64,000 bases of DNA, from positions 1 to 64,000 of the forward strand of contig NZ_ANOH01000341.1 of the NCBI RefSeq assembly GCF_000346505.1. The letters are read 5' to 3'. This document shows positions 1-64,000 of the stretch, in pieces. Source of the DNA: Aporhodopirellula sallentina SM41. GTDB taxonomy: Bacteria; Planctomycetota; Planctomycetia; Pirellulales; Pirellulaceae. The notes beneath the pieces were generated by a model. That model saw only the letters and a list, made by a program, of their open reading frames with translations, ran no database searches and was not told where the DNA came from. Position 1 is the stretch's first letter. Each line of letters begins with the position of its first letter. A program made the position numbers and the translations under genes.

Positions 1-8
1 ATTCGCAT

Positions 9-54
9 CCCAGGGCGTTGCCCTGGGCGATGCAAACCACCGGGGCGTTGCCCC
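9..54. repeat. Paired palindromes of a GC-rich intergenic repeat
   Basis: Two adjacent hairpins: CCCAGGGC-GTT-GCCCTGGG (9-27) and GGGGC-GTT-GCCCC (42-54), both with a GTT loop. They lie just downstream of the minus-strand gene ending at 113, so they may help end its transcript. The shared loop and doubled design suggest a dispersed repeat rather than a simple terminator; there is no T-tract. Only one copy is in this window, so dispersal is inferred. Confidence 0.5.
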
Positions 55-112
55 TTCAATCACGCAAATCCAAAACGGACACGTCGCGTCGCAATTGCCA
101 CGAACGAGCCCG

Positions 113-3100
113 CTACTTGAGGCGACGGATGGTGACGTCTCGGTATTCGACGGGGTCGTTGTGGCCGGCGAAGCCGAAGTGGCCGCTCTTGCGGTCTTTA
201 CCGGGGTGTGGGCGGCCGGATGCGTAGTCGGTGATCTTAGATAGATCCGTGTCGAGGATCACGTTCCCGTTCAACTCAACTCGGATCGTGGATCCCTCCA
301 CTCGCACTTCCTGGTAATTCCATTCGCCGACCGGACGCAAGTATCCGCGTGCGGCCGCTGCCATTCCGTACGCCGAACCGTGGTACTGACGTGGATCCAG
401 TTTCGCGTACGCCGGGTGTTCGTTATCGAGCACCTGCAACTCACACATTCCCACGTACGCGGTATCACCGTCGAGCGGGCATCGGATCGCCAACCCGTTG
501 TTGCCTCGCGGTGGCAATCGGAAATACAAACGGACGACGAAGTCATCGTACTCGTCCTTGGTCAGCAAGTTACCGCCGTGGCCGGGCCGGCACTGAATCG
601 TGCCTTCCGGGGTGACTTCGTAATTGTCGACCGCTCCGATCCAACCGTCGAGCGTTTTGCCGTCGGTCAGTGGCTTGAACCCGGTGTCATCGTCCTGAGC
701 CAGGAACGCGTTGGCCGCCTCGGTATCGAGCGGTTGCAGAGTGATGTTCCTCCAGCGGATCTCGCCACCGTGCGTTTGCAGTTGGATCGGACCGCGTCGC
801 CGCAACGGCTCATCACGTCGCCAGTAGTTTTCCATGATCGCACGGTCGACGACCTGTTGATCGTTCAGCCACACGCTGGTCCGCGCCCCGACTTGAACGA
901 CGCGAACCTTGTTCCACTCGCCGAACGGACGGTCCGCGAGCACGAGCGGGTTCTTGCCCGGGTTGCCCTCGGAATTATTCCACAACCCGCCGCTACCGAG
1001 GTTCGCACCGATCGAGAACTTGGCCTCCTGAGTCGAATCCCAAATCTGGACCTGCGGTGTGCCCTTGAGATAGATACCGCTGTCGGCTTCCGGAACGGTC
1101 TTGTACTCGAGCTGCAATTCGTAGTTTTCGAATTCCTCGTTCGTCGTCAGGTACGGCCCCGCCCCGTCGTTGACGAGCTCGCCGTTCTCAACACTCCAGT
1201 GCTTCTCCGCCTCATCGTTCCACTGAGCGATTTTGGCTTTCTGCTCTTCGGCGGACAATTCATCGAATTTGTACGGATCGAAGTGAGGACGTCCATGCCA
1301 ACCCTCAGTGTTTACTCCGTTGAACAAACGCCGTGCACCGGAGTTGTCGTCCGCATGCAGCGTGACGGGCCAACCGGGGAACTCGTTCTCGGGATTGCCA
1401 TCGGTAACATCGACGAGGAAGCGATAGCTGTGGATTTCGAACGTTTCCGTTTCGGGATCCATTAGCACGTAACCGAACCCGCTGCCTTTTTCATGAGCGC
1501 GTTCGTAGCGATGCTTGGACTTCGCCGGGATCGGGTGCCCGACGGCGTAGATGTAAACCAGGTTTCCGAAACCGTCGACGAATTCGCCGGTATTGGGCAA
1601 GTCATGCATCGGACGATTTTCGTGAGGGATGCCCTCCTCATCGGGACGCCACCAACGCGGATAACCCGCTGAGATCGCGGGCGTGCAGAACGACCAGTTC
1701 GAATCGCGTTGCTCGCGGACTCCGTATTGGCTGAGCGTGGTGAGGTGTTGGTCACCGCTGATGTGCAACGCTTTCGATTTGCGAACCAAATCAATCGCAC
1801 GATCGCGAGCCGTTTGTGGCCATGCTCCCGAGTCGAGATCGCCGAGCAGGAAACTGTTGTAGCTGCCGTGGTGCGTTGCCACGCCAGCGAAAACGGTCTG
1901 CGAAAGCAATACCTTCATCTTGGCACCACGCCAATCATCGGCCCAGTGTTTTAGGAACGCTTCCTGACGTTCACCAAGCAATTCCAGCCCCGGCTTATCG
2001 AGGATCGAGGTATCGAAGTCACGTTCGGTCACGTGGTCAGCACGACCGCCTCCGGTATCCACGTGTCCCGGGCCGCTCTTGAATTGGCGATCCGCGACGA
2101 TGGCAAAACTCACGTCGCCGTAAACCATGTCGCCGAAGTAAACACTCATGCCTTGTTCGGCCGGACTTGGGTCAAACGGTTCGGGGTGATGCGCGACGCA
2201 GGTTCGGTGCACGGCGTTGACCATTCGCACCGGTTCGCGATAGCCGCCTTTGGAGGACGCCCCTTGGTCCTTGCCATCGGACATATCCATCGGCTCGCCG
2301 CCTTCGCCCCAGATGTTTCCCTGGAAGACGTCGTGGTCATCAGGCAGGCAGAGCGTCGGGCTGTGCCGCATCGGTTCGCCGAACGCCCAACCGAACATGT
2401 AGAACTTGCGAAGGTAGTTCACGATCGCTTTCTCGGCCGGCTCGCGGATGATGCTGTATCCACCGTTACCTTCATAAAGCTGGTCACCGGAGAAATACAG
2501 CAGGTCCGGGTCGAGACGCATCAAGTTCTCAGCAACCGGCGCGTAAGGGAACCCGGAATCGTGCTGGCACGTCAGTCCCGCAAACTTCAGCGGACGGCCC
2601 GTCGGATTCGCCTTGATCGTTCCCGTCCACTCATGTTGGCTCGGCTCGCCGTCGCGATAGGACTGTTGATAGACAACGCGAAACGGCACATCCGTCGACG
2701 CGTCCCAATTGGCGATCCGGAACGTCCCCGTCCACGCGTCATGATCCAACTTCGCATCCGCGATTGATTCCCACTGACCATCACGCTGAACTTCCAACCG
2801 GACCTCGTCGGAATCGTCTTCACCGAGCGGCGGAGTCAACGCGGTCAGTTTCAAGACAAACCCTTCGTCGCTCCGGGAGTCCGACAGCGAATACATCGTC
2901 CATAGGATCGGTCCCCAAGCGGCGTCGGGGTCGACCGAGAACGCATCGCCCGACACGTTCCACTGACGAATGCGATACCGCGACATCCCTTTGCGAACGC
3001 GAAAGTTCGAAAACAAGTTGCACCCGATCGCGACGTTGCCGAGCAGCACATCCGGCTTTACCAACGCGGTCATCGACCCGACCGAGTCCTGCTGAGAATC

Positions 3101-3712
3101 GAATGCGTTGAGCGTCAATTCGATATTGTCGCCTTGAGGCGTTCCGGTCACTTCGATCGTGACATCGCCCAACGCCACATCGCCGCTGAATTTGACAGCG
3201 GATTCGTTGATGAACAATTCACCGTCGCGGACACCGGCGACCACGGGCCCGGAACTGATCGCTCCTCCAGCACTCTTTGTTTTGCGTGGCCCGTTGTTGG
3301 CGGCAAAGCAGTTGCTTTTCAACTCATTGAGTTCGCTTCGCACACCGATCAGGAACCCAACGCTGCTGTCGACATCGCCGTGTTGGACTTCGCTGACGGC
3401 GGCCTGCATTCGGAAGCTGCCCGCCGGGTTAGTCAGTTGATGCGTCAACAGATGAACGTTGCGATACCCCGCAGCAGAAACCAACTCGGCCGCCCCATCG
3501 ACCACGGCCCAATTCTCCATCGGGTTGGCCCAATACTTCGCCCCTAACCAGATCCGATCGAGGTCTTGCTGCCACGTCGACTGATGCGGATTGACGTCGA
3601 GCCCGGTGCTATCTTGAGTATCAGTGGCCTGCCCCTCCTCAGCGATCGCGGGGGCAACGATGGTACCGGACAACGCACCAAGCAACTTCAAAGACTGACG
3701 ACGATTGTACAT
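113..3712 (-). CDS. Tat-exported PhoD-like phosphatase fused to two DUF1080 domains
   Basis: 1199 aa. The N-terminus carries a twin-arginine type signal (NRRQSLKLLGA, then a short hydrophobic stretch ending near AIAEE), so the protein is probably exported folded. Residues about 40-380 form a beta-rich N-terminal part. Residues about 385-745 look like a PhoD/metallophosphatase core: LLYFSGDQ (metal-binding Asp), LPDDHDVFQGN and LHISGDQHL. Two C-terminal DUF1080 (3-keto-disaccharide hydrolase/LamG-like) modules follow: about 790-1000 (LFNGVNTEGW start) and about 1005-1199 (LTDGKTLDGW start). DUF1080 is very abundant in planctomycetes and linked to glycan use. A role in releasing phosphate or phosphoester groups from exported glycans is inference. 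Start is the ATG after a C/T-rich leader with no clear ribosome binding site. Domain calls are confident; substrate unknown. Confidence 0.85.
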   Translation of the reverse strand: MYNRRQSLKLLGALSGTIVAPAIAEEGQATDTQDSTGLDVNPHQSTWQQDLDRIWLGAKYWANPMENWAVVDGAAELVSAAGYRNVHLLTHQLTNPAGSFRMQAAVSEVQHGDVDSSVGFLIGVRSELNELKSNCFAANNGPRKTKSAGGAISSGPVVAGVRDGELFINESAVKFSGDVALGDVTIEVTGTPQGDNIELTLNAFDSQQDSVGSMTALVKPDVLLGNVAIGCNLFSNFRVRKGMSRYRIRQWNVSGDAFSVDPDAAWGPILWTMYSLSDSRSDEGFVLKLTALTPPLGEDDSDEVRLEVQRDGQWESIADAKLDHDAWTGTFRIANWDASTDVPFRVVYQQSYRDGEPSQHEWTGTIKANPTGRPLKFAGLTCQHDSGFPYAPVAENLMRLDPDLLYFSGDQLYEGNGGYSIIREPAEKAIVNYLRKFYMFGWAFGEPMRHSPTLCLPDDHDVFQGNIWGEGGEPMDMSDGKDQGASSKGGYREPVRMVNAVHRTCVAHHPEPFDPSPAEQGMSVYFGDMVYGDVSFAIVADRQFKSGPGHVDTGGGRADHVTERDFDTSILDKPGLELLGERQEAFLKHWADDWRGAKMKVLLSQTVFAGVATHHGSYNSFLLGDLDSGAWPQTARDRAIDLVRKSKALHISGDQHLTTLSQYGVREQRDSNWSFCTPAISAGYPRWWRPDEEGIPHENRPMHDLPNTGEFVDGFGNLVYIYAVGHPIPAKSKHRYERAHEKGSGFGYVLMDPETETFEIHSYRFLVDVTDGNPENEFPGWPVTLHADDNSGARRLFNGVNTEGWHGRPHFDPYKFDELSAEEQKAKIAQWNDEAEKHWSVENGELVNDGAGPYLTTNEEFENYELQLEYKTVPEADSGIYLKGTPQVQIWDSTQEAKFSIGANLGSGGLWNNSEGNPGKNPLVLADRPFGEWNKVRVVQVGARTSVWLNDQQVVDRAIMENYWRRDEPLRRRGPIQLQTHGGEIRWRNITLQPLDTEAANAFLAQDDDTGFKPLTDGKTLDGWIGAVDNYEVTPEGTIQCRPGHGGNLLTKDEYDDFVVRLYFRLPPRGNNGLAIRCPLDGDTAYVGMCELQVLDNEHPAYAKLDPRQYHGSAYGMAAAARGYLRPVGEWNYQEVRVEGSTIRVELNGNVILDTDLSKITDYASGRPHPGKDRKSGHFGFAGHNDPVEYRDVTIRRLK

Positions 3713-3714
3713 AG

Positions 3715-3826
3715 GGTTCAGGGGTGTTGAGGAGAGAACTGGGGGTGTTGAGAACGCGAGAAGGAATGGAGGGAAAGGTGGGGAGGTGATTAGGAGGGGA
3801 AAGGAATAGGTGGCAGGTGGATTGGG
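3715..3826. other. Strand-biased polypurine/polypyrimidine tract
   Basis: About 110 bases directly upstream of the PhoD/DUF1080 gene are nearly all purine on the plus strand, hence a C/T-rich leader on the transcribed strand. The element GGGTGTTGAG occurs twice (around 3723 and 3745). Nothing in it looks coding. It would form the 5' untranslated region or promoter-proximal DNA of the minus-strand gene. Confidence 0.5.
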
Positions 3827-4002
3827 ACACGCGTGTCAGATGGAATCGATCTGCATTCGAACGCGGCTTGCCAAGAATGATACTGAGGCTGCGACAATTT
3901 GCGTCGACATCCGAACCCTCGACCACCTCGCCAGCGCGTTATGATGCCGAGTACGCCTTAACGAGCGATCACTGGATCCACGCCCTTCGGAAGGAGAACA
4001 CG

Positions 4003-4209
4003 ATGCCTCATCATACCTATAAGAAAATTGAGATTGTCGGAACGTCTACGGTGTCGATTGAAGATGCCATTAACAACGCCGTTGAACACGCATCGTCGAC
4101 CGTTCGTGGATTGAGTTGGTTTGAAGTGGTGGAGACACGAGGCACCATCAGTGAAGGCAAAGTCGCCCATTGGCAGGTGACGGTGAAAATCGGGTTCACC
4201 CTCGACTGA
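4003..4209 (+). CDS. Dodecin family flavin-binding protein
   Basis: 68 aa, the usual dodecin length. Dodecins form hollow 12-subunit shells that bind flavins in pairs and are thought to store or protect riboflavin/FMN. The sequence shows the family landmarks: KKIEIVGTS at the start, SIEDAINNAVEHAS helix, the flavin-stacking Trp in LSWFEVVETRG, and the Gln in HWQVTVKIGF that contacts the isoalloxazine ring. The start is fixed by a strong AAGGAG ribosome binding site (3991-3996) six bases upstream; the reading frame is open further upstream but without such a site. Monocistronic, divergent from the PhoD/DUF1080 gene. Confidence 0.95.
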   Translation: MPHHTYKKIEIVGTSTVSIEDAINNAVEHASSTVRGLSWFEVVETRGTISEGKVAHWQVTVKIGFTLD

Positions 4210-4731
4210 TCCCACGGATGCGTTGCCGTGGCAGCGGTCCGGCAGCATAGAGCGGTCCGGTGGCATAGAGCGGTCCGGCGTCAGGCAGCGAGGCGGCCGC
4301 AGGGATCGGTGGCCGGGGCATTGAGAACCGGTCGGGGCAGTGAGCGGATTTCGGATCACAGCCGCGAAACCGGCCGGACGTATCGCGGTGCGCGGCGTCG
4401 GCATGCTGGTCAAACTAGGTGGGAGAGCGAAGGCGGGGCAGTCTCTATCAGAGACGCGGACGCACTATACCCAGCGGGATTGCAGAATGAAACGCCCCGA
4501 TGAAGGCACCTCATCCCGGCCCACCACCGGAGTTATCCCGGCCCGCCGCTGAAGATCTATTCCCGAAAACGGCGTTTTACGAAACGTTTTTTCCATTTTT
4601 CCCCGATTTTCGCCCCGGGAAAAAGCCGATTCATTCCGGTGAGGTTGTCAACCTAGAAGCGGTTCGGTAGACTTCGTCGCTTCGAAAATCCCCTGTCCTC
4701 CCTTCCCGTTTCTCATTTCAGATTCGCTGCC
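4210..4731. other. Intergenic region, 520 bp, with short tandem repeat
   Basis: Between dodecin and the small basic protein. Holds the 18-bp tandem repeat at 4233-4278, and an AT/GC-alternating stretch (about 4555-4625: AAAACGGCGTTTT, runs of T and C) that may contain the promoter or leader of the downstream gene. Short open frames here have no recognisable protein features. Confidence 0.5.
4233..4278. repeat. 18-bp tandem repeat, 2.6 copies
   Basis: Unit AGCGGTCCGGCAGCATAG at 4233-4250, then 4251-4268 with two changes, then a partial copy from 4269. It lies about 25 bp after the dodecin stop codon. Confidence 0.7.
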
Positions 4732-4929
4732 ATGACCATGGATCGTAGCCTCAAGGTGCAAGCCGGGGCAATTAAAAGTCGCAACGTCTTGACTCGCGCG
4801 GAGCGCATCGCACGCCTGAAAGAACTCGACAAGTTCGACGAAGACGCGAGCATCATCGGCATGCCTAAAACCCGCGTGCAAAAGATCTCGCTGAAGAAAA
4901 AGAAGAAGGTGAAGAAAGCCGAGGATTGA
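4732..4929 (+). CDS. Small basic protein (verrucomicrobia/chlamydia/planctomycete family)
   Basis: 65 aa, highly basic. The pattern DRSLKVQAG-x-IKSRNVLTRAERI followed by a short acidic linker and a Lys-rich tail (SLKKKKKVKKAED) matches the conserved small basic protein family of the PVC group, in which some members are encoded near rRNA genes. A ribosome- or RNA-associated role fits its charge, but the function is not established. Two in-frame ATGs (4732 and 4738) are possible starts. It converges with the oleC operon, whose last certain stop is at 5118. Confidence 0.85.
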   Translation: MTMDRSLKVQAGAIKSRNVLTRAERIARLKELDKFDEDASIIGMPKTRVQKISLKKKKKVKKAED

Positions 4930-5117
4930 TCTCCTCGCTCGGCTCGCCCGACCCGAAATACAAATCAACGAACACACGGCCATCGCAAACGCGTTGGCCG
5001 TTTTCGCTGCGCCGATCGAGAATCTGCCCGGGCATCGCAAAGCGTGGACGCTCCTCCGCACGATTGCCCGCTGAGCCACTCGCCCCAAACGGCGAAGCGT
5101 CCAGGAACAACCGCCCC

Positions 5118-6863
5118 TCACGAATTGATTTCGGCGGTCAACTTCTCGCGGAAGATCTTGCTGTTGTGGCGGATGTCGACCGGCAGCGGTGTACTTCGAA
5201 TTACGAAATCGTTGATCCGGTGCGTCAGCGGATTTCGGGACGCGACACTGCGTAGATCCTCGACTAAAGCCTCTCGCTTTGCCGAGTCCTGAGCGACCGA
5301 TAAATCGGTAGGTTGGATGATGATGACCGGTGTCTGTTCGCCAACGGGACCGCGTCCAACGAGAGCACACTTTTCCACATCCGGGTGAACGTTGAACACC
5401 GCTTCACAGGGCACGGTGAAGAATGTTCGGTCTTTCGAAATGACCCGATGAGCCTTCCGGCCACAGAACCAGAACCGATCCTCCGCATCAAGATATCCAA
5501 CATCGCCCATCCGGTGCCAAACACGATCGCCGTCGGCAACCTTGTGGATCGCGTTTTGATCCTTTCGCGTCACGTACCGACGGGTCACCATCGGACCGGT
5601 GACCAACAGTTCGCCGATCTTGCCACGCGGCATCTCTTGGATTCCATCTAGTGTTGGGATCGGTTGCTCGGTGATTTCGATCACCTTCCACTGCACACTT
5701 TCGAACCGTGTTCCGACACAGACTCCCTTGCCCTTGTTTGCCGCCGGACCGGTCGACGTAATGACTTGGCGGGATTCGATCGACGCGATCGGCAGGGCCT
5801 CGGTCGCGCCGTAGGGCGTTTCAATGTCGGCCTCTTCATGAACAAACCGACGAAGGCTCGCGAGCGTCGCAGCCGGAACCGGCGCCCCGGCCGACAACAC
5901 ACGGCGAAGCGTTGGGAACGGACGACCGACCGCGTTCTCTTCGCACCACCGGGTAACCGTTCGCCACAACGCGGGCGATCCGAACGCTTGATCGACTTCC
6001 CATTGCCGAGCGGCGGCGATTAGTTTGCGTGGATCCACGTCAGCCGGACGTGTTGGGTCCATGTCGGGAATGATCGTCGTGACACCCATTACCGCGTCGA
6101 ACAAACCGAACAAGGGAAAGCACGCGAGGTCACGCGATCCTCGCTGGATCCCATAGCGATCGGCAATGCGATCGATTTGAGAGTGAAACGTGCCGTGTGT
6201 GTAGGCAACGCCTTTGGGCGGACCGGTACTGCCGGTGGTATAAATCACCGCCGCCTCGTCGTCGGCGTTGATACTCGGTAAATCGACATCGCGATCAGCC
6301 CCCATCGCGGCAATCTGCGACAGGGTCTTGCCTCCCCAAAACCAACGCCGACCGACGGTCACGTTCCAACGCGCCGTCGGAAAACGGCTGCGAAGAATCG
6401 TGCGGATCGCTTGCGCCTTGGGGATGCCGACGAACCCATCAGGTTCAATTTCTTGAAGGCAATTGACCAGGTGTTTGCGATCCATGCCGGGATCGATCAG
6501 CACGACCGTCACCCCAGCTTTCATCAACGCAAACACCAACTCGATGAACTGGGCCCCGAACGGCACCAGGCTGATCAATCGCATTCCGGGACGGACGCCC
6601 CACTTGGCGAGGCCGCGCGCGATCACGGTGCTGCGTTCATCGAGTGTTTTGAACGTCGTTAGCGTGTAGTCGCGATCCACGCCGCCGGCTTTCGGTGGGC
6701 CCGAGGGCTCGGCGATCGCGATCGCGCCGGGCAACATTTTCGCAATCTGCGTCAACCGATCGGCGACATTGCCACCGGACAAATCCACCAGCGGCGTATC
6801 CGAACACGAGGACGACGCGTCCCGCTGGAGATCCGATGGACGTTCATCATCAAAGAGGTTCAT
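5118..6863 (-). CDS. oleC: OleC-type AMP-dependent beta-lactone synthetase (fatty acid CoA ligase family)
   Basis: About 581 aa from the ATG at 6863; the frame is open to 6938 but that start would overlap more of the upstream gene. ANL-superfamily adenylating enzyme: P-loop YTTGSTGPPKG at about residues 207-217, YGATE motif, and WHRMGDVGYLDAEDRFWFCGRK hinge region split over about 455-475. The stretch IPDMDPTRPA and the HNSKIFREKL C-terminus are typical of OleC, which turns a beta-hydroxy acid into a beta-lactone in long-chain olefin synthesis. OleA, OleB and OleD are not in the window. The start ATG overlaps the stop of the ATP-grasp gene (ATGA), implying translational coupling. A different acyl-activating role in this setting cannot be excluded. 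Confidence 0.85.
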   Translation of the reverse strand: MNLFDDERPSDLQRDASSSCSDTPLVDLSGGNVADRLTQIAKMLPGAIAIAEPSGPPKAGGVDRDYTLTTFKTLDERSTVIARGLAKWGVRPGMRLISLVPFGAQFIELVFALMKAGVTVVLIDPGMDRKHLVNCLQEIEPDGFVGIPKAQAIRTILRSRFPTARWNVTVGRRWFWGGKTLSQIAAMGADRDVDLPSINADDEAAVIYTTGSTGPPKGVAYTHGTFHSQIDRIADRYGIQRGSRDLACFPLFGLFDAVMGVTTIIPDMDPTRPADVDPRKLIAAARQWEVDQAFGSPALWRTVTRWCEENAVGRPFPTLRRVLSAGAPVPAATLASLRRFVHEEADIETPYGATEALPIASIESRQVITSTGPAANKGKGVCVGTRFESVQWKVIEITEQPIPTLDGIQEMPRGKIGELLVTGPMVTRRYVTRKDQNAIHKVADGDRVWHRMGDVGYLDAEDRFWFCGRKAHRVISKDRTFFTVPCEAVFNVHPDVEKCALVGRGPVGEQTPVIIIQPTDLSVAQDSAKREALVEDLRSVASRNPLTHRINDFVIRSTPLPVDIRHNSKIFREKLTAEINS

Positions 6864-7864
6864 ACCGATCTCGATTTCAAGACAGAAACAATTTGCTCGG
6901 CAACGCAAACCGGTAATGCCGATTGAGCCGACTTCCAACCGGGGATCGCATTGACTTCCATCAAACAGTAGCCGGCGTTGTGATTGAGTTCGACCAGGTC
7001 GACGGCGGCAAAGGCGAGTTCAAATTCACGGCAAACCTGCAACGCAAGTTGACGCCACGGGGCGATGCATTCGATCCGCTCGGGTTTTCCCCCCGCCCGC
7101 ACGTTAGTCCGAAAGTCATCCTTACAGACTCGTTTGATCGCGTACACCTCATCACCGATCACCAGCAACCGAATGTCGGTACCGCCGGGTGGACAAAACT
7201 GCTGCACGTAGAAGACCGCGCCGATCTGCTGCAGCGCTGTGAAGGCGGTCCACGCGAGTTCCTTGTCGCTGATCCGCATCACGCCCCGGCCTTCTCCGCC
7301 GAAAATCGGTTTGACGACCACGTCACCGCCGAGACGATCAAACGCGTCCATCGCTTCAGCGCGACTTTGGGTGACAACCGTGGCCGGAGTTAGAATCCCC
7401 ATCCGGGATACTCTCGCGAGCGTGGCGTATTTGTCGATCGCCAATTCCAATGCCGCGGGAGGGTTCACAAAACTCGATGGTTGCCCCTTTTTTCTGCGAC
7501 GATAATACTCGTCGTGCAGCGTGGCCAACCGATAGACCAACTGTTCGGTGGAACCGGCGGGCATGGTTCGGGTGAACACGCAATCGAATTCATCGAAACA
7601 CATTGAAACGGGACGATCCATTTCCACCGATCGGCACGTCGCCCGAGTGCGGGGTCCGGTGCTTTCGATTTCCGCGGTGAGCGATTCGTAGTCGGCGAAA
7701 AAAAGCTCGACACCGAGTTTGCTCGCAGCGTGATTCAGTTCAGACAAATGCCACCCCAGCGGCACCAACGGCGCACGAGGATTCGTCCTGCCGCCAAGCA
7801 CAAGGATACGCGGCGAAGTCACGCCCGTACGCTCCACTCGCAAACACTTAACGTGGAAAACCAC
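6860..7864 (-). CDS. ATP-grasp ligase, RimK-like (Orf17-like of the H4MPT pathway)
   Basis: 334 aa with a GTG start; a later GTG at 7822 is also possible. RimK/ATP-grasp features: ILVLGGRTNPRAP at the start, VVVKPIFGGEGRGVMRI near residue 185 (ATP-binding lysine and Gly-rich loop), and CLMEVNAIPGWKSAQ near 300 (metal-binding E-x-N). Such enzymes join a carboxylate to an amine or thiol using ATP. It lies 16 bp after mch, and in methylotrophs an ATP-grasp gene of this type (orf17) sits beside mch and is needed to make tetrahydromethanopterin. A role in cofactor assembly (for example tail glutamylation) is therefore likely but inferred. Its stop overlaps the oleC start. Confidence 0.8.
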   Translation of the reverse strand: MVFHVKCLRVERTGVTSPRILVLGGRTNPRAPLVPLGWHLSELNHAASKLGVELFFADYESLTAEIESTGPRTRATCRSVEMDRPVSMCFDEFDCVFTRTMPAGSTEQLVYRLATLHDEYYRRRKKGQPSSFVNPPAALELAIDKYATLARVSRMGILTPATVVTQSRAEAMDAFDRLGGDVVVKPIFGGEGRGVMRISDKELAWTAFTALQQIGAVFYVQQFCPPGGTDIRLLVIGDEVYAIKRVCKDDFRTNVRAGGKPERIECIAPWRQLALQVCREFELAFAAVDLVELNHNAGYCLMEVNAIPGWKSAQSALPVCVAEQIVSVLKSRSV

Positions 7865-7880
7865 CGAGTCATCTGGTGCC

Positions 7881-8870
7881 TCATGTTTCGATCCCGAACG
7901 ATTCGCCGAGCACTTCCCGATCGAGCGTCCCGCGTCGCCACGACCGACCGCTCTTGCATGAGTGGATCGTCACCACCGCTGGGCTGAACAACATCGGGTC
8001 GACTTTGTAGAAATCGTAATCGTATTGCTTGAAAACCTTTGCAAACGGTTGTCCGTAGTCGCTCGACGATTGGCTCGGCACCTTGTCGATCACTTTTTCG
8101 ATCGCCTCGTCGTCGGCATCGATCCAAAGGCTCACCTTCGCACCATACAACATCGCGTCGTTTGTTCGTCCGATCCCGCCGATCGTATCGCCCGGTTTGG
8201 ACGCCGGCGGCAGGGGAGCGACTCCGGATGCGGAGATCAATTTCGTGACATCGAAATCAAGCGCGTGCAGTTTATGGAGCGCCGTCTCGACGCTTCTGGC
8301 GACGACCTGAACGCTGCCGGCAATCGATGTACTCGGCGCGATCCCCAAACACATTCGCTCCGGCGGCACACCACACTCCGACGCGATCGCGTGAATCGCC
8401 TCCTCGCCCGGGAGTTTGTCCGATTCCAAAACGCCGACGGCGTAATCATCCTCGCCGGCAGGCTGCACGAGACCGAGATGTTCGAGCATCTCTTCGCGAC
8501 CACGCAGCATCCTCATCGGACCGCTTCCCATCGCAAAGAAGTCGTCAACCGAAACCGGCCATCCCGCGTATTGCCCGCCGAGGCAAGCCTCGATCGGCCG
8601 ATCGGTACGAACCAAAACGGCGTTGTCCGCTACCATGCCAGGCTCCGCCGGAACGATCGAAACGTCCGCAAAATTGCCGAAACAAAGCCTCGCCAAAACC
8701 AGCCCCGCCTGCAACGATCCGGGACAATTGACGCCACAATCCAGGATCTTCGCACCGGCGATATTAACACCGACCGACCGAAAATCGTCCGCGTTTTGCC
8801 ACGACCCGTTGAAGAGCGAATGAGCGTGACGGAGCAGTCGACGGGCGGTAAAATTTGTTTCTGAAGTCAT
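7881..8870 (-). CDS. mch: Methenyltetrahydromethanopterin cyclohydrolase
   Basis: 329 aa, family-typical length. Mch interconverts methenyl-H4MPT and formyl-H4MPT in the archaeal-type C1 pathway, which planctomycetes and methylotrophs use for formaldehyde oxidation. Recognisable motifs: VNCPGSLQAG near residue 50, the signature AMGSGPMRML near residue 113, APSTSIAGSVQVVARSVETA, and GGIGRTNDAMLYGA. ATG start; C-terminus well conserved with the ending FSPAVVTI. First gene of an apparent mch - ATP-grasp - oleC operon on the minus strand. Cytoplasmic. Confidence 0.95.
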   Translation of the reverse strand: MTSETNFTARRLLRHAHSLFNGSWQNADDFRSVGVNIAGAKILDCGVNCPGSLQAGLVLARLCFGNFADVSIVPAEPGMVADNAVLVRTDRPIEACLGGQYAGWPVSVDDFFAMGSGPMRMLRGREEMLEHLGLVQPAGEDDYAVGVLESDKLPGEEAIHAIASECGVPPERMCLGIAPSTSIAGSVQVVARSVETALHKLHALDFDVTKLISASGVAPLPPASKPGDTIGGIGRTNDAMLYGAKVSLWIDADDEAIEKVIDKVPSQSSSDYGQPFAKVFKQYDYDFYKVDPMLFSPAVVTIHSCKSGRSWRRGTLDREVLGESFGIET

Positions 8871-9229
8871 CCGCGTATCGTGAACGCTGGTGATTCGATT
8901 GTCTACCTAGGGTGGAGCGGTTGCGCGGGTGAGATTGCCGGAACGGCGCTGCGCTTGGTCCGGCCTACTTTCCTCCGAAACCTGTTGGCGATCGAAGTGG
9001 GTGGCCGGGCGAAGGAGGCTTTGCGACGCACATCCGGCAACGGCGCGGATGCCGGAACGGCGCTGCGCTTGGTCCGGACTACTTTCCTCCGAAACCCCGT
9101 TGGCGATCGAAGTGGGTGGCCGGGCGAAGGAGGCTTTGCGACGCACATCCGGCAACGGCGCGGATGCCGGAACGGCGCTGCGCTTGGTCCGGCCTACGAT
9201 TGCTACGATTGGTAGAGAGAGATGGAACT
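8871..9229. other. Intergenic region filled mainly by a 115-bp tandem repeat
   Basis: 359 bp upstream of mch and downstream of the GYF_2 gene. Most of it is the repeat at 8936-9197; the remaining 65 bp next to mch (8871-8935) must hold its promoter. Open frames across the repeat encode the same peptide in more than one frame because the copies differ by 1 bp in length, so they are not genes. Confidence 0.7.
8936..9197. repeat. 114/115-bp tandem repeat, two copies plus a partial third
   Basis: The element starting TGCCGGAACGGCGCTGCGCT begins at 8936, 9050 and 9165 (spacing 114 and 115). The copies are almost identical, including TTTGCGACGCACATCCGGCA. Each copy starts with a hairpin-forming segment with GCCGGA and TCCGGC arms about 20 bp apart. 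The third copy stops after about 33 bp at GGCCTAC. Confidence 0.9.
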
Positions 9230-10129
9230 CTAGGCCTGTTTCAACACGACGATCAACGCCACCAACAATACAATAAAAACACACGCGAGCGTCGCGCTGA
9301 TGGCGACCCGTTTTCGCGACATGCGTTTTTTGTTCGTGTCGAGTACTTTGCCTCCGGCACGAATCTCGACTCGTGAATCCGACGCTTCATCCGGAACACC
9401 ATCGCCCGAAACGGTACCGGTTGGGGCTGGAGCCTCCACACCGGGAGGCGTCGCAGCCGGCGCCGATGAAACGGCAGCCCGATCGCTGACGATGCCCGTC
9501 GCGCCATTCGAGAAAACCGGCAACACTTCTTTGGCGATCCGCCAATCGGGCCAACCATCCCGCCATAACATCGCGGTGTCGGCGACGCGGCCTTCCTCGA
9601 TCCACTGCCCCAACGTCGGGCCGTTCGCCGGGCCGTATTGACCGCCGCTTGGCGGGCGAACGTACCACGTTGAACTCGCGTCACCCAGAATTTCCTGGGT
9701 GGAGGGGGCGGGGCCGTTAATCACGTTCGGGGCTGGCGACGGCGTCGCCACCGGTTCGGCAGATTCGCTCGCCGGCCCGGTTCCCCGAACCGAGGAGGGT
9801 CGGCTCGCAATTTCGCGTTCCACTGAGGAATCCGCGACCGCGGTTGCTCCCGCGCCGGAAACTGAACCCGACTCCCCATTCACCGCCGCGACGGCGTTGG
9901 ACGGTGTCGTTTGTGGTGACTGCCTGGCGGATGTGGCGAGCGGACCCGTGTCGCCTTCGGATTCCGATTCGTACGAAGCTCGCGAATCAATCGGCGTGGA
10001 CGTTTCGGTGTCGTGAGTTGGAATGCGAAAACGCACCGAACACGAGGGACAAATCCCCCGACGCCCGGCCAGCTCTGACTTTATGTTCAGTCGCTTGCCA
10101 CACGCATGACAAGCAAAACGAACGCCCAT
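9230..10129 (-). CDS. Zinc-ribbon/GYF_2 domain protein with C-terminal membrane anchor
   Basis: 299 aa. N-terminal zinc ribbon (residues 6-31: CHACGK...CPSC, two CxxC pairs), a long Ser/Thr/Ala/Pro-rich linker (about 40-155), then a GYF_2 (DUF4339) module at about 157-207 with WYVRPPSGGQYGP and MLWRDGWPDW. A single hydrophobic segment (SATLACVFIVLLVALIVVL) ends the protein, after a basic KKRMSRKR patch. The domain arrangement suggests a tail-anchored membrane protein with the zinc ribbon and GYF_2 domains in the cytoplasm. GYF-like domains bind proline-rich peptides; the partner is unknown. Common architecture in planctomycetes, function undetermined. Confidence 0.75.
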   Translation of the reverse strand: MGVRFACHACGKRLNIKSELAGRRGICPSCSVRFRIPTHDTETSTPIDSRASYESESEGDTGPLATSARQSPQTTPSNAVAAVNGESGSVSGAGATAVADSSVEREIASRPSSVRGTGPASESAEPVATPSPAPNVINGPAPSTQEILGDASSTWYVRPPSGGQYGPANGPTLGQWIEEGRVADTAMLWRDGWPDWRIAKEVLPVFSNGATGIVSDRAAVSSAPAATPPGVEAPAPTGTVSGDGVPDEASDSRVEIRAGGKVLDTNKKRMSRKRVAISATLACVFIVLLVALIVVLKQA

Positions 10130-10423
10130 TTGCTAATTTCCTTTTCCACCTGCAGGCAGGTTGAATCCACCCAACACGGGGAGTCGTCGGAACGACCGAT
10201 ACCACGAATTAAACCGAGAAGAACCTTAGTATAGTTGATCACTCCGGTCGCTGGGAACAAACCGACCGTCGCAGTCACGCAGCGATCGCCCCAGCACGTT
10301 ATCAAAAAGGACGAAGCCGATTTCGCCAAACTCCGCTCGCCAAACTTTTCTCCTCAAAGTTCGGTGCCCCGAGTTTGGGCGAATTCAGCCACAGGGATGG
10401 GAAACGTCCAATTTCAAAACTCC

Positions 10424-11887
10424 CTAATTCTTTACCGGCATCAGATCGAGCACCGCGGTGACCATAGCCGGGACTGAAACCCGGAAAGTCTCCTCGGCGT
10501 CGGGATAGTACACCGCCGAATGAAGTGAAGCCGGAGGGATGCCTAGCTTTTCGAATCGATCGAGCCTCGCCTGACTGACCGTTCCGACGCGATACATCAG
10601 GATCGGCACGCCCGCGATTCCGTAGCGACTGAAGTCTTCGCCGCCCATCGACGGGTCGTCCTCGAGGATATTCTCGCTGCCGAACAACTCGCCGAACAGT
10701 TGCCTCATCCGTCCGGCCAACTCATCGTCGTTTTTCAGCGACGGGGTTCCCTCGCTGACGACGTAGGTCGGTTCCGGAGCGTCGTTTGCCTGAGCGATCG
10801 CAAAAGTTCGGCGTTTGATCGCGGCGAGTACTTTCTCACGAACCTCCTGGCTGTAACTGCGAACGGTCAGTTGCAAGTGACAGTCGTTGCCGATGATGTT
10901 GTGTTTCGTCCCGCCATGGATCGAACCGACAGTCACCACAGCGGGCTCGATCGGAGAGATTTCACGGCTGACGATCATCTGCAACGACATCACCAACTCG
11001 GCGGCTTGCACGACCGGATCGATCGTCGTGTGAGGAGCCGAACCGTGACCGCCGCGACCGCGCATCGTAATGTCGACACTGTCCACGTTCGCCAACGCAT
11101 AACCGGGGCGGATCTTGATCTGGCCGGTGGCCGTGTCGCTGCTGCAGTGCATGGCGAGGGCATAGTCCGGTTTGGGGAACCTTTCGAACAACCCGTCCTC
11201 GAGCATCGCTTTGGCACCGGCCCCACGTTCTTCGGCGGGTTGGCCGATGACCAACAACGTGCCCGACCACCGATCACGATTTTCGGTCAACCAACGAACC
11301 ACGGTCGTCAAACTGGTCATGTGGATGTCGTGCCCGCAGGCGTGCATGATGCCGGTGGTGCTGCCGTCCTCGCGAGTGGTCGTTTGTTTGGATGCGTAGG
11401 CGACGGGTGTGTTTTCGGTGACCGGCAATCCATCGAGATCAGTCCGCAACATCACGACCGGTCCGTCGCCGTTTTTGAGGATGCCGACAATGCCGTGACC
11501 ACCGACACTGCCGGTCACATTCAATCCGGCGTCGGTCCACATCTGACTCAGTTTCGCGGCCGTTTCATCTTCTTCGAACGAAACCTCCGGGTGAGCGTGC
11601 AACCATGTGTACAGACGCAGCACGTTGGTCATCTCAGCGTCCAACCACGTGCCCAACTCCTTGGACACGCTGCCCACGTCGGGTCCCGAACCGGCCTCGG
11701 CTGAGGCAACTTCCGCAGCCGATACGCTCGCGGGAGGAACCACACCGAGGGCGACAACCAGCAGACCGGCGAACAGCGTGCGGGCACATAACGGGCGTGC
11801 ACATAACGGACGGGCAAACAACGGGCAGCGGTCCCTTGGCAACGAGGCGAGCGATCGGCGGAAAAAGCGTTCGAATTTCGCGTACAT
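10424..11887 (-). CDS. Exported M20D-family amidohydrolase (hippurate hydrolase-like)
   Basis: About 487 aa from the ATG at 11887, chosen because it places a signal peptide (LFAGLLVVALGVV, then PPASVSAAE) near the N-terminus; the frame is open to an ATG at 11929. Zn-dependent amide hydrolase: MHACGHDIHMT (metal His/Asp), PAEERGAGAKAM (catalytic and bridging Glu), MHCSSDT, and GGEDFSRYG near the end; a dimerisation domain lies between. Family members cleave N-acyl or N-aminoacyl amides such as hippurate. The leader contains a small internal repeat (ARPLCARPLCAR). Likely periplasmic. Substrate not determinable here. Confidence 0.9.
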   Translation of the reverse strand: MYAKFERFFRRSLASLPRDRCPLFARPLCARPLCARTLFAGLLVVALGVVPPASVSAAEVASAEAGSGPDVGSVSKELGTWLDAEMTNVLRLYTWLHAHPEVSFEEDETAAKLSQMWTDAGLNVTGSVGGHGIVGILKNGDGPVVMLRTDLDGLPVTENTPVAYASKQTTTREDGSTTGIMHACGHDIHMTSLTTVVRWLTENRDRWSGTLLVIGQPAEERGAGAKAMLEDGLFERFPKPDYALAMHCSSDTATGQIKIRPGYALANVDSVDITMRGRGGHGSAPHTTIDPVVQAAELVMSLQMIVSREISPIEPAVVTVGSIHGGTKHNIIGNDCHLQLTVRSYSQEVREKVLAAIKRRTFAIAQANDAPEPTYVVSEGTPSLKNDDELAGRMRQLFGELFGSENILEDDPSMGGEDFSRYGIAGVPILMYRVGTVSQARLDRFEKLGIPPASLHSAVYYPDAEETFRVSVPAMVTAVLDLMPVKN

Positions 11888-12356
11888 CGTGTGGCATTCC
11901 TGAGTAATCGTGTGGCGATCCCGAATCATTGCGTGTCGCTCACGTTAAAAGTGCGACAGAGAGTCGAAAGTGCAACGAATCGCTGAAGTCTCAAGATAAC
12001 CTCAGCCCCCTTTCCTATGTTACCGCCCATATTGTTGCTGGTTACCGCCCCAAGACTCGACGCAACGTTTACTGACGCGAAAGACGCTGTTGTCACGCAT
12101 GGCAATGGCTGCGAAATATCGAATGAGAGCATGATGCAGTGAAACAACAGGCACGCAATAAAAACGCGATGCGAATCGACAGACCAAGTTTACTGTTAAC
12201 GGCAGCCATCTTGTCATCCACACACACCCCCATCGCCTCAATCGATGGCTCGCATCCGATTGCAATTTTTGAGAGAATGCCCCCGCTCTTCCGCTGGGTT
12301 GGCTCTATGCCGGCACTCCCACGCTGCCTATTCCCCCTGTCCTTCCCGAACTCACC
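11888..12356. other. Divergent intergenic region between M20 hydrolase and O-antigen ligase
   Basis: About 470 bp (430 bp if the upstream M20 start is used). It must contain promoters for both genes. No clear -35/-10 boxes, inverted repeats or small genes stand out. Minus-strand open frames in this area continue antisense into the ligase gene and look like shadows. Confidence 0.5.
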
Positions 12357-15128
12357 TTGATTGCTATCGCACGAAGTATTTGTCTGTGGATCTCGGCCAG
12401 CATTTTGGTGGCGATACCGATCCTTCTCGCGGTCGACTTCGGCGGCGTCTATCACTGGAGTCAGTACCTTGCCGGGATCGGCATCATGGTCGCGGTGGTG
12501 TTCGCGCTGCCCGGCCTGAGCGACTCCACCGCGTCTTCGGGCGTTCGACAGCATGCGATTTTGGTTCCACTGGGACTGTTGACTGCGTGGGCCTGGTTTC
12601 AAACCGTGCCTCTGCCGAGCGGCATTGTCTCGTGGCTCAGTCCCGGATCGTACGCGGCCTACACAACTTGGCTCGACGGATTGGTGAGTCAAACCGCCGG
12701 ACAGATTCCGATTTCGATCTCGCCGGAAGACACGATCCATGTCGCCTCGTTGTTCACGATCTTGTTGCCGTTGTGTTTTGCTGCCTCGATCGTTTTTCAT
12801 GCTCGGATTCGACTGCAGATGCTGCTCAGCGCGATCGCGATCGCCGGCGCCAGCGTTGCGGTTCTCGGTTTTTATCGCAAACTCGATCCGACCGCGGACC
12901 TGTGGATTTTCCAACCTGTCGCGAGTTCATTCGGCGGCTTTGTGAACCGCAACAACGCAGCCTTGATGCTCAACCTCGGACTCGCGGCGAGCCTCGGATT
13001 GCTGTCGTGGCGGATGATGGCACTTCACGCGGTCGAACTCGACGATCCTGATTTTGAGTTCAACGATTTGTTAGCGTTGATATCCGATCGCGAATCGTTC
13101 GTGGGTTTGATCTCTGGAACGGCATGCGTCGCCGGACTGCTGGTCAACGGATCTCGTGGAGGAGTCGTCGCGGCCTTGTTCGGTTTGATGTTGGCGTTCG
13201 GATATGTCCGTCCCCGCCGCGGATTGATCAGCATTCCGGTGCTCCTGGTGGTTCTGTCTATCTCGGTGGCGGTGTTGATCACGCCCATGAACTTGAACCT
13301 GGAATCGGTTACCCGGTGGGAGTTCTTCTCCGAAGAAGCAGACACGCTGCAAAGCGACGGTCGGCTTTTGCATTGGCAGGACGGATGGCGAGCGGCAAAA
13401 GCTCACCTTCCCGGCGGGGCAGGTGTTTCCGCCTACGCTTACGCTTACCTGCCGCATCAAGTCGTATCCCCGAGTTCGTGGTTTGAACACGCCGACAACC
13501 TGTGGCTGGAAATGTTGGTGGAAACCGGGTTAATCGGCATCATCATTTCCGCTTGGTTCTTGACGATCCTTCTGATCGCGTTGAACCGGTTGTCTTATTC
13601 AGCGGACCCGATCGACCAAGGGGTTCGTGTCGCCGGTTGGTATGCGATCACGGCAATCGCGGTCTCTCAATTCTTCGACATGGGAATGGCGATCCCCGCA
13701 AACTTGATCGCGGCACTGCTGATCTGCACCGCGATCATCACCCGCGACATGGCCAACGGAGGCGCCGCCGCGAAACCACCGCCACTGACCGCGGAAAGCT
13801 ATCACGGCCACGAACTCGACGACTACGACGACAAATCGGACACGGCGAAAGACGCGGAATCCGGTGGGCCGAAAATCCGGTTGAAAACGAACCTGGGCAG
13901 CATGGGCATCCCCCACCTCTCGTCGTCTCAGTGGATCGGTGCCTCGGCGATAGCCGCCTTCACGATCCTTGCCGGCGCGTTGACTCTGCCCGGACTGCGG
14001 CAAGACGCCATTTCCGATTCGATGTTGAGCCGATTGAAGGACGAGTACGGCGAGTGGCGTTTGAATCCGGCATCGCTCGAGAAAATGGAAACGGCACTGA
14101 CCGAACGCGTCCAGACGCGACCGTCACCGCTAGTGCGTGCTCGTCTTTCGGCGGTACAGCGTGACCGCGGACGACTCGCCGAAACAACCGAATGGGAACC
14201 GAAGACGAGAGAGCAGATGCTCGACGTTTACCAACAAGTCGATCTGCAGAATCGAACGCTCCCCTATCCGCCCGAGCCCGACTCGATCATCACAACTGAA
14301 TTCGAGAGTCAGACGCACTACAACAACGCGTGGGAAACCTGCTTGGCGACGCTCGCGGTCTGTCCGCTCGCACAGGAACCCCGGGGCAGCCTCCTGCGAC
14401 TCAAACCGGTCATGACGACATCCGAGTCGACGACACAGCCCAATCAACCATCCCCAGATGCGGTTGCCGATGTGGCGGCCACACACTTGCTCACGTTTTA
14501 CGCCGGTGACTCGGTGCGGCAATTCGCGTTGGCAAAAGACGCGTTGTCGAGGGATGATTTCGATCAAGCCACCAAGGCATTTCACGCAGCAATCGAAAGC
14601 AACGCGAACCTCACGACCCAGGTCATGCGTTTGTTAGAGGAGCATCCCGAACTGTCGATCCATGAGGTAATCCCGAATGAGTCGAAACCGATGCGGCTCG
14701 CCGCGGCAGAGTATTTGAAATGGGAAAACGCGGACCCTGAGTTTTTCCGCAAGGCAGTCGAAACCATCCGCTGCGGTGAAGGCGATTCGATGCAGCAGCG
14801 TGCCGCCTGTCATGCCGTCGTCGGTAACGTCTATTTCTACCTAGACGATCTCGAAAAGGGACAGGACTACTATCAACGGGCGATCCGATTGGCACCCGAC
14901 CAAGCCCGGTACCGGATCGATTTGATCAAACACCTGCTCGCCAAAGATGAGCCAGCAGAAGCACTTTCGTATGCCCGTCAGGGTCGCCAAAGCCTCCCCG
15001 AAAATCCGCAGTTCCAACGATTCATCGACCAAATCGCCGAAGCCGAACGCAAAGCGTTGAACCAACCGATCAACGAACCGCGTGTCGATCGCAGCAAAGT
15101 CGACGCGATCCTCAACAACTCGCGATAG
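12357..15128 (+). CDS. O-antigen ligase/polymerase (Wzy_C) membrane protein with C-terminal TPR region
   Basis: 923 aa, TTG start (no upstream ATG in frame). Residues about 5-465 hold around a dozen hydrophobic segments. The large loop at about 335-395 (GRLLHWQDGWRAAKAHLPGG, then WFEHADNLWLEMLVETGLIG) matches the Wzy_C ligase/polymerase loop. A charged linker follows, one more membrane segment near 525-545, then a long soluble domain ending in TPR-like repeats (about 800-915: GNVYFYLDDLEKGQDYYQRA). It probably acts in the inner membrane, joining or polymerising surface polysaccharide on the periplasmic side; the TPR part may recruit partners. The following UDP-sugar dehydrogenase gene (22 bp away) supports a polysaccharide operon. 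Confidence 0.85.
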   Translation: MIAIARSICLWISASILVAIPILLAVDFGGVYHWSQYLAGIGIMVAVVFALPGLSDSTASSGVRQHAILVPLGLLTAWAWFQTVPLPSGIVSWLSPGSYAAYTTWLDGLVSQTAGQIPISISPEDTIHVASLFTILLPLCFAASIVFHARIRLQMLLSAIAIAGASVAVLGFYRKLDPTADLWIFQPVASSFGGFVNRNNAALMLNLGLAASLGLLSWRMMALHAVELDDPDFEFNDLLALISDRESFVGLISGTACVAGLLVNGSRGGVVAALFGLMLAFGYVRPRRGLISIPVLLVVLSISVAVLITPMNLNLESVTRWEFFSEEADTLQSDGRLLHWQDGWRAAKAHLPGGAGVSAYAYAYLPHQVVSPSSWFEHADNLWLEMLVETGLIGIIISAWFLTILLIALNRLSYSADPIDQGVRVAGWYAITAIAVSQFFDMGMAIPANLIAALLICTAIITRDMANGGAAAKPPPLTAESYHGHELDDYDDKSDTAKDAESGGPKIRLKTNLGSMGIPHLSSSQWIGASAIAAFTILAGALTLPGLRQDAISDSMLSRLKDEYGEWRLNPASLEKMETALTERVQTRPSPLVRARLSAVQRDRGRLAETTEWEPKTREQMLDVYQQVDLQNRTLPYPPEPDSIITTEFESQTHYNNAWETCLATLAVCPLAQEPRGSLLRLKPVMTTSESTTQPNQPSPDAVADVAATHLLTFYAGDSVRQFALAKDALSRDDFDQATKAFHAAIESNANLTTQVMRLLEEHPELSIHEVIPNESKPMRLAAAEYLKWENADPEFFRKAVETIRCGEGDSMQQRAACHAVVGNVYFYLDDLEKGQDYYQRAIRLAPDQARYRIDLIKHLLAKDEPAEALSYARQGRQSLPENPQFQRFIDQIAEAERKALNQPINEPRVDRSKVDAILNNSR

Positions 15129-15150
15129 CCGCCGACTAGAATGACGCACC

Positions 15151-16497
15151 ATGAATACACAAACGGAAGCTGCCTCGGCGTTTATCGACAAGATCAAAAA
15201 CCGACAAGCCACAATCGGAATCGTCGGCCTCGGATACGTCGGTCTGCCACTCGCCATCGCGTTCGCCGAAGGCGGGTTCAACACCGTCGGGTTTGACATC
15301 GACGGCAAAAAGACGCGAGAAATCAACGCCGGCCGCAGTTACATCAAACACATCGGTGCGGACACCATTTCGGATCGTGTTCGCGCCGGCAAACTGGCCG
15401 CAACGACGGACTTCAGCCAAATCAATGAAGTCGACGCGATCATCCTCTGCGTTCCGACGCCGCTGGACGAGCATTTCGAGCCCGATCTTTCCTATGTCGT
15501 CGGCACGATCGAATCGATTGTCCCCCACATGCGTTCCGGACAAACGATCAGTTTGGAGAGCACCACCTATCCGGGAACGACCGAGGAAGAACTGGTCTCG
15601 CGAGTGGAGGCGGCCGACCTATCGGTTGGCTCGGACGTCTTTGTCGTCTATTCGCCTGAACGTGAAGACCCCGGCAACCCCGAGTTCGCCGCGACCAATA
15701 TTCCCAAAGTCGTCGGAGGCCACACGCCGTCCTGCCTCGACGCCGGATCGACTCTGTATGGCAGTGTCTTTGATCAAATCGTACCGGTCACCAGCACTGC
15801 GGTCGCCGAACTCACCAAACTGCTCGAGAACATCTACCGCAGCGTGAATATCGGTTTGGTCAATGAACTGAAACTGGTCGCGGACTCGATGGGGATCGAT
15901 ATCTGGGAAGTGATCGCGGCGGCGAGCACCAAACCGTTCGGGTTCAAACCCTTCTACCCCGGCCCGGGGTTAGGCGGCCACTGCATCCCAATCGATCCGT
16001 TTTATCTCACGTGGAAAGCGCGTGAGTACGGTATCCACACGCGGTTCATTGAACTCGCCGGAGAAGTCAATCGTTCGATGCCGGCGCATGTGGTCCGCCG
16101 GTGTTCGGACGCACTCAACATACACAAGAAACCGCTCAACGGCAGCCGAGTGCTATTGATCGGTCTGGCCTACAAACCGAACGTGGACGACGACCGCGAA
16201 TCGCCATCGTACGAATTGCTCGAACGGTTCCAGGCCGCCGGTTCCGAGATCGACTACCACGATCCCTACGTTCCCGTCATTCGTCCATCGCGAGAACACG
16301 CGCATTGGGCGGGCAAAGAAAGCGTGCCCTGGGACCGAGCCACCATCGCGAGTTACGACCTCGTCGTGATCTCTACCTGGCACGAATGCCTCGACATCAA
16401 CGAACTCGCGGATTGGTCCCAATTCATCGTCGACACTCGCAACGCAACCGGCTCGCTGTCGCCGGACGTTCGATTGGCAAAGACGTTGAAAGCGTAA
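15151..16497 (+). CDS. UDP-N-acetyl-hexosamine/UDP-glucose 6-dehydrogenase family (WecC/WbpA type)
   Basis: 448 aa. Oxidises the C6 hydroxyl of a UDP-sugar to a carboxylate in two NAD-dependent steps, giving a uronic acid precursor for surface polysaccharide. Rossmann motif GIVGLGYVGLPLA at residues 23-35, ESTTYPGTTEE, YSPEREDPGN, and the catalytic cysteine in GLGGHCIPIDP (about residue 275); the C-terminal nucleotide-sugar domain includes GLAYKPNVDDDRESPS. The YSPERxDPGN and GHCIPIDP forms favour the UDP-GlcNAc/ManNAc dehydrogenase branch over plain UDP-glucose dehydrogenase. Same operon as the O-antigen ligase. Confidence 0.9.
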   Translation: MNTQTEAASAFIDKIKNRQATIGIVGLGYVGLPLAIAFAEGGFNTVGFDIDGKKTREINAGRSYIKHIGADTISDRVRAGKLAATTDFSQINEVDAIILCVPTPLDEHFEPDLSYVVGTIESIVPHMRSGQTISLESTTYPGTTEEELVSRVEAADLSVGSDVFVVYSPEREDPGNPEFAATNIPKVVGGHTPSCLDAGSTLYGSVFDQIVPVTSTAVAELTKLLENIYRSVNIGLVNELKLVADSMGIDIWEVIAAASTKPFGFKPFYPGPGLGGHCIPIDPFYLTWKAREYGIHTRFIELAGEVNRSMPAHVVRRCSDALNIHKKPLNGSRVLLIGLAYKPNVDDDRESPSYELLERFQAAGSEIDYHDPYVPVIRPSREHAHWAGKESVPWDRATIASYDLVVISTWHECLDINELADWSQFIVDTRNATGSLSPDVRLAKTLKA

Positions 16498-16590
16498 AGG
16501 GCCGCCCCGCTGTGGCTTGGCGGCATGTTTTCATTCCGGTTCCCAGGCCGTTGTCGGGGGCGTCTCTGCCTTGTGTCCCCAAATGAAGCA

Positions 16591-16625
16591 TTCCTACCGG
16601 ACGAAACCGAATCGGCCGGTAGGAA
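16591..16625. terminator. Perfect 10-bp inverted repeat between convergent genes
   Basis: TTCCTACCGG (16591-16600) and CCGGTAGGAA (16616-16625) with a 15-base loop, followed by CACTTTTTC on the plus strand. It lies between the convergent UDP-sugar dehydrogenase and the TlpA-like gene, so it can act as a terminator, possibly for both. Confidence 0.6.
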
Positions 16626-16658
16626 CCGGCCCTACGTCACTTTTTCTTGCAAAATGCT

Positions 16659-17948
16659 TTAGGAAGTGGCCTCTTCGCCATCTTCCGAATCGTCGCCTGA
16701 ACCTTCCTCGGTATCCGAATCTGCTTCGGGCGATTCGATTTTTTTTGGTGGCCCCAGCAACTCTTCGAGCGAAGCGTCGAGACGTTTTCCTCGAGCGGAC
16801 AGTGAAACCACTTTGCCTTCGCGGTCGACCAGGATCGCCGTCGGAATTCCCGAAACGCCGTAGTAGCGGGCGATCGGATGGTCCCACCCGGTTCCGGTTT
16901 CTTTATCGCCGACGAGATTCACCCATTGGATCTCCTCTTCCTCGATGCATTCCTGCATCGCTTTAACCGTCCGGTCCATGTTGATTCCGACGATCGCAAA
17001 CTCGTCGCCGTAGGCTTCGAGGTTCCGTTTCATGTTGGGGATCTCGCCCCGGCACGGACCGCACCACGATGCCCAGAAATCCACCAACACCACGCGGCCG
17101 CGATACTCCGACCAATCAAACGCTTCGCCTTCAGCCGTCGTGCCTTCGAGTTCCATCTCGTTTCCGAGCAAACCAATCCGACGTGCCGATCCTCTCGCCC
17201 GCGAGGCCATTTGTTGCATCCGCTCATCGTCGGAATCTTCCATCCGATCTGCGATGTTGTTGTACAACTTCACCGCCATGTCGGTCTGGTCCGCCGCACT
17301 CAATCCTGCGGCGAGCTGCGACGCGATCGAGTAGAGCTGAGAGTTGATGCCGCTTTCGTCTGCGATTTGAAGAACCTGACCGACCAGTTCCTTTTGTTCT
17401 GCCGTGTCCATGCCACGAACGCCACGCACCTGTGTCACGAGCTTTTCCATGACGGCAAAGTTGCGAATCTCGGGACGCTTGTCCTCGGCAAACGATTCAA
17501 TCAACTCTTCCAGTTCCGCTCTCGCATCGCGATCGATTCGTGCCAAGAACTTGAGCGCCGGCATCTGAATTCCGATCGCTTTCAATTCGGTCTCGATGGA
17601 GATGTCATCCATCTCGCGAATCTTGGCGGCGGTGTCGACAACGGCGCGTGCCGATCGCAGCACTGACTCTCGCGTCCGCCCGCGGTTGCGCATCGTTTCG
17701 CTCGCAAAGGCAAAAAGTTCTTCCGCCGTGCCGTCGGGAATTTCAATCGCAGCGTCTTCTTCCTCTGTTTCTGCGGGATCATCCTTGGGTTCGTCACTCT
17801 CATCGGTCGCAGTATCAGCCTGCTTTGTCGCTGCGGACGAATCATCCATCGCGTTAGCGACGATGCCGATGTTCAGCAGCGCCCCCACTCCAAACGCCAA
17901 CAAAATGCATCGGAAACGGGCGAACGAAAATACGAAGTCGCGGACCAT
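16659..17948 (-). CDS. Exported TlpA-like thioredoxin-fold protein
   Basis: 429 aa. N-terminal hydrophobic signal (FRCILLAFGVGALLNIGIVANA), an acidic Asp/Glu-rich linker (about 40-75), an alpha-helical middle region (about 75-260), and a TlpA/AhpC-TSA thioredoxin domain (about 275-405) with FWASWCGPCRGEIPNM (CxxC about residue 294), the conserved GVSGIPTAILVDREGKV cis-Pro segment, and an acidic C-terminus. Such proteins reduce disulfides outside the cytoplasm, for example in cytochrome c or envelope protein maturation; the helical domain is the variable planctomycete addition. Last gene of a minus-strand series after the kinase. Confidence 0.85.
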   Translation of the reverse strand: MVRDFVFSFARFRCILLAFGVGALLNIGIVANAMDDSSAATKQADTATDESDEPKDDPAETEEEDAAIEIPDGTAEELFAFASETMRNRGRTRESVLRSARAVVDTAAKIREMDDISIETELKAIGIQMPALKFLARIDRDARAELEELIESFAEDKRPEIRNFAVMEKLVTQVRGVRGMDTAEQKELVGQVLQIADESGINSQLYSIASQLAAGLSAADQTDMAVKLYNNIADRMEDSDDERMQQMASRARGSARRIGLLGNEMELEGTTAEGEAFDWSEYRGRVVLVDFWASWCGPCRGEIPNMKRNLEAYGDEFAIVGINMDRTVKAMQECIEEEEIQWVNLVGDKETGTGWDHPIARYYGVSGIPTAILVDREGKVVSLSARGKRLDASLEELLGPPKKIESPEADSDTEEGSGDDSEDGEEATS

Positions 17949-17988
17949 CGACGTCTCTCAAAATCGGAGGTTAGAACAGAGAACAGAC

Positions 17989-18099
17989 TCAACGGTTCAT
18001 CTTATCGAACCACCCGAGCGTCGTGTTGCGACTTTCACGAATCCCAAACATTTCAGCCCGCTCGAACAAATCATCCAGCGACGACTCGCGAAACGGCAT
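17989..18099 (-). CDS. Possible 36-aa small protein
   Basis: A short frame between the kinase stop and the TlpA-like start encodes 36 residues beginning MPFRESSLDDLFERAE and ending TTLGWFDKMNR. Composition is protein-like: charged and amphipathic, one Trp, no low complexity. The ATG is 33 bp after the kinase stop, with CCGGAAAAC upstream as a weak ribosome binding site, and its stop is 40 bp before the TlpA-like start. It could be a real small gene in the operon or chance; no family is recognised. Conservation is the only test. Confidence 0.35.
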   Translation of the reverse strand: MPFRESSLDDLFERAEMFGIRESRNTTLGWFDKMNR

Positions 18100-18132
18100 G
18101 AAGTTTTCCGGTGTCCGCGTGAGGACGTCTCC

Positions 18133-20325
18133 TCAATTGCCCGGCATCACGATGCCATAGACCTCGAACGTGTTCCCTTGGTCGTCAACGGCGGGTCGGC
18201 CACGCGTGAGCAACGAGCGATAGTTTCCATCGTCGTCTCGCTGACGGATCGGCAGTTGGTAAGCCGAACCGGTTTCGATCGCTTGCTCCAAAACGACGTG
18301 GAGTTTGTCGCGATCCTCCGGATGAATTTGGTCGAGAAACTCGTCGTAGTCCGGCTCGCCTTTCGCCGGATCTCGACCGGCCAAGCGGAATGTTTCCGAC
18401 GACCATTGAATCACCTTGGTTCGTGGATCAAACGACCACGTCCCCAGACCAGCGAGACTCTGCAGATCGCGGAGCCGACGACGGCTTTGTTCCAAATTCC
18501 GCTCGGCATCACGCCGCTGGGTGATATCCCGGATTGTTGACAACAAGAGTTCGCTGCCACTGACGCTAACGGTCCGAGCACTAATCAGAACATCGATCAG
18601 ATCGTTCGGATCACCGGACTTCCGCAGGAACCGAGTTTCGAAGTTTTCGATATGACCATCTTGGGTCAACGTCTCGACAAAATTTTGACGATGGTTGTCG
18701 CAGTTCCAAATGGCGAGCTTTGCGATCTCCCTACCGACGAGTTCTCCCTCTTCATAACCGAGCATCGTCAGGCACGCTTTGTTGGCTTCCAACACGACGC
18801 CGTCCGCCCACTGGATCAACAAACCAGCCTCGGGTGATTGAGTGAAGAGGGCAGAGTACTTCGCGTGACTTTCGCGAACCCGATCTCGCCGGTCTCGATC
18901 GCGACGAACCCGCACCGCGGCTTCGCAGTCGCCTTCACCGGCGGCGGCATACAAACGCAGCGACAGGTCGAGATCACCACGCCCGGCAGTGAACCGCGCA
19001 AACTCCAGTTGCACCTTCTTGAGCGTCTCGGTGGCTCTTGTGTTCTCTGGCCACAACTCGATCGCTTCGTGCAACAACGCTTGGCTGATCCGAAAGCGTT
19101 CGTAAGTCTCTTCCGTCGTGAGTTCCGCGATCGGTTTTCGCGAACGGTCGTTTTCATCCGGCCACGCACGTCGCTTGGCACGTCGCACGAGCCGCTCGCT
19201 TTCTTGATGCGTCCGGTGGTCGGTGATCGCCGAAACGAACTCTTCGACCGTTGCATAGCGGTCGCGAGGGTCGGTAGCCATCGCCTTCATCGCCGCGTCC
19301 ATTAACTCGCCAACGACTTCGGTCGGCACGATAATGTTGTTCGCCGCCGAATGAATGCACTCGAGCAAGCTGTTGCCGTGGTGCGGCGGACGCCCGGTCA
19401 AAACCTGAAATAGGATCGCACCGAGCAGATAAACATCGGTCAACGGGCCGATTTGTTCGAGCCCTCCGGACGCCTGTTCCGGAGCCATGTAGGCCGGGGT
19501 TCCTCCGATCGCGCTGCCACCATCACACCACTGCGGCGCGGCCTCTTTCTTGGACCGACCGAGCTGGATCGCGAGCCCCCAATCGGCAACCAGGGCTTCA
19601 CCGAACCGTCCGAGCATGACGTTTTCAGGTTTGATGTCGCGATGAATCAGCCCGCGCGAATGGGCATATCGGATCGCATCGGCAACGCGGAGCAAGATCG
19701 TGAGGTTCTCCTCCACGCTGAATTGGTCGATCTGTTGGTCCCAACTCGTGCCGTCAATACGCTTCATCGCGTAGAACAGATGCCCGTCGGCGTCGATACA
19801 CAAATCGTGCAACGCGATCACGTTGGGATGGTCGAGCGAACCGATCACGCGGGCTTCGGTTAGAAAGCGATGACGCGATTGGCGGTCACCCGCCAACTCG
19901 TGTCGCAACACCTTCACAGCCACCTCGCGGTCAATCGCGCGTTGGTGTGCCTGGTAAACGATCCCGGTACCGCCACTGCCGAGCTTTCCGATCAGGCGAT
20001 ATTCCACATCTTCGCCACCCATCGGGTTGGCGGAAGATGTTACCCCCAACGCCGAATCGGCTCCCATGGTCAATTGCCCCAGAGAGATCACTTTGCGAGG
20101 CGGGATAAAGCCCTCGTCGGCACGAAGAGCCGCAACGTCCAACGGTTCATCAACCGTCTTATGCAAAGTCGACGACAGCGGTTGGTCGTCGGACCATTCG
20201 GGGTGCTGCAAGTTCAGACGATTGTCGGCCAACGATAACGTGATCGTCTTGGCATCGGACGGCATCTCAGCCAATCGCTTCGCAATATGATCGTCGCCAA
20301 AAATTGTATCGAGCAGTGTCGCCAT
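18133..20325 (-). CDS. Serine/threonine protein kinase with two C-terminal PAS domains
   Basis: 730 aa. A Hanks-type kinase domain at about 108-370: Gly-rich loop LGSGGTGIVYQ (about 115), AVKVL lysine, HRDIKPENVM catalytic loop (about 225), ADWGLA (Asp kept, DFG replaced by DWG), and GGTPAYMAPEQ activation segment. A helical stretch (about 400-470) follows, then PAS 1 (about 475-590, SPEAGLLIQWADGVVLEANK) and a PAS_3-like second PAS (about 615-728). No transmembrane segment and no histidine kinase output domain. The PAS domains probably sense a ligand or redox state and control the kinase. A good AAGGAT site seven bases before the ATG supports the start. Confidence 0.9.
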   Translation of the reverse strand: MATLLDTIFGDDHIAKRLAEMPSDAKTITLSLADNRLNLQHPEWSDDQPLSSTLHKTVDEPLDVAALRADEGFIPPRKVISLGQLTMGADSALGVTSSANPMGGEDVEYRLIGKLGSGGTGIVYQAHQRAIDREVAVKVLRHELAGDRQSRHRFLTEARVIGSLDHPNVIALHDLCIDADGHLFYAMKRIDGTSWDQQIDQFSVEENLTILLRVADAIRYAHSRGLIHRDIKPENVMLGRFGEALVADWGLAIQLGRSKKEAAPQWCDGGSAIGGTPAYMAPEQASGGLEQIGPLTDVYLLGAILFQVLTGRPPHHGNSLLECIHSAANNIIVPTEVVGELMDAAMKAMATDPRDRYATVEEFVSAITDHRTHQESERLVRRAKRRAWPDENDRSRKPIAELTTEETYERFRISQALLHEAIELWPENTRATETLKKVQLEFARFTAGRGDLDLSLRLYAAAGEGDCEAAVRVRRDRDRRDRVRESHAKYSALFTQSPEAGLLIQWADGVVLEANKACLTMLGYEEGELVGREIAKLAIWNCDNHRQNFVETLTQDGHIENFETRFLRKSGDPNDLIDVLISARTVSVSGSELLLSTIRDITQRRDAERNLEQSRRRLRDLQSLAGLGTWSFDPRTKVIQWSSETFRLAGRDPAKGEPDYDEFLDQIHPEDRDKLHVVLEQAIETGSAYQLPIRQRDDDGNYRSLLTRGRPAVDDQGNTFEVYGIVMPGN

Positions 20326-20480
20326 CGCAGATCCTTTTTTTTACCCGGCCAACACCACATGCAAAAAGATGAATTCGTTGCCTCGCTATTGTATCTCTCC
20401 GATCGACTCGGAACTCTATCCGGTCGACATCCAACGCGTCCATCATCCATCCGACGCGGTCCGATCACCGATTCATTCCT

Positions 20481-21227
20481 CTAGCGTCGTCGGCTAGTCT
20501 TTTTGGCTTTCTTCTTTGCCGATTTCTTCACCGATTTTTTACCTGCCTTCTTCGCTGCCTTCTTGGTCGTCTTTTTAACGGACCGTTTGACAGATTTCTT
20601 CACTGGCTTTTTGGCGGATCGTTTCGCCGACTTACGAACTGACTTCTTGGTTGGCTTCTTAACCGACTTCTTCTTCGCGGTTTTCTTGGAAGTTTTTTTA
20701 GCGGCGTTTCGCGACGATTTCTTAACGGACTTCTTCACCGTCTTCCGCTTCGATTTCTTCTTCGAACCACTTCCTTCGAAAAGAGCGACCACTTGATCCC
20801 GGTCGGTTATTTGCTGTTCACGGGCCAGCACGGCGAGTTCAAACGCGTGATCTTGGCCGTATTTGTTCCAAGCAAAACTCGCCTTCTCGCGTCGTCCATC
20901 CTCAGTCACCCACGAAGCACAGTACGCGGAGTAAGCACAACCCGGATAGCGATTGTCTTGTGAATAGGCGACGTGGACCCCGACAACCCCGGTACTGTTG
21001 CGCGACGTCAAACGATTGCGGGTCGAGTTCTCAGGCGGCCCCATCTCTTCGAGCAAATCTTGATACGCCTCTTTCGCCGCGACGAACGCCTTGCGTTTGC
21101 CACCGAATTTGCTGTCCGAAAAATACTTATTTACCCGATTACCGTTTCGGGAGATCCGTACCATGTACCCGCTGCGATTTTCCATTTCAAAGCGGGTGAT
21201 TCCCTTGGCGACGGTTTTGGTAGACAT
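20481..21227 (-). CDS. AP2-domain DNA-binding protein with histone H1-like Lys-rich tail
   Basis: 248 aa. Two AP2-like beta-sheet DNA-binding modules: residues about 8-63 (SGYMVRISRNGNRVNKYFSD, then KAFVAAKEAYQDLL) and about 78-140 (STGVVGVHVAYSQDN, YCASWVTEDGRREKASFAWNKYG, HAFELAVLARE). The last 95 residues are almost only Lys, Ser, Thr, Ala and Arg in KKSVKK/KKTAKK repeats, like eukaryotic histone H1 tails and bacterial HctA/AlgP-type proteins. The protein is likely to bind DNA both specifically (AP2) and by charge (tail), in the nucleoid. It precedes the kinase gene by 155 bp on the same strand; whether the kinase phosphorylates its Ser/Thr-rich tail is speculation. Confidence 0.75.
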   Translation of the reverse strand: MSTKTVAKGITRFEMENRSGYMVRISRNGNRVNKYFSDSKFGGKRKAFVAAKEAYQDLLEEMGPPENSTRNRLTSRNSTGVVGVHVAYSQDNRYPGCAYSAYCASWVTEDGRREKASFAWNKYGQDHAFELAVLAREQQITDRDQVVALFEGSGSKKKSKRKTVKKSVKKSSRNAAKKTSKKTAKKKSVKKPTKKSVRKSAKRSAKKPVKKSVKRSVKKTTKKAAKKAGKKSVKKSAKKKAKKTSRRR

Positions 21228-21587
21228 GCAGAAACGACTCGGGAGATTGAAGCAAAAGTGGGTGTCACGTGGACGAAAAACCAGCGGACATTAAAGTCAC
21301 CGACCTATCGGATTACAACCCGTTGAACCTGAGTTGACCGTCCCCTTCAGCGTAGCTTGAAAAACCAAATGTAAACACACGTCCACTTACCTTGCGAGGG
21401 GATGGCTGCGATTTTATGTCTGATGGTCAACCGTCCATTTCGAGTACGGTACATCAGTTGCGTTTGATTTCACTTGCTCGTGCTCGCCGACACGCGAGAG
21501 GACGAGCGAGATTTCAAACTCTCCAGCCGCTTATCGATCGCTTTTCGAGACCTCTCTATGCTACGCAAGCCACGAAGAACTTCCCGG
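21228..21587. other. Divergent upstream region of AP2 gene and metalloprotease
   Basis: About 330-360 bp depending on the protease start (21558 or 21588). The protease frame is open from 21474, but residues encoded there look unlike a leader. No clear operator or promoter box is visible; the region should carry promoters in both directions. Confidence 0.4.
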
Positions 21588-23708
21588 ATGAGCCAATGGC
21601 CCCAACGCTTCGTTCGGCTCGAGCGATTAGAGAAACGCGAGTTGCTCGCGGGCGATGTCGCGTCACCGGCCGCTGAAATCGCTCAGAGCGTTGAGCGAGC
21701 CGCCGAGGGCGAAGACACCAGCACTGTTCATTTCCGGTTCGACTACCGACATGACACGGGCTTCTTCAACAACCACCCCGAACGAAAAGCCTTGCTCGAA
21801 GAAGCCGGGCAATACTTAACCGATCGATTGAGCGATACGCTCGCAGCGATCCCGGCATCCAATTCGAACTACTCGTGGCAGGCGCACTACACCAACCCGT
21901 CAAACGGCGCGAACACGAAGGTCCCCAATGGGTTCTCAGTTGCCGCGAATGAAATTGTCGTTTTCGTTGGGTCACGCAATCTGCAGAGTCTCGATGCATC
22001 AGCACAACTAAAAACACGTGCACACGCCGACGGTGTGAACACGCCATTCAGCTACAACTGCGCCACCGGCACGCAGGCGCAGTGCGATGCGTTCGGATCG
22101 ACGCTACTGACGCGCGGTGAAGGAACAACAATGGGCGTGGGTGCAAACGACTTTGCCCCCTTTGTGGGTTCTATCAGCTTCGACACGCGAAGTGAGACCG
22201 TCAACGCATGGAATTTTGACGACGAACCGCTCGAAGAAAATCAACTTCGTTTCGTTACCTTTGTACAACACGAACTCGCCCACATTCTCGGACATGGTGT
22301 AGCCGACTCGTTCATCACTCGGGTCAGTGGCGGTCGTTTCAACGGTCCTAAAACCAACGCCGCCTACGTGGGTTCGGGGAGCGTGCCGCTCAACGGCGAA
22401 CATATCGCTCAGTCGGTCGAAAACGAACAATCGACGATCATGACGGCGAGCATCAACACACCGGACTTGTTCTCGGCACTCGACTTTGCGGTTCTCGATG
22501 ACATCGGTTGGCAAGTGACCGGAGACTCACGACCGACCGTCAACATCACCACCCAATCCACTGTCGTCACCGAGGGCGTCGGTTCGCTGCAGGTCACCGC
22601 GACGTTGTCGAAGACGTCCGCCAGCTCGATCACCATTCCGGTGTCGATGTCGGGGGCCGCCACCTCGGACGTGGAGCTTTCTTCGACTGAGTTCGTTTTC
22701 GCGGCGAATCAACGAACCGCGACCATCACGATCGAGGTTACCGATGACACGGCTGACGAAACCACCGAAGCGGTGACGGTCTCTTTGCTCGGTGCGTCCG
22801 GTGCGATTCAAGGCTCGACAACCGATTTTCGGTTAACCATTTTTGACGATGATGGAGTCGACTGGACAACCGTCCCACGACTCGATCCCGCTGCGGTCTC
22901 GAATCCGCTCACCATCGCCGGAAACAACCAAGCCAGCGGCATCGTCTTCCGCGCCACGGCCTCACAAAACCTGCAGGTGACCGCTTCGAACGTCGACCAG
23001 ATCAGCGAAGCCGTCCTGCTCATCGACAAAGACCAAGAGATCATCGGCCAATACACTTCCACCGGTCTGGCGTCGACTCCGCTGACCCAAGGCGAACCCT
23101 ATGCGTTGATCTTTCTACCACGCCTAACCACGCGAACGTTCAACATCACGTATCCCGCGGGGCTCGGCGCGTCGATGCCCTGGACGAACGTCTTGTTCCC
23201 GCAGGACGTCAATGGAAACGGTGCGGTTTCCGAAACGGATGCGTTGCAAATCATCAACCAACTCAACTCGGCCGGCGATGGCGTCTCCGTCGACTCGTCG
23301 GCCGTCAGCGGCGATAGTTTTTATGACGTGTCGGGCGATCAACGCATCACGGCGTTAGACGCTTTGCGAGTCATCAACTACCTCAACAATCGAGATTCTG
23401 TAGGCAGCGAACCGATCCAGGGCGACCCCGTACCACCCGCACCGGCAACGTCTCCGGCCAACACGTCGATGGCTGCGAGCCAGCCCGACGAGTTCGAAAC
23501 GATTGCCGAGGCGATCGCGGTGGGGGCAATCGCTGCTCCCACGAAAGCGACAGCAACGGACTTCGCGTTCTCCTCCATTGCGTCCGATTCCGTTGACGAG
23601 ATCTTCGCCGATGACTTTTCCGCGAACGGCGGTGAATCAGGTAGCGACGAATCAGAAGGTGATCGGCAACTGCTCGACCTGCTCTCGGATCGCCCCAGAG
23701 ACGCGTAG
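21558..23708 (+). CDS. Secreted metalloprotease with Calx-beta and dockerin modules
   Basis: About 716 aa from the ATG at 21558 (21588 also possible; the frame opens at 21474). The N-terminus has RLERLEKRELLAGD, the LE-R-LLA motif found at the start of many large planctomycete exported proteins. The protease region (about 50-320) has HELAHILGHG (HExxH zinc site), a later GEHIA that may give the third ligand, and the LDFAVLDDIGW ending typical of this family. Next come a Calx-beta domain (about 330-430), a PPC-like beta domain (about 440-545), and a dockerin type I-like pair (about 565-635: DVNGNGAVSETDALQIIN and DVSGDQRITALDALRVIN, calcium loops). The tail is Ser/Asp/Glu-rich. Extracellular protein degradation is likely; target unknown. 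Confidence 0.85.
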   Translation: MLRKPRRTSRMSQWPQRFVRLERLEKRELLAGDVASPAAEIAQSVERAAEGEDTSTVHFRFDYRHDTGFFNNHPERKALLEEAGQYLTDRLSDTLAAIPASNSNYSWQAHYTNPSNGANTKVPNGFSVAANEIVVFVGSRNLQSLDASAQLKTRAHADGVNTPFSYNCATGTQAQCDAFGSTLLTRGEGTTMGVGANDFAPFVGSISFDTRSETVNAWNFDDEPLEENQLRFVTFVQHELAHILGHGVADSFITRVSGGRFNGPKTNAAYVGSGSVPLNGEHIAQSVENEQSTIMTASINTPDLFSALDFAVLDDIGWQVTGDSRPTVNITTQSTVVTEGVGSLQVTATLSKTSASSITIPVSMSGAATSDVELSSTEFVFAANQRTATITIEVTDDTADETTEAVTVSLLGASGAIQGSTTDFRLTIFDDDGVDWTTVPRLDPAAVSNPLTIAGNNQASGIVFRATASQNLQVTASNVDQISEAVLLIDKDQEIIGQYTSTGLASTPLTQGEPYALIFLPRLTTRTFNITYPAGLGASMPWTNVLFPQDVNGNGAVSETDALQIINQLNSAGDGVSVDSSAVSGDSFYDVSGDQRITALDALRVINYLNNRDSVGSEPIQGDPVPPAPATSPANTSMAASQPDEFETIAEAIAVGAIAAPTKATATDFAFSSIASDSVDEIFADDFSANGGESGSDESEGDRQLLDLLSDRPRDA

Positions 23709-23960
23709 CGGTTTCGTCTCCGCGGTCGCATATCGGACGTTTGCCGCGCGTTATTTTGCGACTGATAACATGCTAGCAAACAACCGAAAACGGAACGGAA
23801 GGGCGTTGCCGACGGGAAGCTAGGTAATTTTGGGAAACAGTCCGACTCGACGGAGAGACCTCCGTTCGAGTTACGCCGAATTGCCTGCAGACCGATTAGC
23901 TGACGGGCCGATCCGACGAAGAACACAGACTCTTCGACCGCGATCATACGGCCGTCACCA

Positions 23961-24719
23961 ATGCCTACTCATCCCAATCACTCGTTTGCTGTCATTCCTT
24001 GGTCATCTCGAGTGACACGCAATCCGATCGCGTTCGCAATCCTATTGGCGACAGCGATCGCCGGACTCGGCGCTTGCCCGGCCTACGCTGTGCAAGGATC
24101 CGTGATCGAAGGCAGCGTTGGTTTGTGGGCCCCGTTGCTGCCGGAATTGACGGAGGCCGGGGGTGCGAGCGACTCGGGTGATTCGGTCGGCACGCTGCTC
24201 GAACTGTCGGGCCACCATCGCTTTGACGGGTACCTGACCAGCGTCGAGGCGGGTGTCGAATATGGGGTCACCAATTCAGTTGAGATGTTCGGATACGAAT
24301 TCTTGCTGCGTGACACGTGGTCATTCAAAATCGGTGAATTGTCGGCCGGGACGGGTTTCAGCCAAATGGAATGGGACCGCGACTGGGGACACCGAAGAAT
24401 CACCAATGATTACACCGGAGCGAAAATCCGCGGCGGGTGGGAAACGACGTTCGGTCGCCAACCGATCTGGATCGACCTGACCCTCGGGATCTACGACTTC
24501 GATGGCAGCTATGACGATGGCGTGAACAGCGATACCGTCTCGGAGGTCACGACAACGTGGGGACTCGACGTGAAAGCCGACTGCGACCACTTTCGCATCC
24601 CGATGCGTTTCATCGCCGGCATCGACTACCTCAACGACATGACTACTTGGGAAGCAGGCCAGATCGGTACCGACGACGCGGTCGCCCTTTCCGGGTCGAT
24701 CGAATTCCGCCTGTGGTAA
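23961..24719 (+). CDS. Exported beta-strand-rich protein, possible outer-membrane protein
   Basis: 252 aa, family not recognised. A hydrophobic signal peptide (about 18-44, NPIAFAILLATAIAGLGACPAYA) is followed by alternating aromatic/polar strands (for example SVEAGVEYGVTNSVEMFGYE, YTGAKIRGGWETTFG, IWIDLTLGIYDFDGS) and ends in SIEFRLW. An aromatic C-terminal residue on a last beta strand fits the outer-membrane beta-barrel insertion signal. Ten to twelve strands could fit its length. It is followed at 24863 by an exported hydrolase on the same strand. The outer-membrane assignment is inference. Confidence 0.6.
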   Translation: MPTHPNHSFAVIPWSSRVTRNPIAFAILLATAIAGLGACPAYAVQGSVIEGSVGLWAPLLPELTEAGGASDSGDSVGTLLELSGHHRFDGYLTSVEAGVEYGVTNSVEMFGYEFLLRDTWSFKIGELSAGTGFSQMEWDRDWGHRRITNDYTGAKIRGGWETTFGRQPIWIDLTLGIYDFDGSYDDGVNSDTVSEVTTTWGLDVKADCDHFRIPMRFIAGIDYLNDMTTWEAGQIGTDDAVALSGSIEFRLW

Positions 24720-24818
24720 CCGCCCTTCTGCCAAACCGGCAATCGGCACCGCCCAACTCGATGGCGACCAACAACTGAATATTCGCTAAAAATTCACCCC
24801 TCCCGGGCCTGCTTTCCG

Positions 24819-24832
24819 GCGTAAGATTACGC
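24819..24832. promoter_or_regulatory. Palindrome upstream of the alpha/beta hydrolase
   Basis: GCGTAA-GA-TTACGC, a perfect 6-bp palindrome 30 bp before the ATG at 24863. Position and symmetry fit an operator or a short leader hairpin. No matching second copy was seen elsewhere in the window. Confidence 0.35.
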
Positions 24833-24862
24833 GGCGTCTTTCAATGTCTCGCGAGTTCTTTT

Positions 24863-25957
24863 ATGCCATCGTATCGTCTGTTCGGATTCATCCTCGCGAT
24901 TTGCGGTCTTGCTCAGACCAACGCGAGCCACGGGCAGAATGTCCTTTACGGGAATCCTTCCGTATCGGGACCGGTGGTATTAGAGCGAGGGATTCCGTCC
25001 TCCACGATCGAACCGGCAGTCCCTACCGGGCTGCCCGACGAGGTCATCGAACAGCGACTTCAGGCGTTACCCAACTCCGCGTTCGATAAACGGGCGAGCG
25101 ACGAGATTTGGTTGATCAGCAGCCGGCATCTGTGCTCCCGCCATGCGAGTATCGAAAGTCTCGACGTCAAGAAACGCGTCAACGGCTCGCACTGGAAAAC
25201 CGAATCCGTACACAGTCTTCTCGGTCCGGATCCGACCGGGATGAATCGCCCGATTGTCGTTTTCGTCCACGGGAATCGATGGCCCCTCGACAAAGCGATC
25301 CGACGAGGGCTCCAAACCTACGATCAAACGATCTTCCCGTGGCGCGATGCACCGTCGCTGCGTTTTGTCATTTGGACGTGGCCATCCGATGCGATTCCGG
25401 GGCCCATTCGCGACGTAAAGACCAAAGCATCCAAAGCCGATCAACACGCGTTCCACTTCGCGAGATTCCTTCAAAGCGTCGCTCCACCCACCCCGCTATC
25501 CGTCGTGGGATACAGCTACGGCGGCCGCGTTTCGCTCGGCGCGTTGCATTTGATGGGTGGCGGACGGATCGACGGCTACCACCTTTCCAATGCCCCGCCC
25601 GCGTTCAGTGGTGTGTCGCAGCGGATCAACCTGACTTTGGTGGTGCCCGCTATCCGCAACAACTGTCTGATCGGAACTCGAGCCCAGGCCTACAGCCAGA
25701 TCAACCGGCTGTTTCTGGTTTACAACAATCGCGATCGTTATTTGAACCTTTTCAAATTCACGCGGTTCGGCGGTAAGAACCCAGCACTCGGCTACACCGG
25801 TGTCTGTGGACTCAGCCGGTTGCCCGATCACACCTACCGCGTGGACCAGTTTAACGCATCTCGAGCGGTCGGAACCGACCATGACTTCCTGGAATACATT
25901 TCCGATCAACGGATCGAAACTCGGTTGCGAGCCCACCTTCTATTGCCTGCGGATTAG
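24863..25957 (+). CDS. Exported alpha/beta-hydrolase-like protein
   Basis: 364 aa. Signal peptide MPSYRLFGFILAICGLAQTN then ASHGQ. The body contains the hydrolase strand PIVVFVHGNRW (oxyanion region) and the nucleophile elbow VVGYSYGGRVSLGALH (Ser in GYSYGG), with a possible catalytic His near TDHDFLEY at the end. Family proteins hydrolyse esters or amides; here the substrate is unknown. Length and motif spacing fit the planctomycete group of exported hydrolases. It follows the beta-strand protein with a 143-bp gap containing a palindrome at 24819-24832. Confidence 0.7.
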   Translation: MPSYRLFGFILAICGLAQTNASHGQNVLYGNPSVSGPVVLERGIPSSTIEPAVPTGLPDEVIEQRLQALPNSAFDKRASDEIWLISSRHLCSRHASIESLDVKKRVNGSHWKTESVHSLLGPDPTGMNRPIVVFVHGNRWPLDKAIRRGLQTYDQTIFPWRDAPSLRFVIWTWPSDAIPGPIRDVKTKASKADQHAFHFARFLQSVAPPTPLSVVGYSYGGRVSLGALHLMGGGRIDGYHLSNAPPAFSGVSQRINLTLVVPAIRNNCLIGTRAQAYSQINRLFLVYNNRDRYLNLFKFTRFGGKNPALGYTGVCGLSRLPDHTYRVDQFNASRAVGTDHDFLEYISDQRIETRLRAHLLLPAD

Positions 25958-26332
25958 AAAGCCGTCGTTGCTCTACCGAAAAAGCGACGAGCACCAGGAA
26001 TCATCGCTCTTTCGCAACCCGATCCCGACTTCGGTATCGACGGGATGAAACAACCGGCCCGGATCGGTTACTCTAAGTACCGATCCGAGAATCTCGGCAG
26101 ACTGATTCGACGTTGGGCATTCGCCATGGTTGCCGAGTAGCAGCCGCGACGAACGCCGACAGGCCAATAAGCTCTCGGATGTTTTCTCGTGTCTGCGAAA
26201 TGCAGGCTCAATCGATCCCGCCCCATTGAATCCCGGAAAAAATCGCAACGCGAGTCCGCACGTGGACGATGACCCTCGCGACTTTCCCGGGCACCACGAT
26301 ACGACTCACTTTGTCCACATGGATGTGCCGTA
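25958..26332. other. Intergenic region before lnt
   Basis: 375 bp with no convincing gene, tandem repeat or strong hairpin. Short minus-strand frames have skewed composition and no motif. It likely holds the lnt promoter. Confidence 0.5.
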
Positions 26333-28135
26333 ATGAAACCGTCGGTATGGAAATCGTCAAAGAAAACGACGTGGCTCGCCGCGATCGCATCGGTAGTACT
26401 GCTGTCTCTGTGCGGCCCGTCGACCAACCTTTGGCCGTTGTGCTTCATCGGTCTCGTTGGAATCTTGCAGATCGGCCGCACGAATTTGCCGGGATGGAAG
26501 TCGGCGGTGTACGTTTCGTTCTTCGCGTTCTACTTCATCTCGCTGCAGGGTTTGCGACACGCACACCCGCTGATGATCGTTCCGTTGATCGTGTTTGCCG
26601 CCTACCTGTCGGTCTATCCATTGCTGTTTGTGGCAATGTTGCGACGGATCACGACGGGGGCACCCGGCTCAACGTCCGCTGCATCCAACGCAATTCGCTC
26701 TGTTCCGTTTTCGATTGTCGCCGCGATCCTTTGGGTGGGAGGCGAGCTCGTTCGAAACTATTTCGCCACCGGCATCTCGGTTTTGATGCTCGGACATTCA
26801 CTCGCCGGGATGCCGTCGGGAATCTTGCTACAGATCGCAGACTGCTTTGGCACGTACGGGGTTAGCTTCCTGATCGTGCTGGTCAATGTCGCCGTTGCCG
26901 ACGTCGTCTTTCGAAACTCGACTCGCGCTTCCAACCCCGCATCAACGGAAGACTTTGATCAGGCTGCCGAGTCGTCTGATCCAATGTCGAGCGACAGTGA
27001 GCCGGTCACCTCATCTCGGTGGCCTCTCGCGTGCAACGGCTACATCACTTCGGTACCGATCGCCGTCATCGCCCTCGGGCTGACGTACGCATACGGGTCG
27101 CGTGCACTCGATTATCCGACCAAACCGTCAGACACCACATTTTTGCTGGTGGGCCGGGACGAACAGACCGAATACCAACAAGATTTCCAACGCGAAGTGG
27201 ACATCTTTTCGGCGTATGCCCGCCAATCCATCACGGCGGTTCGCGCCAGCGAGAAAACGATCGACGCGGTCATTTGGCCAGAGTCGATGCTGTCCGGTGG
27301 GCAACCATGGAACATCGCCGAAGAAAACCTGACCGTCCCGCCACACATGCGAGACGCCGGCATGGACGACCGAAAGATGCGTGAAATCATCGCGCAGTCG
27401 CAACTCGAATTCAATCGTCGTTCGGTAGACCTCATCTCCGCGTTGAACGGTGGTGACACATCACGGTCGCCGTCGATCATCGGTGGATGTGGATTGATCC
27501 GGTATGGCGAAACCGCGAAACAATTCAGCGGAGTGATTCATATCGGTCCGGACGGCAATGTCGCGAACACCTACGCGAAGAACCACCTCGTCATGTTCGG
27601 CGAATACATCCCGCTGATTAAATCGATTCCCATCGCAAAAGACATGGTTCCCCCGGGGCTCGGACTCGATGCGGGAGTCGGCCCTGCGGTGTTCGAAGTC
27701 GGATCGTTGGACGTTCTCCCTAACCTTTGCATTGAAACGGCCGTCGAAAGGGTTTCCGTTAACCACATGCGGACGCTATGGCAAAAGACGCCCGAGCGAA
27801 TTCCGGACGTGATCGTGACGCTGACCAATGACGCTTGGTTCGATCACTCATCGGTTGTTGAGCACCATCTCCGGTGCGCTCAATTGGTCGCGATTGGATG
27901 CCGGCGACCGATCTTATCCGCAGCCAACGGAGGCCCGACGGCGTGGATCGACAGCAGCGGACGAATCGTCGAAAAGCTGCCTCTCGACGCGGCGGGCACC
28001 ATCGTCGCTACACCTCAAATCGATGACCGCGTCAGTCTCTACGTGCGGCACGGAGTGACGTTCGCATTGCCAATGGGCATGGCGTGGGTGTGCGGGTTGT
28101 TTGACTTGCTGAGAACCAAACGGAAAAAGAAATAG
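26333..28135 (+). CDS. lnt: Apolipoprotein N-acyltransferase
   Basis: 600 aa, somewhat longer than the usual 510. Lnt adds the third acyl chain to the N-terminal cysteine of lipoproteins in the inner membrane. About eight membrane segments in residues 12-260 (ASVVLLSLCGPSTNLWPL onward), with a polar insert near 200-230, then a nitrilase-like domain (about 275-565). Catalytic triad visible: Glu in VIWPESML, Lys in YAKNHLVMFGEYIPL, Cys in LPNLCIE (usually CYE). Ends with a last membrane helix and RTKRKKK. ATG start with the stop-like TAATG context. Known to be essential in many Gram-negatives. Confidence 0.92.
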   Translation: MKPSVWKSSKKTTWLAAIASVVLLSLCGPSTNLWPLCFIGLVGILQIGRTNLPGWKSAVYVSFFAFYFISLQGLRHAHPLMIVPLIVFAAYLSVYPLLFVAMLRRITTGAPGSTSAASNAIRSVPFSIVAAILWVGGELVRNYFATGISVLMLGHSLAGMPSGILLQIADCFGTYGVSFLIVLVNVAVADVVFRNSTRASNPASTEDFDQAAESSDPMSSDSEPVTSSRWPLACNGYITSVPIAVIALGLTYAYGSRALDYPTKPSDTTFLLVGRDEQTEYQQDFQREVDIFSAYARQSITAVRASEKTIDAVIWPESMLSGGQPWNIAEENLTVPPHMRDAGMDDRKMREIIAQSQLEFNRRSVDLISALNGGDTSRSPSIIGGCGLIRYGETAKQFSGVIHIGPDGNVANTYAKNHLVMFGEYIPLIKSIPIAKDMVPPGLGLDAGVGPAVFEVGSLDVLPNLCIETAVERVSVNHMRTLWQKTPERIPDVIVTLTNDAWFDHSSVVEHHLRCAQLVAIGCRRPILSAANGGPTAWIDSSGRIVEKLPLDAAGTIVATPQIDDRVSLYVRHGVTFALPMGMAWVCGLFDLLRTKRKKK

Positions 28136-28290
28136 CCGGCTAGGTCGTGGAACCTCCCCGAGAACTCATCAGCCGATCGGCAATAGCCGAGGGTTCCATA
28201 GGGTAACCAGGAACGATCGGTCTACCGAGTTTTTCGGATGAGTTCGTAGCGAGTTTTGAAATTTGACGGGCCGATCATGGTTGCTGGATT

Positions 28291-28320
28291 CGCCGGAATT
28301 CAGGCCACCGAAGTCTGGCG
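28291..28320. repeat. Imperfect palindrome between convergent lnt and proS
   Basis: CGCCGGAATTC (28291-28301) faces GAAGTCTGGCG (28310-28320) across 8 bases, with two mismatched positions. It resembles the palindrome at 57164-57223 (GCCAGAA ... GAATTCTGGC, with CCACCG between), so the two may belong to one repeat family used at convergent gene ends. Confidence 0.4.
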
Positions 28321-28349
28321 ACCCCGGCCACATCATCATCCAGAATGCT

Positions 28350-29849
28350 TTAGTACGCCTTGGCGAAGACGCCGATTTTCTCGGCGGGTTTGCCGGTGAA
28401 GAAGCACGTTCCCGGTTCGTCGTTCCCTTCGCGTGGGACGCAACGAATCGTCACTTTCAACTCTTTCAGCAGCGGATCGAGTGCGTCTTCGTCGGCAAAG
28501 TAGCAATTCGCAAAACCACCGTGGATTCCGTCTTCGTCCTTCGTCGCGAAGAAGTCTCGGAACTCGGCCTCGCTCTTGATGCTAACCGTGTTGTCTTCGC
28601 GAAGCTTCAAGGCGGCGGCAAACAGTTCGTTTTGCAGCGTGTCGAGTTTGGTTGAGATCGTTTGCACGAGTTCCTCACGCGAGATCCCAAAACTCTTCGG
28701 TTGGTTACGAATCCCGCAGAAGACACTGTTCTTGGCAATATCCTTCGGTCCGATTTCCAATCGAATCGGGACGCCACGTTTGACGTGATACCACTTCTTC
28801 TCGCCACCGCGGATGTCCCGGTCATCGATGATCACACGGATGGGTGCGCCGTTAAAAGTCTGCGCCGCGATTTCATCGCGAAGCGAATTGACGTACTCCA
28901 TCACTTCGGCGCGCGAGTCGTCTTTGTAGATCGGTTGGATCACGACATGCGAAGGTGCCAATCGCGGTGGCAACACGAGCCCGTCGTCATCGCTATGGGT
29001 CATGATCAGTGCTCCGATCAACCGGGTGCTGACGCCCCACGACGTCGTCCACGCGTATTCGATGCCTCCGGTTTCGCTTTGGAATTTGATCTCTTGCGCC
29101 TTGGCAAAATTCTGCCCGAGGAAGTGACTCGTCCCCGCCTGCAATGCTTTGCGGTCCTGCATCATCGCTTCGATCGACAAGGTTTCGACCGCACCGGGGA
29201 ATCGCTCCTTCGGCGTCTTGCTGCCGACGATGACCGGCATCGCCATCCAATCCTGGGCGAAGTCACGATAGACATCCACCATTTGCTCCGTTTCCGCGAT
29301 CGCCTCTTCCGCAGTCGCGTGAACGGTGTGACCTTCCTGCCACAGGAACTCGGCGGTTCGCAAGAACATCCGTGTCCGCATCTCCCACCGAACCACGTTG
29401 GCCCATTGGTTGACGAGGATCGGGAGGTCGCGATAGCTCTGCACCCACTTCGCGTACGTCGCACCGATAATCGTTTCGCTCGTTGGGCGAACGATCAACG
29501 GTTCTTCGAGTTTGCCCGCCGGTCGCAATCCGCCTTCGGGATCGGGCTCGAGCCGGTGGTGAGTGACGACGGCGCACTCCTTGGCGAATCCCTCGACGTG
29601 CTCGGCTTCCTTTTCGAGGTAGCTCATCGGGATGAACAGCGGGAAGTACGCATTCTGGTGACCGGTCGCCTTGAACATGTCATCCAAGGCTCGCTGGACG
29701 TTCTCCCAAAGCTGATAGCCCCATGGTTTGATCACCATGCACCCGCGGACCGGCGAATTTTCGGCCAAATCGGCCGCACGAATCACCTGCTGATACCACT
29801 CGGGATAATCCACCGCACGGGTTGGGCTGATCGCTGTCTTTGGGGCCAT
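28350..29849 (-). CDS. proS: Prolyl-tRNA synthetase (short, eukaryote/archaeon-like type)
   Basis: 499 aa from the ATG at 29849 (MAPKTAISPTRA), preferred over the open frame to 29906 because alignment-like landmarks start there. Class II synthetase: motif 1 region VIKPWGYQLWENVQRALDDM, motif 2 FLRTAEFLWQEGHT, motif 3 region with DDDGLVLPPRLAPSHVVIQPI, anticodon-binding domain with RVIIDDRDIRGGEKKW, and the C-terminal zinc-like domain (CYFADEDALDPLL, CFFTGKPAEK) ending in Tyr (AKAY). That Tyr end and the lack of the editing insertion mark the archaeal/eukaryotic-type ProRS. Charges tRNA-Pro in the cytoplasm. Confidence 0.95.
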   Translation of the reverse strand: MAPKTAISPTRAVDYPEWYQQVIRAADLAENSPVRGCMVIKPWGYQLWENVQRALDDMFKATGHQNAYFPLFIPMSYLEKEAEHVEGFAKECAVVTHHRLEPDPEGGLRPAGKLEEPLIVRPTSETIIGATYAKWVQSYRDLPILVNQWANVVRWEMRTRMFLRTAEFLWQEGHTVHATAEEAIAETEQMVDVYRDFAQDWMAMPVIVGSKTPKERFPGAVETLSIEAMMQDRKALQAGTSHFLGQNFAKAQEIKFQSETGGIEYAWTTSWGVSTRLIGALIMTHSDDDGLVLPPRLAPSHVVIQPIYKDDSRAEVMEYVNSLRDEIAAQTFNGAPIRVIIDDRDIRGGEKKWYHVKRGVPIRLEIGPKDIAKNSVFCGIRNQPKSFGISREELVQTISTKLDTLQNELFAAALKLREDNTVSIKSEAEFRDFFATKDEDGIHGGFANCYFADEDALDPLLKELKVTIRCVPREGNDEPGTCFFTGKPAEKIGVFAKAY

Positions 29850-29990
29850 AGGTCGAGGTCGAGAGAAAAAGAGATGGGAAGGAATGGTCGACGATGAACA
29901 AATCAAACGCCTGATGAGCGTTTGACGCTTTTAGCAGCGTAGCTGCCGTTTTGAGAAGACCACTCGCGGCCTCAGAAAACCGGCCCAACG

Positions 29991-30033
29991 CCAGCCCGCA
30001 TGGGATGGATCATTGGAATGATCCGCGGGCTGG
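29991..30033 (-). terminator. Strong nested hairpin downstream of carA
   Basis: CCAGCCCGC (29991-29999) pairs with GCGGGCTGG (30025-30033); inside, GATCATT-GG-AATGATC (30008-30023) forms a second stem. It lies 140 bp past the carA stop on its transcript. No run of T follows, so rho-independent termination is not certain; it could also be an mRNA 3'-end stabiliser. Confidence 0.55.
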
Positions 30034-30041
30034 TGGCAGTT

Positions 30042-30094
30042 GCTTGGTTCGAACGCTTGGTCTGAATCGCTAGGTTCGAATCGCTAGGTTCGAA
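30042..30094. repeat. 14-bp tandem repeat, nearly four copies
   Basis: Unit close to GCTAGGTTCGAATC, starting near 30042 and repeating through 30094 with slight drift (TTGGTTCGAAC, TTGGTCTGAATC, TAGGTTCGAATC, TAGGTTCGAA). Lies about 80-130 bp beyond the carA stop. Confidence 0.7.
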
Positions 30095-30172
30095 GATCGG
30101 GCGGCTAATGACGGAGTCGAAAAACATCTACACCGTCAACGCTCCCGTGCAGCGGACCGCGTCCGACATCGG

Positions 30173-31372
30173 CTAGCCGGCCGGCTGTGCGGCGGACAGG
30201 CTCTCTTGAAACTGTTGGAACAGGTAGTGGCTGTCGTGGGGACCGGCGGCGGCCTCCGGGTGATACTGCACCGCAAACGCGTCCGCGTCTCGGTGACGCA
30301 CCCCGGCGATCGTATCGTCGTTTAAGTGACGGTGGGTCACCTCGAGGCAATCCGGCAGGTCTTTGTCATCGACCGCGAACCCATGGTTCTGGGTCGTGAT
30401 CTCGACCTTCTCCGTTTTGACGTTGATCACCGGTTGATTCGCACCACGGTGGCCGAACTTCAGTTTGAACGTCTTCGCCCCACAGGCGAGTGAGAGCAGT
30501 TGGTGCCCGAGGCAAATACCGAACACCGGAACCTTGCCGATCAGATTCGAGATCGACTCGTGCGCGTACGTCAGCGGCTCGGGGTCGCCAGGTCCGTTGG
30601 AGAGAAACACACCGGTCGGCTCGAGACGCAGGATGTCGTCCGCCGAAGTGTTCCCTGGGACGATCGTGACGCGGTTGCCGCGCGAACGCAGATGCCGCGG
30701 AATGTTCCATTTCATCCCAAAGTCCATGCAAACGACGTGAGGACGATCCGAGTCGTCGAGGTCGTCGGCGTTGGTGACAATTGTTGCTCCGCGAGCAACT
30801 TCCACCGCGGTCCATTCGTCGAGTTCGTTGGTCCACTTCTCTTGTTGGGCCGGCATGACCTGTTGGACCATATCGCGTCCGACGAGGCTCGGTGCCGCTT
30901 TGGCTTTCGCGACCAGCGACTCGTCATCGAGATCGTCGGTCGAGAGGACTCCCTGCATCGCTCCTTCGCTGCGGATCCGGCGAACGAGGGCGCGGGTGTC
31001 GATGCCCATCAGTCCCATCACGTTGTTTTTCGCGAGGTACTCAGCGAGGGCCCCTTCGGACCGATAGTTACTGTGGATTCGGCTTTCGTTGCGGATGACG
31101 AATCCCGCCAGCGAGGTCTGGTGGCGCTCGACGTCGATCGAGTTCACGCCGTAATTTCCAATTTCGGGATAGGTCATCGTGACGATTTGACCACAGTAAC
31201 TCGGATCCGTCAGGATCTCCTGGTACCCCGTCATCGACGTGTTGAAGACCACCTCTCCGGCCACTTCTCCGGTGGCACCGAGGGAGCGGCCTGCGTAGAC
31301 CGTGCCATCCTGGAGAGCGAGTTTTGCCGGTTTGGAAGCTTGATTTGAATGGGTCATAGACAATGTCTTCAT
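30173..31372 (-). CDS. carA: Carbamoyl-phosphate synthase small (glutaminase) subunit
   Basis: 399 aa from the ATG at 31372 (a second ATG at 31357 is close by; the frame is open far upstream but that part is not protein-like). The subunit splits glutamine and passes ammonia to CarB for carbamoyl phosphate, the precursor of arginine and pyrimidines. N-terminal CarA domain: LALQDGTVYAGRSLGA, FNTSMTGYQEILTDPSY. Class I amidotransferase domain: nucleophile Cys in VFGICLGHQLLSLACG and the His/Glu in VQYHPEAAAGPHDS. CarB is not in the window. ATG lacks a strong ribosome binding site. Confidence 0.95.
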   Translation of the reverse strand: MKTLSMTHSNQASKPAKLALQDGTVYAGRSLGATGEVAGEVVFNTSMTGYQEILTDPSYCGQIVTMTYPEIGNYGVNSIDVERHQTSLAGFVIRNESRIHSNYRSEGALAEYLAKNNVMGLMGIDTRALVRRIRSEGAMQGVLSTDDLDDESLVAKAKAAPSLVGRDMVQQVMPAQQEKWTNELDEWTAVEVARGATIVTNADDLDDSDRPHVVCMDFGMKWNIPRHLRSRGNRVTIVPGNTSADDILRLEPTGVFLSNGPGDPEPLTYAHESISNLIGKVPVFGICLGHQLLSLACGAKTFKLKFGHRGANQPVINVKTEKVEITTQNHGFAVDDKDLPDCLEVTHRHLNDDTIAGVRHRDADAFAVQYHPEAAAGPHDSHYLFQQFQESLSAAQPAG

Positions 31373-31808
31373 GGCGGAAGGCACCCTCGCGATTGGCCGC
31401 ATTTCGAACGAGTTCACACGGATTCGGCGAGGGGCGAATTGTTTCACTGAGTATCGCGTCGACGAACGATCTGTTCTAGGGGTAACCTTCGCATTCTCTG
31501 CACGAAAGGAACGAGAATTGCGTCCATCCCCCGGCACAACGCCAGGCAGGCGTGGCGCCAGCGCGGCCGACCGGCCTTCGAGGCGATCGAACCCGACGCA
31601 AAACCGCCCGGCTAACGAACATCTCGCTACACTCATCGATAGCATTCTCAACGACTGACAATATGCGAGTGCCCATTTCGACGTGAGCGATCCCAAAGCG
31701 AATCTCGCTGACGTCCCGAAAGAGCCGCCTCGTTGACTCGCGTGGCCCCGGCAACCGATTCCCCGTTTCTCAAACAAAAACTTGAACGCTGTGGAGAACC
31801 AATCCCCC
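31373..31808. other. Divergent region between carA and the prenyltransferase-like gene
   Basis: About 436 bp. Nothing clearly coding: short frames on both strands are Arg/Ser-rich and lack motifs. GCCAGGCAGGCGTGGCG near 31540 could fold weakly. Promoters for both genes should be here. No regulatory RNA recognised for carA. Confidence 0.5.
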
Positions 31809-32996
31809 ATGATGACTCGCATTTTTCGCGGAATGACCACCCCAACTTTGGCCGTGGTTGTCTGTGCGGCATCACTCGCCCCGATCACCCTCGTACGTGC
31901 GGAGTCGGCCGGAAAAACGGCAGCTCCCGAGAACCTGGACTACCGGATCGATCAAATGGTCGACCGAGGCATCGAGTTCCTGCGGACCCGCGGCCAAACC
32001 GAAAACGGGGCCTTCAGCGGGGAAACCGGAGCCGCGGTGACGGGGCTTTGCGTCCGTGCCATCTTGGAGCACCGCCCCGCCGCGGCGGTCAATGATCCGG
32101 TCGTCAAGAAATCGCTGGAGTTTCTCAAATCGAAGATCCAGCCCGATGGTGGGATCTACGAAACCGGATCCCTGTATCGCAATTACGAGACATCGTCCTC
32201 CGTTCTCGCCCTCGTGGCCGCGAAGAATGCCTCCGACGACGGGGCAGAAAAGTACGACAGTATTCTTCGCCGGGCAGAAATGTTCTTGAAAGAGATCCAG
32301 TGGGATGCCGGAGAAGGCGTCTCGCCGGATGACACCGCCTACGGAGGCGCCGGCTACGGCAGCCACTCGCGACCAGACCTTTCGAACACCTCGTTCCTGA
32401 TCGAGGCTCTCCATGAATTGGGCAACGACGCCGACGATGAGGCGATTCAAAAAGCGTTGAAGTTCGTCGCTCGCACGCAAAATCTCGCCCCACCGGAAGG
32501 CACCGACGTCGGAAATGACACCGCCCATGGCGAAAAAATCGGCGACGGCGGCTTCTACTACACCCCCGCAGCAGGCGGTCAAAGCAAAGCCGGCGAAGAA
32601 CCCAACGGCGGACTCCGCAGTTACGGCTCGATGACCTACGCGGGTTTGAAAAGCATGATCTACGCAGGCCTGACGCCGGACGACCCTCGCGTCAAAGCGG
32701 CACTCGGTTTTATCCGCGAAAACTATTCGCTCGATAAGAACCCGGGGATGGGAGCACAGGGGCTGTTCTACTACTACCACACCTTTGCCAAGGCGTTGGA
32801 CGTTGCCGGCCTCGAAGTGGTCGATGTCGAGGGCGGCGAAACACACGATTGGCGAGCCGATTTGGTGAACACCCTCGAAGCGTCTCAACAAGAAGACGGA
32901 TCGTGGGTGAACCGCGAAAGTGACCGTTGGATGGAAGGTGACCGCCAACTGGTGACCGCATACTGCCTGATGGCGCTTGCTCACGCCAAAAAATAG
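31809..32996 (+). CDS. Exported prenyltransferase/squalene-cyclase-repeat protein
   Basis: 395 aa from the ATG at 31809; the TTG at 31782 is possible but less likely. Signal peptide: MMTRIFRGMTTPTLAVVVCA then ASLAPITLVRAES. The rest is an alpha/alpha-toroid of repeats, recognised by GGIYETGSLYRNYETSSSVL, GGFYYTPAAGGQ, SYGSMTYAGLKSMIYAGL and GMGAQGLFYYYHTFAKAL. This fold is shared by squalene-hopene cyclases and protein prenyltransferase beta subunits. The catalytic DxDD of cyclases is not seen, so this is likely an exported binding or structural toroid, as in many planctomycetes. Function unknown. Confidence 0.75.
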   Translation: MMTRIFRGMTTPTLAVVVCAASLAPITLVRAESAGKTAAPENLDYRIDQMVDRGIEFLRTRGQTENGAFSGETGAAVTGLCVRAILEHRPAAAVNDPVVKKSLEFLKSKIQPDGGIYETGSLYRNYETSSSVLALVAAKNASDDGAEKYDSILRRAEMFLKEIQWDAGEGVSPDDTAYGGAGYGSHSRPDLSNTSFLIEALHELGNDADDEAIQKALKFVARTQNLAPPEGTDVGNDTAHGEKIGDGGFYYTPAAGGQSKAGEEPNGGLRSYGSMTYAGLKSMIYAGLTPDDPRVKAALGFIRENYSLDKNPGMGAQGLFYYYHTFAKALDVAGLEVVDVEGGETHDWRADLVNTLEASQQEDGSWVNRESDRWMEGDRQLVTAYCLMALAHAKK

Positions 32997-33058
32997 AGCC
33001 TCGGCGGACAAAAAACAGAGCCTCAGCGGACAAAAAACAGAGCGCCGGCGGAGATAGG
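32995..33058. repeat. 22-bp tandem repeat, about 2.7 copies
   Basis: Unit AGAGCCTCGGCGGACAAAAAAC at 32995-33016, again at 33017-33038 with one change, then a partial copy with drift. It starts at the stop codon of the preceding gene. Confidence 0.75.
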
Positions 33059-33077
33059 TAGCCGGGGCAAGGAGTGA

Positions 33078-33100
33078 CGCTCGGTTGGCGAGAGCCGAGC
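33078..33100. terminator. Hairpin downstream of the prenyltransferase-like gene
   Basis: CGCTCGG and CCGAGCG separated by a 9-base loop, about 85 bp after the stop. No T-tract follows (GTGGGATAAGTTATCG). Could end or attenuate transcription before pgsA, or be part of a dispersed repeat with the neighbouring tandem repeat. Confidence 0.4.
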
Positions 33101-33225
33101 GGTGGGATAAGTTATCGTCAATCAGGTGTTCGATACCGTTTGGCGACGCTGGCATTGCGAGTCGTCGCCAACAATCGCATCGCCCCTTCCCGGCTGTTCC
33201 CACTCCTTTCGCCACGGACACTTCC

Positions 33226-33933
33226 ATGCCGAGTCCCTCGATCTACAACGTGCCGAACGCACTGACGACAGTGCGATTCGCGTTGGCGATCGCGGTGGTT
33301 GTCTTGATCCCGATGCGAGAGACATGGCCCGCGTTGGTCGTTTTCTTGATCGCCGTTTCGACGGATTGGATGGACGGTTACTGGGCACGAAAGTACGGCC
33401 AGGTCACCAAACTCGGCCGTATCTTTGACCCCTTTGTCGACAAGATCATCATCTGCGGTTCGTTCATCGCGTTGGTGGAAGTCGACGACAGTCCGGTAAA
33501 GTCTTGGATGGCAACCGTGGTTGTCGCCCGCGAACTGCTGGTGACTAGCCTTCGTGGAATTATCGAAGGGGCCGGCGGCGACTTCTCGGCGAGTTGGCTC
33601 GGCAAATGGAAAATGGTGGTTCAGTGCGCCGCCGTCGTTGCCGCGTTGCTTACATTTGTGATCCTTCCGGTTCCGGCTTGGCTGAGCATCGCGACTCAGG
33701 TGCTTCTCTGGGGCGCGATCTTCATCACCGTTTATTCCGGCGTCGACTACACACTCATCGCCGCTCGCGTGATGCAGTCCTCCCCGCAAACGCTGACCCA
33801 AGCCGCCGCGACTCCAACCACTGCCGCTGATGCGATTGCGTCCGAATCGGCACCCGACGAACCGGCCGTCTCGTCACCCCCGGCACCTCGCCAGGACGAG
33901 ACGACGGCTGACTCGCTCTCGGATCGAACCTGA
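33226..33933 (+). CDS. pgsA: CDP-diacylglycerol-glycerol-3-phosphate 3-phosphatidyltransferase
   Basis: 235 aa from the ATG at 33226 (MPSPSIYNVPNALTTVRF); the frame opens at 33085 but the earlier part is not leader-like. Inner-membrane enzyme that makes phosphatidylglycerol phosphate. The CDP-alcohol phosphotransferase signature D-G-x2-A-R-x8-G-x3-D-x3-D is seen as DGYWARKYGQVTKLGRIFDP followed by FVD. Four to five membrane segments (AIAVVVLIPM, ALVVFLIAV, VVAALLTFVILPV, LLWGAIFITVYS). The C-terminus is Ala/Pro/Asp-rich and extra to the usual core. Five bases separate it from the CPBP gene, indicating an operon. Confidence 0.9.
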   Translation: MPSPSIYNVPNALTTVRFALAIAVVVLIPMRETWPALVVFLIAVSTDWMDGYWARKYGQVTKLGRIFDPFVDKIIICGSFIALVEVDDSPVKSWMATVVVARELLVTSLRGIIEGAGGDFSASWLGKWKMVVQCAAVVAALLTFVILPVPAWLSIATQVLLWGAIFITVYSGVDYTLIAARVMQSSPQTLTQAAATPTTAADAIASESAPDEPAVSSPPAPRQDETTADSLSDRT

Positions 33934-33938
33934 GTCTC

Positions 33939-35327
33939 ATGCAAAACCCTGTGACCTCGCCCGACGCCTCCACCGAGGCGATGGCACCTGATGCAACCGC
34001 CGCTATCGAAGTCGCGGAACTCTCCGGATACGAGTGGTTGCTGACCGGAATCTCACTCCTGATCCTTTTTGCTTTTACGACCTCGCTCATCAAGTGGATC
34101 TCGTTGCTGCGCCGCCGCGTTCGTTTCTTCGGCGAAGGTGCGTTGCTCCCCGAGCGTCCTCGGGCCCGTCCGTACTGGAACCCGCTCTACTTCCTGTTCT
34201 TCTTTGCCGTCCTGATCGTCGCCAACCTGCAGTACAACCAACTCGCTCAGCAGTACACATCGGCCGACATTCCGGCGACGGCGGAACCCACGATCACGGC
34301 CGACAACGTCATCAATTCCGATGACGTCACGCAGGCAGATGCCGGTGATGGGGATGCGGAAGAGGCAACCGCGGGTGCTCCCGAAATTTCCGTGCTGCAG
34401 CTCTTGCTCAGTTCCGCATCGATGGTGACCGCAACGATTGTCACGATGTGGCTCGCGCTCGCGTTTCGACCTCGCATTCGCCCCCACACCGGTGAACAGA
34501 TCACTGGGTCGGTGCGACACGAACGCCCCAAAATCGGTTGGTTGCCCGAAAAAGGCGACGTGACACTCGGATTCAAATCCGCATGGCTGATCCTTCCGCC
34601 GACGATGTTACTGATGGGGTTGGTTTCGGTCCTGCAGAAATACTCGCACCCGGTTCTGGAAGCACTCAAACCGGACGGCCCCGATTCCTCGCCGGACTTC
34701 GCCGTTTTCGCTGCGTTGTTCTTCACGACCGCAATCGTGACGCCGATCGTGGAAGAGTTCTGGTTCCGAGGCATCCTGCAAGGCGGCCTGCAACGGATCG
34801 CGGACGCCATGCACGACACGAGGCGTTGGGCAATCGCGTTACCGAACGCTTCGATGTCAAACGCAACTACCGAAGCAGACGGTGAAACCACCGGCCCCGC
34901 CCGCGTCGAACTGACGAGCTCCCCGCTGGGCACGCCGCTCGCCAACACGCATACGATTCCCGCCGAACCGATCGCCGCTGAAACAGTTCCATCCGAACCG
35001 ATCGCAACCGATCCCTACGCGTCGCCACGGCCGGCCGAAGTTGCAGGCACACCGCTGAGCGAGCAACCGACTCCGGCCGAACTGGCCGCAGACTTCTCCA
35101 CCCGATCAGACTGGACGCCGACGGCTATCTGGCCGATCGTCGTTGCGAGCATCCTGTTTGCCGTCATGCACTGGGGACAAGGGCTCGCTCCGATCCCGCT
35201 GTTCTTCCTTTCCTTGGGTCTAGGATACCTCTACCGCCAAACCGGCTCGCTGGTGCCATCGATCGTGGTGCACTTCGTCCTCAACGGGTTCACCATGAGC
35301 GCGACCCTTCTCGAGCTGCTGCGTTAG
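33939..35327 (+). CDS. CPBP-family (CAAX/Abi) intramembrane metalloprotease
   Basis: 462 aa. Multi-pass membrane protein with the CPBP signature: VEEFWFRGILQGGLQ (EExxxR, about residue 270), then MHWGQGLAPIPLFFLSLGLG (histidine in the second motif) and PSIVVHFVLNG (third motif). About eight hydrophobic segments in total. A long Pro/Glu/Thr/Ala-rich insert (about 305-385) splits the catalytic core, which is unusual. Family members act as intramembrane proteases or in peptide resistance and immunity. The position between pgsA and uvrA suggests co-transcription rather than a shared function. Confidence 0.85.
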   Translation: MQNPVTSPDASTEAMAPDATAAIEVAELSGYEWLLTGISLLILFAFTTSLIKWISLLRRRVRFFGEGALLPERPRARPYWNPLYFLFFFAVLIVANLQYNQLAQQYTSADIPATAEPTITADNVINSDDVTQADAGDGDAEEATAGAPEISVLQLLLSSASMVTATIVTMWLALAFRPRIRPHTGEQITGSVRHERPKIGWLPEKGDVTLGFKSAWLILPPTMLLMGLVSVLQKYSHPVLEALKPDGPDSSPDFAVFAALFFTTAIVTPIVEEFWFRGILQGGLQRIADAMHDTRRWAIALPNASMSNATTEADGETTGPARVELTSSPLGTPLANTHTIPAEPIAAETVPSEPIATDPYASPRPAEVAGTPLSEQPTPAELAADFSTRSDWTPTAIWPIVVASILFAVMHWGQGLAPIPLFFLSLGLGYLYRQTGSLVPSIVVHFVLNGFTMSATLLELLR

Positions 35328-35356
35328 TCGTCCGTCCCACTTTCGAGCCGATCCGT

Positions 35357-37951
35357 TTGAGCCCACCGATTCGCATCCGCGGTGCACGCGTTCACAACCT
35401 CAAAAATCTCGACGTGGATATCCCTCGAGATTCGCTCACCGTGATCACGGGTGTATCCGGCAGCGGGAAAAGTTCGCTCGCCTTCGACACGCTCTTTGCC
35501 GAAGGCCAACGCCAATACATCGACACGCTGTCGACCTACGCGCGGCAATACCTCGACGCGATCCCACGACCGGACGTGGACCTGATCGACGGCCTCGCAC
35601 CGACGCTATCGATCGATCAAAAAAGCGGCACGCAATCGGCACGCAGCACGGTCGCAACGGTCACTGAAATTTACGATTACCTGCGATTGCTCTACGCACG
35701 CGTCGGCACCCCGCACTGCACGCATTGTGGCAGCACGATCTCGACACAAACGCCGGACGCGATCGTCCAATCGATCGCTGCCTATCCACAGCGCACCAAA
35801 CTGACACTGATGAGCCCGATGGTGCGTGGTCGAAAGGGGGCGCACAGCGATGTTTTTGAGAAGATCGCATCGCAGGGACTGGTACGCGCCCGCGTCGATG
35901 GCGAGGTCTATCTGCTCGAAGATGTGCCGCCGCTCGCGATACGAAAAAACCACACGATCGAAGCCGTCGTGGACCGAATCGTCCTCAAGAAAGGCGTCGA
36001 TTCGCGGCTCGACGAGTCCACGCGTTTGGCCATCCGACTCTCCGACGGACTCGTTTCCGCCCTGATCGAACCGCCCGCTGGCGAGCCCGAATCGAAACTG
36101 TTCAGTACCGCGATGGCGTGCATCGAGTGCGGTGCCAGCTTCGAAGAACTCGAACCACGAACATTCAGCTTTAACAGCCCCTACGGTGCCTGTCCGACCT
36201 GCGACGGACTCGGCGTGGTCGAGGACTCGAATAACTCCAAATCTCGCAAAAGTCGACCAGGCCGTAAAAGCTCGGCGACGAGAGGCCGTAAAAAAGCCTC
36301 CCGTGATGAACCGACGACGCTGCGTACATGCCCGGACTGCGACGGCGGGCGACTGCGCCCGGAAGCCCTCGCGGTGAAAATCCAAGACGAATCGATCGCT
36401 TCGGTGGTTTCGATGCCGTTGGTCGATTCGCAGACCTGGATCCAAAACATCACCGATTCGCTATCGGCACTTCAACAACGCGTCGCCGCGCCGATCCAAG
36501 ACGAAGTCGTCCGGCGGATCGATTTCCTACGACGCGTGGGAGTCGACTATCTCTCGCTCGATCGCTCCGCCGACACCCTCAGTGGCGGTGAACTGCAACG
36601 GATTCGTTTGGCGACCTGCATCGGCAGCGGTTTGGTCAGCGTTTGTTATGTCCTCGATGAACCATCTATTGGGCTTCACCCCGCCGATCATGATCGGTTG
36701 CTCGGTGCGATCAATGAACTCAAGGGGCAAGGCAACACGATCGTCATCGTCGAACACGACGAGGACACGATGCGAGCCGCCGACCACCTGATCGATATCG
36801 GCCCCGGCGCTGGAGTCCACGGCGGACACCTCGTCAGCCAAGGCACCCCCGATGAGGTCGCCGATGACCAACACAGCCCAACCGGTCGCTTCCTTTCCGG
36901 CGAACACGCCATCCAACTCGACCGCGAACGCAGACAACCCCGGCGCAACGAATGGTTGACTCTGCGAGGTGCTCGCCTGCACAACCTCGACAACGTGACC
37001 GCGAAGGTACCACTCGGTCTACTCGTCGGGATCAGCGGCGTATCGGGCAGCGGGAAGAGCTCGCTCATTGTTGACACGCTTTATCCCGCCGTCGCCTCGC
37101 ACCTCGGATTGGTCAGCAAACCGGCAGGGCCGCACACCAAACTCACCGGCGCCGACAAACTCGACAAACTCATCGCCATCGACCAGTCACCCATCGGACG
37201 AACCACCCGTTCGTGCCCAGCCACCTACGCGGGCGTGCTCGATCCGATTCGCAACGTGTTCGCATCCACCCGCGCGTCCAAAACGCTCGGCTTTTCCGCC
37301 TCACGTTTCAGTTTCAACTCACCCGCCGGCCGCTGCGACTTGTGCAAAGGGAACGGATTCGAGCGGATCGAAATGAATTTCCTCAGCGACCTGCTGATTG
37401 AATGCTCGCGGTGTGGCGGCAAACGTTTTAATCGGCAAACGCTGCAGGTCCGGTTCAAAGGCGCGACCATCGCCGACGTGCTCGACATGACGATCGAAGC
37501 CGCATTGGAGTTTTTCGAAAACGTTCCAAAGGTTCACACGCTTCTTTCGTCACTCTATGACGTCGGACTCGGTTACGTCACGCTCGGTCAATCGAGCACC
37601 ACGCTCAGCGGCGGCGAGGCCCAACGAATCAAACTCGCCACCGAATTGGCACGACCGGGCACCGGTCAGACGCTCTACCTGCTCGACGAACCAACGACCG
37701 GGCTGCACTTCTCTGACGTCCAACGATTGCTCGATGTTCTCGACCGGCTCGTGGACCAAGGCAATACAGTGCTGGTGATCGAACACCACACTGATCTTCT
37801 CGCCGCATGCGATTGGCTCATCGATCTCGGCCCCAAGGGTGGAACCGAAGGCGGACGCATCATCGCCGAAGGCCCGCCCGAAACCGTCGCGCAGTGCCAA
37901 GAGTCACTGACCGGTGACTTCCTGCGTCGCCGATTCGCCGCCGAAAACTGA
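35357..37951 (+). CDS. uvrA: UvrA-family excinuclease ABC subunit A
   Basis: 864 aa, shorter than the usual 940; TTG start. DNA damage recognition ATPase of nucleotide excision repair. Walker [18 protein letters not shown] (about 30) and [20 protein letters not shown] (about 562); signature motifs [12 protein letters not shown] (about 405) and [12 protein letters not shown] (about 750), each followed by an LDEP Walker B. Zinc modules: CIECG...CPTCDGLG and CDLCKGNG...CSRCGG. The UvrB-interaction region after residue 130 is present, so it is not the UvrB-less class. An insert of about 25 Lys/Arg/Ser residues (about 291-315) interrupts the zinc domain. It may be a second UvrA paralog. Confidence 0.9.
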
Positions 37952-37993
37952 TTGCGCGGATAAGCCTTCGACCACGACGCCGTTTCGCAGCGA

Positions 37994-38979
37994 TTAACGG
38001 ACAGCGTGCGAGTCGAGAAAATCGATGGTCCACTTCTGACAGTCCGTGTCATTCATTAGGAACGAGTGCAACACCGGCACCTCGTGCGTCTCCAAGGCAC
38101 CATCGAGCTTCGCTTCCTCGAGCCCAACGACGAAGTCACTGTCTCCCTCGACGAGCGGATTGCGAATCGGCCCGGGCTCCAACTTTGCCGGCAACGATCG
38201 CGAAAGGAAACGGCGGCGTCGCGAGTTTCGACTCGACGTCCTCCCATCCGGTTCCGAGCTCCATCGCGCCGGGACCGGCGACCAAACCAAAAATCCCTGT
38301 CGCCGCGAGCCGTTTCGCGATCACGGCGCCGTGATTGGGCGGCCCCAACCATCACCATCGCCCGGCAACGCGGCAACAGATTCGCGGGGTCACCGTCGCG
38401 TTGCAAATCACCGATCAAATGACGCGTCACGATGTTGCCCATGCTGTGGCCGACAAAACAGAACTCGGTCTCGGGATGTTGCCCTTCGAGCACGCGGCGC
38501 AGCGCGGCCGCCGACTCTGCGAGCCCCGATCGCGTGCTCGCGTATCCGAATCGAATGACCTGGTCATACCCGTCCGCACGCAGTGCTTTTTCGAGCGATT
38601 TCATCGACGAGTCGGTCCGCATCAAACCGTGGATCAATACCACGGTCGGTTTTGCGGAAGGCTCCGGAACGTCGGCACACAGATTGTCGAGCAGCTCCAT
38701 CGCTTCCGTTTCGGTGCCCCACCCGCGGCGAATATTGCTCGGATCGAGTACCCGGCAGTGCCCCGATAACGCGTTGCGTTGCAAACGGTATCCGGAGCGG
38801 TTTTCCAGGTCGGTCCACAACTGAGCCCCGCCAATCGTCGGCAACGGCACGTTCAAATTCTTCGCCACGGTATCGCTCTCGCTTTGTCCGACCACCTCAC
38901 ACCCGCCAAAGAGAAATCCCAACGTGATCACCCCGACCGACAGGCAGACGGGAGACCAACATGCGGCGAGACGGAACAT
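37994..38979 (-). pseudogene. Lipoprotein alpha/beta-hydrolase (lipase-like) broken by two frameshifts
   Basis: The 5' part (38979 to about 38340) reads as a lipoprotein signal (GVITLGFLFGGC lipobox) and a hydrolase core with PTVVLIHGLMRTDSSM and the nucleophile FVGHSMGNIVTRHLIGDL. Then the frame slips: MVMVGA continues as PNHGAVIAKRLAATGIFGLV only in the +1 frame, near 38336-38345. A second slip near 38175-38182 moves AIVAGKVG into EPGPIRNPLVEGDSDFVVG, holding the likely catalytic Asp, then VLHSFLMND with the His, ending at the TAA at 37994. All three catalytic parts exist but in three frames. Either a recent pseudogene or two base-calling errors; both sites fit one extra G or C in a GC run. 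Confidence 0.75.
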
Positions 38980-39160
38980 AGTCGTTATCGTTGATGGAGG
39001 TGGTTATTGAGAAAATAGGGGGAGTTCATCAAGGAAGTGCCCGTCGGCTCCCCCAAGCTGCGCGATCTTGCCGTCAAAAACCATTAAAAATTGGCAATGC
39101 ACTCCCCGCCAACGACACGGGCTAGTGTTGCAAACCGAAGCGACACGATAAACTTTCCAC

Positions 39161-40519
39161 ATGAGCTACTCAAGAAGTCACCGAAACAACCGGAAGAGCG
39201 GGGGCGGTCGCGCCTCTCGCTTCGAAGAACCTGAAGATACAATCGCCCTGTTGGAATCGGTGGGACCCGTCGTCCTTCCCCCCGACATGGAATCTTTTGA
39301 CGAGTTAGACCTCTCTCCCGTCATGCGGAGAGCGATTGCAAAAGCGGGCTTTACCAAACCGTCGCCCATCCAGGCGTCGCTGATTCCGTACGCACTCGAC
39401 GGAACCGACGTGATCGGACAAGCCCGGACGGGCACCGGCAAGACCGCCGCGTTCTCGATTCCGATCCTCGAACAACTCGATTCTCTGGAAGAATGCCGCG
39501 ACCCGCAGGCGGTCGTTGTCGTTCCCACCCGGGAATTGGCAGACCAGGTCGCCGGCGAAGCCGCACGTCTCGCCCACGGTGTACCCACCGAAATCGCGGT
39601 GCTGTCGGGCGGAAAAAACATGAACCGCCAATTGCGCCAACTCGAAAACGGCGTCCAATTGGTAGTCGGAACCCCGGGTCGGATTCACGACCACCTGCAG
39701 CGCGGCACCCTGCGACTGCACAAAACATGGTGCGTCGTTCTCGACGAAGCCGACCGGATGCTCGATATCGGTTTCCGACCGCAAATCGAGAGAATCCTAC
39801 GCAAATGCCCTCGCAACCGACAAACGCTGCTACTCTCGGCAACCCTCCCGCCGGTCGTGCGACGCCTCGCCGAGAGCTACATGTCCGAACCGGTCGTGAT
39901 CGATTGCTGTCGCAATGAGATGGCTGTCGACACGATTGAACAGCGTTACTTCACCGTCGCAAACGATCGAAAGGTCGAACTGCTCGAACAACTTCTCGAA
40001 CGAGAAGATCCCGAACAGGCAATTATTTTCTGCCGCACCAAACGGGGTACCGATCGACTGCATCGGCGTCTTTCTCGCACCTATCACGGAGCATGTGGGT
40101 GCATCCATGGTGACTTGCAACAACGCGAACGTGACCGCGTTCTGCAAAACCTACGCGACCGCAAACTCAAACTGCTGATTGCCACCGACGTGGTCGGCCG
40201 CGGGATCGACATCACCACGATTTCGCACATCGTTAACTTCGACGTCCCGCAAGACTGCGACGATTACGTCCACCGTGTCGGACGAACCGGACGGATGGGC
40301 CGCGACGGTGTCGCGTTCACGTTCGTGGTTCCCGGCGAAGGCGATACTTTGACGAGCATCGAACAACGCATCAACAAGGAACTCGTTCGCGATTCCATCG
40401 AAGGCTTTGAACCGGTACCGACCGCCGCCGCAGTCCTCGAAGCGAAAGAGGACGAAGAGCCAACCGAAGTCCGACGCAGCCTCAACCCGATGACTCGGAA
40501 AAAGAAGCGACGTCCGTAG
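39161..40519 (+). CDS. DEAD-box ATP-dependent RNA helicase
   Basis: 452 aa. Unwinds or remodels RNA, for example in ribosome assembly or at low temperature. Helicase motifs in order: Q motif (FTKPSPIQASLIPYALDG), I ARTGTGKTAAF (about 87), Ia PTRELADQ, Ib TPGRI, II VLDEADRMLD, III LLSATLP, IV IIFCRTKRGTD, V ATDVVGRGIDI, VI HRVGRTGRMG. The basic C-terminal tail (TRKKKRRP) is short, closest to the RhlE-like groups. ATG start after an A-rich leader. Monocistronic; its 3' end is marked by the palindrome at 40588-40643. Confidence 0.92.
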   Translation: MSYSRSHRNNRKSGGGRASRFEEPEDTIALLESVGPVVLPPDMESFDELDLSPVMRRAIAKAGFTKPSPIQASLIPYALDGTDVIGQARTGTGKTAAFSIPILEQLDSLEECRDPQAVVVVPTRELADQVAGEAARLAHGVPTEIAVLSGGKNMNRQLRQLENGVQLVVGTPGRIHDHLQRGTLRLHKTWCVVLDEADRMLDIGFRPQIERILRKCPRNRQTLLLSATLPPVVRRLAESYMSEPVVIDCCRNEMAVDTIEQRYFTVANDRKVELLEQLLEREDPEQAIIFCRTKRGTDRLHRRLSRTYHGACGCIHGDLQQRERDRVLQNLRDRKLKLLIATDVVGRGIDITTISHIVNFDVPQDCDDYVHRVGRTGRMGRDGVAFTFVVPGEGDTLTSIEQRINKELVRDSIEGFEPVPTAAAVLEAKEDEEPTEVRRSLNPMTRKKKRRP

Positions 40520-40587
40520 CACGTTTTCAGATTTGACGTAGCCGATCTCGCGAAGCATTCCAACGCGGTTTGCTTTCCACGCCAGCG

Positions 40588-40643
40588 GTAGTGGATCTTG
40601 TTAAAGATCCTCATTCAGCAGAATCTTTAACAAGACCCACTAC
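40588..40643. repeat. Long palindromic element at a convergent gene end (copy 1)
   Basis: GTAGTGGATCTTGTTAAAGATCC (40588-40610 on the plus strand) pairs with 40621-40643 (ATCTTTAACAAGACCCACTAC part) around a short TCATTCAG loop, with two mismatches. It lies between the DEAD helicase and PP2C stops, so it probably ends both transcripts. A second copy with the same outer sequence is at 47614-47668. Confidence 0.85.
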
Positions 40644-40697
40644 GCGAGAACGGCCAAGCGAAAAGCCCATCCAATCGCGACTAAACGCGATCAACTA

Positions 40698-42086
40698 CTA
40701 AAGATCGACCGCGGTATCGCTCGCCGAGTCATCTTGATGCTGACGCAGCACGTTCATGGCGGCGATCACAGCGTCACACTGATGACCGATCGCAACCTTC
40801 CACTGCCCCGCGTTCTGGGCCGCATTGGATTTGTCTTGCAAATCCTGAACCTCGCTCCAATCGAGCATCCAGTGGTTTTGGTCGAACGTCTGCTTCATTT
40901 CAGAAACGACGCCCGCCAAACGAACACAAACGGTTTGATGCTGGTTCACATCATATCGTCGATAAGGTCCGCTTCCCGTGGCGAGAACCGACTCCTCCAA
41001 ACCTGATTCATAGCTTCCCTGCACGGGACTTCGCGATGCCGATTTGTTTCGCCGCCTCGCGTTGAGCGCCCGGCGATGATCATCCGTCGCCAAGATCCCG
41101 CTCGCCCACACGGCTAGAGCGATCGCGCCGAGAATGAAAGCCGCGATCGCCGACCCGGCCCATTTGGATCCGCCCCAGTAAGCAGCCGCAGCGAATCCGG
41201 CCGCACCGATCCAGCAAATCGTCGTCGCGGCCAACAGGGCACTCGACGAATGCTGACGATTCCACTGAAAACCACCCTGCCCGTTGTCGGCAGCAGGCTT
41301 CTTCTTTTTCACCATTTGATCACTGGTGATATCGACAACGATGACCGTAATGTTGTCAGGCCCACCGCGCAGGTTCGCCAAGTCCACGAGAACCGGCGTC
41401 AACTTATCGATCGGCAAACTGTCCATCAGCACGCCAAGGTCTTCGTCGTCGACCAATCCGGTCAAACCGTCACTGCACAACAGAAAACGGTCACCGAGCT
41501 TCAGATCAAACGGACCTTCGATGTCCACCATCACATGGGCGCCCGGCCCTAGCGATCGAGTGATCACATTTTTGGGAATCGATTTCCCGAGCGGGCTGTC
41601 ACTGGGGATCTGGCCGCTCGCGTGCATTTCCCAAACCAACGAGTGGTCGAAGGTCAGTTGCTCCAACACACCTTTTCGCAAACGGTAGATTCGAGAGTCA
41701 CCCACCTGGGCGACATATCCCTGCCCACGGGACAACACCAACGAACTCGCCGTTGTGCCCATGTTGTGAAATTCGGGATTGCTCTGCCCGCGATCATAGA
41801 TGGCCGTGTTCGCCTGATGGACGGCTTCACCGAGAGCCTGCCCCTTGTCCGTTTTTTGCGAACTGATGTATCGCATCGCGATTTGTTCGCACGCGATCTT
41901 CGACGCGAGTTCCCCCGCCGCGTGAGCCCCCATCCCGTCGGCGACGACGAACAAATGCCCGCGGCGCTCAAAACGCTCGGCCGACTCGGCAACCATGACC
42001 GAGTACGAATCTTGATTGTTTGCCCGACGCATCCCCACATGGGTCAACTCCGAGACATTCACTCCGGGATGCCAAGACTCAGACAA
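40698..42086 (-). CDS. PP2C-family Ser/Thr phosphatase with membrane anchor
   Basis: 462 aa, TTG start (a GTG eight codons on is possible). Phosphatase domain at about 10-250: GMRRANNQDSYSV, VADGMGAHAAGELAS (metal Asp), QVGDSRIYRLR, CSDGLTGLVDDEDL, GGPDNITVIVVDI. Two hydrophobic segments (about 280-330: SALLAATTICWIGAAGFAAA and AIAAFILGAIALAVWASGIL) anchor it, and a C-terminal soluble region follows. PP2C enzymes reverse Hanks-type kinase phosphorylation; the PAS kinase at 18133-20325 is one candidate partner in the same cell, but there is no linkage. Regulation unknown. Confidence 0.92.
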   Translation of the reverse strand: MSESWHPGVNVSELTHVGMRRANNQDSYSVMVAESAERFERRGHLFVVADGMGAHAAGELASKIACEQIAMRYISSQKTDKGQALGEAVHQANTAIYDRGQSNPEFHNMGTTASSLVLSRGQGYVAQVGDSRIYRLRKGVLEQLTFDHSLVWEMHASGQIPSDSPLGKSIPKNVITRSLGPGAHVMVDIEGPFDLKLGDRFLLCSDGLTGLVDDEDLGVLMDSLPIDKLTPVLVDLANLRGGPDNITVIVVDITSDQMVKKKKPAADNGQGGFQWNRQHSSSALLAATTICWIGAAGFAAAAYWGGSKWAGSAIAAFILGAIALAVWASGILATDDHRRALNARRRNKSASRSPVQGSYESGLEESVLATGSGPYRRYDVNQHQTVCVRLAGVVSEMKQTFDQNHWMLDWSEVQDLQDKSNAAQNAGQWKVAIGHQCDAVIAAMNVLRQHQDDSASDTAVDL

Positions 42087-42176
42087 ACGACAACGGCCAA
42101 AATGCTAGTTACGGGGCGGGTTTTTCGTGAAGTTATTATAAGGTTCAGCAGACGCGGAACCTAGTACCGGTGCAGC

Positions 42177-43400
42177 TTATTTCGCCATCAGGATTGACGC
42201 GGCCAAACGGCACGCGTCGAGATACTCATCAACCAACAAGTGTTCATCGGCGGTATGAATCGCTGCCTGCCCGCATCCAAGTGTAACGGCTTCGATCCCG
42301 TGGATGTACAACCAGTTCGCATCGAGCCCGCCGTTGGCAACTTCACAAACCGGATCTCGCCCGAGCAGCGAAATCCACTGACGTGCCCCCGCAACGGACG
42401 GGTGCTCCAAATCCAACGCGAACGCTTCGTAGTCGACATGGCTGCTGAACTCGATCCGACCGCACCGACCGCTGACGTCGGTCACCTCGGCAGCGGCCTT
42501 CTCCAACGCATTCTTGATTTCCGAAACGATCCAACTGCGAAACGCCGCGTCATGACTTCGCGCTTCGATCTTCAGTTTAACCTCCGGCGTCACCACGTTG
42601 GTTGCCTCGCCGCCGTGGAATACTCCGACATTGGAAGTTCCCCGTTTGCCATCGCGTTCGATCAATCCGTGCAATCCCGCGTCGTGCAATGCCGCAATCG
42701 CTTTGGCGGCAATCGCAATCGCGCTGACCCCTTTCTCAGGAGCCACGCCGGCATGCGACGCAAACCCATGAACCGTGGCCTGCATGCGTTCTCCACCGAT
42801 CGCACCGTGACGAATTTTATCCAACGTTCCGCCGTCAAAGTTGAGCGCTTGATCCACCTCGCCAATCTTTGCCGGGTCGAGATGCCGCGCCCCCTCGAGC
42901 CCCACTTCCTCCTGGATCAAAAAACAAACCACCGCGGGAGGCAAATCCGCATCGGGATGCTCTTTCAGATAACGCAGTCTTTCAAGCACGGCAGTCAAGA
43001 TGACCGCACACCCCGATCGATCGTCACCACCTAGCCCCGTATCACCTTCCGCAACGACGACTCGCCCCAACTCCGAATCTTCCTTCATCACCGGCTTCGC
43101 GCCGACGCAAATCGGGACCGTGTCCATGTGAGCCGACAATAAAGTACGTGGCAGCGAAGCATTTCCCGGCAAACTCACAATCAGGTTGCCGCAGTTTCCT
43201 TGTATGCGTGTTCGCTGATGAGCATCATCGCGGACAATCCAATCAGACTCGGCTCCCGCATCGATCAACATTTTGACGATCGCGTCGGCCACTCCCGCTT
43301 CCTCACCGCTTCGCCCCGGAATCGCTGTCAAATCGAGAAATCGTTCGATCGCACCATCGGCATCAATCCGCACCAGTTTGTCTTCAGCGGCTGTGGTCAT
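42177..43400 (-). CDS. M20-family peptidase, peptidase T-like
   Basis: 407 aa. Zn-dependent exopeptidase. Metal and catalytic motifs in order: LLSAHMDTVPICVGAKPV (His and catalytic Asp), GLGGDDRSGCAVILTAV (bridging Asp), FLIQEEVGLEGARHLDP (catalytic Glu, metal Glu), LNFDGGTLDKI (Asp), and a final His in ALGC/AAIHTADEHLLVDEY. The GADD-like GGDDRSG and the length fit tripeptidase T relatives. Cytoplasmic, no signal peptide. It may recycle peptides. Located in a minus-strand pair with PP2C, 90 bp apart. Confidence 0.88.
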   Translation of the reverse strand: MTTAAEDKLVRIDADGAIERFLDLTAIPGRSGEEAGVADAIVKMLIDAGAESDWIVRDDAHQRTRIQGNCGNLIVSLPGNASLPRTLLSAHMDTVPICVGAKPVMKEDSELGRVVVAEGDTGLGGDDRSGCAVILTAVLERLRYLKEHPDADLPPAVVCFLIQEEVGLEGARHLDPAKIGEVDQALNFDGGTLDKIRHGAIGGERMQATVHGFASHAGVAPEKGVSAIAIAAKAIAALHDAGLHGLIERDGKRGTSNVGVFHGGEATNVVTPEVKLKIEARSHDAAFRSWIVSEIKNALEKAAAEVTDVSGRCGRIEFSSHVDYEAFALDLEHPSVAGARQWISLLGRDPVCEVANGGLDANWLYIHGIEAVTLGCGQAAIHTADEHLLVDEYLDACRLAASILMAK

Positions 43401-43455
43401 TTAAGAAACTTCTACAGGAGGTCGGTGAACAAACCGGGAAGATCGAATCCCCCGA

Positions 43456-43470
43456 GGGGCGAAACGCCCC
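43456..43470. repeat. Short perfect hairpin upstream of the P-type ATPase
   Basis: GGGGCG-AAA-CGCCCC, followed by GGTATCTACAGGC. The form (GC arms, three-base A loop, flanking TATCTACA) looks like a dispersed intergenic repeat. Between divergent genes, about 90 bp before the ATPase ATG. Confidence 0.45.
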
Positions 43471-43561
43471 GGTATCTACAGGCATCAATCGTATCGGTTA
43501 TCCTGACCACTCGGCAATCCATCCTAAAGAATGTTTCGGCTCGACATCCCCAAGACCGCAC

Positions 43562-45778
43562 ATGCCATCTCGTGCCCCGTTGCAACGCAAAATCCACGGT
43601 CTCGACTGTGCCGAAGAAGTCTCGTTGCTCAAGCGAGAACTGTTGCCGTTGCTCAACGACGAATCACGCCTAACGTTTGATCTTCTCCGAGCAAAACTCA
43701 CCGTCGATCTCAACGACACAACGTTCTCCAGCGAACAAATCGACGCCGCGATCCAACGCACCGGCCTGCGCTACGAACCTTGGGTTGAATCGTCGCCCGA
43801 TGAAAACACGCAGTCGTCCTGGCAAAAACATCGACGCACCATCCTCACTGTGGTCAGCGGTATCTGCGGTTTGCTCGGATGGTTACTGCAACGCGGCGAA
43901 GCGCACACGATGCCGGATGATGGATTGCTCATCGACTCGTCACTGCATGGCATTTCTTTGCCCGCGGCGACGACGTTCATCGTCGGTATCGTCGCAGGGT
44001 TGATTCTCGTACTTCCGAAGGCCTGGCGGTCACTCCGTTCACTTCGCCCCGACATGAACCTGCTCATGTGCGTCGCCGTGGTCGGTGCGATCGCAATCGG
44101 CGAATGGGTCGAAGCCGCCACGGTCGCGTTTTTGTTCTCCCTGTCTCTCTTACTGGAATCCTGGAGCATCGGAAGAGCCCGCCGCGCGATCAGTTCCCTG
44201 ATGCAGTGGACGCCTCCGACCGCAAGGGTGCTCGCCGAATGCGGACACGTTCATGAAGTCTCACCCGACGAAGTTCCCATCGGATCGACAGTGCAGATCC
44301 GACCGGGTGACAAAGTTCCGCTCGACGGGATCGTGAAATCGGGTACGAGCGACATCGATCAGTCACCGATCACCGGAGAGAGTATCCCGGACGAGAAAAT
44401 TGTGGGTGACACCGTTTACGCGGGCACCATCAACGGCGACGGCGTTTTGACGATCCAAACGACGAAAACCGCCGATGACTCCACACTCGCCCGGATCATT
44501 CGAATGGTCAGCGAGGCGGGATCCAAACGCGCCGCGTCGGAACAGTGGGTGGAAAAGTTCGCCGCGATTTACACGCCGATCGTATTCATCTCCGCCTTGC
44601 TCGTGATGCTGGTCCCGCCACTGCTGCTCGCCGCCTCGTGGGAAAGTTGGATCTATCGCTCTCTCGTACTGCTGGTCATCGCCTGCCCTTGTGCGTTGGT
44701 AATCAGCACGCCGGTGAGTGTTATCTCGGCACTGACGTCGGCGGCCCGACATGGCGTTCTCATCAAAGGCGGTGTATTTATCGAGCTACCCGCGAACCTG
44801 GATGCGATCGCGTTCGACAAGACCGGCACATTGACTCACGGCGCCCCCTCTGTTGCCGACGTTGTCCTCCCCGAACAACAGCCTGGATCGACTCAACTCG
44901 ATCAAGACGAATTCCTATCGCTCGCCGCGGCAATCGCATCCCAAAGTAGCCATCCACTTTCGCTCGCGATTGTCGACTACGCCAAAAAACAACAGGTCCA
45001 ACCCCAGTCCGCAGCGGACGTAACCGCGATCCCGGGCAAAGGCACGATGGCGTCGATCGACGGTCGGTCTTACTGGATGGGATCACGGCGACTGATGCAC
45101 GACCAAACAGCCGGCTGCCAACAAATTACACAGCGAATCGATACTCCCGAGTATCGCGATCACAGCGTTGTGATTCTCGGACGCGGCGAAGACGTTCTCG
45201 GCGTCATCCTGCTGCGAGACCCAATCCGCAAAAACGCGAAAGACGTCGTTTCAAAACTCCGCTCCTCCGGCATTCAACACGTGTCGATGCTGACCGGTGA
45301 CCATGATTCCGCGGCACAGCGAGTCGCCGACGCGGCGGGCATCGACGACGTCCACTCTCAATTGTTGCCCGAAGACAAAGTCGAAGTCGTCGGATTGATG
45401 GTCGAAGAATACGGCAACGTTGCGATGATCGGCGACGGAGTGAATGACGCGCCCGCTCTCGCGATCGCAACCCTGGGTATCGCGATGGGCGGATCCGGCA
45501 GTGACGCCGCAATCGAGACCGCAGACATTACTTTGATGACCGACGATCTCGATTTGATACCGTGGCTCCGCGACCATTCTCTGCGAACACTCTCGATCAT
45601 TCGCCAAAACATCACGTTCGCGCTCGGGATCAAATTCCTATTTGTCGTCATGACCTTTCTCGGATACGCATCGCTGTGGGCCGCGATTGCCGCCGACACC
45701 GGCGCGTCGCTGCTGGTAATCTTCAACGCACTGCGTCTGCTGCAGACTCGCCCATCGGATGGCGAAAACGCAATCTGA
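43562..45778 (+). CDS. Heavy-metal P1B-type ATPase (Zn/Cd/Pb type)
   Basis: 738 aa. Pumps divalent metal ions out of the cytoplasm. N-terminal HMA-like domain (about 8-75) with a single Cys, HGLDCAEEVSLLKREL, where the usual GMxCxxC has only one Cys. Membrane helices at about 95-200 and 335-400; TGESIP actuator loop (about 280), CPCALVISTPVSVISAL (about 374) ion-site motif, phosphorylation DKTGTLTHG (about 418), GDGVNDAPALA hinge, and two last helices. The DCAEE form and CPC motif fit the ZntA/CadA branch rather than copper pumps. Followed by the DUF167 gene on the same strand. Confidence 0.9.
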   Translation: MPSRAPLQRKIHGLDCAEEVSLLKRELLPLLNDESRLTFDLLRAKLTVDLNDTTFSSEQIDAAIQRTGLRYEPWVESSPDENTQSSWQKHRRTILTVVSGICGLLGWLLQRGEAHTMPDDGLLIDSSLHGISLPAATTFIVGIVAGLILVLPKAWRSLRSLRPDMNLLMCVAVVGAIAIGEWVEAATVAFLFSLSLLLESWSIGRARRAISSLMQWTPPTARVLAECGHVHEVSPDEVPIGSTVQIRPGDKVPLDGIVKSGTSDIDQSPITGESIPDEKIVGDTVYAGTINGDGVLTIQTTKTADDSTLARIIRMVSEAGSKRAASEQWVEKFAAIYTPIVFISALLVMLVPPLLLAASWESWIYRSLVLLVIACPCALVISTPVSVISALTSAARHGVLIKGGVFIELPANLDAIAFDKTGTLTHGAPSVADVVLPEQQPGSTQLDQDEFLSLAAAIASQSSHPLSLAIVDYAKKQQVQPQSAADVTAIPGKGTMASIDGRSYWMGSRRLMHDQTAGCQQITQRIDTPEYRDHSVVILGRGEDVLGVILLRDPIRKNAKDVVSKLRSSGIQHVSMLTGDHDSAAQRVADAAGIDDVHSQLLPEDKVEVVGLMVEEYGNVAMIGDGVNDAPALAIATLGIAMGGSGSDAAIETADITLMTDDLDLIPWLRDHSLRTLSIIRQNITFALGIKFLFVVMTFLGYASLWAAIAADTGASLLVIFNALRLLQTRPSDGENAI

Positions 45779-45806
45779 GGGCCAAAACCTTACGAGGTAA
45801 AAACAT

Positions 45807-45827
45807 CCTCGGTTTGCAGAACCGAGG
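45807..45827 (+). terminator. 8-bp hairpin between the P-type ATPase and DUF167 genes
   Basis: CCTCGGTT-TGCAG-AACCGAGG, 28 bp after the ATPase stop and 30 bp before the DUF167 start. No T-tract. It may be an attenuator or partial terminator inside the plus-strand unit. Confidence 0.45.
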
Positions 45828-45857
45828 ACAGTAATCACGAGTGAACCCCCGAACATC

Positions 45858-46151
45858 ATGATTGAAATCAGAGAAACAAAAGACGGATGCGTCTTCCCGG
45901 TTCGTGTCACCCCGAAAGCCAAAAAACCATCCATCGGCGGGGAACACGACGGAGCACTCAAGGTCGCCGTGGCCGCTCCACCGGAAAACGGCAAAGCGAA
46001 CTCCGCCGTCGAAGCATCCATCGCGAAATGGCTCGGCACGAGTAAATCGAGTGTTGAAATCACCGCGGGGCTCACCTCACGCGTCAAAACCGTGCACGTG
46101 CAAGGCATCACAAAAGACACCGTTGCGTCGGCAATCCACGATCTCGGCTGA
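45858..46151 (+). CDS. DUF167 (YggU) family protein
   Basis: 97 aa. Matches the DUF167/YggU fold: FPVRVTPKAKKPSIGGEHDG (usually VxPxAxxxxi), ALKVAVAAPPENGKANSAV (A-P-P-x-x-G-x-A-N core) and VEITAGLTSRVKTVHVQG. Widespread small cytoplasmic protein of unknown function. ATG start; separated from the P-type ATPase by a hairpin-containing 79-bp gap. Confidence 0.92.
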   Translation: MIEIRETKDGCVFPVRVTPKAKKPSIGGEHDGALKVAVAAPPENGKANSAVEASIAKWLGTSKSSVEITAGLTSRVKTVHVQGITKDTVASAIHDLG

Positions 46152-46541
46152 TTCACGCAGCAAACTGGCCGCCACAGCCGACTGGTTTTGGCAGCGACTG
46201 GCTTTTGTAGCGACTGGCTTCCGCAGAGACAGGCCACCACAATCAACGAAGCACGGTGGACACGATTACAATCCGGAACGACTACAGTCGCGAACAACCA
46301 CGACGGGCTAACACCACATCGAGTTGCAGTTAAACTGTCTCGTTCCAACTCCATTCCTTTGAAAATGGCAGCAGTCTTTCTGAGACCCCATCAGCCATTT
46401 GGCGTTCGCCAAGGTTGATACGACGCTACCGCAGCGAGCGCCGCCGGCGCATCCATTGAAAAAAGTTTTCTGATCGGTGATAAGACTTTTGGTTCACGCC
46501 ACATTGCCAGAAAACACTTCCCCATTTGAAAAACAACAATC
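46152..46541. other. Intergenic region with 16-bp tandem repeat
   Basis: 390 bp after the DUF167 gene. Holds the tandem repeat at 46180-46227. No gene-like frame or clear promoter box; the ThuA promoter must lie near 46400-46540, which is A/T-richer. Confidence 0.5.
46180..46227. repeat. 16-bp tandem repeat, three copies
   Basis: GACTGGTTTTGGCAGC (46180-46195), GACTGGCTTTTGTAGC (46196-46211), GACTGGCTTCCGCAGA (46212-46227). About 30 bp after the DUF167 stop. Confidence 0.75.
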
Positions 46542-47585
46542 ATGCCCTCTATCAAAACAATCCTTCTCGTCGCCTGCTTGTTTCAGTGCACACCGTCGTT
46601 CGCCGCACCGTTGGTATTCGAAGGTGAACAAGGCGTTGGAAAGGGGAAACACATTGTTTTCTTGGCCGGTGATCACGAATACCGGTCCGAGGAGTCGTTG
46701 CCGGCACTAGCGCGGATTTTGGCGAAACACCACGGATTCAAGTGCACGGTCCTATTCAATATCGACCCAAAATCGGGCGAGATCGTCGCGGGCACTCCGT
46801 CGAACATACCTGGGATGGAAGCACTCCAAACGGCAGATTTGGCCGTTGTCTTTCTGCGTTTCCAAAACCTTCCTGCTGATCAGATGAAACACTTCGACGA
46901 TTACCTGCAACGTGGCGGGCCGGTCGTCGGCATGCGAACGTCAACGCACGCGTTTCAAATTCCCAAAGGTCAACCGTACGAGAAGTACTCATTCAAGAGC
47001 GAAGCAGCCGACTACAAACTCGGTTTCGGCCATCAAGTACTCGGCCAAACTTGGGTCGGACACTACGGACGCAATCATCGTCAGAGCACACGAATCACAG
47101 TCCTTGATGCAATGCGAGATCACCCGATCGTCCAAGGCGTCAAGGACGTTTGGGTTCAAGCCGGTGCGTATGTTGGCAAACCGATCGACGGACAAATCCT
47201 AACGATGGCACAACCGCTCGAGGGCATGACGCCGGACTCGCCCATCGTTGAAAGCCTTCCCCCTCAACCATCCGAATGGACACGCACCTACCAATCGGCC
47301 GACGGCAAAGACTTCCGCGTCTTCACTTCACTCTACGGCACACCGGAAGACCTCACCAACGATGGATACCGTCGCCTGATGATCAACGGCATCTTCTGGG
47401 CGATCGGTCAAGAAGCGGCAATAACGCCCGACCTGAACATCGATTTCGTCGGCCCGTTTCAACCCAACACGTACGGCAACCAAACCCATGCTCTCGGGAT
47501 CAAACCCGAAATGTACGAAGGCTACGAAAGCCCCATCCCGGCCAACAACAACACGAACCAACCGAAGCGAAAGAAGAAAGAGTAG
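46542..47585 (+). CDS. Exported ThuA-like protein
   Basis: 347 aa. Signal peptide MPSIKTILLVACLFQCT then PSFAAP. The body is a class I glutaminase-like ThuA fold: HIVFLAGDHEYRSEESLPAL, DLAVVFLRFQNLPADQMKHF, GGPVVGMRTSTHAF, and a late VFTSLYGTPEDLTNDGYRRL, typical of ThuA proteins. ThuA domains occur with DUF1080 and sugar-acting enzymes in planctomycetes. The C-terminus is basic and Asn-rich (NQPKRKKKE). Function in sugar metabolism is inferred only. The palindrome at 47614-47668 closes the unit. Confidence 0.85.
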   Translation: MPSIKTILLVACLFQCTPSFAAPLVFEGEQGVGKGKHIVFLAGDHEYRSEESLPALARILAKHHGFKCTVLFNIDPKSGEIVAGTPSNIPGMEALQTADLAVVFLRFQNLPADQMKHFDDYLQRGGPVVGMRTSTHAFQIPKGQPYEKYSFKSEAADYKLGFGHQVLGQTWVGHYGRNHRQSTRITVLDAMRDHPIVQGVKDVWVQAGAYVGKPIDGQILTMAQPLEGMTPDSPIVESLPPQPSEWTRTYQSADGKDFRVFTSLYGTPEDLTNDGYRRLMINGIFWAIGQEAAITPDLNIDFVGPFQPNTYGNQTHALGIKPEMYEGYESPIPANNNTNQPKRKKKE

Positions 47586-47613
47586 TTGGCCGCATGTCCG
47601 GCTCAGATGTTGG

Positions 47614-47668
47614 GTAGTGGATCTTGTGAAAGATCCTCATGCATCAGGATCTTTCACAAGATCACTAC
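47614..47668. repeat. Long palindromic element at a convergent gene end (copy 2)
   Basis: GTAGTGGATCTTGTGAAAGATCC (47614-47636 on the plus strand) pairs with 47647-47668 (GGATCTTTCACAAGATCACTAC) with a TCATGCATCA loop and one base gap. Compared with copy 1 (40588-40643) the arm T-A pair is changed to G-C in both arms, which keeps the stem. Located between the ThuA and galE stops. Confidence 0.85.
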
Positions 47669-47725
47669 CGCCTACCCGAAAACCAAGCCACGTCGGAATA
47701 CGAGAGCGTTCTGAAATGGAACGCC

Positions 47726-48709
47726 TCAGGTCTCATAACCGTGCGGATGGGATTGATGCCAACGCCACGCGGTAGCGACGACGTCTTTGACGTTGGTGTA
47801 TTTTGCTTTCCAGTCCAATACCTTCTCGGCGAGCCTCGCATCAGCGACCAACTCCGCCGGGTCGCCCGGTCGTCTTTCGCCAATGACGGCGGGAATCGAA
47901 TGACCGGTTACTTCGCGACAGGCGTCGACGATTTCGCGAACGCTGATTCCTTTTCCGGTCCCAAGGTTCACGCAAATTCCCTCGCCGGGTTTTAGCCGCT
48001 CGAGCGCCCGCAGGTGCGCGTCGGCGAGATCCTCAACGTGGATGTAATCGCGGATACACGTTCCATCCGGGGTTGGATAATCGTCGCCAAAGATCGTGAT
48101 ACTTTCCCGCTGGCCGAGCGCGACTTGCAGCACGATCGGAATCAGGTGTGACTCAGGGTCGTGATGTTCACCGATCTCGCCGCTCGGTTTCGCACCGGCG
48201 GCATTGAAGTAGCGCAACGCCGCATAACCAAACCCGTAGGCTTTCGCGTAATCGGCCAACGCCCGTTCGATGACCAGCTTGGTGAAGCCGTAGGGGTTGA
48301 TCGGATTTTGCGGCGTCGTCTCCGCGATCGGCATTTTTTCCGGCTGGCCGTACGTCGCCGTCGTGCTGCTGAAGACGATTTTCTTAACGTCTATCTGACG
48401 CATCGCCTCGAGCAACGCCAACGTCGCGACCACGTTGTTTTGATAGTAAATCGCGGGTTCGCGAACCGATTCACCGACTTCGGCGAACGCCGCAAAATGC
48501 ATCACGACGTCGATTTCGTTCTCATGCAGCGTTTTCTCGACCAATGCGGAATCGGTCAGGTCACCTTTGACAAACGTTTCCGCCGGCACCGACTGCGCGT
48601 GACCGCGGGAAAGATTATCAAAAACAACGACGCGGTGACCTTCGGCGAGTAACCGTGCGACCGCATGCGAACCGATATATCCGGCTCCACCAACAACCAA
48701 AACGTTCAT
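47726..48709 (-). CDS. galE: UDP-glucose 4-epimerase
   Basis: 327 aa from the ATG at 48709 (MNVLVVGGAG), chosen because the Rossmann motif must start near the N-terminus; the frame is open to 48760. Extended short-chain dehydrogenase: GGAGYIGSHAVARLL NAD motif, catalytic Ser/Thr in FSSTTATYG, and the YxxxK pair in NPYGFTKLVIE. NAD-dependent interconversion of UDP-glucose and UDP-galactose, supplying sugars for polysaccharide. Monocistronic, convergent with the ThuA gene. Confidence 0.92.
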   Translation of the reverse strand: MNVLVVGGAGYIGSHAVARLLAEGHRVVVFDNLSRGHAQSVPAETFVKGDLTDSALVEKTLHENEIDVVMHFAAFAEVGESVREPAIYYQNNVVATLALLEAMRQIDVKKIVFSSTTATYGQPEKMPIAETTPQNPINPYGFTKLVIERALADYAKAYGFGYAALRYFNAAGAKPSGEIGEHHDPESHLIPIVLQVALGQRESITIFGDDYPTPDGTCIRDYIHVEDLADAHLRALERLKPGEGICVNLGTGKGISVREIVDACREVTGHSIPAVIGERRPGDPAELVADARLAEKVLDWKAKYTNVKDVVATAWRWHQSHPHGYET

Positions 48710-48867
48710 CAAAATCAATCCGAGAGGGACAATCGTCGATAAGAATCGCATGGTAACCAATCGAGTGATTTGCTAACACGGGACACGGGCGTCCAGGCCC
48801 ACGAGTTACCGCAGCCCCCACGTCCTCACGGCCCCACGACCAAACAACCGGCGACGGGAAATTTCGC

Positions 48868-49821
48868 ATGGCAAAACGACTGACCAAGTTGCAGATGTTG
48901 CAAAACGGAGCACCCGCTCCGAAGAAAGTCGACGCGAGCGATTCGATTTGTGCGGATTTCCTGGTTTATCTGAAGCGAGAGTGCCACCTCGCCAAGAACA
49001 CCGTCGACGCGTATCGCCGCGACATGATGCAGTTCGTCAAATGGCTCGACGGACGCAAGCCGGAAACGATGAAGGTGAGCGAACTATCGGATTTCATCGG
49101 ATTTTTACACGATCGGGAACTCGCCCCCGCGTCGATCTCTCGCAACATCGTCGCCGTTCGCACGTTTTACAAATACCTACAACTCGAAGGCATCGCGACC
49201 GAAAACCCCGCCGAACTGCTCGCGACGCAAAAGTCCTGGCAGCGAATGCCCGGGGTCCTATCCCCGTCGGAAGTCGACGCGTTCTTGTCGGCGGTAAAGA
49301 AGAGCGATCAGTTTTGGGAACGCGATCGGGCACTGCTCGAGGTTCTTTACGCGACGGGATGCCGTGCCTCGGAAGTTTGCTCGCTGCGGGTCCGCGACCT
49401 GTCGCTTTCGGAAAAGCACCTCCGCTGCCATGGAAAAGGTGACAAACAACGGATGGTGCCGATCGGCGGTCGAGCCATCGCAGCGATCGAATTGTATCTC
49501 TCACACGCCCGCGGCATTTTGGCAGCGAGAGGCCCGAGCCTTTGCGACGAGTTGTTTCTCTCCCGAGGCGGCCGCCCTCTCGATCGCGTGCAGCTATGGC
49601 GACTGGTCAAACGATACGCCGATCGCGCCGGTATCCTTTCCGAAATCAGCCCCCACTCTTTACGCCACAGTTTTGCGACCCACCTACTCGCCGGCGGTGC
49701 GGATCTGCGGCAAGTTCAAGAGATGCTCGGTCACGCGAGCATTCAAACGACACAAATCTACACCCACGTCGAACACAGCCGACTGCAACGCGTCCATCGC
49801 GAGTTTCATCCTCGCGCTTAA
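48868..49821 (+). CDS. xerD: Tyrosine recombinase XerD-like
   Basis: 317 aa. N-terminal SAM-like core-binding domain (FLVYLKRECHLAKNTVDAYR), then the catalytic domain: Arg in YATGCRASEVCSLRVRDL, Lys in GKGDKQRMVPI, HSLRHSFATHLLAGGADLRQ (His, Arg), LGHASIQTTQIYTHV (His, catalytic Tyr). Cuts and rejoins chromosome dimers at dif with a partner. XerD is favoured over XerC by the LLAGGADLRQVQEMLGH block. No integrase-type cargo or att repeats are adjacent, so this is the housekeeping resolvase. The dif site is not in the window. Confidence 0.9.
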   Translation: MAKRLTKLQMLQNGAPAPKKVDASDSICADFLVYLKRECHLAKNTVDAYRRDMMQFVKWLDGRKPETMKVSELSDFIGFLHDRELAPASISRNIVAVRTFYKYLQLEGIATENPAELLATQKSWQRMPGVLSPSEVDAFLSAVKKSDQFWERDRALLEVLYATGCRASEVCSLRVRDLSLSEKHLRCHGKGDKQRMVPIGGRAIAAIELYLSHARGILAARGPSLCDELFLSRGGRPLDRVQLWRLVKRYADRAGILSEISPHSLRHSFATHLLAGGADLRQVQEMLGHASIQTTQIYTHVEHSRLQRVHREFHPRA

Positions 49822-49836
49822 CACCGGGGCTTAATC

Positions 49837-49864
49837 TTTCGGTCGGCGCGATCCGCCACCGAAA
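49837..49864. terminator. Bidirectional hairpin between convergent xerD and MnmD-like genes
   Basis: TTTCGGT (49837-49843) and ACCGAAA (49858-49864) enclose GGCG-CGATC-CGCC (49845-49857). The stem sits in the 47-bp gap between the two convergent stops. Confidence 0.65.
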
Positions 49865-49868
49865 CACA

Positions 49869-50684
49869 TCAATCGACCACCACGCGTGACGCGATCATCA
49901 CTTCCCGCTTACCACCGGGAGGCCCCGGAACACGCTGCACCGTAAAACCGGCGGACTCCATCCGTCGCCGAATCTCGGACGCAACGCAGTAGGTCACCAG
50001 TCGACCACCGGGCCGAGTTTTTTCCGCGAGCGCCCGCAGGAACCCGACCGTCCATAACTCTGGACTCGTCTTGGCATCAAACGCATCGAGGTAAACCGTG
50101 TCGACGAGTACATCTTCGCAAGGCAAAAAATCGACCGCGTTCCCAACGGTGATCTCGACACGTCGGTTCGCCGACGGCGTCCAACTTACTCGCGTCAGAG
50201 GCTGTTGCTCGCGCAAGCCACGCTCTTGTTGAGCAACCCCGACATCGTCGACCGTTCGCAGCGGCTCGATGTGCTGCTCGTACCAGCGCAGATACTCTTC
50301 AACCAACTCCGGATGCCCCAGACCTCTTCCGAGATCGAGTTGCCGGAGCGTTTCGGTCTTTAACGGAGCAACCTCGACACTGATGTATCGCAGCGGGCAG
50401 TCACGCGAAACGGCGTGGTCCAACGTGCGAAGCATCGAGAGCCCGGTACCCAACCCGATCTCGAGAATCGTGCGCGGCCGCCGCCTCGTTGACGCGTCAC
50501 GGTCTTCTTGCGAAAAGCCACCGTTGTATCGATACACGTGGTCGCACTCCGCCGCCGCACCACATCGACTGTGATACGACACATCCGTTTCCACGTTGAC
50601 CAACGTGCGACTTTGATCGTCGGTGATTTCGATCACCCAACCGGGTTCAGGACTCGTCAATTGAGGACGACGGGGAGGAGCCAT
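49869..50684 (-). CDS. MnmD-like SAM-dependent methyltransferase (DUF752)
   Basis: 271 aa. The SAM motif ILEIGLGTGLSMLRTLDHA near residue 76 and VYLDAFDAKTSPELWTVGFL (DAFxxxxxPELW) near 180 mark the tRNA-modifying MnmC methyltransferase domain family. The N-terminus SPEPGWVIEITDDQSRTLVN also fits. MnmD/MnmC finish the mnm5(s2)U34 wobble modification. Only the methyltransferase domain is present, with no FAD-dependent oxidoreductase domain. ATG start. An unrelated small-molecule methyltransferase is possible but less likely. Confidence 0.8.
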   Translation of the reverse strand: MAPPRRPQLTSPEPGWVIEITDDQSRTLVNVETDVSYHSRCGAAAECDHVYRYNGGFSQEDRDASTRRRPRTILEIGLGTGLSMLRTLDHAVSRDCPLRYISVEVAPLKTETLRQLDLGRGLGHPELVEEYLRWYEQHIEPLRTVDDVGVAQQERGLREQQPLTRVSWTPSANRRVEITVGNAVDFLPCEDVLVDTVYLDAFDAKTSPELWTVGFLRALAEKTRPGGRLVTYCVASEIRRRMESAGFTVQRVPGPPGGKREVMIASRVVVD

Positions 50685-50748
50685 TGCAACGATCTCGTGC
50701 GAATCTTCAATCGCAGATACAACCGAATTCCGCGTTCATCCGCGGCGA

Positions 50749-51741
50749 CTACGTCCTGGCTAATTCTGACATAGCTTCCACGCGATTGCGACCGGACGCC
50801 TTTGCCCGGTAGAGCATTTCGTCGCACCGGCTGAAAACGTCTTCCCAATTCTCAGTGCTGCCGGCTTGCACCAATCCCGCACTCGCGGTGACTCGAATTT
50901 CGTAGTCGCCGATCTGCATCGTCATTTCTTCCAAACGTTTGAGGATCGTCTGGATCTGCTCTCGGGCCTCGGCTAACGAGTCACCCACCATCATCACCGA
51001 GAACTCTTCGCCGCCGAAACGAACAATCGACGATGAATCCGAAGCGGTCTCGACCAACACCCGAGCCGAACGTTGCAACACCACGTCGCCAACGCAGTGG
51101 CCATAGGTGTCGTTGATTTCTTTAAAACGGTCCAAATCGATCAGAGCCACGAACAGAGCCTGACCCATCGTTTGCGTATCGGCGAGGAAACGCGAATAAC
51201 GTCGTTGCAGATTCCGGCGATTGGACAACCCGGTCAACGGATCGTTGTCAGCCTCGGCGAGATAACCAAGAACCATGCGTTGCCGCTCGATTGCAAAACG
51301 AATAACTCGGATCAGCGATGCGGTCGTGAAATGTCCTTTGGCGACGTAGTCTTGTGCCCCACACTGAATCGCATGAATCGCGAGTTCATCATCATCTTGT
51401 CCGGTCAACACAATGATGGGAAGGCACGAGTCCAAGGCTCGGAGTTGCTCGAACGATTCGGCGCCGCGTGCATCGGGAAGGTTGATATCGACGAGGGCAA
51501 CGTCGTAGCTGTTGGCCTGCAGTTGATCGATCGCTGACCCCATGTTGCTGACATGGTCGACCGAGATGTTGGCCTTGTCCTGTTTTTGAAACGATCGCTG
51601 AATGATTGAGGCATCCATCGGATCATCCTCAATCAAAAGGACCCGGCAGTGCTTCATGGAGACGCAATTGCCTGTGCGTGACGCAACAGGTTCTCGATGT
51701 TGCGTTTCCAATTCGTTAATGATTCCAGCGTACGCGTTCAT
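50749..51741 (-). CDS. Response regulator-GGDEF diguanylate cyclase
   Basis: 330 aa from the ATG at 51741 (GAGGGC before it is a fair ribosome binding site); the frame extends to 51792. Receiver domain at about 30-145 with phosphate-accepting Asp in VALVDINLPD, LLIEDDPMD at the start, and IIVLTGQDDDE/YVAKG. GGDEF domain at about 165-325 with active-site IVRFGGEEFSVMM. The R-x-x-D inhibitory site normally 5 residues before it is absent (ASDSSS). Makes cyclic di-GMP under phosphorelay control, which fits attachment or stalk life; no sensor kinase is adjacent. Confidence 0.92.
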   Translation of the reverse strand: MNAYAGIINELETQHREPVASRTGNCVSMKHCRVLLIEDDPMDASIIQRSFQKQDKANISVDHVSNMGSAIDQLQANSYDVALVDINLPDARGAESFEQLRALDSCLPIIVLTGQDDDELAIHAIQCGAQDYVAKGHFTTASLIRVIRFAIERQRMVLGYLAEADNDPLTGLSNRRNLQRRYSRFLADTQTMGQALFVALIDLDRFKEINDTYGHCVGDVVLQRSARVLVETASDSSSIVRFGGEEFSVMMVGDSLAEAREQIQTILKRLEEMTMQIGDYEIRVTASAGLVQAGSTENWEDVFSRCDEMLYRAKASGRNRVEAMSELART

Positions 51742-51971
51742 GCCCTCTATTTTCCCACGTAATCTAGTTGATGACGGGTCACTGGTCCGCAAAGACTTGC
51801 CAACCTATCCGTTGCCCCACGCTGAACAATGGGACAGGTATTTGGGAACAGATACGCGAATCAAAGGCAGGACTGAACATTCGCGTCGAATAGGTCACGA
51901 AGGTTCCGATTGTGCCGAGCGGACGGATAACACCGGTCCCGTGATAGATTCGCTGTGAGGGGCCAACCGCG

Positions 51972-52901
51972 CTATCGCTTCTTGCTGCCACGTAGGAACT
52001 TTTCCATGGCCGCCGGCAAAGGTGATTCGACCGTTTTCTGTTCGCCCGTCACCGGATGATGAAACGTCAATGACCTCGCATGCAGCGCGATCCTTCGTCG
52101 GATCCACCGGGGATGCACGGCTCGTTTCGCCTCATACTTTCTGTCTCCTAAAATCGGATGGTTAGCGTGAGCGAACTGCACTCGAATTTGATTGCGTTTG
52201 CCCGTCGGCAGCGAAACTTCGACGTACGTCGCGTCCTCCATTCGTTTCAGGACACGGTAGTGCGTGATCGCCTCTTCGCTGTGTTTGGAGGGCGCCGTCA
52301 CATAACGTTCGAGGTTGTTACCCGTTGCCAAATGCGTCCGAAAAGTGCCTTCGTCATCAGGCAATTCTCCGGCCACGATCGCGGAATAAATCCGCTCCGG
52401 CTTTTGTTGCTTGAACTGCTCGATGAGCAACTCAGCGACAGCGAGGTGTTTTCCGAAAATCAACAATCCACTGACATCCCGATCGAGCCGATGGACCAAA
52501 CAGGCCTCACGTTCGGCACGTGAGTGACTCAGATAGATCGACACGCGATCGACCAATGTATTTGGGTCGCCACGATCCGTGGGGACCGTCAACGTACCGG
52601 CCGCCTTGTCGACCACGATCACGTGGTCGTCTTCGTATGCGATTGTGAATGTTCGGTCATCCCACCGACGCTCTTTCTTTTCTCGATAACGTTGCGTCGG
52701 GTCGAACCGAACTTCGACGCAATCCCCGGGCTCGAGCGACCTCGCCGAATCAGAACACAGTTCACCGTCGATCCAAACGCACCCGCGATCAACCAATCCT
52801 CTGGACTGGCTGTGCGAGGTCTCACACACACGGCGAACAAACGCATCGGTGCGTCCCGCGGTTTCTTCGGTAACGGTCTCGGAAATTCGTTTCAACGCCA
52901 T
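51972..52901 (-). CDS. RluA-family pseudouridine synthase
   Basis: 309 aa. S4 RNA-binding domain at residues about 15-70 (FVRRVCETSHSQSRGLVDRG, with GDCVEVRF), then the catalytic domain with the active Asp in CLVHRLDRDVSGLLIFGK and the conserved YSAIVAGELPDDEGTF, and RKRNQIRVQFAHANHPILGD. Isomerises uridine to pseudouridine in rRNA or tRNA (RluD/RluC/TruC group not resolved). ATG start. Cytoplasmic, monocistronic. Confidence 0.9.
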   Translation of the reverse strand: MALKRISETVTEETAGRTDAFVRRVCETSHSQSRGLVDRGCVWIDGELCSDSARSLEPGDCVEVRFDPTQRYREKKERRWDDRTFTIAYEDDHVIVVDKAAGTLTVPTDRGDPNTLVDRVSIYLSHSRAEREACLVHRLDRDVSGLLIFGKHLAVAELLIEQFKQQKPERIYSAIVAGELPDDEGTFRTHLATGNNLERYVTAPSKHSEEAITHYRVLKRMEDATYVEVSLPTGKRNQIRVQFAHANHPILGDRKYEAKRAVHPRWIRRRIALHARSLTFHHPVTGEQKTVESPLPAAMEKFLRGSKKR

Positions 52902-53283
52902 CGGGAAATCGATTCCTGCAAATCGGAGGAGCAGTCAAGGTTCGAGTCAGTTTCATCGGAACTGCCTAAGTTACCACCCCCATCACCGATTCAATATCCC
53001 TCGCAGGAACCATCCTGCCGAGCACCGCCCTGAGATCCGCCCCGCCCGAGAACCGTCCCGTTCGCCACCCCGACACCGCCCTCGCGCCAATCCGGATAAC
53101 CGACACAACCGTCACGCATTGACGTAGGGATACCCCAGACAGATCGGTTTTCGGACTTTACTGCCTCTCCGATTAGGGGGGCGACCTAGCGTTGATGGCA
53201 TCGGCGGAGAGTTTGCCGTTTGCTGACTGCGTTTTCGACACGCGGATTCACCTTCTCACTCATATCGCAAAATTCACACTGCA
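52902..53283. other. Intergenic region, 380 bp
   Basis: Between the pseudouridine synthase and the small membrane protein (divergent). No recognisable gene, tandem repeat or strong hairpin. The plus-strand T/A-rich part (about 53230-53280) is the likeliest promoter for the following gene. Confidence 0.5.
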
Positions 53284-53751
53284 ATGTCAGCCGAACCGAA
53301 TAACAAGCCGACCAACAAGAAACGTTCACAAACGGTTATTGATCGCGAAGTGCAGTACGGCGTTGTCTGGAAAATCGCCGTGCATTGGATGGCCCTTTTC
53401 GCATGCAACTCGATCGCGTTGGTGATCTGGGTCGGACTTTTCGAACAGCCCGATGTCAGTTGGAAACAAACCGTCGGCGATAGCTTCCGTCGATTCTTGC
53501 CATTCTTCGTGATCACGACAGCCCTACTCCCCGCGTTCATACTCGACACGCTGAAACTGACCAACCGATTCGCGGGTCCGGTCTCACGACTCCGGACCGA
53601 AATCAACAACGCGGCGGAAGGTCGACCGGTACGCCACTTGAAATTCCGCAACAACGACTACTGGCGTGAAATCGCCGACGGGTTCAACGCTTTGATCGAC
53701 CGCGCCGGCCTTTCCGCCGAACAAAACGACGCGACGAACGCTGCGAAATAG
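53284..53751 (+). CDS. Small two-helix membrane protein with HAMP-like end
   Basis: 155 aa. Two membrane segments (about 30-52, IAVHWMALFACNSIALVIWVG; about 70-90, FLPFFVITTALLPAFILDTL) are followed by GPVSRLRTEINNAAEGRPV and WREIADGFNALIDR, the pattern of a HAMP linker (usually ended by a coiled coil). It has no signalling output domain. It starts the TadE-TadG-TadE run on the same strand, 50 bp before the first TadE. Function unknown; it could be a regulator or anchor for the pilus-like proteins. Confidence 0.6.
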   Translation: MSAEPNNKPTNKKRSQTVIDREVQYGVVWKIAVHWMALFACNSIALVIWVGLFEQPDVSWKQTVGDSFRRFLPFFVITTALLPAFILDTLKLTNRFAGPVSRLRTEINNAAEGRPVRHLKFRNNDYWREIADGFNALIDRAGLSAEQNDATNAAK

Positions 53752-53801
53752 TAGACGGACAACGTCACTGCCCCACGAAATTGCCCGCCGAATACGAAAA
53801 C

Positions 53802-54251
53802 ATGATTCACCGAGCCAAACGCAGATTGCCACACGAATCCATTCGCCTCCGTGGCGGTTCCCGCCGACGTCTTAGCCGGCGTGGCGCCGCGGCGGTCGAG
53901 TTCGCTGTCTGCCTCCCCATCCTGATGCTTTTGGTTTTCGGTTCGATCGAAGCGTCGTGCATGATCTTCCTGAAGCAAACGTTGAATGTTGCCGCCTACG
54001 AAGCAAGTCGCGTTGCGATCCGGGACGGACAAAGCACCGCCGATGGCACGTTGTCGGCCCGTCGGATTCTCGAAGGCCGTGCGGTCAACGGGTTCGACAT
54101 CCGATTCCCCAACGGAGAAGCACTCGACACCGATCGTGGCGATGAGGTGGTCGTCGAAGTCAGTGCACCGAGCGCACCGAACAGTCCGCTGATCGGCCAA
54201 TTCGTAGCCAACCGCGTGCTGACCGCTCGCGTCGTGATGATCAAACAATAA
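53802..54251 (+). CDS. TadE-like pilus-assembly pseudopilin (first copy)
   Basis: 149 aa from the ATG at 53802; a TTG at 53781 is possible. Basic N-terminus, then RRGAAAVEFAVCLPILMLLV and FGSIEASCMIFLKQT, the TadE signature with the Glu of the pseudopilin hydrophobic segment. TadE/TadF pseudopilins belong to the Flp tight-adherence system. First of three Tad-like genes. Inner-membrane/periplasmic. Confidence 0.85.
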   Translation: MIHRAKRRLPHESIRLRGGSRRRLSRRGAAAVEFAVCLPILMLLVFGSIEASCMIFLKQTLNVAAYEASRVAIRDGQSTADGTLSARRILEGRAVNGFDIRFPNGEALDTDRGDEVVVEVSAPSAPNSPLIGQFVANRVLTARVVMIKQ

Positions 54252-54330
54252 CGCTTGCCCCTTTTTAATCCCGACACTGTCTTTCAATCCGACAAAGTCG
54301 CCCACGCTTGTTCGCGCGGAGATCACTCAC

Positions 54331-55464
54331 ATGAATTTGAATCCTTTGGCCTCCATCCCCGCAACGCTCGTGAACGACCAACGATTCCGCCCGCAGGGAC
54401 ACCTGAAAACTCGCAGAACTCTCGGCAAACACAAAAGATCAGGTGGCGCGAGACGTCCTGGGCAACCACGACGTGGGGCGATGTTGATCCTGATCGCGAT
54501 TATGCTGTTCATGTTTTTGGTCACGATGGCGTTTTCGATTGACATCGCACAAATGCATCTCTCCCGTGCCGAACTGCGAACTGCTTCCGACGCGGCCGCC
54601 AACGCAGCGGCAACGACGCTCGCCGACACACTCGATCGCAACGCGGCAATCGCCCGCGGTCAACAGATCGCAGCGGCCAACCGGGTCAACAACGATCCGC
54701 TGCTGCTCGCCCCCGGTGACTTCGATTTTGGACGCAGCGAACGACAAGCAAACGGCAAATACGCGTTCACCACCGGTGGCGAACCTCTCAACGGGGTTCG
54801 CGTCAACGGACGTCGTACCGTGGGATCACGTTCCGGCGCCGTCCCGTTGCTCTTTGGAAACGTGACAGGCACCAATATCTTCGAACCGTCGATGACCGCG
54901 ACGGCGACTTACATCGAACGCGACATCACGTTGGTGATCGATCGCAGCGGTTCGATGTCGGGACGAAAGTTTGCTGACCTAGCCGCCGCGATTCAGATCT
55001 TCACCGATCTGCTCAGTTCCACTCCCGTCGAGGAACAGGTCGGGTTGGCATCGTACAACGACCGTGCCTCCGAAGACGTCCAGTTGACCGAAGACTTCGG
55101 CGAGATCACCACCGCAATGGGACGGATTCGCACCGGTGGATTCACGAGCATCTCGCGCGGAATGCAGGCCGGACAAAACATTGCGAGCCGCGGCCGTCCG
55201 CCCGAGTTTGTCGAGAGAACGATGATCGTGATGACCGACGGTCAACACAACCGCGGCATCGAACCTCGAATCGTTGCCGAAGATCTCGCCGACGAAAAAG
55301 TCACCATTCACACGATCACGTTTGGCAACGGTGCTGACATCGCTCGCATGAGAGAGGTCGCCGACATCGGTGGCGGTCGACACTACCACGCGTTGACCGG
55401 TGCAGAACTGCAGGAAGTCTACCGCGAAATCGCATTGACCCTCGGCACCGTTCTGACGGATTGA
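54331..55464 (+). CDS. TadG-like protein with von Willebrand factor A domain
   Basis: 377 aa; GGAGATCACTCAC before the ATG is a clear ribosome binding site. Basic N-terminus, membrane segment with RRGAMLILIAIMLFMFLVTM (about 50-72) and LHLSRAELRTASDAAANAAA-like Tad region, then a vWA domain at about 197-377 with the MIDAS DRSGSMSGRKF, TGGFTSISRGMQAGQ and IVMTDGQHNRG. Large extracytoplasmic domain, likely binding partners via metal. Sits between two TadE genes; no TadA ATPase, RcpA secretin or Flp pilin in the window. Confidence 0.88.
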   Translation: MNLNPLASIPATLVNDQRFRPQGHLKTRRTLGKHKRSGGARRPGQPRRGAMLILIAIMLFMFLVTMAFSIDIAQMHLSRAELRTASDAAANAAATTLADTLDRNAAIARGQQIAAANRVNNDPLLLAPGDFDFGRSERQANGKYAFTTGGEPLNGVRVNGRRTVGSRSGAVPLLFGNVTGTNIFEPSMTATATYIERDITLVIDRSGSMSGRKFADLAAAIQIFTDLLSSTPVEEQVGLASYNDRASEDVQLTEDFGEITTAMGRIRTGGFTSISRGMQAGQNIASRGRPPEFVERTMIVMTDGQHNRGIEPRIVAEDLADEKVTIHTITFGNGADIARMREVADIGGGRHYHALTGAELQEVYREIALTLGTVLTD

Positions 55465-55572
55465 GCCGCCACATCCGAGCCCGTCCTCGGTTCGCTCGGA
55501 GTTGTCGGTAACCCCATCGCTGCCGTTGATCAAATCAATACCCGGATTGCACCATAATCCCCGGACTGCAAC

Positions 55573-56022
55573 ATGCCTCTGATTACCTCTCCCCATCACA
55601 ACAATGCCGTCCGCCGGATCGAACGCGTTGCACCACGCCGCAGCAATCGCACCGGTGCCGTGGCCGTTGAGTTCGCAGTGGTCGCTCCGCTGTTGTTCCT
55701 GTTCTTCTTTGCCGGGTTTGAATTTTGCCGCGTGGCGATGATTCGACATACGGTCGATAACGCGGTGTATGAGGGCGCTCGCCGTGGAATCATACCGGGC
55801 GGAACGAACGCGGAAGTCCGAGCCGAAGCCGAACGTGTTCTGAGCACCATCGGGCTGCGAGACTTTTCGCTCGTCGTCACCCCCGCTGTCATTGACGACG
55901 ATACCGACGACGTCACCGTCCGCCTGACCGTTCCATTGGACGTCAATACATTCGTGCCTGCTCAGTTTTTCGTCGGGAAGGAAATCCAACGCGAGCTAAC
56001 GATGAGACGTGAAGGTCGTTGA
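55573..56022 (+). CDS. TadE-like pilus-assembly pseudopilin (second copy)
   Basis: 149 aa, the same length as the first TadE. Conserved start: RTGAVAVEFAVVAPLLFLFF then FAGFEFCRVAMIRH, followed by a periplasmic domain. The two copies share architecture but low sequence identity. Third gene of the Tad-like set; ATG start. Confidence 0.85.
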   Translation: MPLITSPHHNNAVRRIERVAPRRSNRTGAVAVEFAVVAPLLFLFFFAGFEFCRVAMIRHTVDNAVYEGARRGIIPGGTNAEVRAEAERVLSTIGLRDFSLVVTPAVIDDDTDDVTVRLTVPLDVNTFVPAQFFVGKEIQRELTMRREGR

Positions 56023-56078
56023 GTCGGGCAACCAATTCGTTAGACTGAGAAGGATCGACCGCAGCGGTCTTATGATCG

Positions 56079-57035
56079 ATGCGTCATGCGTCGGCCCCTC
56101 TGCAGGCGGCACCTTCACTTCATCGCAGCGGTTTGCCAGTGAGGCATTCAACAAACAAACACGTCGCTCCAGGCAGGACGCGGGTACTGCTGATCGATTT
56201 GGACAATTGTCCTCATGAGGTGCTCAACCTTACCACGACTGCAGAGCGATATGATTTGATCATCGCTTCTCATGGTCGTCAGGAACCACGAGTTCCACTC
56301 GGCATGGCGTCGGTTCTCGGCCTCTTGATCGCCGAAGGCAAGATCGAAATCTGGGCAATGCCGGCGGGAAAGAATTCGGCCGACTTCGGATTGACGTTTA
56401 TCGCCGGTCGACTGTCCGCGGAACTCCCCAAAGACGCGATATTCGAAGTCGCCTCCAAAGACAAAGACCTCGAACACGCCGTCGACTTGCTTACTCGCAC
56501 CGGATTCGAGGCCACGCGAATCGACTCTTCGGCCCAGGTCGCAGTAAAACCTCCCACAACTGCCGAGGTCTCTGTGCTCGCTAGCCGCATTGCGAGTTCG
56601 TTCAATGGTCGCGGAGCCAAGTCGCGTCCCAAACGCAAACGCAGCCTTCATGCGGTCGTTAAAGCTCGCGGGCCGACGCCCGATCATGGAATGTCCGCGC
56701 TCAAAGAACTCGAGCGAGCCGGAGCCATCGCATACGACCGACACGGTGCCCCGACATACGACAATGAAATTCTCAAATCACTTGCGTCGCTCGCACCGAA
56801 GAAAAAGAACAAGACCGAAGCCCTTCCGCTGAAGAAACTCATCCCACCGAAACGCGCTGCTCGGAACACAAACGACTCGCAACTAACACTGTTCGAGTGC
56901 GACGAAATAGAAGGCGTTGCCGAGACCGAAACTCCACCGCCGGGTACTGCCACGGCGTACGCCAACATCCTTGATCGGTATCCAATCGAAAAAGCAATCC
57001 CAGACGCGATCGAAAACGACGACGTCCCGTTCTGA
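56079..57035 (+). CDS. PIN/NYN-like domain protein with winged-helix-like C-terminus
   Basis: 318 aa. A PIN/NYN-like nuclease fold is seen at about 35-150: VLLIDLDNCP (first acidic residues), LIIASHGRQ, MPAGKNSADFGLTFIAGRLS, and FEVASKDKDLEHAVDLLTR (SxDxD acidic core). A Lys/Arg-rich linker (about 180-210) precedes a wHTH-like region (GMSALKELERAGAIAYDRHG). PIN/NYN proteins cut RNA, with the acidic residues binding Mg. Start uncertain: ATG at 56079 gives an atypical N-terminus; a GTG at 56139 would begin closer to the domain. Follows TadE on the same strand. Confidence 0.7.
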   Translation: MRHASAPLQAAPSLHRSGLPVRHSTNKHVAPGRTRVLLIDLDNCPHEVLNLTTTAERYDLIIASHGRQEPRVPLGMASVLGLLIAEGKIEIWAMPAGKNSADFGLTFIAGRLSAELPKDAIFEVASKDKDLEHAVDLLTRTGFEATRIDSSAQVAVKPPTTAEVSVLASRIASSFNGRGAKSRPKRKRSLHAVVKARGPTPDHGMSALKELERAGAIAYDRHGAPTYDNEILKSLASLAPKKKNKTEALPLKKLIPPKRAARNTNDSQLTLFECDEIEGVAETETPPPGTATAYANILDRYPIEKAIPDAIENDDVPF

Positions 57036-57163
57036 CGCAGGCATACGGAACGCCGTAAACGGGTCTGTGCAGAACGATGACTCTCGAGGGTCGGGCAACC
57101 AAGGGTTCAGGAAACGTCAAAACGTTTCGAATATTGATGTGCCCGAATCCCGTAGTTGCATTC

Positions 57164-57223
57164 GCCAGAAATCAAACCACCGGAATCCAGGTGATTTCGG
57201 AAATCACGCCACCGAATTCTGGC
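57164..57223. repeat. Palindromic element between convergent genes
   Basis: GCCAGAA (57164-57170) and TTCTGGC (57217-57223) flank an inner hairpin GTGATTT-CGG-AAATCAC (57191-57207). It lies between the stops of the PIN/NYN gene and fliG. Similar to the element at 28291-28320. Confidence 0.55.
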
Positions 57224-57267
57224 AACCCAAACCTGGCAACATTGCCTACATCATTTTTGGATACGAT

Positions 57268-58293
57268 CTAGGTGACGTATTCTTCTTCGGCTTCGCCCGA
57301 TGGTCTCGAGATTTCGCCGGTGTCTTCGAGATGCCGGACGATGTCGACAATCTTCTGTTGCACCGACTCGACTTCGCTGATTCGAACGCTGCCGAGGTAG
57401 CCCATTTCTTCTTTGAGATTTTCGGCTGCTCGGGAACTCATGTTGCGGAGCACCTTCTCCTGCAACCCGGAACTGGCACCCTTGAGCGCCATCGCCCACT
57501 GAGCGGTCTCGACGTTCTTGAGCAGCGACTGAATATCGCGATCGCCGAGTTTGATGATATCTTCAAAGACGAACATCAAACGACGAATTTCTTCCGACAA
57601 CTCGGGATCTTCGCGGCCGAGTGATTCCATGATCGTGCGTTCGACAGCCCGTTCGACCACGTTGAGAATCTCGGCAACGCTCTCGACACCGCCCATGTTG
57701 CTTTGTTGCTGGTTGACCATGCTGCTCAACCGCATTTCCAAACCGCGTTCGAGCTCGGCGACGGCGGCGGGGCTCGTCCGGCCGATATTGGCGACTCGCC
57801 GAATCACCTCGAGCTGCTTCTCCGCATCGAGTCCCGCCATGACTTCGGCTGCATAGGTCGAAGGCACATGGCTGAGCAACAACGCGATCGTCTGTGGATG
57901 TTCATCGCCAATGAACTGCAACAACGTTTGCGTGTCCACTTTTTTGACGAAGCCGAACGGCATCGCCTCGATCGTCTGCTGCAGATTCCCGATCAACTCC
58001 GCGGCGTCTCGACCGAGAGCCTCCTTGATCAGTTCCTTCGCTCGTTCGAGACCACCGGGACTGGCATAGATGGAACTCGCTTTGCTCGTCAGGAACTCCG
58101 CGATCACCACCTCTTGCTCATCGCCACCGACCGAATCGATCTGAGCGATCTTGATACTGATCAACTCGATCAAACGTGGCGGCAATTGCCCGAGCACCTT
58201 GGCTGCCGTCTTGGTCGGCAGACTCATCAACAGAATCGCCGCCTTGCTCAAACCGCGTTCTTCGGCTGTTGATATGGAGAGAGTGTCAGTCAT
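57268..58293 (-). CDS. fliG: Flagellar motor switch protein FliG
   Basis: 341 aa, normal length. Rotor protein of the flagellar switch that contacts the stator and sets rotation direction. N-terminal GLSKAAILLMSLPTKTAAKV and LPPRLIELISIKIAQI; middle-domain EHPQTIALLLSHVPSTYAAEV (FliM-binding); C-terminal domain with MFVFEDIIKLGDRDIQSLLK and the charged GASSGLQEKVLRNMSSRAAE helix that faces the stator. No other flagellar gene is in the window, so it is an orphan here. ATG start. Confidence 0.93.
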   Translation of the reverse strand: MTDTLSISTAEERGLSKAAILLMSLPTKTAAKVLGQLPPRLIELISIKIAQIDSVGGDEQEVVIAEFLTSKASSIYASPGGLERAKELIKEALGRDAAELIGNLQQTIEAMPFGFVKKVDTQTLLQFIGDEHPQTIALLLSHVPSTYAAEVMAGLDAEKQLEVIRRVANIGRTSPAAVAELERGLEMRLSSMVNQQQSNMGGVESVAEILNVVERAVERTIMESLGREDPELSEEIRRLMFVFEDIIKLGDRDIQSLLKNVETAQWAMALKGASSGLQEKVLRNMSSRAAENLKEEMGYLGSVRISEVESVQQKIVDIVRHLEDTGEISRPSGEAEEEYVT

Positions 58294-58433
58294 CGAGTCG
58301 GTCGTAGTCGTTCGAAAGAAGACGCCCGGGTTGCGGGCAGGTTGCTTTATCTTATTTCGACGATTTGAACCGGAATCCTCAGCGAGTTCTCATGTCGAGG
58401 ACGTGCCCTCGCAATCGATACAACCGATCGCCT

Positions 58434-59648
58434 TCAAGTGTTGTCGTCACGTTTCCTAGTCCATCGAAGCGTTACAAACTGCGCCGTGCGTATACCTTCG
58501 ATATGTCCCGGCCAATGACCGAGTGATACCTCGCGTCGATCGATAGCCTGCGCCGCGACGTTTCCTTGCGGAAGTTGTCCGTCCTGCTGACTTCCCCCGA
58601 CCGCGTTGTCGTCCGAGACGATCGCGTTTGCCAGCCGCGTCCAGTGCTCGCGGTTCATGTCGCGTCGTGGCCAGTTTCGCTCAGCAAACATTTTCTGACA
58701 GGCGGCGACGACAATCGGCATCTCCCTGGCGAGCGACTCGGAATGCGGCCAACGTTGCAACGTCCTCGTGGCTGTTGCCCACGACACCGCCGATGGCCGT
58801 GCGAATCGAATCAGCTCGACGCTACCTGAATCTGCCACTTGCTCGTCAACATCAAGATCCGCGACGACAAATGCGTCGATCCACTGCTGAGCCATCCGCC
58901 CCATCAGGTCATCCCTTTGCCACTGGTTCTCGGCCGCACGCGAGATCGCATCCACCGCATGCGGGAACCGCGATTGCAACGTGGGCAACGCCTCGTGCCT
59001 AATCCAATTGCGTGTGTAGCGGATGTCTTGGTTGCTGGCGTCTTCGCGCCACGTCTGTCCGATTTCTTGCAAACCGGCCCGCAGTTCATGGCGGCGAAAC
59101 GTCAAGAGCGGACGGCGGATCACAAAATCACTTCCCAACGGACGCGCCGGCTGAATACCTCGCAATCCCGCTGCGCCGGTTCCCCGGAGCAGATGATGCA
59201 ACACCGTTTCGGCTTGGTCGTCGCAGGTATGAGCCAGCGCGACATACCGGCACCCCGTTTCCGCGGCGGTCCGCGCAAAGAAGTCGAGTCGATCCTGACG
59301 TAGGCCCGCTTCGGCATCGCAGGAACCATCACCGACGGCTCGGCCGACGTGCAGTGTCACGTCCAAACGGGTTGCCAATTCGCGTACGAATGCCTCGTCC
59401 GCATCGGACTGTTCGCCACGCAACCGATGATTGAAATGCGCGATACCAAGCGGCGGCGGGACTCGATCGGCTCCGGCAAACCGAGTCCGATATCGATCCA
59501 CGATCAACCGGGTCAATGCGACGCTATCCGCCCCACCGCTGCACCCGATCAGGGTTCCGACATCGGTAGACGAATCCGACCAAACTCGGCGGAAACGTTC
59601 ACGCAGGCAACTCCAAAGCGGCATCGAACAATCTTCCGATGCGTTCAT
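58434..59648 (-). CDS. tilS: tRNA(Ile)-lysidine synthetase
   Basis: 404 aa from the ATG at 59648, picked because GCGAGGAT gives a ribosome binding site and the SGGxDS loop follows at about 40 (IGCSGGADSVALTRL); the frame runs on to 59978. Adds lysine to C34 of tRNA-Ile(CAU) so that it reads AUA; essential in most bacteria. PP-loop ATPase motif as above, then AHFNHRLRGEQSDADEAFVR, ALAHTCDDQAETVLHHLLRG and RPLLTFRRHELRAGLQ, with the C-terminal tRNA-binding domain. Follows the Met-rich protein gene with an 85-bp gap, same strand. Confidence 0.9.
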   Translation of the reverse strand: MNASEDCSMPLWSCLRERFRRVWSDSSTDVGTLIGCSGGADSVALTRLIVDRYRTRFAGADRVPPPLGIAHFNHRLRGEQSDADEAFVRELATRLDVTLHVGRAVGDGSCDAEAGLRQDRLDFFARTAAETGCRYVALAHTCDDQAETVLHHLLRGTGAAGLRGIQPARPLGSDFVIRRPLLTFRRHELRAGLQEIGQTWREDASNQDIRYTRNWIRHEALPTLQSRFPHAVDAISRAAENQWQRDDLMGRMAQQWIDAFVVADLDVDEQVADSGSVELIRFARPSAVSWATATRTLQRWPHSESLAREMPIVVAACQKMFAERNWPRRDMNREHWTRLANAIVSDDNAVGGSQQDGQLPQGNVAAQAIDRREVSLGHWPGHIEGIRTAQFVTLRWTRKRDDNT

Positions 59649-59733
59649 ATCCTCGCCACCACGCACGCCGACGAATGGAGAACGTCGGCCGTTGAAGAAG
59701 GGGCGTTTTCGAAACCGTGTGAACGCACCGCGG

Positions 59734-61626
59734 TTACTGGCCCGGCAAACCGCCGGCCGCAGGAAGTCCACCTGCCCCTGGAAGTCCACCGTCGGCAGGT
59801 TGATCGGCGTCGCCTCCACCCACGTTTCCAAAACCGGGGAACATCGGCAATACAGGGTTTTCCTGAATCGACGTGTCCTCTTCCTCGTAGTCAACCTCAA
59901 TGCCGGCGAGATCACCGAGAACCGGACGCTGCGTGTCCAACGCCTCGAGCCACTCTTCCAACGTATCGAGTTGCTCATCGTTCACGACGGCAGAAACTTC
60001 GAGAATCCGATCCACCCATGCTTGAACTTCAGCACGTTGATTCTCGGGCACTCCCGCCATCAAACCGCTCGGCTTTTCCTCAGGTGTTCCTTGGGCAGAG
60101 CCCGTCGCGCCTTGAAGCAATTGCTGCAACACGAAGTCGATCTTCCGCCGGGACAGGTTGACTTCGGGCGGTTGTGGATTGGCGATGGTCTGCATCATTC
60201 CGTAGCCCATGTCCATCCCCATTCCCATGTCCATATCAGGCCCCATGCCCATCCCCATGCCCATCTCCATGCCCATTTCCATGTCCATATCGGGTCCCAT
60301 TCCCATTCCCATGCCTGGGTCGCCCATCATGCCACTCGGCGCACGTCCCTTGCGAGTTGCAGTGATGGCTTTGGGTTTTTCAGGTGCCGCCTTTCGCAGG
60401 AAATCGATCGGGTTGGGCGGTTGAGATTGTGCCGGACGTGGTCGAGTTTGTGCAGCAAAACGATCGAGTTCGGATTGCACGGCGTTGAACGCACGAGCCG
60501 ACCACTGCTTCATCACCTCGCCAGGATTTTCGACTTTGCCTTCCAACCCCGATTGAAAACCGCCGAGTTTGGATGCGGAGTAAAGTGCGATCAGGTCAGG
60601 CTTCTCTTCCGACGTACTGATACTGATCAACTGCGTTCCCAACGTCGCGTCGTTGGGGGCACGCAGGATGTTCAGAATATCGACCGCGAAACGCTGCAGG
60701 TACGCGTGAGCCTTCGGATCTCGCGAGCCAGGCACTTCCTGGTTGAGCAAATTGTTCATCTCAGTCACCAACGCCGTCTTTTCATCCGGCTTCATGACCG
60801 GGAATGCCAGTCGCGTGTAGTGGTGAATTCCGTGCAGAGCGGCGGCGCGAATCCCGTCGCTCTCGTTTTCGTCGGTGTAGAGTTTGAACAAAATCGGATA
60901 GCTGTAACGCAGCGGCAACGGCGGCCGTCCGTTAGCGATATCCAATGGCTTTTCATTCAGCCGGGCCAATGCGTTGATCGCGTTGATACGAGCGGCCGGT
61001 AGGTAGTTGCCCTCCGCAACCTTTTTCATGCCAACAAAGGTGCCAGCCAACAAGGTTCGGGTTCCCGCGCTACCGATTCGCTGCGCCCCGTCGACGTCCT
61101 TGAGCAGTCCTTCGACGATGTCGCTGAGTTCAGGAAGCGACTCCCGTTGGGTGATCTTCCACGGGATGTATTGCTCGAGATAGAACTTGGACATTCCCGG
61201 AGCGGAAGAATCCACTTTGCTCAGATCCTTCGCGGTCTTGAGCTGCATGACCGCCCGTTCGAGCTGAGATGCTCTTTTCGGATCTTTGAAAGCTTCGAAC
61301 GCGGGTGGCAATTTAATCGCGTCGAATTGCTGGGCCGAGACGACACCAGCGAGCATCCACCAGAACGCGGCCATCACCGCCATCGCAAACCACAGCCTGA
61401 CCGCCCATCGTCTGCGTTCTCGACCGTCCACGCCGGTCTGTGCCGCAACCCGAGCCGTACCGAAATGCGGCGGCGTCGGTACCGATCGATGCTCAACCCG
61501 CGTGATCCCCGTCCGAGATGATTTGTCCGATGACGAATCGGCAGCGGCTGGGTATCGGGTTTGGTTGGATAGTTCGTTGTGCAAACGCAACGCCACACCT
61601 GTGTTGAGAGAAGAGAGCGGAGACAA
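59734..61626 (-). CDS. Exported protein with a Met-Gly-Asp repeat tract
   Basis: 630 aa at most: the open frame begins at a TTG (61626), but a GTG at 61431 gives a clean signal peptide (RRRWAVRLWFAMAVMAAFWW, LAGVVSA then QQFDA). Middle region mainly helical with HEAT-like segments (INALARLNEKP, AALHGIHHYTRLAF). Then RAPSGMMGDPGMGMGMGP followed by two runs of MD/MG pairs (forward 60208-60317). An acidic, Gly/Pro/Gln-rich C-terminus. Periplasmic or surface-attached; the Met cluster could bind Cu or other soft metals, which is inference. No family recognised beyond planctomycete hypotheticals. Confidence 0.6.
   Translation of the reverse strand: MSPLSSLNTGVALRLHNELSNQTRYPAAADSSSDKSSRTGITRVEHRSVPTPPHFGTARVAAQTGVDGRERRRWAVRLWFAMAVMAAFWWMLAGVVSAQQFDAIKLPPAFEAFKDPKRASQLERAVMQLKTAKDLSKVDSSAPGMSKFYLEQYIPWKITQRESLPELSDIVEGLLKDVDGAQRIGSAGTRTLLAGTFVGMKKVAEGNYLPAARINAINALARLNEKPLDIANGRPPLPLRYSYPILFKLYTDENESDGIRAAALHGIHHYTRLAFPVMKPDEKTALVTEMNNLLNQEVPGSRDPKAHAYLQRFAVDILNILRAPNDATLGTQLISISTSEEKPDLIALYSASKLGGFQSGLEGKVENPGEVMKQWSARAFNAVQSELDRFAAQTRPRPAQSQPPNPIDFLRKAAPEKPKAITATRKGRAPSGMMGDPGMGMGMGPDMDMEMGMEMGMGMGMGPDMDMGMGMDMGYGMMQTIANPQPPEVNLSRRKIDFVLQQLLQGATGSAQGTPEEKPSGLMAGVPENQRAEVQAWVDRILEVSAVVNDEQLDTLEEWLEALDTQRPVLGDLAGIEVDYEEEDTSIQENPVLPMFPGFGNVGGGDADQPADGGLPGAGGLPAAGGLPGQ
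60208..60317 (-). repeat. Internal Met-Gly-Asp coding repeat
   Basis: Tract coding for two near-copies of MGMGPDMDM-E/G-MGM-E/D-MG, built from ATG and GGN/GAN codons. On the plus strand it is CCATGT/CCATCC runs. It belongs to the gene at 59734-61626 and may be slippage-prone. Confidence 0.75.
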
Positions 61627-62315
61627 CCGCAGTCGCCTTGCAATAAGAACCCCTATTATTCACCGAAAGGGCATCCGACGTCAACGAAAATCGGCTGGGA
61701 CGGCGGAAGATCGCGTGTTTCGGCGGGCTCTCAACTCCCGCGAAAAACGAAAAAAGGCGAGGCCGACTCCGAGGAGCCGACCCCGCCTCGCACGGGGGGA
61801 CGCTTTTTATCTTGGTGTGGCCGTCATGTTGTCTTCAGCGTTCCCTTGACACAACGAATCATAGTTCCGCTCTGAGCCGGGCTCGCGGATTCCTGCATCT
61901 TTTTGTGTCAATGCAGCACAGATCACCGCCTCCGACGAGGATTGATGCGGATTTTGCCGGTTATTCCGATTACGTTTCGATTCCGGGCGACCGCTGATTG
62001 CTTCCTGGCCCCCCGACCGCTCGATCCATTCTCTCCCGCAGCTTTCTCCCGCACCGAACGCTGGTCTTCAACGCCCGCGTAACAGCACGCCCACCAAGCT
62101 CTCCGCAGCCAAACTTGGCAATTCGTCGCATGTCAGTCTGTTTGGATTGAGTTTTAGAGGGAATGTACCGATTAATACGGTTGGAGGGGGGCCTCCGTCA
62201 CGGAAGGAGAATTTCGTCGCCGAAGTACTGGCGAACGAACATTGGGCGTATCGACGTTGGTCGCCCCATCCTGCCGTGTCCATTTCATCGATCTTGAAAC
62301 GGAAGTGACGGAATT
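61627..62315. other. Long divergent intergenic region
   Basis: 690 bp with no gene found. Contains the nested hairpin at 61756-61791, and further on a segment before the 62316 start with GGAAGTGACGGAATT. It probably carries the promoters for the Met-rich protein gene (minus) and the secreted protein gene (plus). Confidence 0.55.
61756..61791. other. Nested hairpin in the divergent region
   Basis: GCGAGGC (61757-61763) pairs with GCCTCGC (61785-61791); inside, CTCC-GA-GGAG (61767-61776). Preceded by AAAAAA on the plus strand and followed by CTTTTT within 20 bp. Either the terminator of an unseen transcript or a regulatory RNA segment. Confidence 0.45.
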
Positions 62316-63431
62316 ATGATTCGCATCAAACGGTTGCAAACGCTCTTTGCCACCTTCACCATCGGGCAGCCCAATCCTGCAGGGCAAACGGCCCGAACGA
62401 GCCAACTCAATCGCGTCGCGAAACGACCGACCTTGGCAACGTTCAGCATCGCCTGCCTTTCGTGCGTCGTGTCCACCGGCCTCGCCGATCCGGCAAACGC
62501 ACAGCGTCCGATCGTCCCGGGAACCGGCAGTGAAATCATCGGCGTCGCGGATGACTTCGAAGATCCGAGTTGGCAGTACATTCCCAACAATCCCAAGAGC
62601 ACCGAAGACATCGACGAAAACCAACGTGGACCGATGGGCAAGAGCACCAACGGTCGCTGGTACGAAGGGATCAAACGCGGGCACCCGGATATCGTCCGTC
62701 GCGTTCCGACGCCACCGGGCGGACTTCCCGGCAGCGATGGTTCCTTGTTGCTCCGCAGTAAGTTCACCGGCATCCCCGGCCGCGCCAGCGGCACGATGCA
62801 CCAGGATGACTTCATCTGCAACGTGCAATATCGCCTCAAACGACGAATCGATATCTCGGAGGCCCCGAGCGTAACGACTCGCGTTTTCCTACCACCGGTT
62901 GCGGAATGGGAAAACCGTTCCGGCCCACACTTCGGCTTCCGATTGGCTCTCGAAACCACCGCGATGATCGAGAAAGAAGTGGGCTTCTTCAAACGCAAAG
63001 TGGAAGAGCTCGGCAACGAGATCTACTGGCCAGGCATGTTTGTCGAATTCGAAAGCAAAAACGAAACACGTCGTGCCGATGACTACGCTTACCTTCGCAT
63101 CCGCAGCAACAAAAACGGTGGCGACTTCCGCGGCCCACAAATCACCACAACAGGTTGGTGGACCCTTGGAATGAGCGTCACCCCGGACGGCATGGTTCAC
63201 TACTACGCCTCACCCGGTGTGGATGACCTCACCGAAGACGACTACATCACCAGCCAGTTCCCCTACAGTTATCGCGCCGAACGCTTGCGTACGTTCTTCT
63301 ACAACGTCTGCAGTGCCGATGACGGTCAACGTTGGAGCACGTCGTTCGTGGTCGATGATCCGAAGGTCTTTGTTCTTCGCCCCAAAGGTGGACTCAAGAC
63401 CGCCGGTCGATCAACACGCACGACGCGGTAG
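62316..63431 (+). CDS. Secreted protein of unknown function
   Basis: 371 aa. N-terminus with a signal peptide deep in the sequence (about 38-62: LATFSIACLSCVVSTGLADPA, then NAQR), perhaps indicating a later start or a long n-region. The mature part starts DDFEDPSWQYIPN and is rich in aromatic beta strands (RTFFYNVCSADDGQRWSTSFVV), resembling a concanavalin/LamG-like jelly roll: HFGFRLALE, GWWTLGMSVTPDGMVHYYASPG. No catalytic motif. Likely periplasmic or extracellular, maybe glycan-binding. ATG start with weak GGAAG upstream. Confidence 0.6.
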   Translation: MIRIKRLQTLFATFTIGQPNPAGQTARTSQLNRVAKRPTLATFSIACLSCVVSTGLADPANAQRPIVPGTGSEIIGVADDFEDPSWQYIPNNPKSTEDIDENQRGPMGKSTNGRWYEGIKRGHPDIVRRVPTPPGGLPGSDGSLLLRSKFTGIPGRASGTMHQDDFICNVQYRLKRRIDISEAPSVTTRVFLPPVAEWENRSGPHFGFRLALETTAMIEKEVGFFKRKVEELGNEIYWPGMFVEFESKNETRRADDYAYLRIRSNKNGGDFRGPQITTTGWWTLGMSVTPDGMVHYYASPGVDDLTEDDYITSQFPYSYRAERLRTFFYNVCSADDGQRWSTSFVVDDPKVFVLRPKGGLKTAGRSTRTTR

Positions 63432-63584
63432 TAGCGACAGGATGATCGCGTTGGCCCTGAACACGTCAGGGCAACGCCGGGCGAGAAGACGTGATGGGCG
63501 TGATGGAGTGTCCGCCTCAGAGAGGCTGACCTACGTGTAGGCGAAATTGCGAGTTTTCCGGGATCACCGCATCACGTGATTGGC

Positions 63585-64000
63585 TTAACCGAGCGCGTCT
63601 GCGAAAGCTGCTTGCAGACACTTCTTCGCATCGTCACCACGCTTCGAATCGATCACGACGTTCACTTGCAACTCGCTCGTTGCGATCATTTCGACATTGA
63701 TCTTTGCGTCGGCGAGTTGTTCGAACAGGACCGTTCCGACTTGCGTGTGACTTCGCAGCCCGATCCCGCTGACGCTCAGCTTGGTGATTCCGGCCGCCCC
63801 TCGAACGTCTCGCATCGAGTGAGCTTCGCAGATCGACTTGGCGACCTTCAATCCTGCGTCGAGGTCGTTGTCATGGATAGTAAAACTGACACTCGTGCTG
63901 CCGTCGACTCCGTCGTATCCCTGAATGATCATGTCGACAAAGATTCCGGCGCGACCGATTTCTTCGAACATGTCCGCTGCGACGCCGACTTGATCGGGCA
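63585..64000 (-). CDS. Aspartate kinase, C-terminal (ACT) part, cut by the window edge
   Basis: The frame is open through 64000, so the gene starts outside the window. The visible 138 residues contain the two ACT domains typical of the LysC C-terminus: MFEEIGRAGIFVDMIIQGY, VSFTIHDNDLDAGLKVAKS, then ITKLSVSGIGLRSHTQVGTV and VNVEMIATSELQVNVVID-like segments. ACT domains bind lysine/threonine for feedback control of the aspartate pathway (lysine, threonine, methionine, diaminopimelate). The kinase domain is not visible, so the enzyme subtype cannot be judged. Confidence 0.9.
   Translation of the reverse strand, partial: PDQVGVAADMFEEIGRAGIFVDMIIQGYDGVDGSTSVSFTIHDNDLDAGLKVAKSICEAHSMRDVRGAAGITKLSVSGIGLRSHTQVGTVLFEQLADAKINVEMIATSELQVNVVIDSKRGDDAKKCLQAAFADALG

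Follow-up and report, generated by a model that had tools for sequence, protein, structure and literature searches.

A Pirellulaceae protein that joins a predicted tandem AP2 head to a histone H1-like tail, and the scattered occurrence of long tails among its relatives

What might a bacterium do with a protein that unites two AP2-like modules and a lysine-rich tail reminiscent of histone H1? The question is raised by a gene of Aporhodopirellula sallentina SM41 that lies in the window, by which we mean the whole stretch of 64,000 nucleotides that was analysed. The original prediction, made from the letters of this DNA alone, held that the gene encodes such a fusion, with modules of a type best known from plant and apicomplexan regulators and from phage or mobile endonucleases, that the combination suggests an architectural DNA-binding protein, of interest given the unusually condensed nucleoids of planctomycetes, and that the neighbouring Ser/Thr kinase could modify the tail. 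The features of the locus are collected in Table 1.

Table 1. Features of the AP2 locus and its surroundings, in window coordinates (AF2, AlphaFold2).
Feature	Position	Strand	Basis
Whole gene: tandem AP2-like head and H1-like tail, 248 aa	20481..21227	-	ORF, ATG start
AP2-like module 1, residues ~8-65	21033..21206	-	AF2 model; PF00847 18.9 bits at 21057-21173
AP2-like module 2, residues ~68-140	20808..21026	-	AF2 models; PF00847 21.9 bits at 20814-20921
Predicted helix 143-157 between head and tail, end low-confidence	20757..20801	-	AF2 model
H1-like Lys-rich tail, residues 154-248, KKxx four-residue period, net +50	20484..20768	-	Composition, periodicity
Conserved element GGTTCAACGNNTTGTAATCC, with possible -35 TTGTAA at 21313-21318	21310..21329	-	Alignment, scan
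Possible -10 hexamer TTTAAT, 17 nt from -35	21290..21295	-	Spacing by eye
PAS-domain Ser/Thr kinase of 730 aa, downstream neighbour	18133..20325	-	Pfam; motifs HRDIKPEN, DWG, VAVKV
Dockerin-bearing gene, 744 aa, weak Calx-beta match, divergent	21474-23708	+	Pfam

The AP2 profile PF00847 matches the window protein in two stretches (E 1.5e-5, 25.6 bits, the best at residues 103-138), so that both predicted modules are found, although the score stays below the curated cut-off of 33.3 bits. When the genome (8.19 Mb, 491 contigs) was scanned at E 0.1, only two matches appeared, with 21.9 and 18.9 bits, and both fall in this gene. Relatives of the same head do exceed the cut-off (L051 with 37.9 bits, L185 with 57.3 bits), while the heads of L046, L047 and L050 give no PF00847 match at E 0.01. 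The AlphaFold2 model, for which the window head was aligned with 16 relatives, has a mean pLDDT of 86 and consists of two strand-strand-strand-helix (beta3-alpha) units and a final helix. Module 1 is formed by strands 10-14, 19-27 and 30-37 and helix 44-62, module 2 by strands 84-90, 98-107 and 113-119 and helix 125-138, and the topology of module 2 is unchanged when it is modelled alone. Both modules are hence predicted as a three-stranded sheet packed on a helix, as expected for AP2 domains, giving a tandem AP2-fold head of residues ~8-140 in the 248-residue protein.

Foldseek placed the DNA-bound tandem AP2 protein SIP2 (6sy0) first among the PDB matches of the head model (E 3.7e-4, probability 1.00). 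The low TM of 0.27 and the rmsd of 15.7 of this alignment suggest that the model places its two AP2 domains differently, or flexibly, relative to each other in comparison with 6sy0. VIA-align gave a Z of 6.1 over 107 residues for the same pair, a value that is not decisive alone; arm-type integrase domains (3rmp, 3jtz) and Toxoplasma gondii mitoribosome chains score like 6sy0. Module 2 alone found weak matches only, led by the T. gondii mitoribosome chains at E 0.15. Sequence comparison of the head with the PDB returned no credible match, and that of the protein with NCBIfam no credible family. The two profile stretches, the predicted fold and the 6sy0 match together bear out the predicted pair of AP2-like modules.

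How far does this head reach? PF00847 is a poor detector for it, since at E 1e-4 it matched in three of 196 genomes of the order and missed A. sallentina itself. A profile of the head matched in 81 of 199 genomes of the family and in two of 294 across the phylum, our own genome being one of the two. Two PF00847 matches outside the family, L113 and L114, gave no match to the head profile. In a search of 60 genomes (own included), 17 were matched, namely all 13 of the genus, four of 24 from other genera of the family and none of 23 from elsewhere in the order. Sixteen relative loci include those of Rhodopirellula rubra (91%), Aporhodopirellula aestuarii (92%), R. solitaria, Neorhodopirellula pilleata and R. 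europaea, together with Pirellula MAGs and four betaproteobacterial contigs. The genome of A. sallentina also holds a distant tailless paralogue of the head (L003, C326:10250-10546, E 7.3e-9 to the head profile). Downstream of this paralogue lies, by eye, an aldo-keto-reductase-like gene, as is the case for the R. europaea gene; the two reductase-like genes are only ~55% identical and differ in spacing, and they are at most a possible mark of a common locus.

Two members of the family reveal with what such a head can be combined. L185:6962-7888 (minus strand) has a related AP2 head and, where the tail would be expected, an HNH domain (PF01844); L186:7868-8686 (minus strand) likewise continues from a related head, with a weak AP2 match, into an HNH domain (PF13391). 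Additionally, an HNH protein of Pseudomonas phage phiPMW and one on the IMG/VR contig L058 contain HNH_3 and one AP2 domain each. These fusions in the family and in phage assign the head to the type of AP2 domain that HNH proteins employ, in line with the kinship to phage and mobile endonucleases proposed earlier. The window protein itself has no HNH match in Pfam and does not count as an HNH-AP2 endonuclease.

The fold matches and fusions also bear on whether the partner of the protein is DNA at all. A protein that binds RNA or another polyanion, on the ribosome or on polyphosphate granules, instead of the nucleoid would agree with the T. gondii mitoribosome chains among the top fold matches; four mitoribosomal AP2 proteins of T. 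gondii are described in an excerpt of PMC11652630 as RNA binders on rRNA, and these may or may not be the matched chains. It would also agree with the similar tail of AlgP, which is required for the spacing of polyphosphate granules according to an excerpt of PMC9239181. Nevertheless, some bacterial and phage relatives of the head are fused to HNH domains, and the top tandem match, 6sy0, is a DNA complex. We regard an RNA or polyanion partner as a real alternative, though a distinctly unlikely one.

The 95 residues of the tail comprise 42 Lys, 8 Arg, 15 Ser, 7 Thr and 10 Ala, with eight KKS motifs among the 22 Ser/Thr. With 50 basic residues and not a single Asp or Glu, the tail has the H1-like composition that had been proposed and belongs to the H1-like polycationic compositional class, which is Lys-rich, free of acidic residues, contains Ala, Ser and Thr and repeats basic pairs. 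Lys and Arg recur with a period of four in the tails of the genus (pooled z 15.5 over seven species, compared with shuffled tails), and this strong periodicity makes the tail more than a random basic run. A young DNA repeat was ruled out, as TRF finds merely 2.6 copies of a 12-mer with a score of 34. No Pfam family, HC2 (PF07382) included, matches the tail of the window protein or the two other genus tails that we tried; the tails of L039, L175 and L179 give weak matches to this H1-like family (16.6-18.9 bits, against a cut-off of 40 bits).

The tail evolves faster than the head between close species: the window protein and L024 are 66% identical in the tail and 91% identical in the head. In five pairs of species, only 3 of 31, 1 of 37, 0 of 33, 9 of 54 and 4 of 32 tail replacements lead outside the set K/R/S/T/A/V/P, compared with the 53-57% expected if the same codons mutate at random; the null consists of random single point mutations, the BLOSUM62 alignment favours similar residues, and the pairs are not all independent. 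Counting in the second species of each pair, we saw one replacement by an acidic residue across all five. Since the replacements stay within this set far beyond random expectation, the charge and composition of the tail, rather than its sequence, seem to be selected.

KKxx runs are also present elsewhere in the genome. L002 (C60:18246-18554) is a small protein that begins with MTILRVGPNEKYNDGWEAAFG and has a long KKxx tail, and three further members of the genus (L063, L065, L068) have frames of 136-144 aa whose tail matches may stem from the same protein. L005 (C273:16826-17113) has an N-terminal KKxx tail and several helix-turn-helix matches. Although both contain KKxx runs, neither can be demonstrated to be the specific donor of the window tail.

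Is the tail then a fixed part of the protein? Were it variable or absent in close homologues, the original prediction would have suffered, and this is partly what we found. Seven of the 13 genus genomes (the window and L024-L029) encode long tails of 85-146 residues with a net charge of +38 to +67, while the other six (L030-L035, the R. europaea group, R. europaea itself included) have ends of ~18-21 mostly basic residues. The seven tailed members start at the same ATG, and the six short ones ~5-8 residues earlier. Beyond the genus, the family search gave 110 places, 20 of which lie outside the tail survey (11 short paralogue matches, three of whose regions were used for synteny alone, and nine others); 83 of the 85 loci surveyed match the head, L113 and L114 being the two that do not. 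Long basic tails occur in genus g7 (G018, G395 and G425, 104-125 aa) and in eight of the nine examined members of g24 (49-116 aa, with 17 in G446). Each of four g295 genomes (G484, G470, G422, G440) has two paralogues of the head, one of which carries a basic tail of 34-48 aa (40, 47, 48 and 34 aa) while the other ends after the head; a related copy in G463 has a 16-residue end. The remaining rows of the survey end between a few and ~30 residues past the head, two HNH fusions excepted. The head is widespread in the family, and the long tail is scattered over four clades.

The tree of heads has 92 rows; by our cut-off of 40 aa and a net charge of +12, a long tail is present in 21 of them, and 69 are without one. 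The long tails fall into four separate clades and need five changes (5-6 over the bootstrap), and six cut-offs between 30 and 80 aa, the original included, give 4-6 changes. The tree omits ten duplicate rows of the survey, the genus members L032 and L034 and the loci L049, L051, L052, L054, L056 and L057, and the placement of the g7 and HNH rows, which sit on long branches, is unsure. Forcing the g1 and g24 tails into one clade was rejected (p-AU 0.00018) for this grouping, which was chosen after the tree had been viewed. The rhythm of the basic residues also differs between the clades: the K/R autocorrelation is highest at a lag of 4 in g1 (z 15.5), of 5 in g7 (z 11.2) and of 5-6 in g24 (z 6.3 and 6.0), and it has no peak in g295. 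That one kind of head carries tails of unlike rhythm speaks for their having grown separately. The data fit a history in which the tail was gained repeatedly and convergently on a shared head; a single old gain followed by many losses is a possible alternative that is compatible with the tree. The tails probably grew from the short basic C-terminus seen in many relatives, and the separate occurrence of long basic tails in other genera argues for a function of the tail.

These data leave little room for the idea that the gene is the relic of a selfish HNH endonuclease whose tail is neutral, low-complexity drift. Speaking for it are the HNH fusions and phage proteins with a related head, and the wide variation in tail length. 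However, the head is kept throughout the genus with 58-92% identity, its codons show 62 silent versus 13 replacement changes between the window and L024, the composition of the tail is constrained, and tails with differing periods are scattered over the family. We give this idea hardly any credence. A broader scenario, in which the DNA-targeting AP2 module of a selfish HNH-AP2 endonuclease was domesticated in Pirellulaceae and made linker-histone-like at least four times by H1-type tails, so that a site-anchored chromatin protein would have evolved in parallel, is one that we can put forward only tentatively and consider rather doubtful.

We next turn to the neighbours of the gene. The kinase begins 155 nt past the stop of the AP2 gene on the same strand and adjoins it in all seven tailed genus members, as does, on the upstream side, the dockerin-bearing gene. 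Where the tail is short, in the other six members, the kinase orthologue (61-62% identity) is unlinked: in the two genomes that are single contigs it lies ~250-290 kb away, and in the four drafts it is on other contigs. Stretches of 10-15 kb around ten tailed loci from other genera yielded no orthologue; at one of these loci a more distant kinase (33% over 219 aa) lies ~5 kb off, L037 has another ~3 kb away (29% over 292 aa), and the only kinase counterpart in tailed G018 is likewise more distant. For L180 the AP2 ORF was not recovered in this synteny survey, though the remaining ORFs of this locus were still compared with those of the window. Among the loci examined, the kinase adjacency is confined to the tailed clade of the window, and a general dependence of the tail on the kinase was rejected, given the six unlinked orthologues and the ten loci of other genera. 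The same-strand adjacency noticed earlier therefore stands, while the link between kinase and tail is weak beyond this clade, where the kinase may nonetheless modify the tail. A switch by which the PAS-Ser/Thr kinase phosphorylates KKS/KKT sites of the tail and frees the DNA would build on this adjacency, on the catalytic motifs of the kinase and on the many Ser/Thr and KKS of the window tail. But the seven tailed members form one clade and perhaps reflect one event, the distribution just described stands against the switch, and the region between the two genes is without visible conservation. Such a switch strikes us as very unlikely.

Upstream of the gene, a 20-nt element lies 102-130 nt before the start in six of the seven tailed genus members (0, 0, 0, 0, 1 and 3 mismatches in the scan). 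In L028, the seventh, the scan missed it at up to four mismatches, yet the element aligns there in a weaker form. The order is GGTTCAACGNNTTGTAATCC followed by TGATTTTAATG or a near variant, and the two hexamers of Table 1 form what we take to be a sigma-70-like promoter. An exact copy exists at one place only in the genome, and allowing up to three mismatches gives 17 sites in all, compared with three for the reversed control; with a single exact site, we do not claim a regulon. Could the protein be a site-specific transcription regulator, whose head reads one or a few sites, perhaps its own promoter, and whose tail adds affinity and speeds up the target search? The alignment shows head residues conserved among relatives, the element is kept in the tailed members, and its overlap with the -35-like hexamer would permit autoregulation. 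On the other hand, the exact element is single, it may be simply the promoter, and nothing ties the AP2 protein to it. A regulator of this type therefore appears unlikely to us.

In summary, we favour with moderate confidence an architectural DNA-binding protein, either nucleoid-associated or DNA-tethering, that is built on an endonuclease-type AP2 module. The folded tandem-AP2 head would dock on DNA and there probably favour certain sequences at two adjacent half-sites, as in other tandem AP2 proteins, and the disordered polycationic tail (+50) could then neutralise and bridge neighbouring DNA, as has been proposed for the tails of H1, Hc2 and AlgP. The head would be the widely shared part and the tail an add-on, with several independent gains, probably from a short basic C-terminus. 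A long tail is lacking in six of the 13 genus genomes and in 69 of the 92 tree rows, so bulk DNA packing cannot be the only or the ancestral job of the head. Should the tail serve to tether or pack DNA, the scattered tails on one head amount to natural replicate experiments, and sister species with a long, a short or no tail could be compared for nucleoid density. The nucleoid of Gemmata is highly condensed, and tomography revealed unidentified particles on its DNA, for which HU was suggested as one candidate (excerpt of PMC3440768). A different histone-like gene, RB6276, is mentioned in a stress-transcriptome study of R. baltica (excerpt of PMC2754498). Taken singly, AP2 heads and H1-like tails are familiar, and their union, which we did not find in the open-licence literature on Rhodopirellula, planctomycetes and bacterial H1-like proteins, would be a new combination; the wider open-licence AP2 literature deals mainly with phage, plants and CRISPR.

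Among known systems, the tailless tandem-AP2 proteins of Pirellulaceae (e.g. L051, L055) share the kind of head with the window protein and differ from it by a short or absent tail in place of the 95 residues. In the phage proteins of phiPMW and L058 the AP2 domain is akin to module 2; these proteins combine one AP2 match with HNH, whereas the window protein combines two AP2 units with a tail and is without an HNH match. SIP2 of Plasmodium falciparum (6sy0) has two tandem AP2 units as well, but shares only 17-22% identity with the window protein, which is bacterial and has an H1-like tail, and the whole-chain rmsd of ~15 points to domains that are placed differently or flexibly. Chlamydia Hc2 (PF07382), which varies in size (excerpt of PMC2848022), and Pseudomonas AlgP/PhaF resemble the tail by their long Lys-rich repeat regions, and the KPAA tail of AlgP is reported as DNA-binding in the excerpt of PMC9239181. 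The excerpts describe no AP2 head for these proteins, while the window protein has one, and the repeats differ as well: Hc2 is built from pentamers and AlgP from KPAA, whereas the window tail is written in KKxx tetrads.
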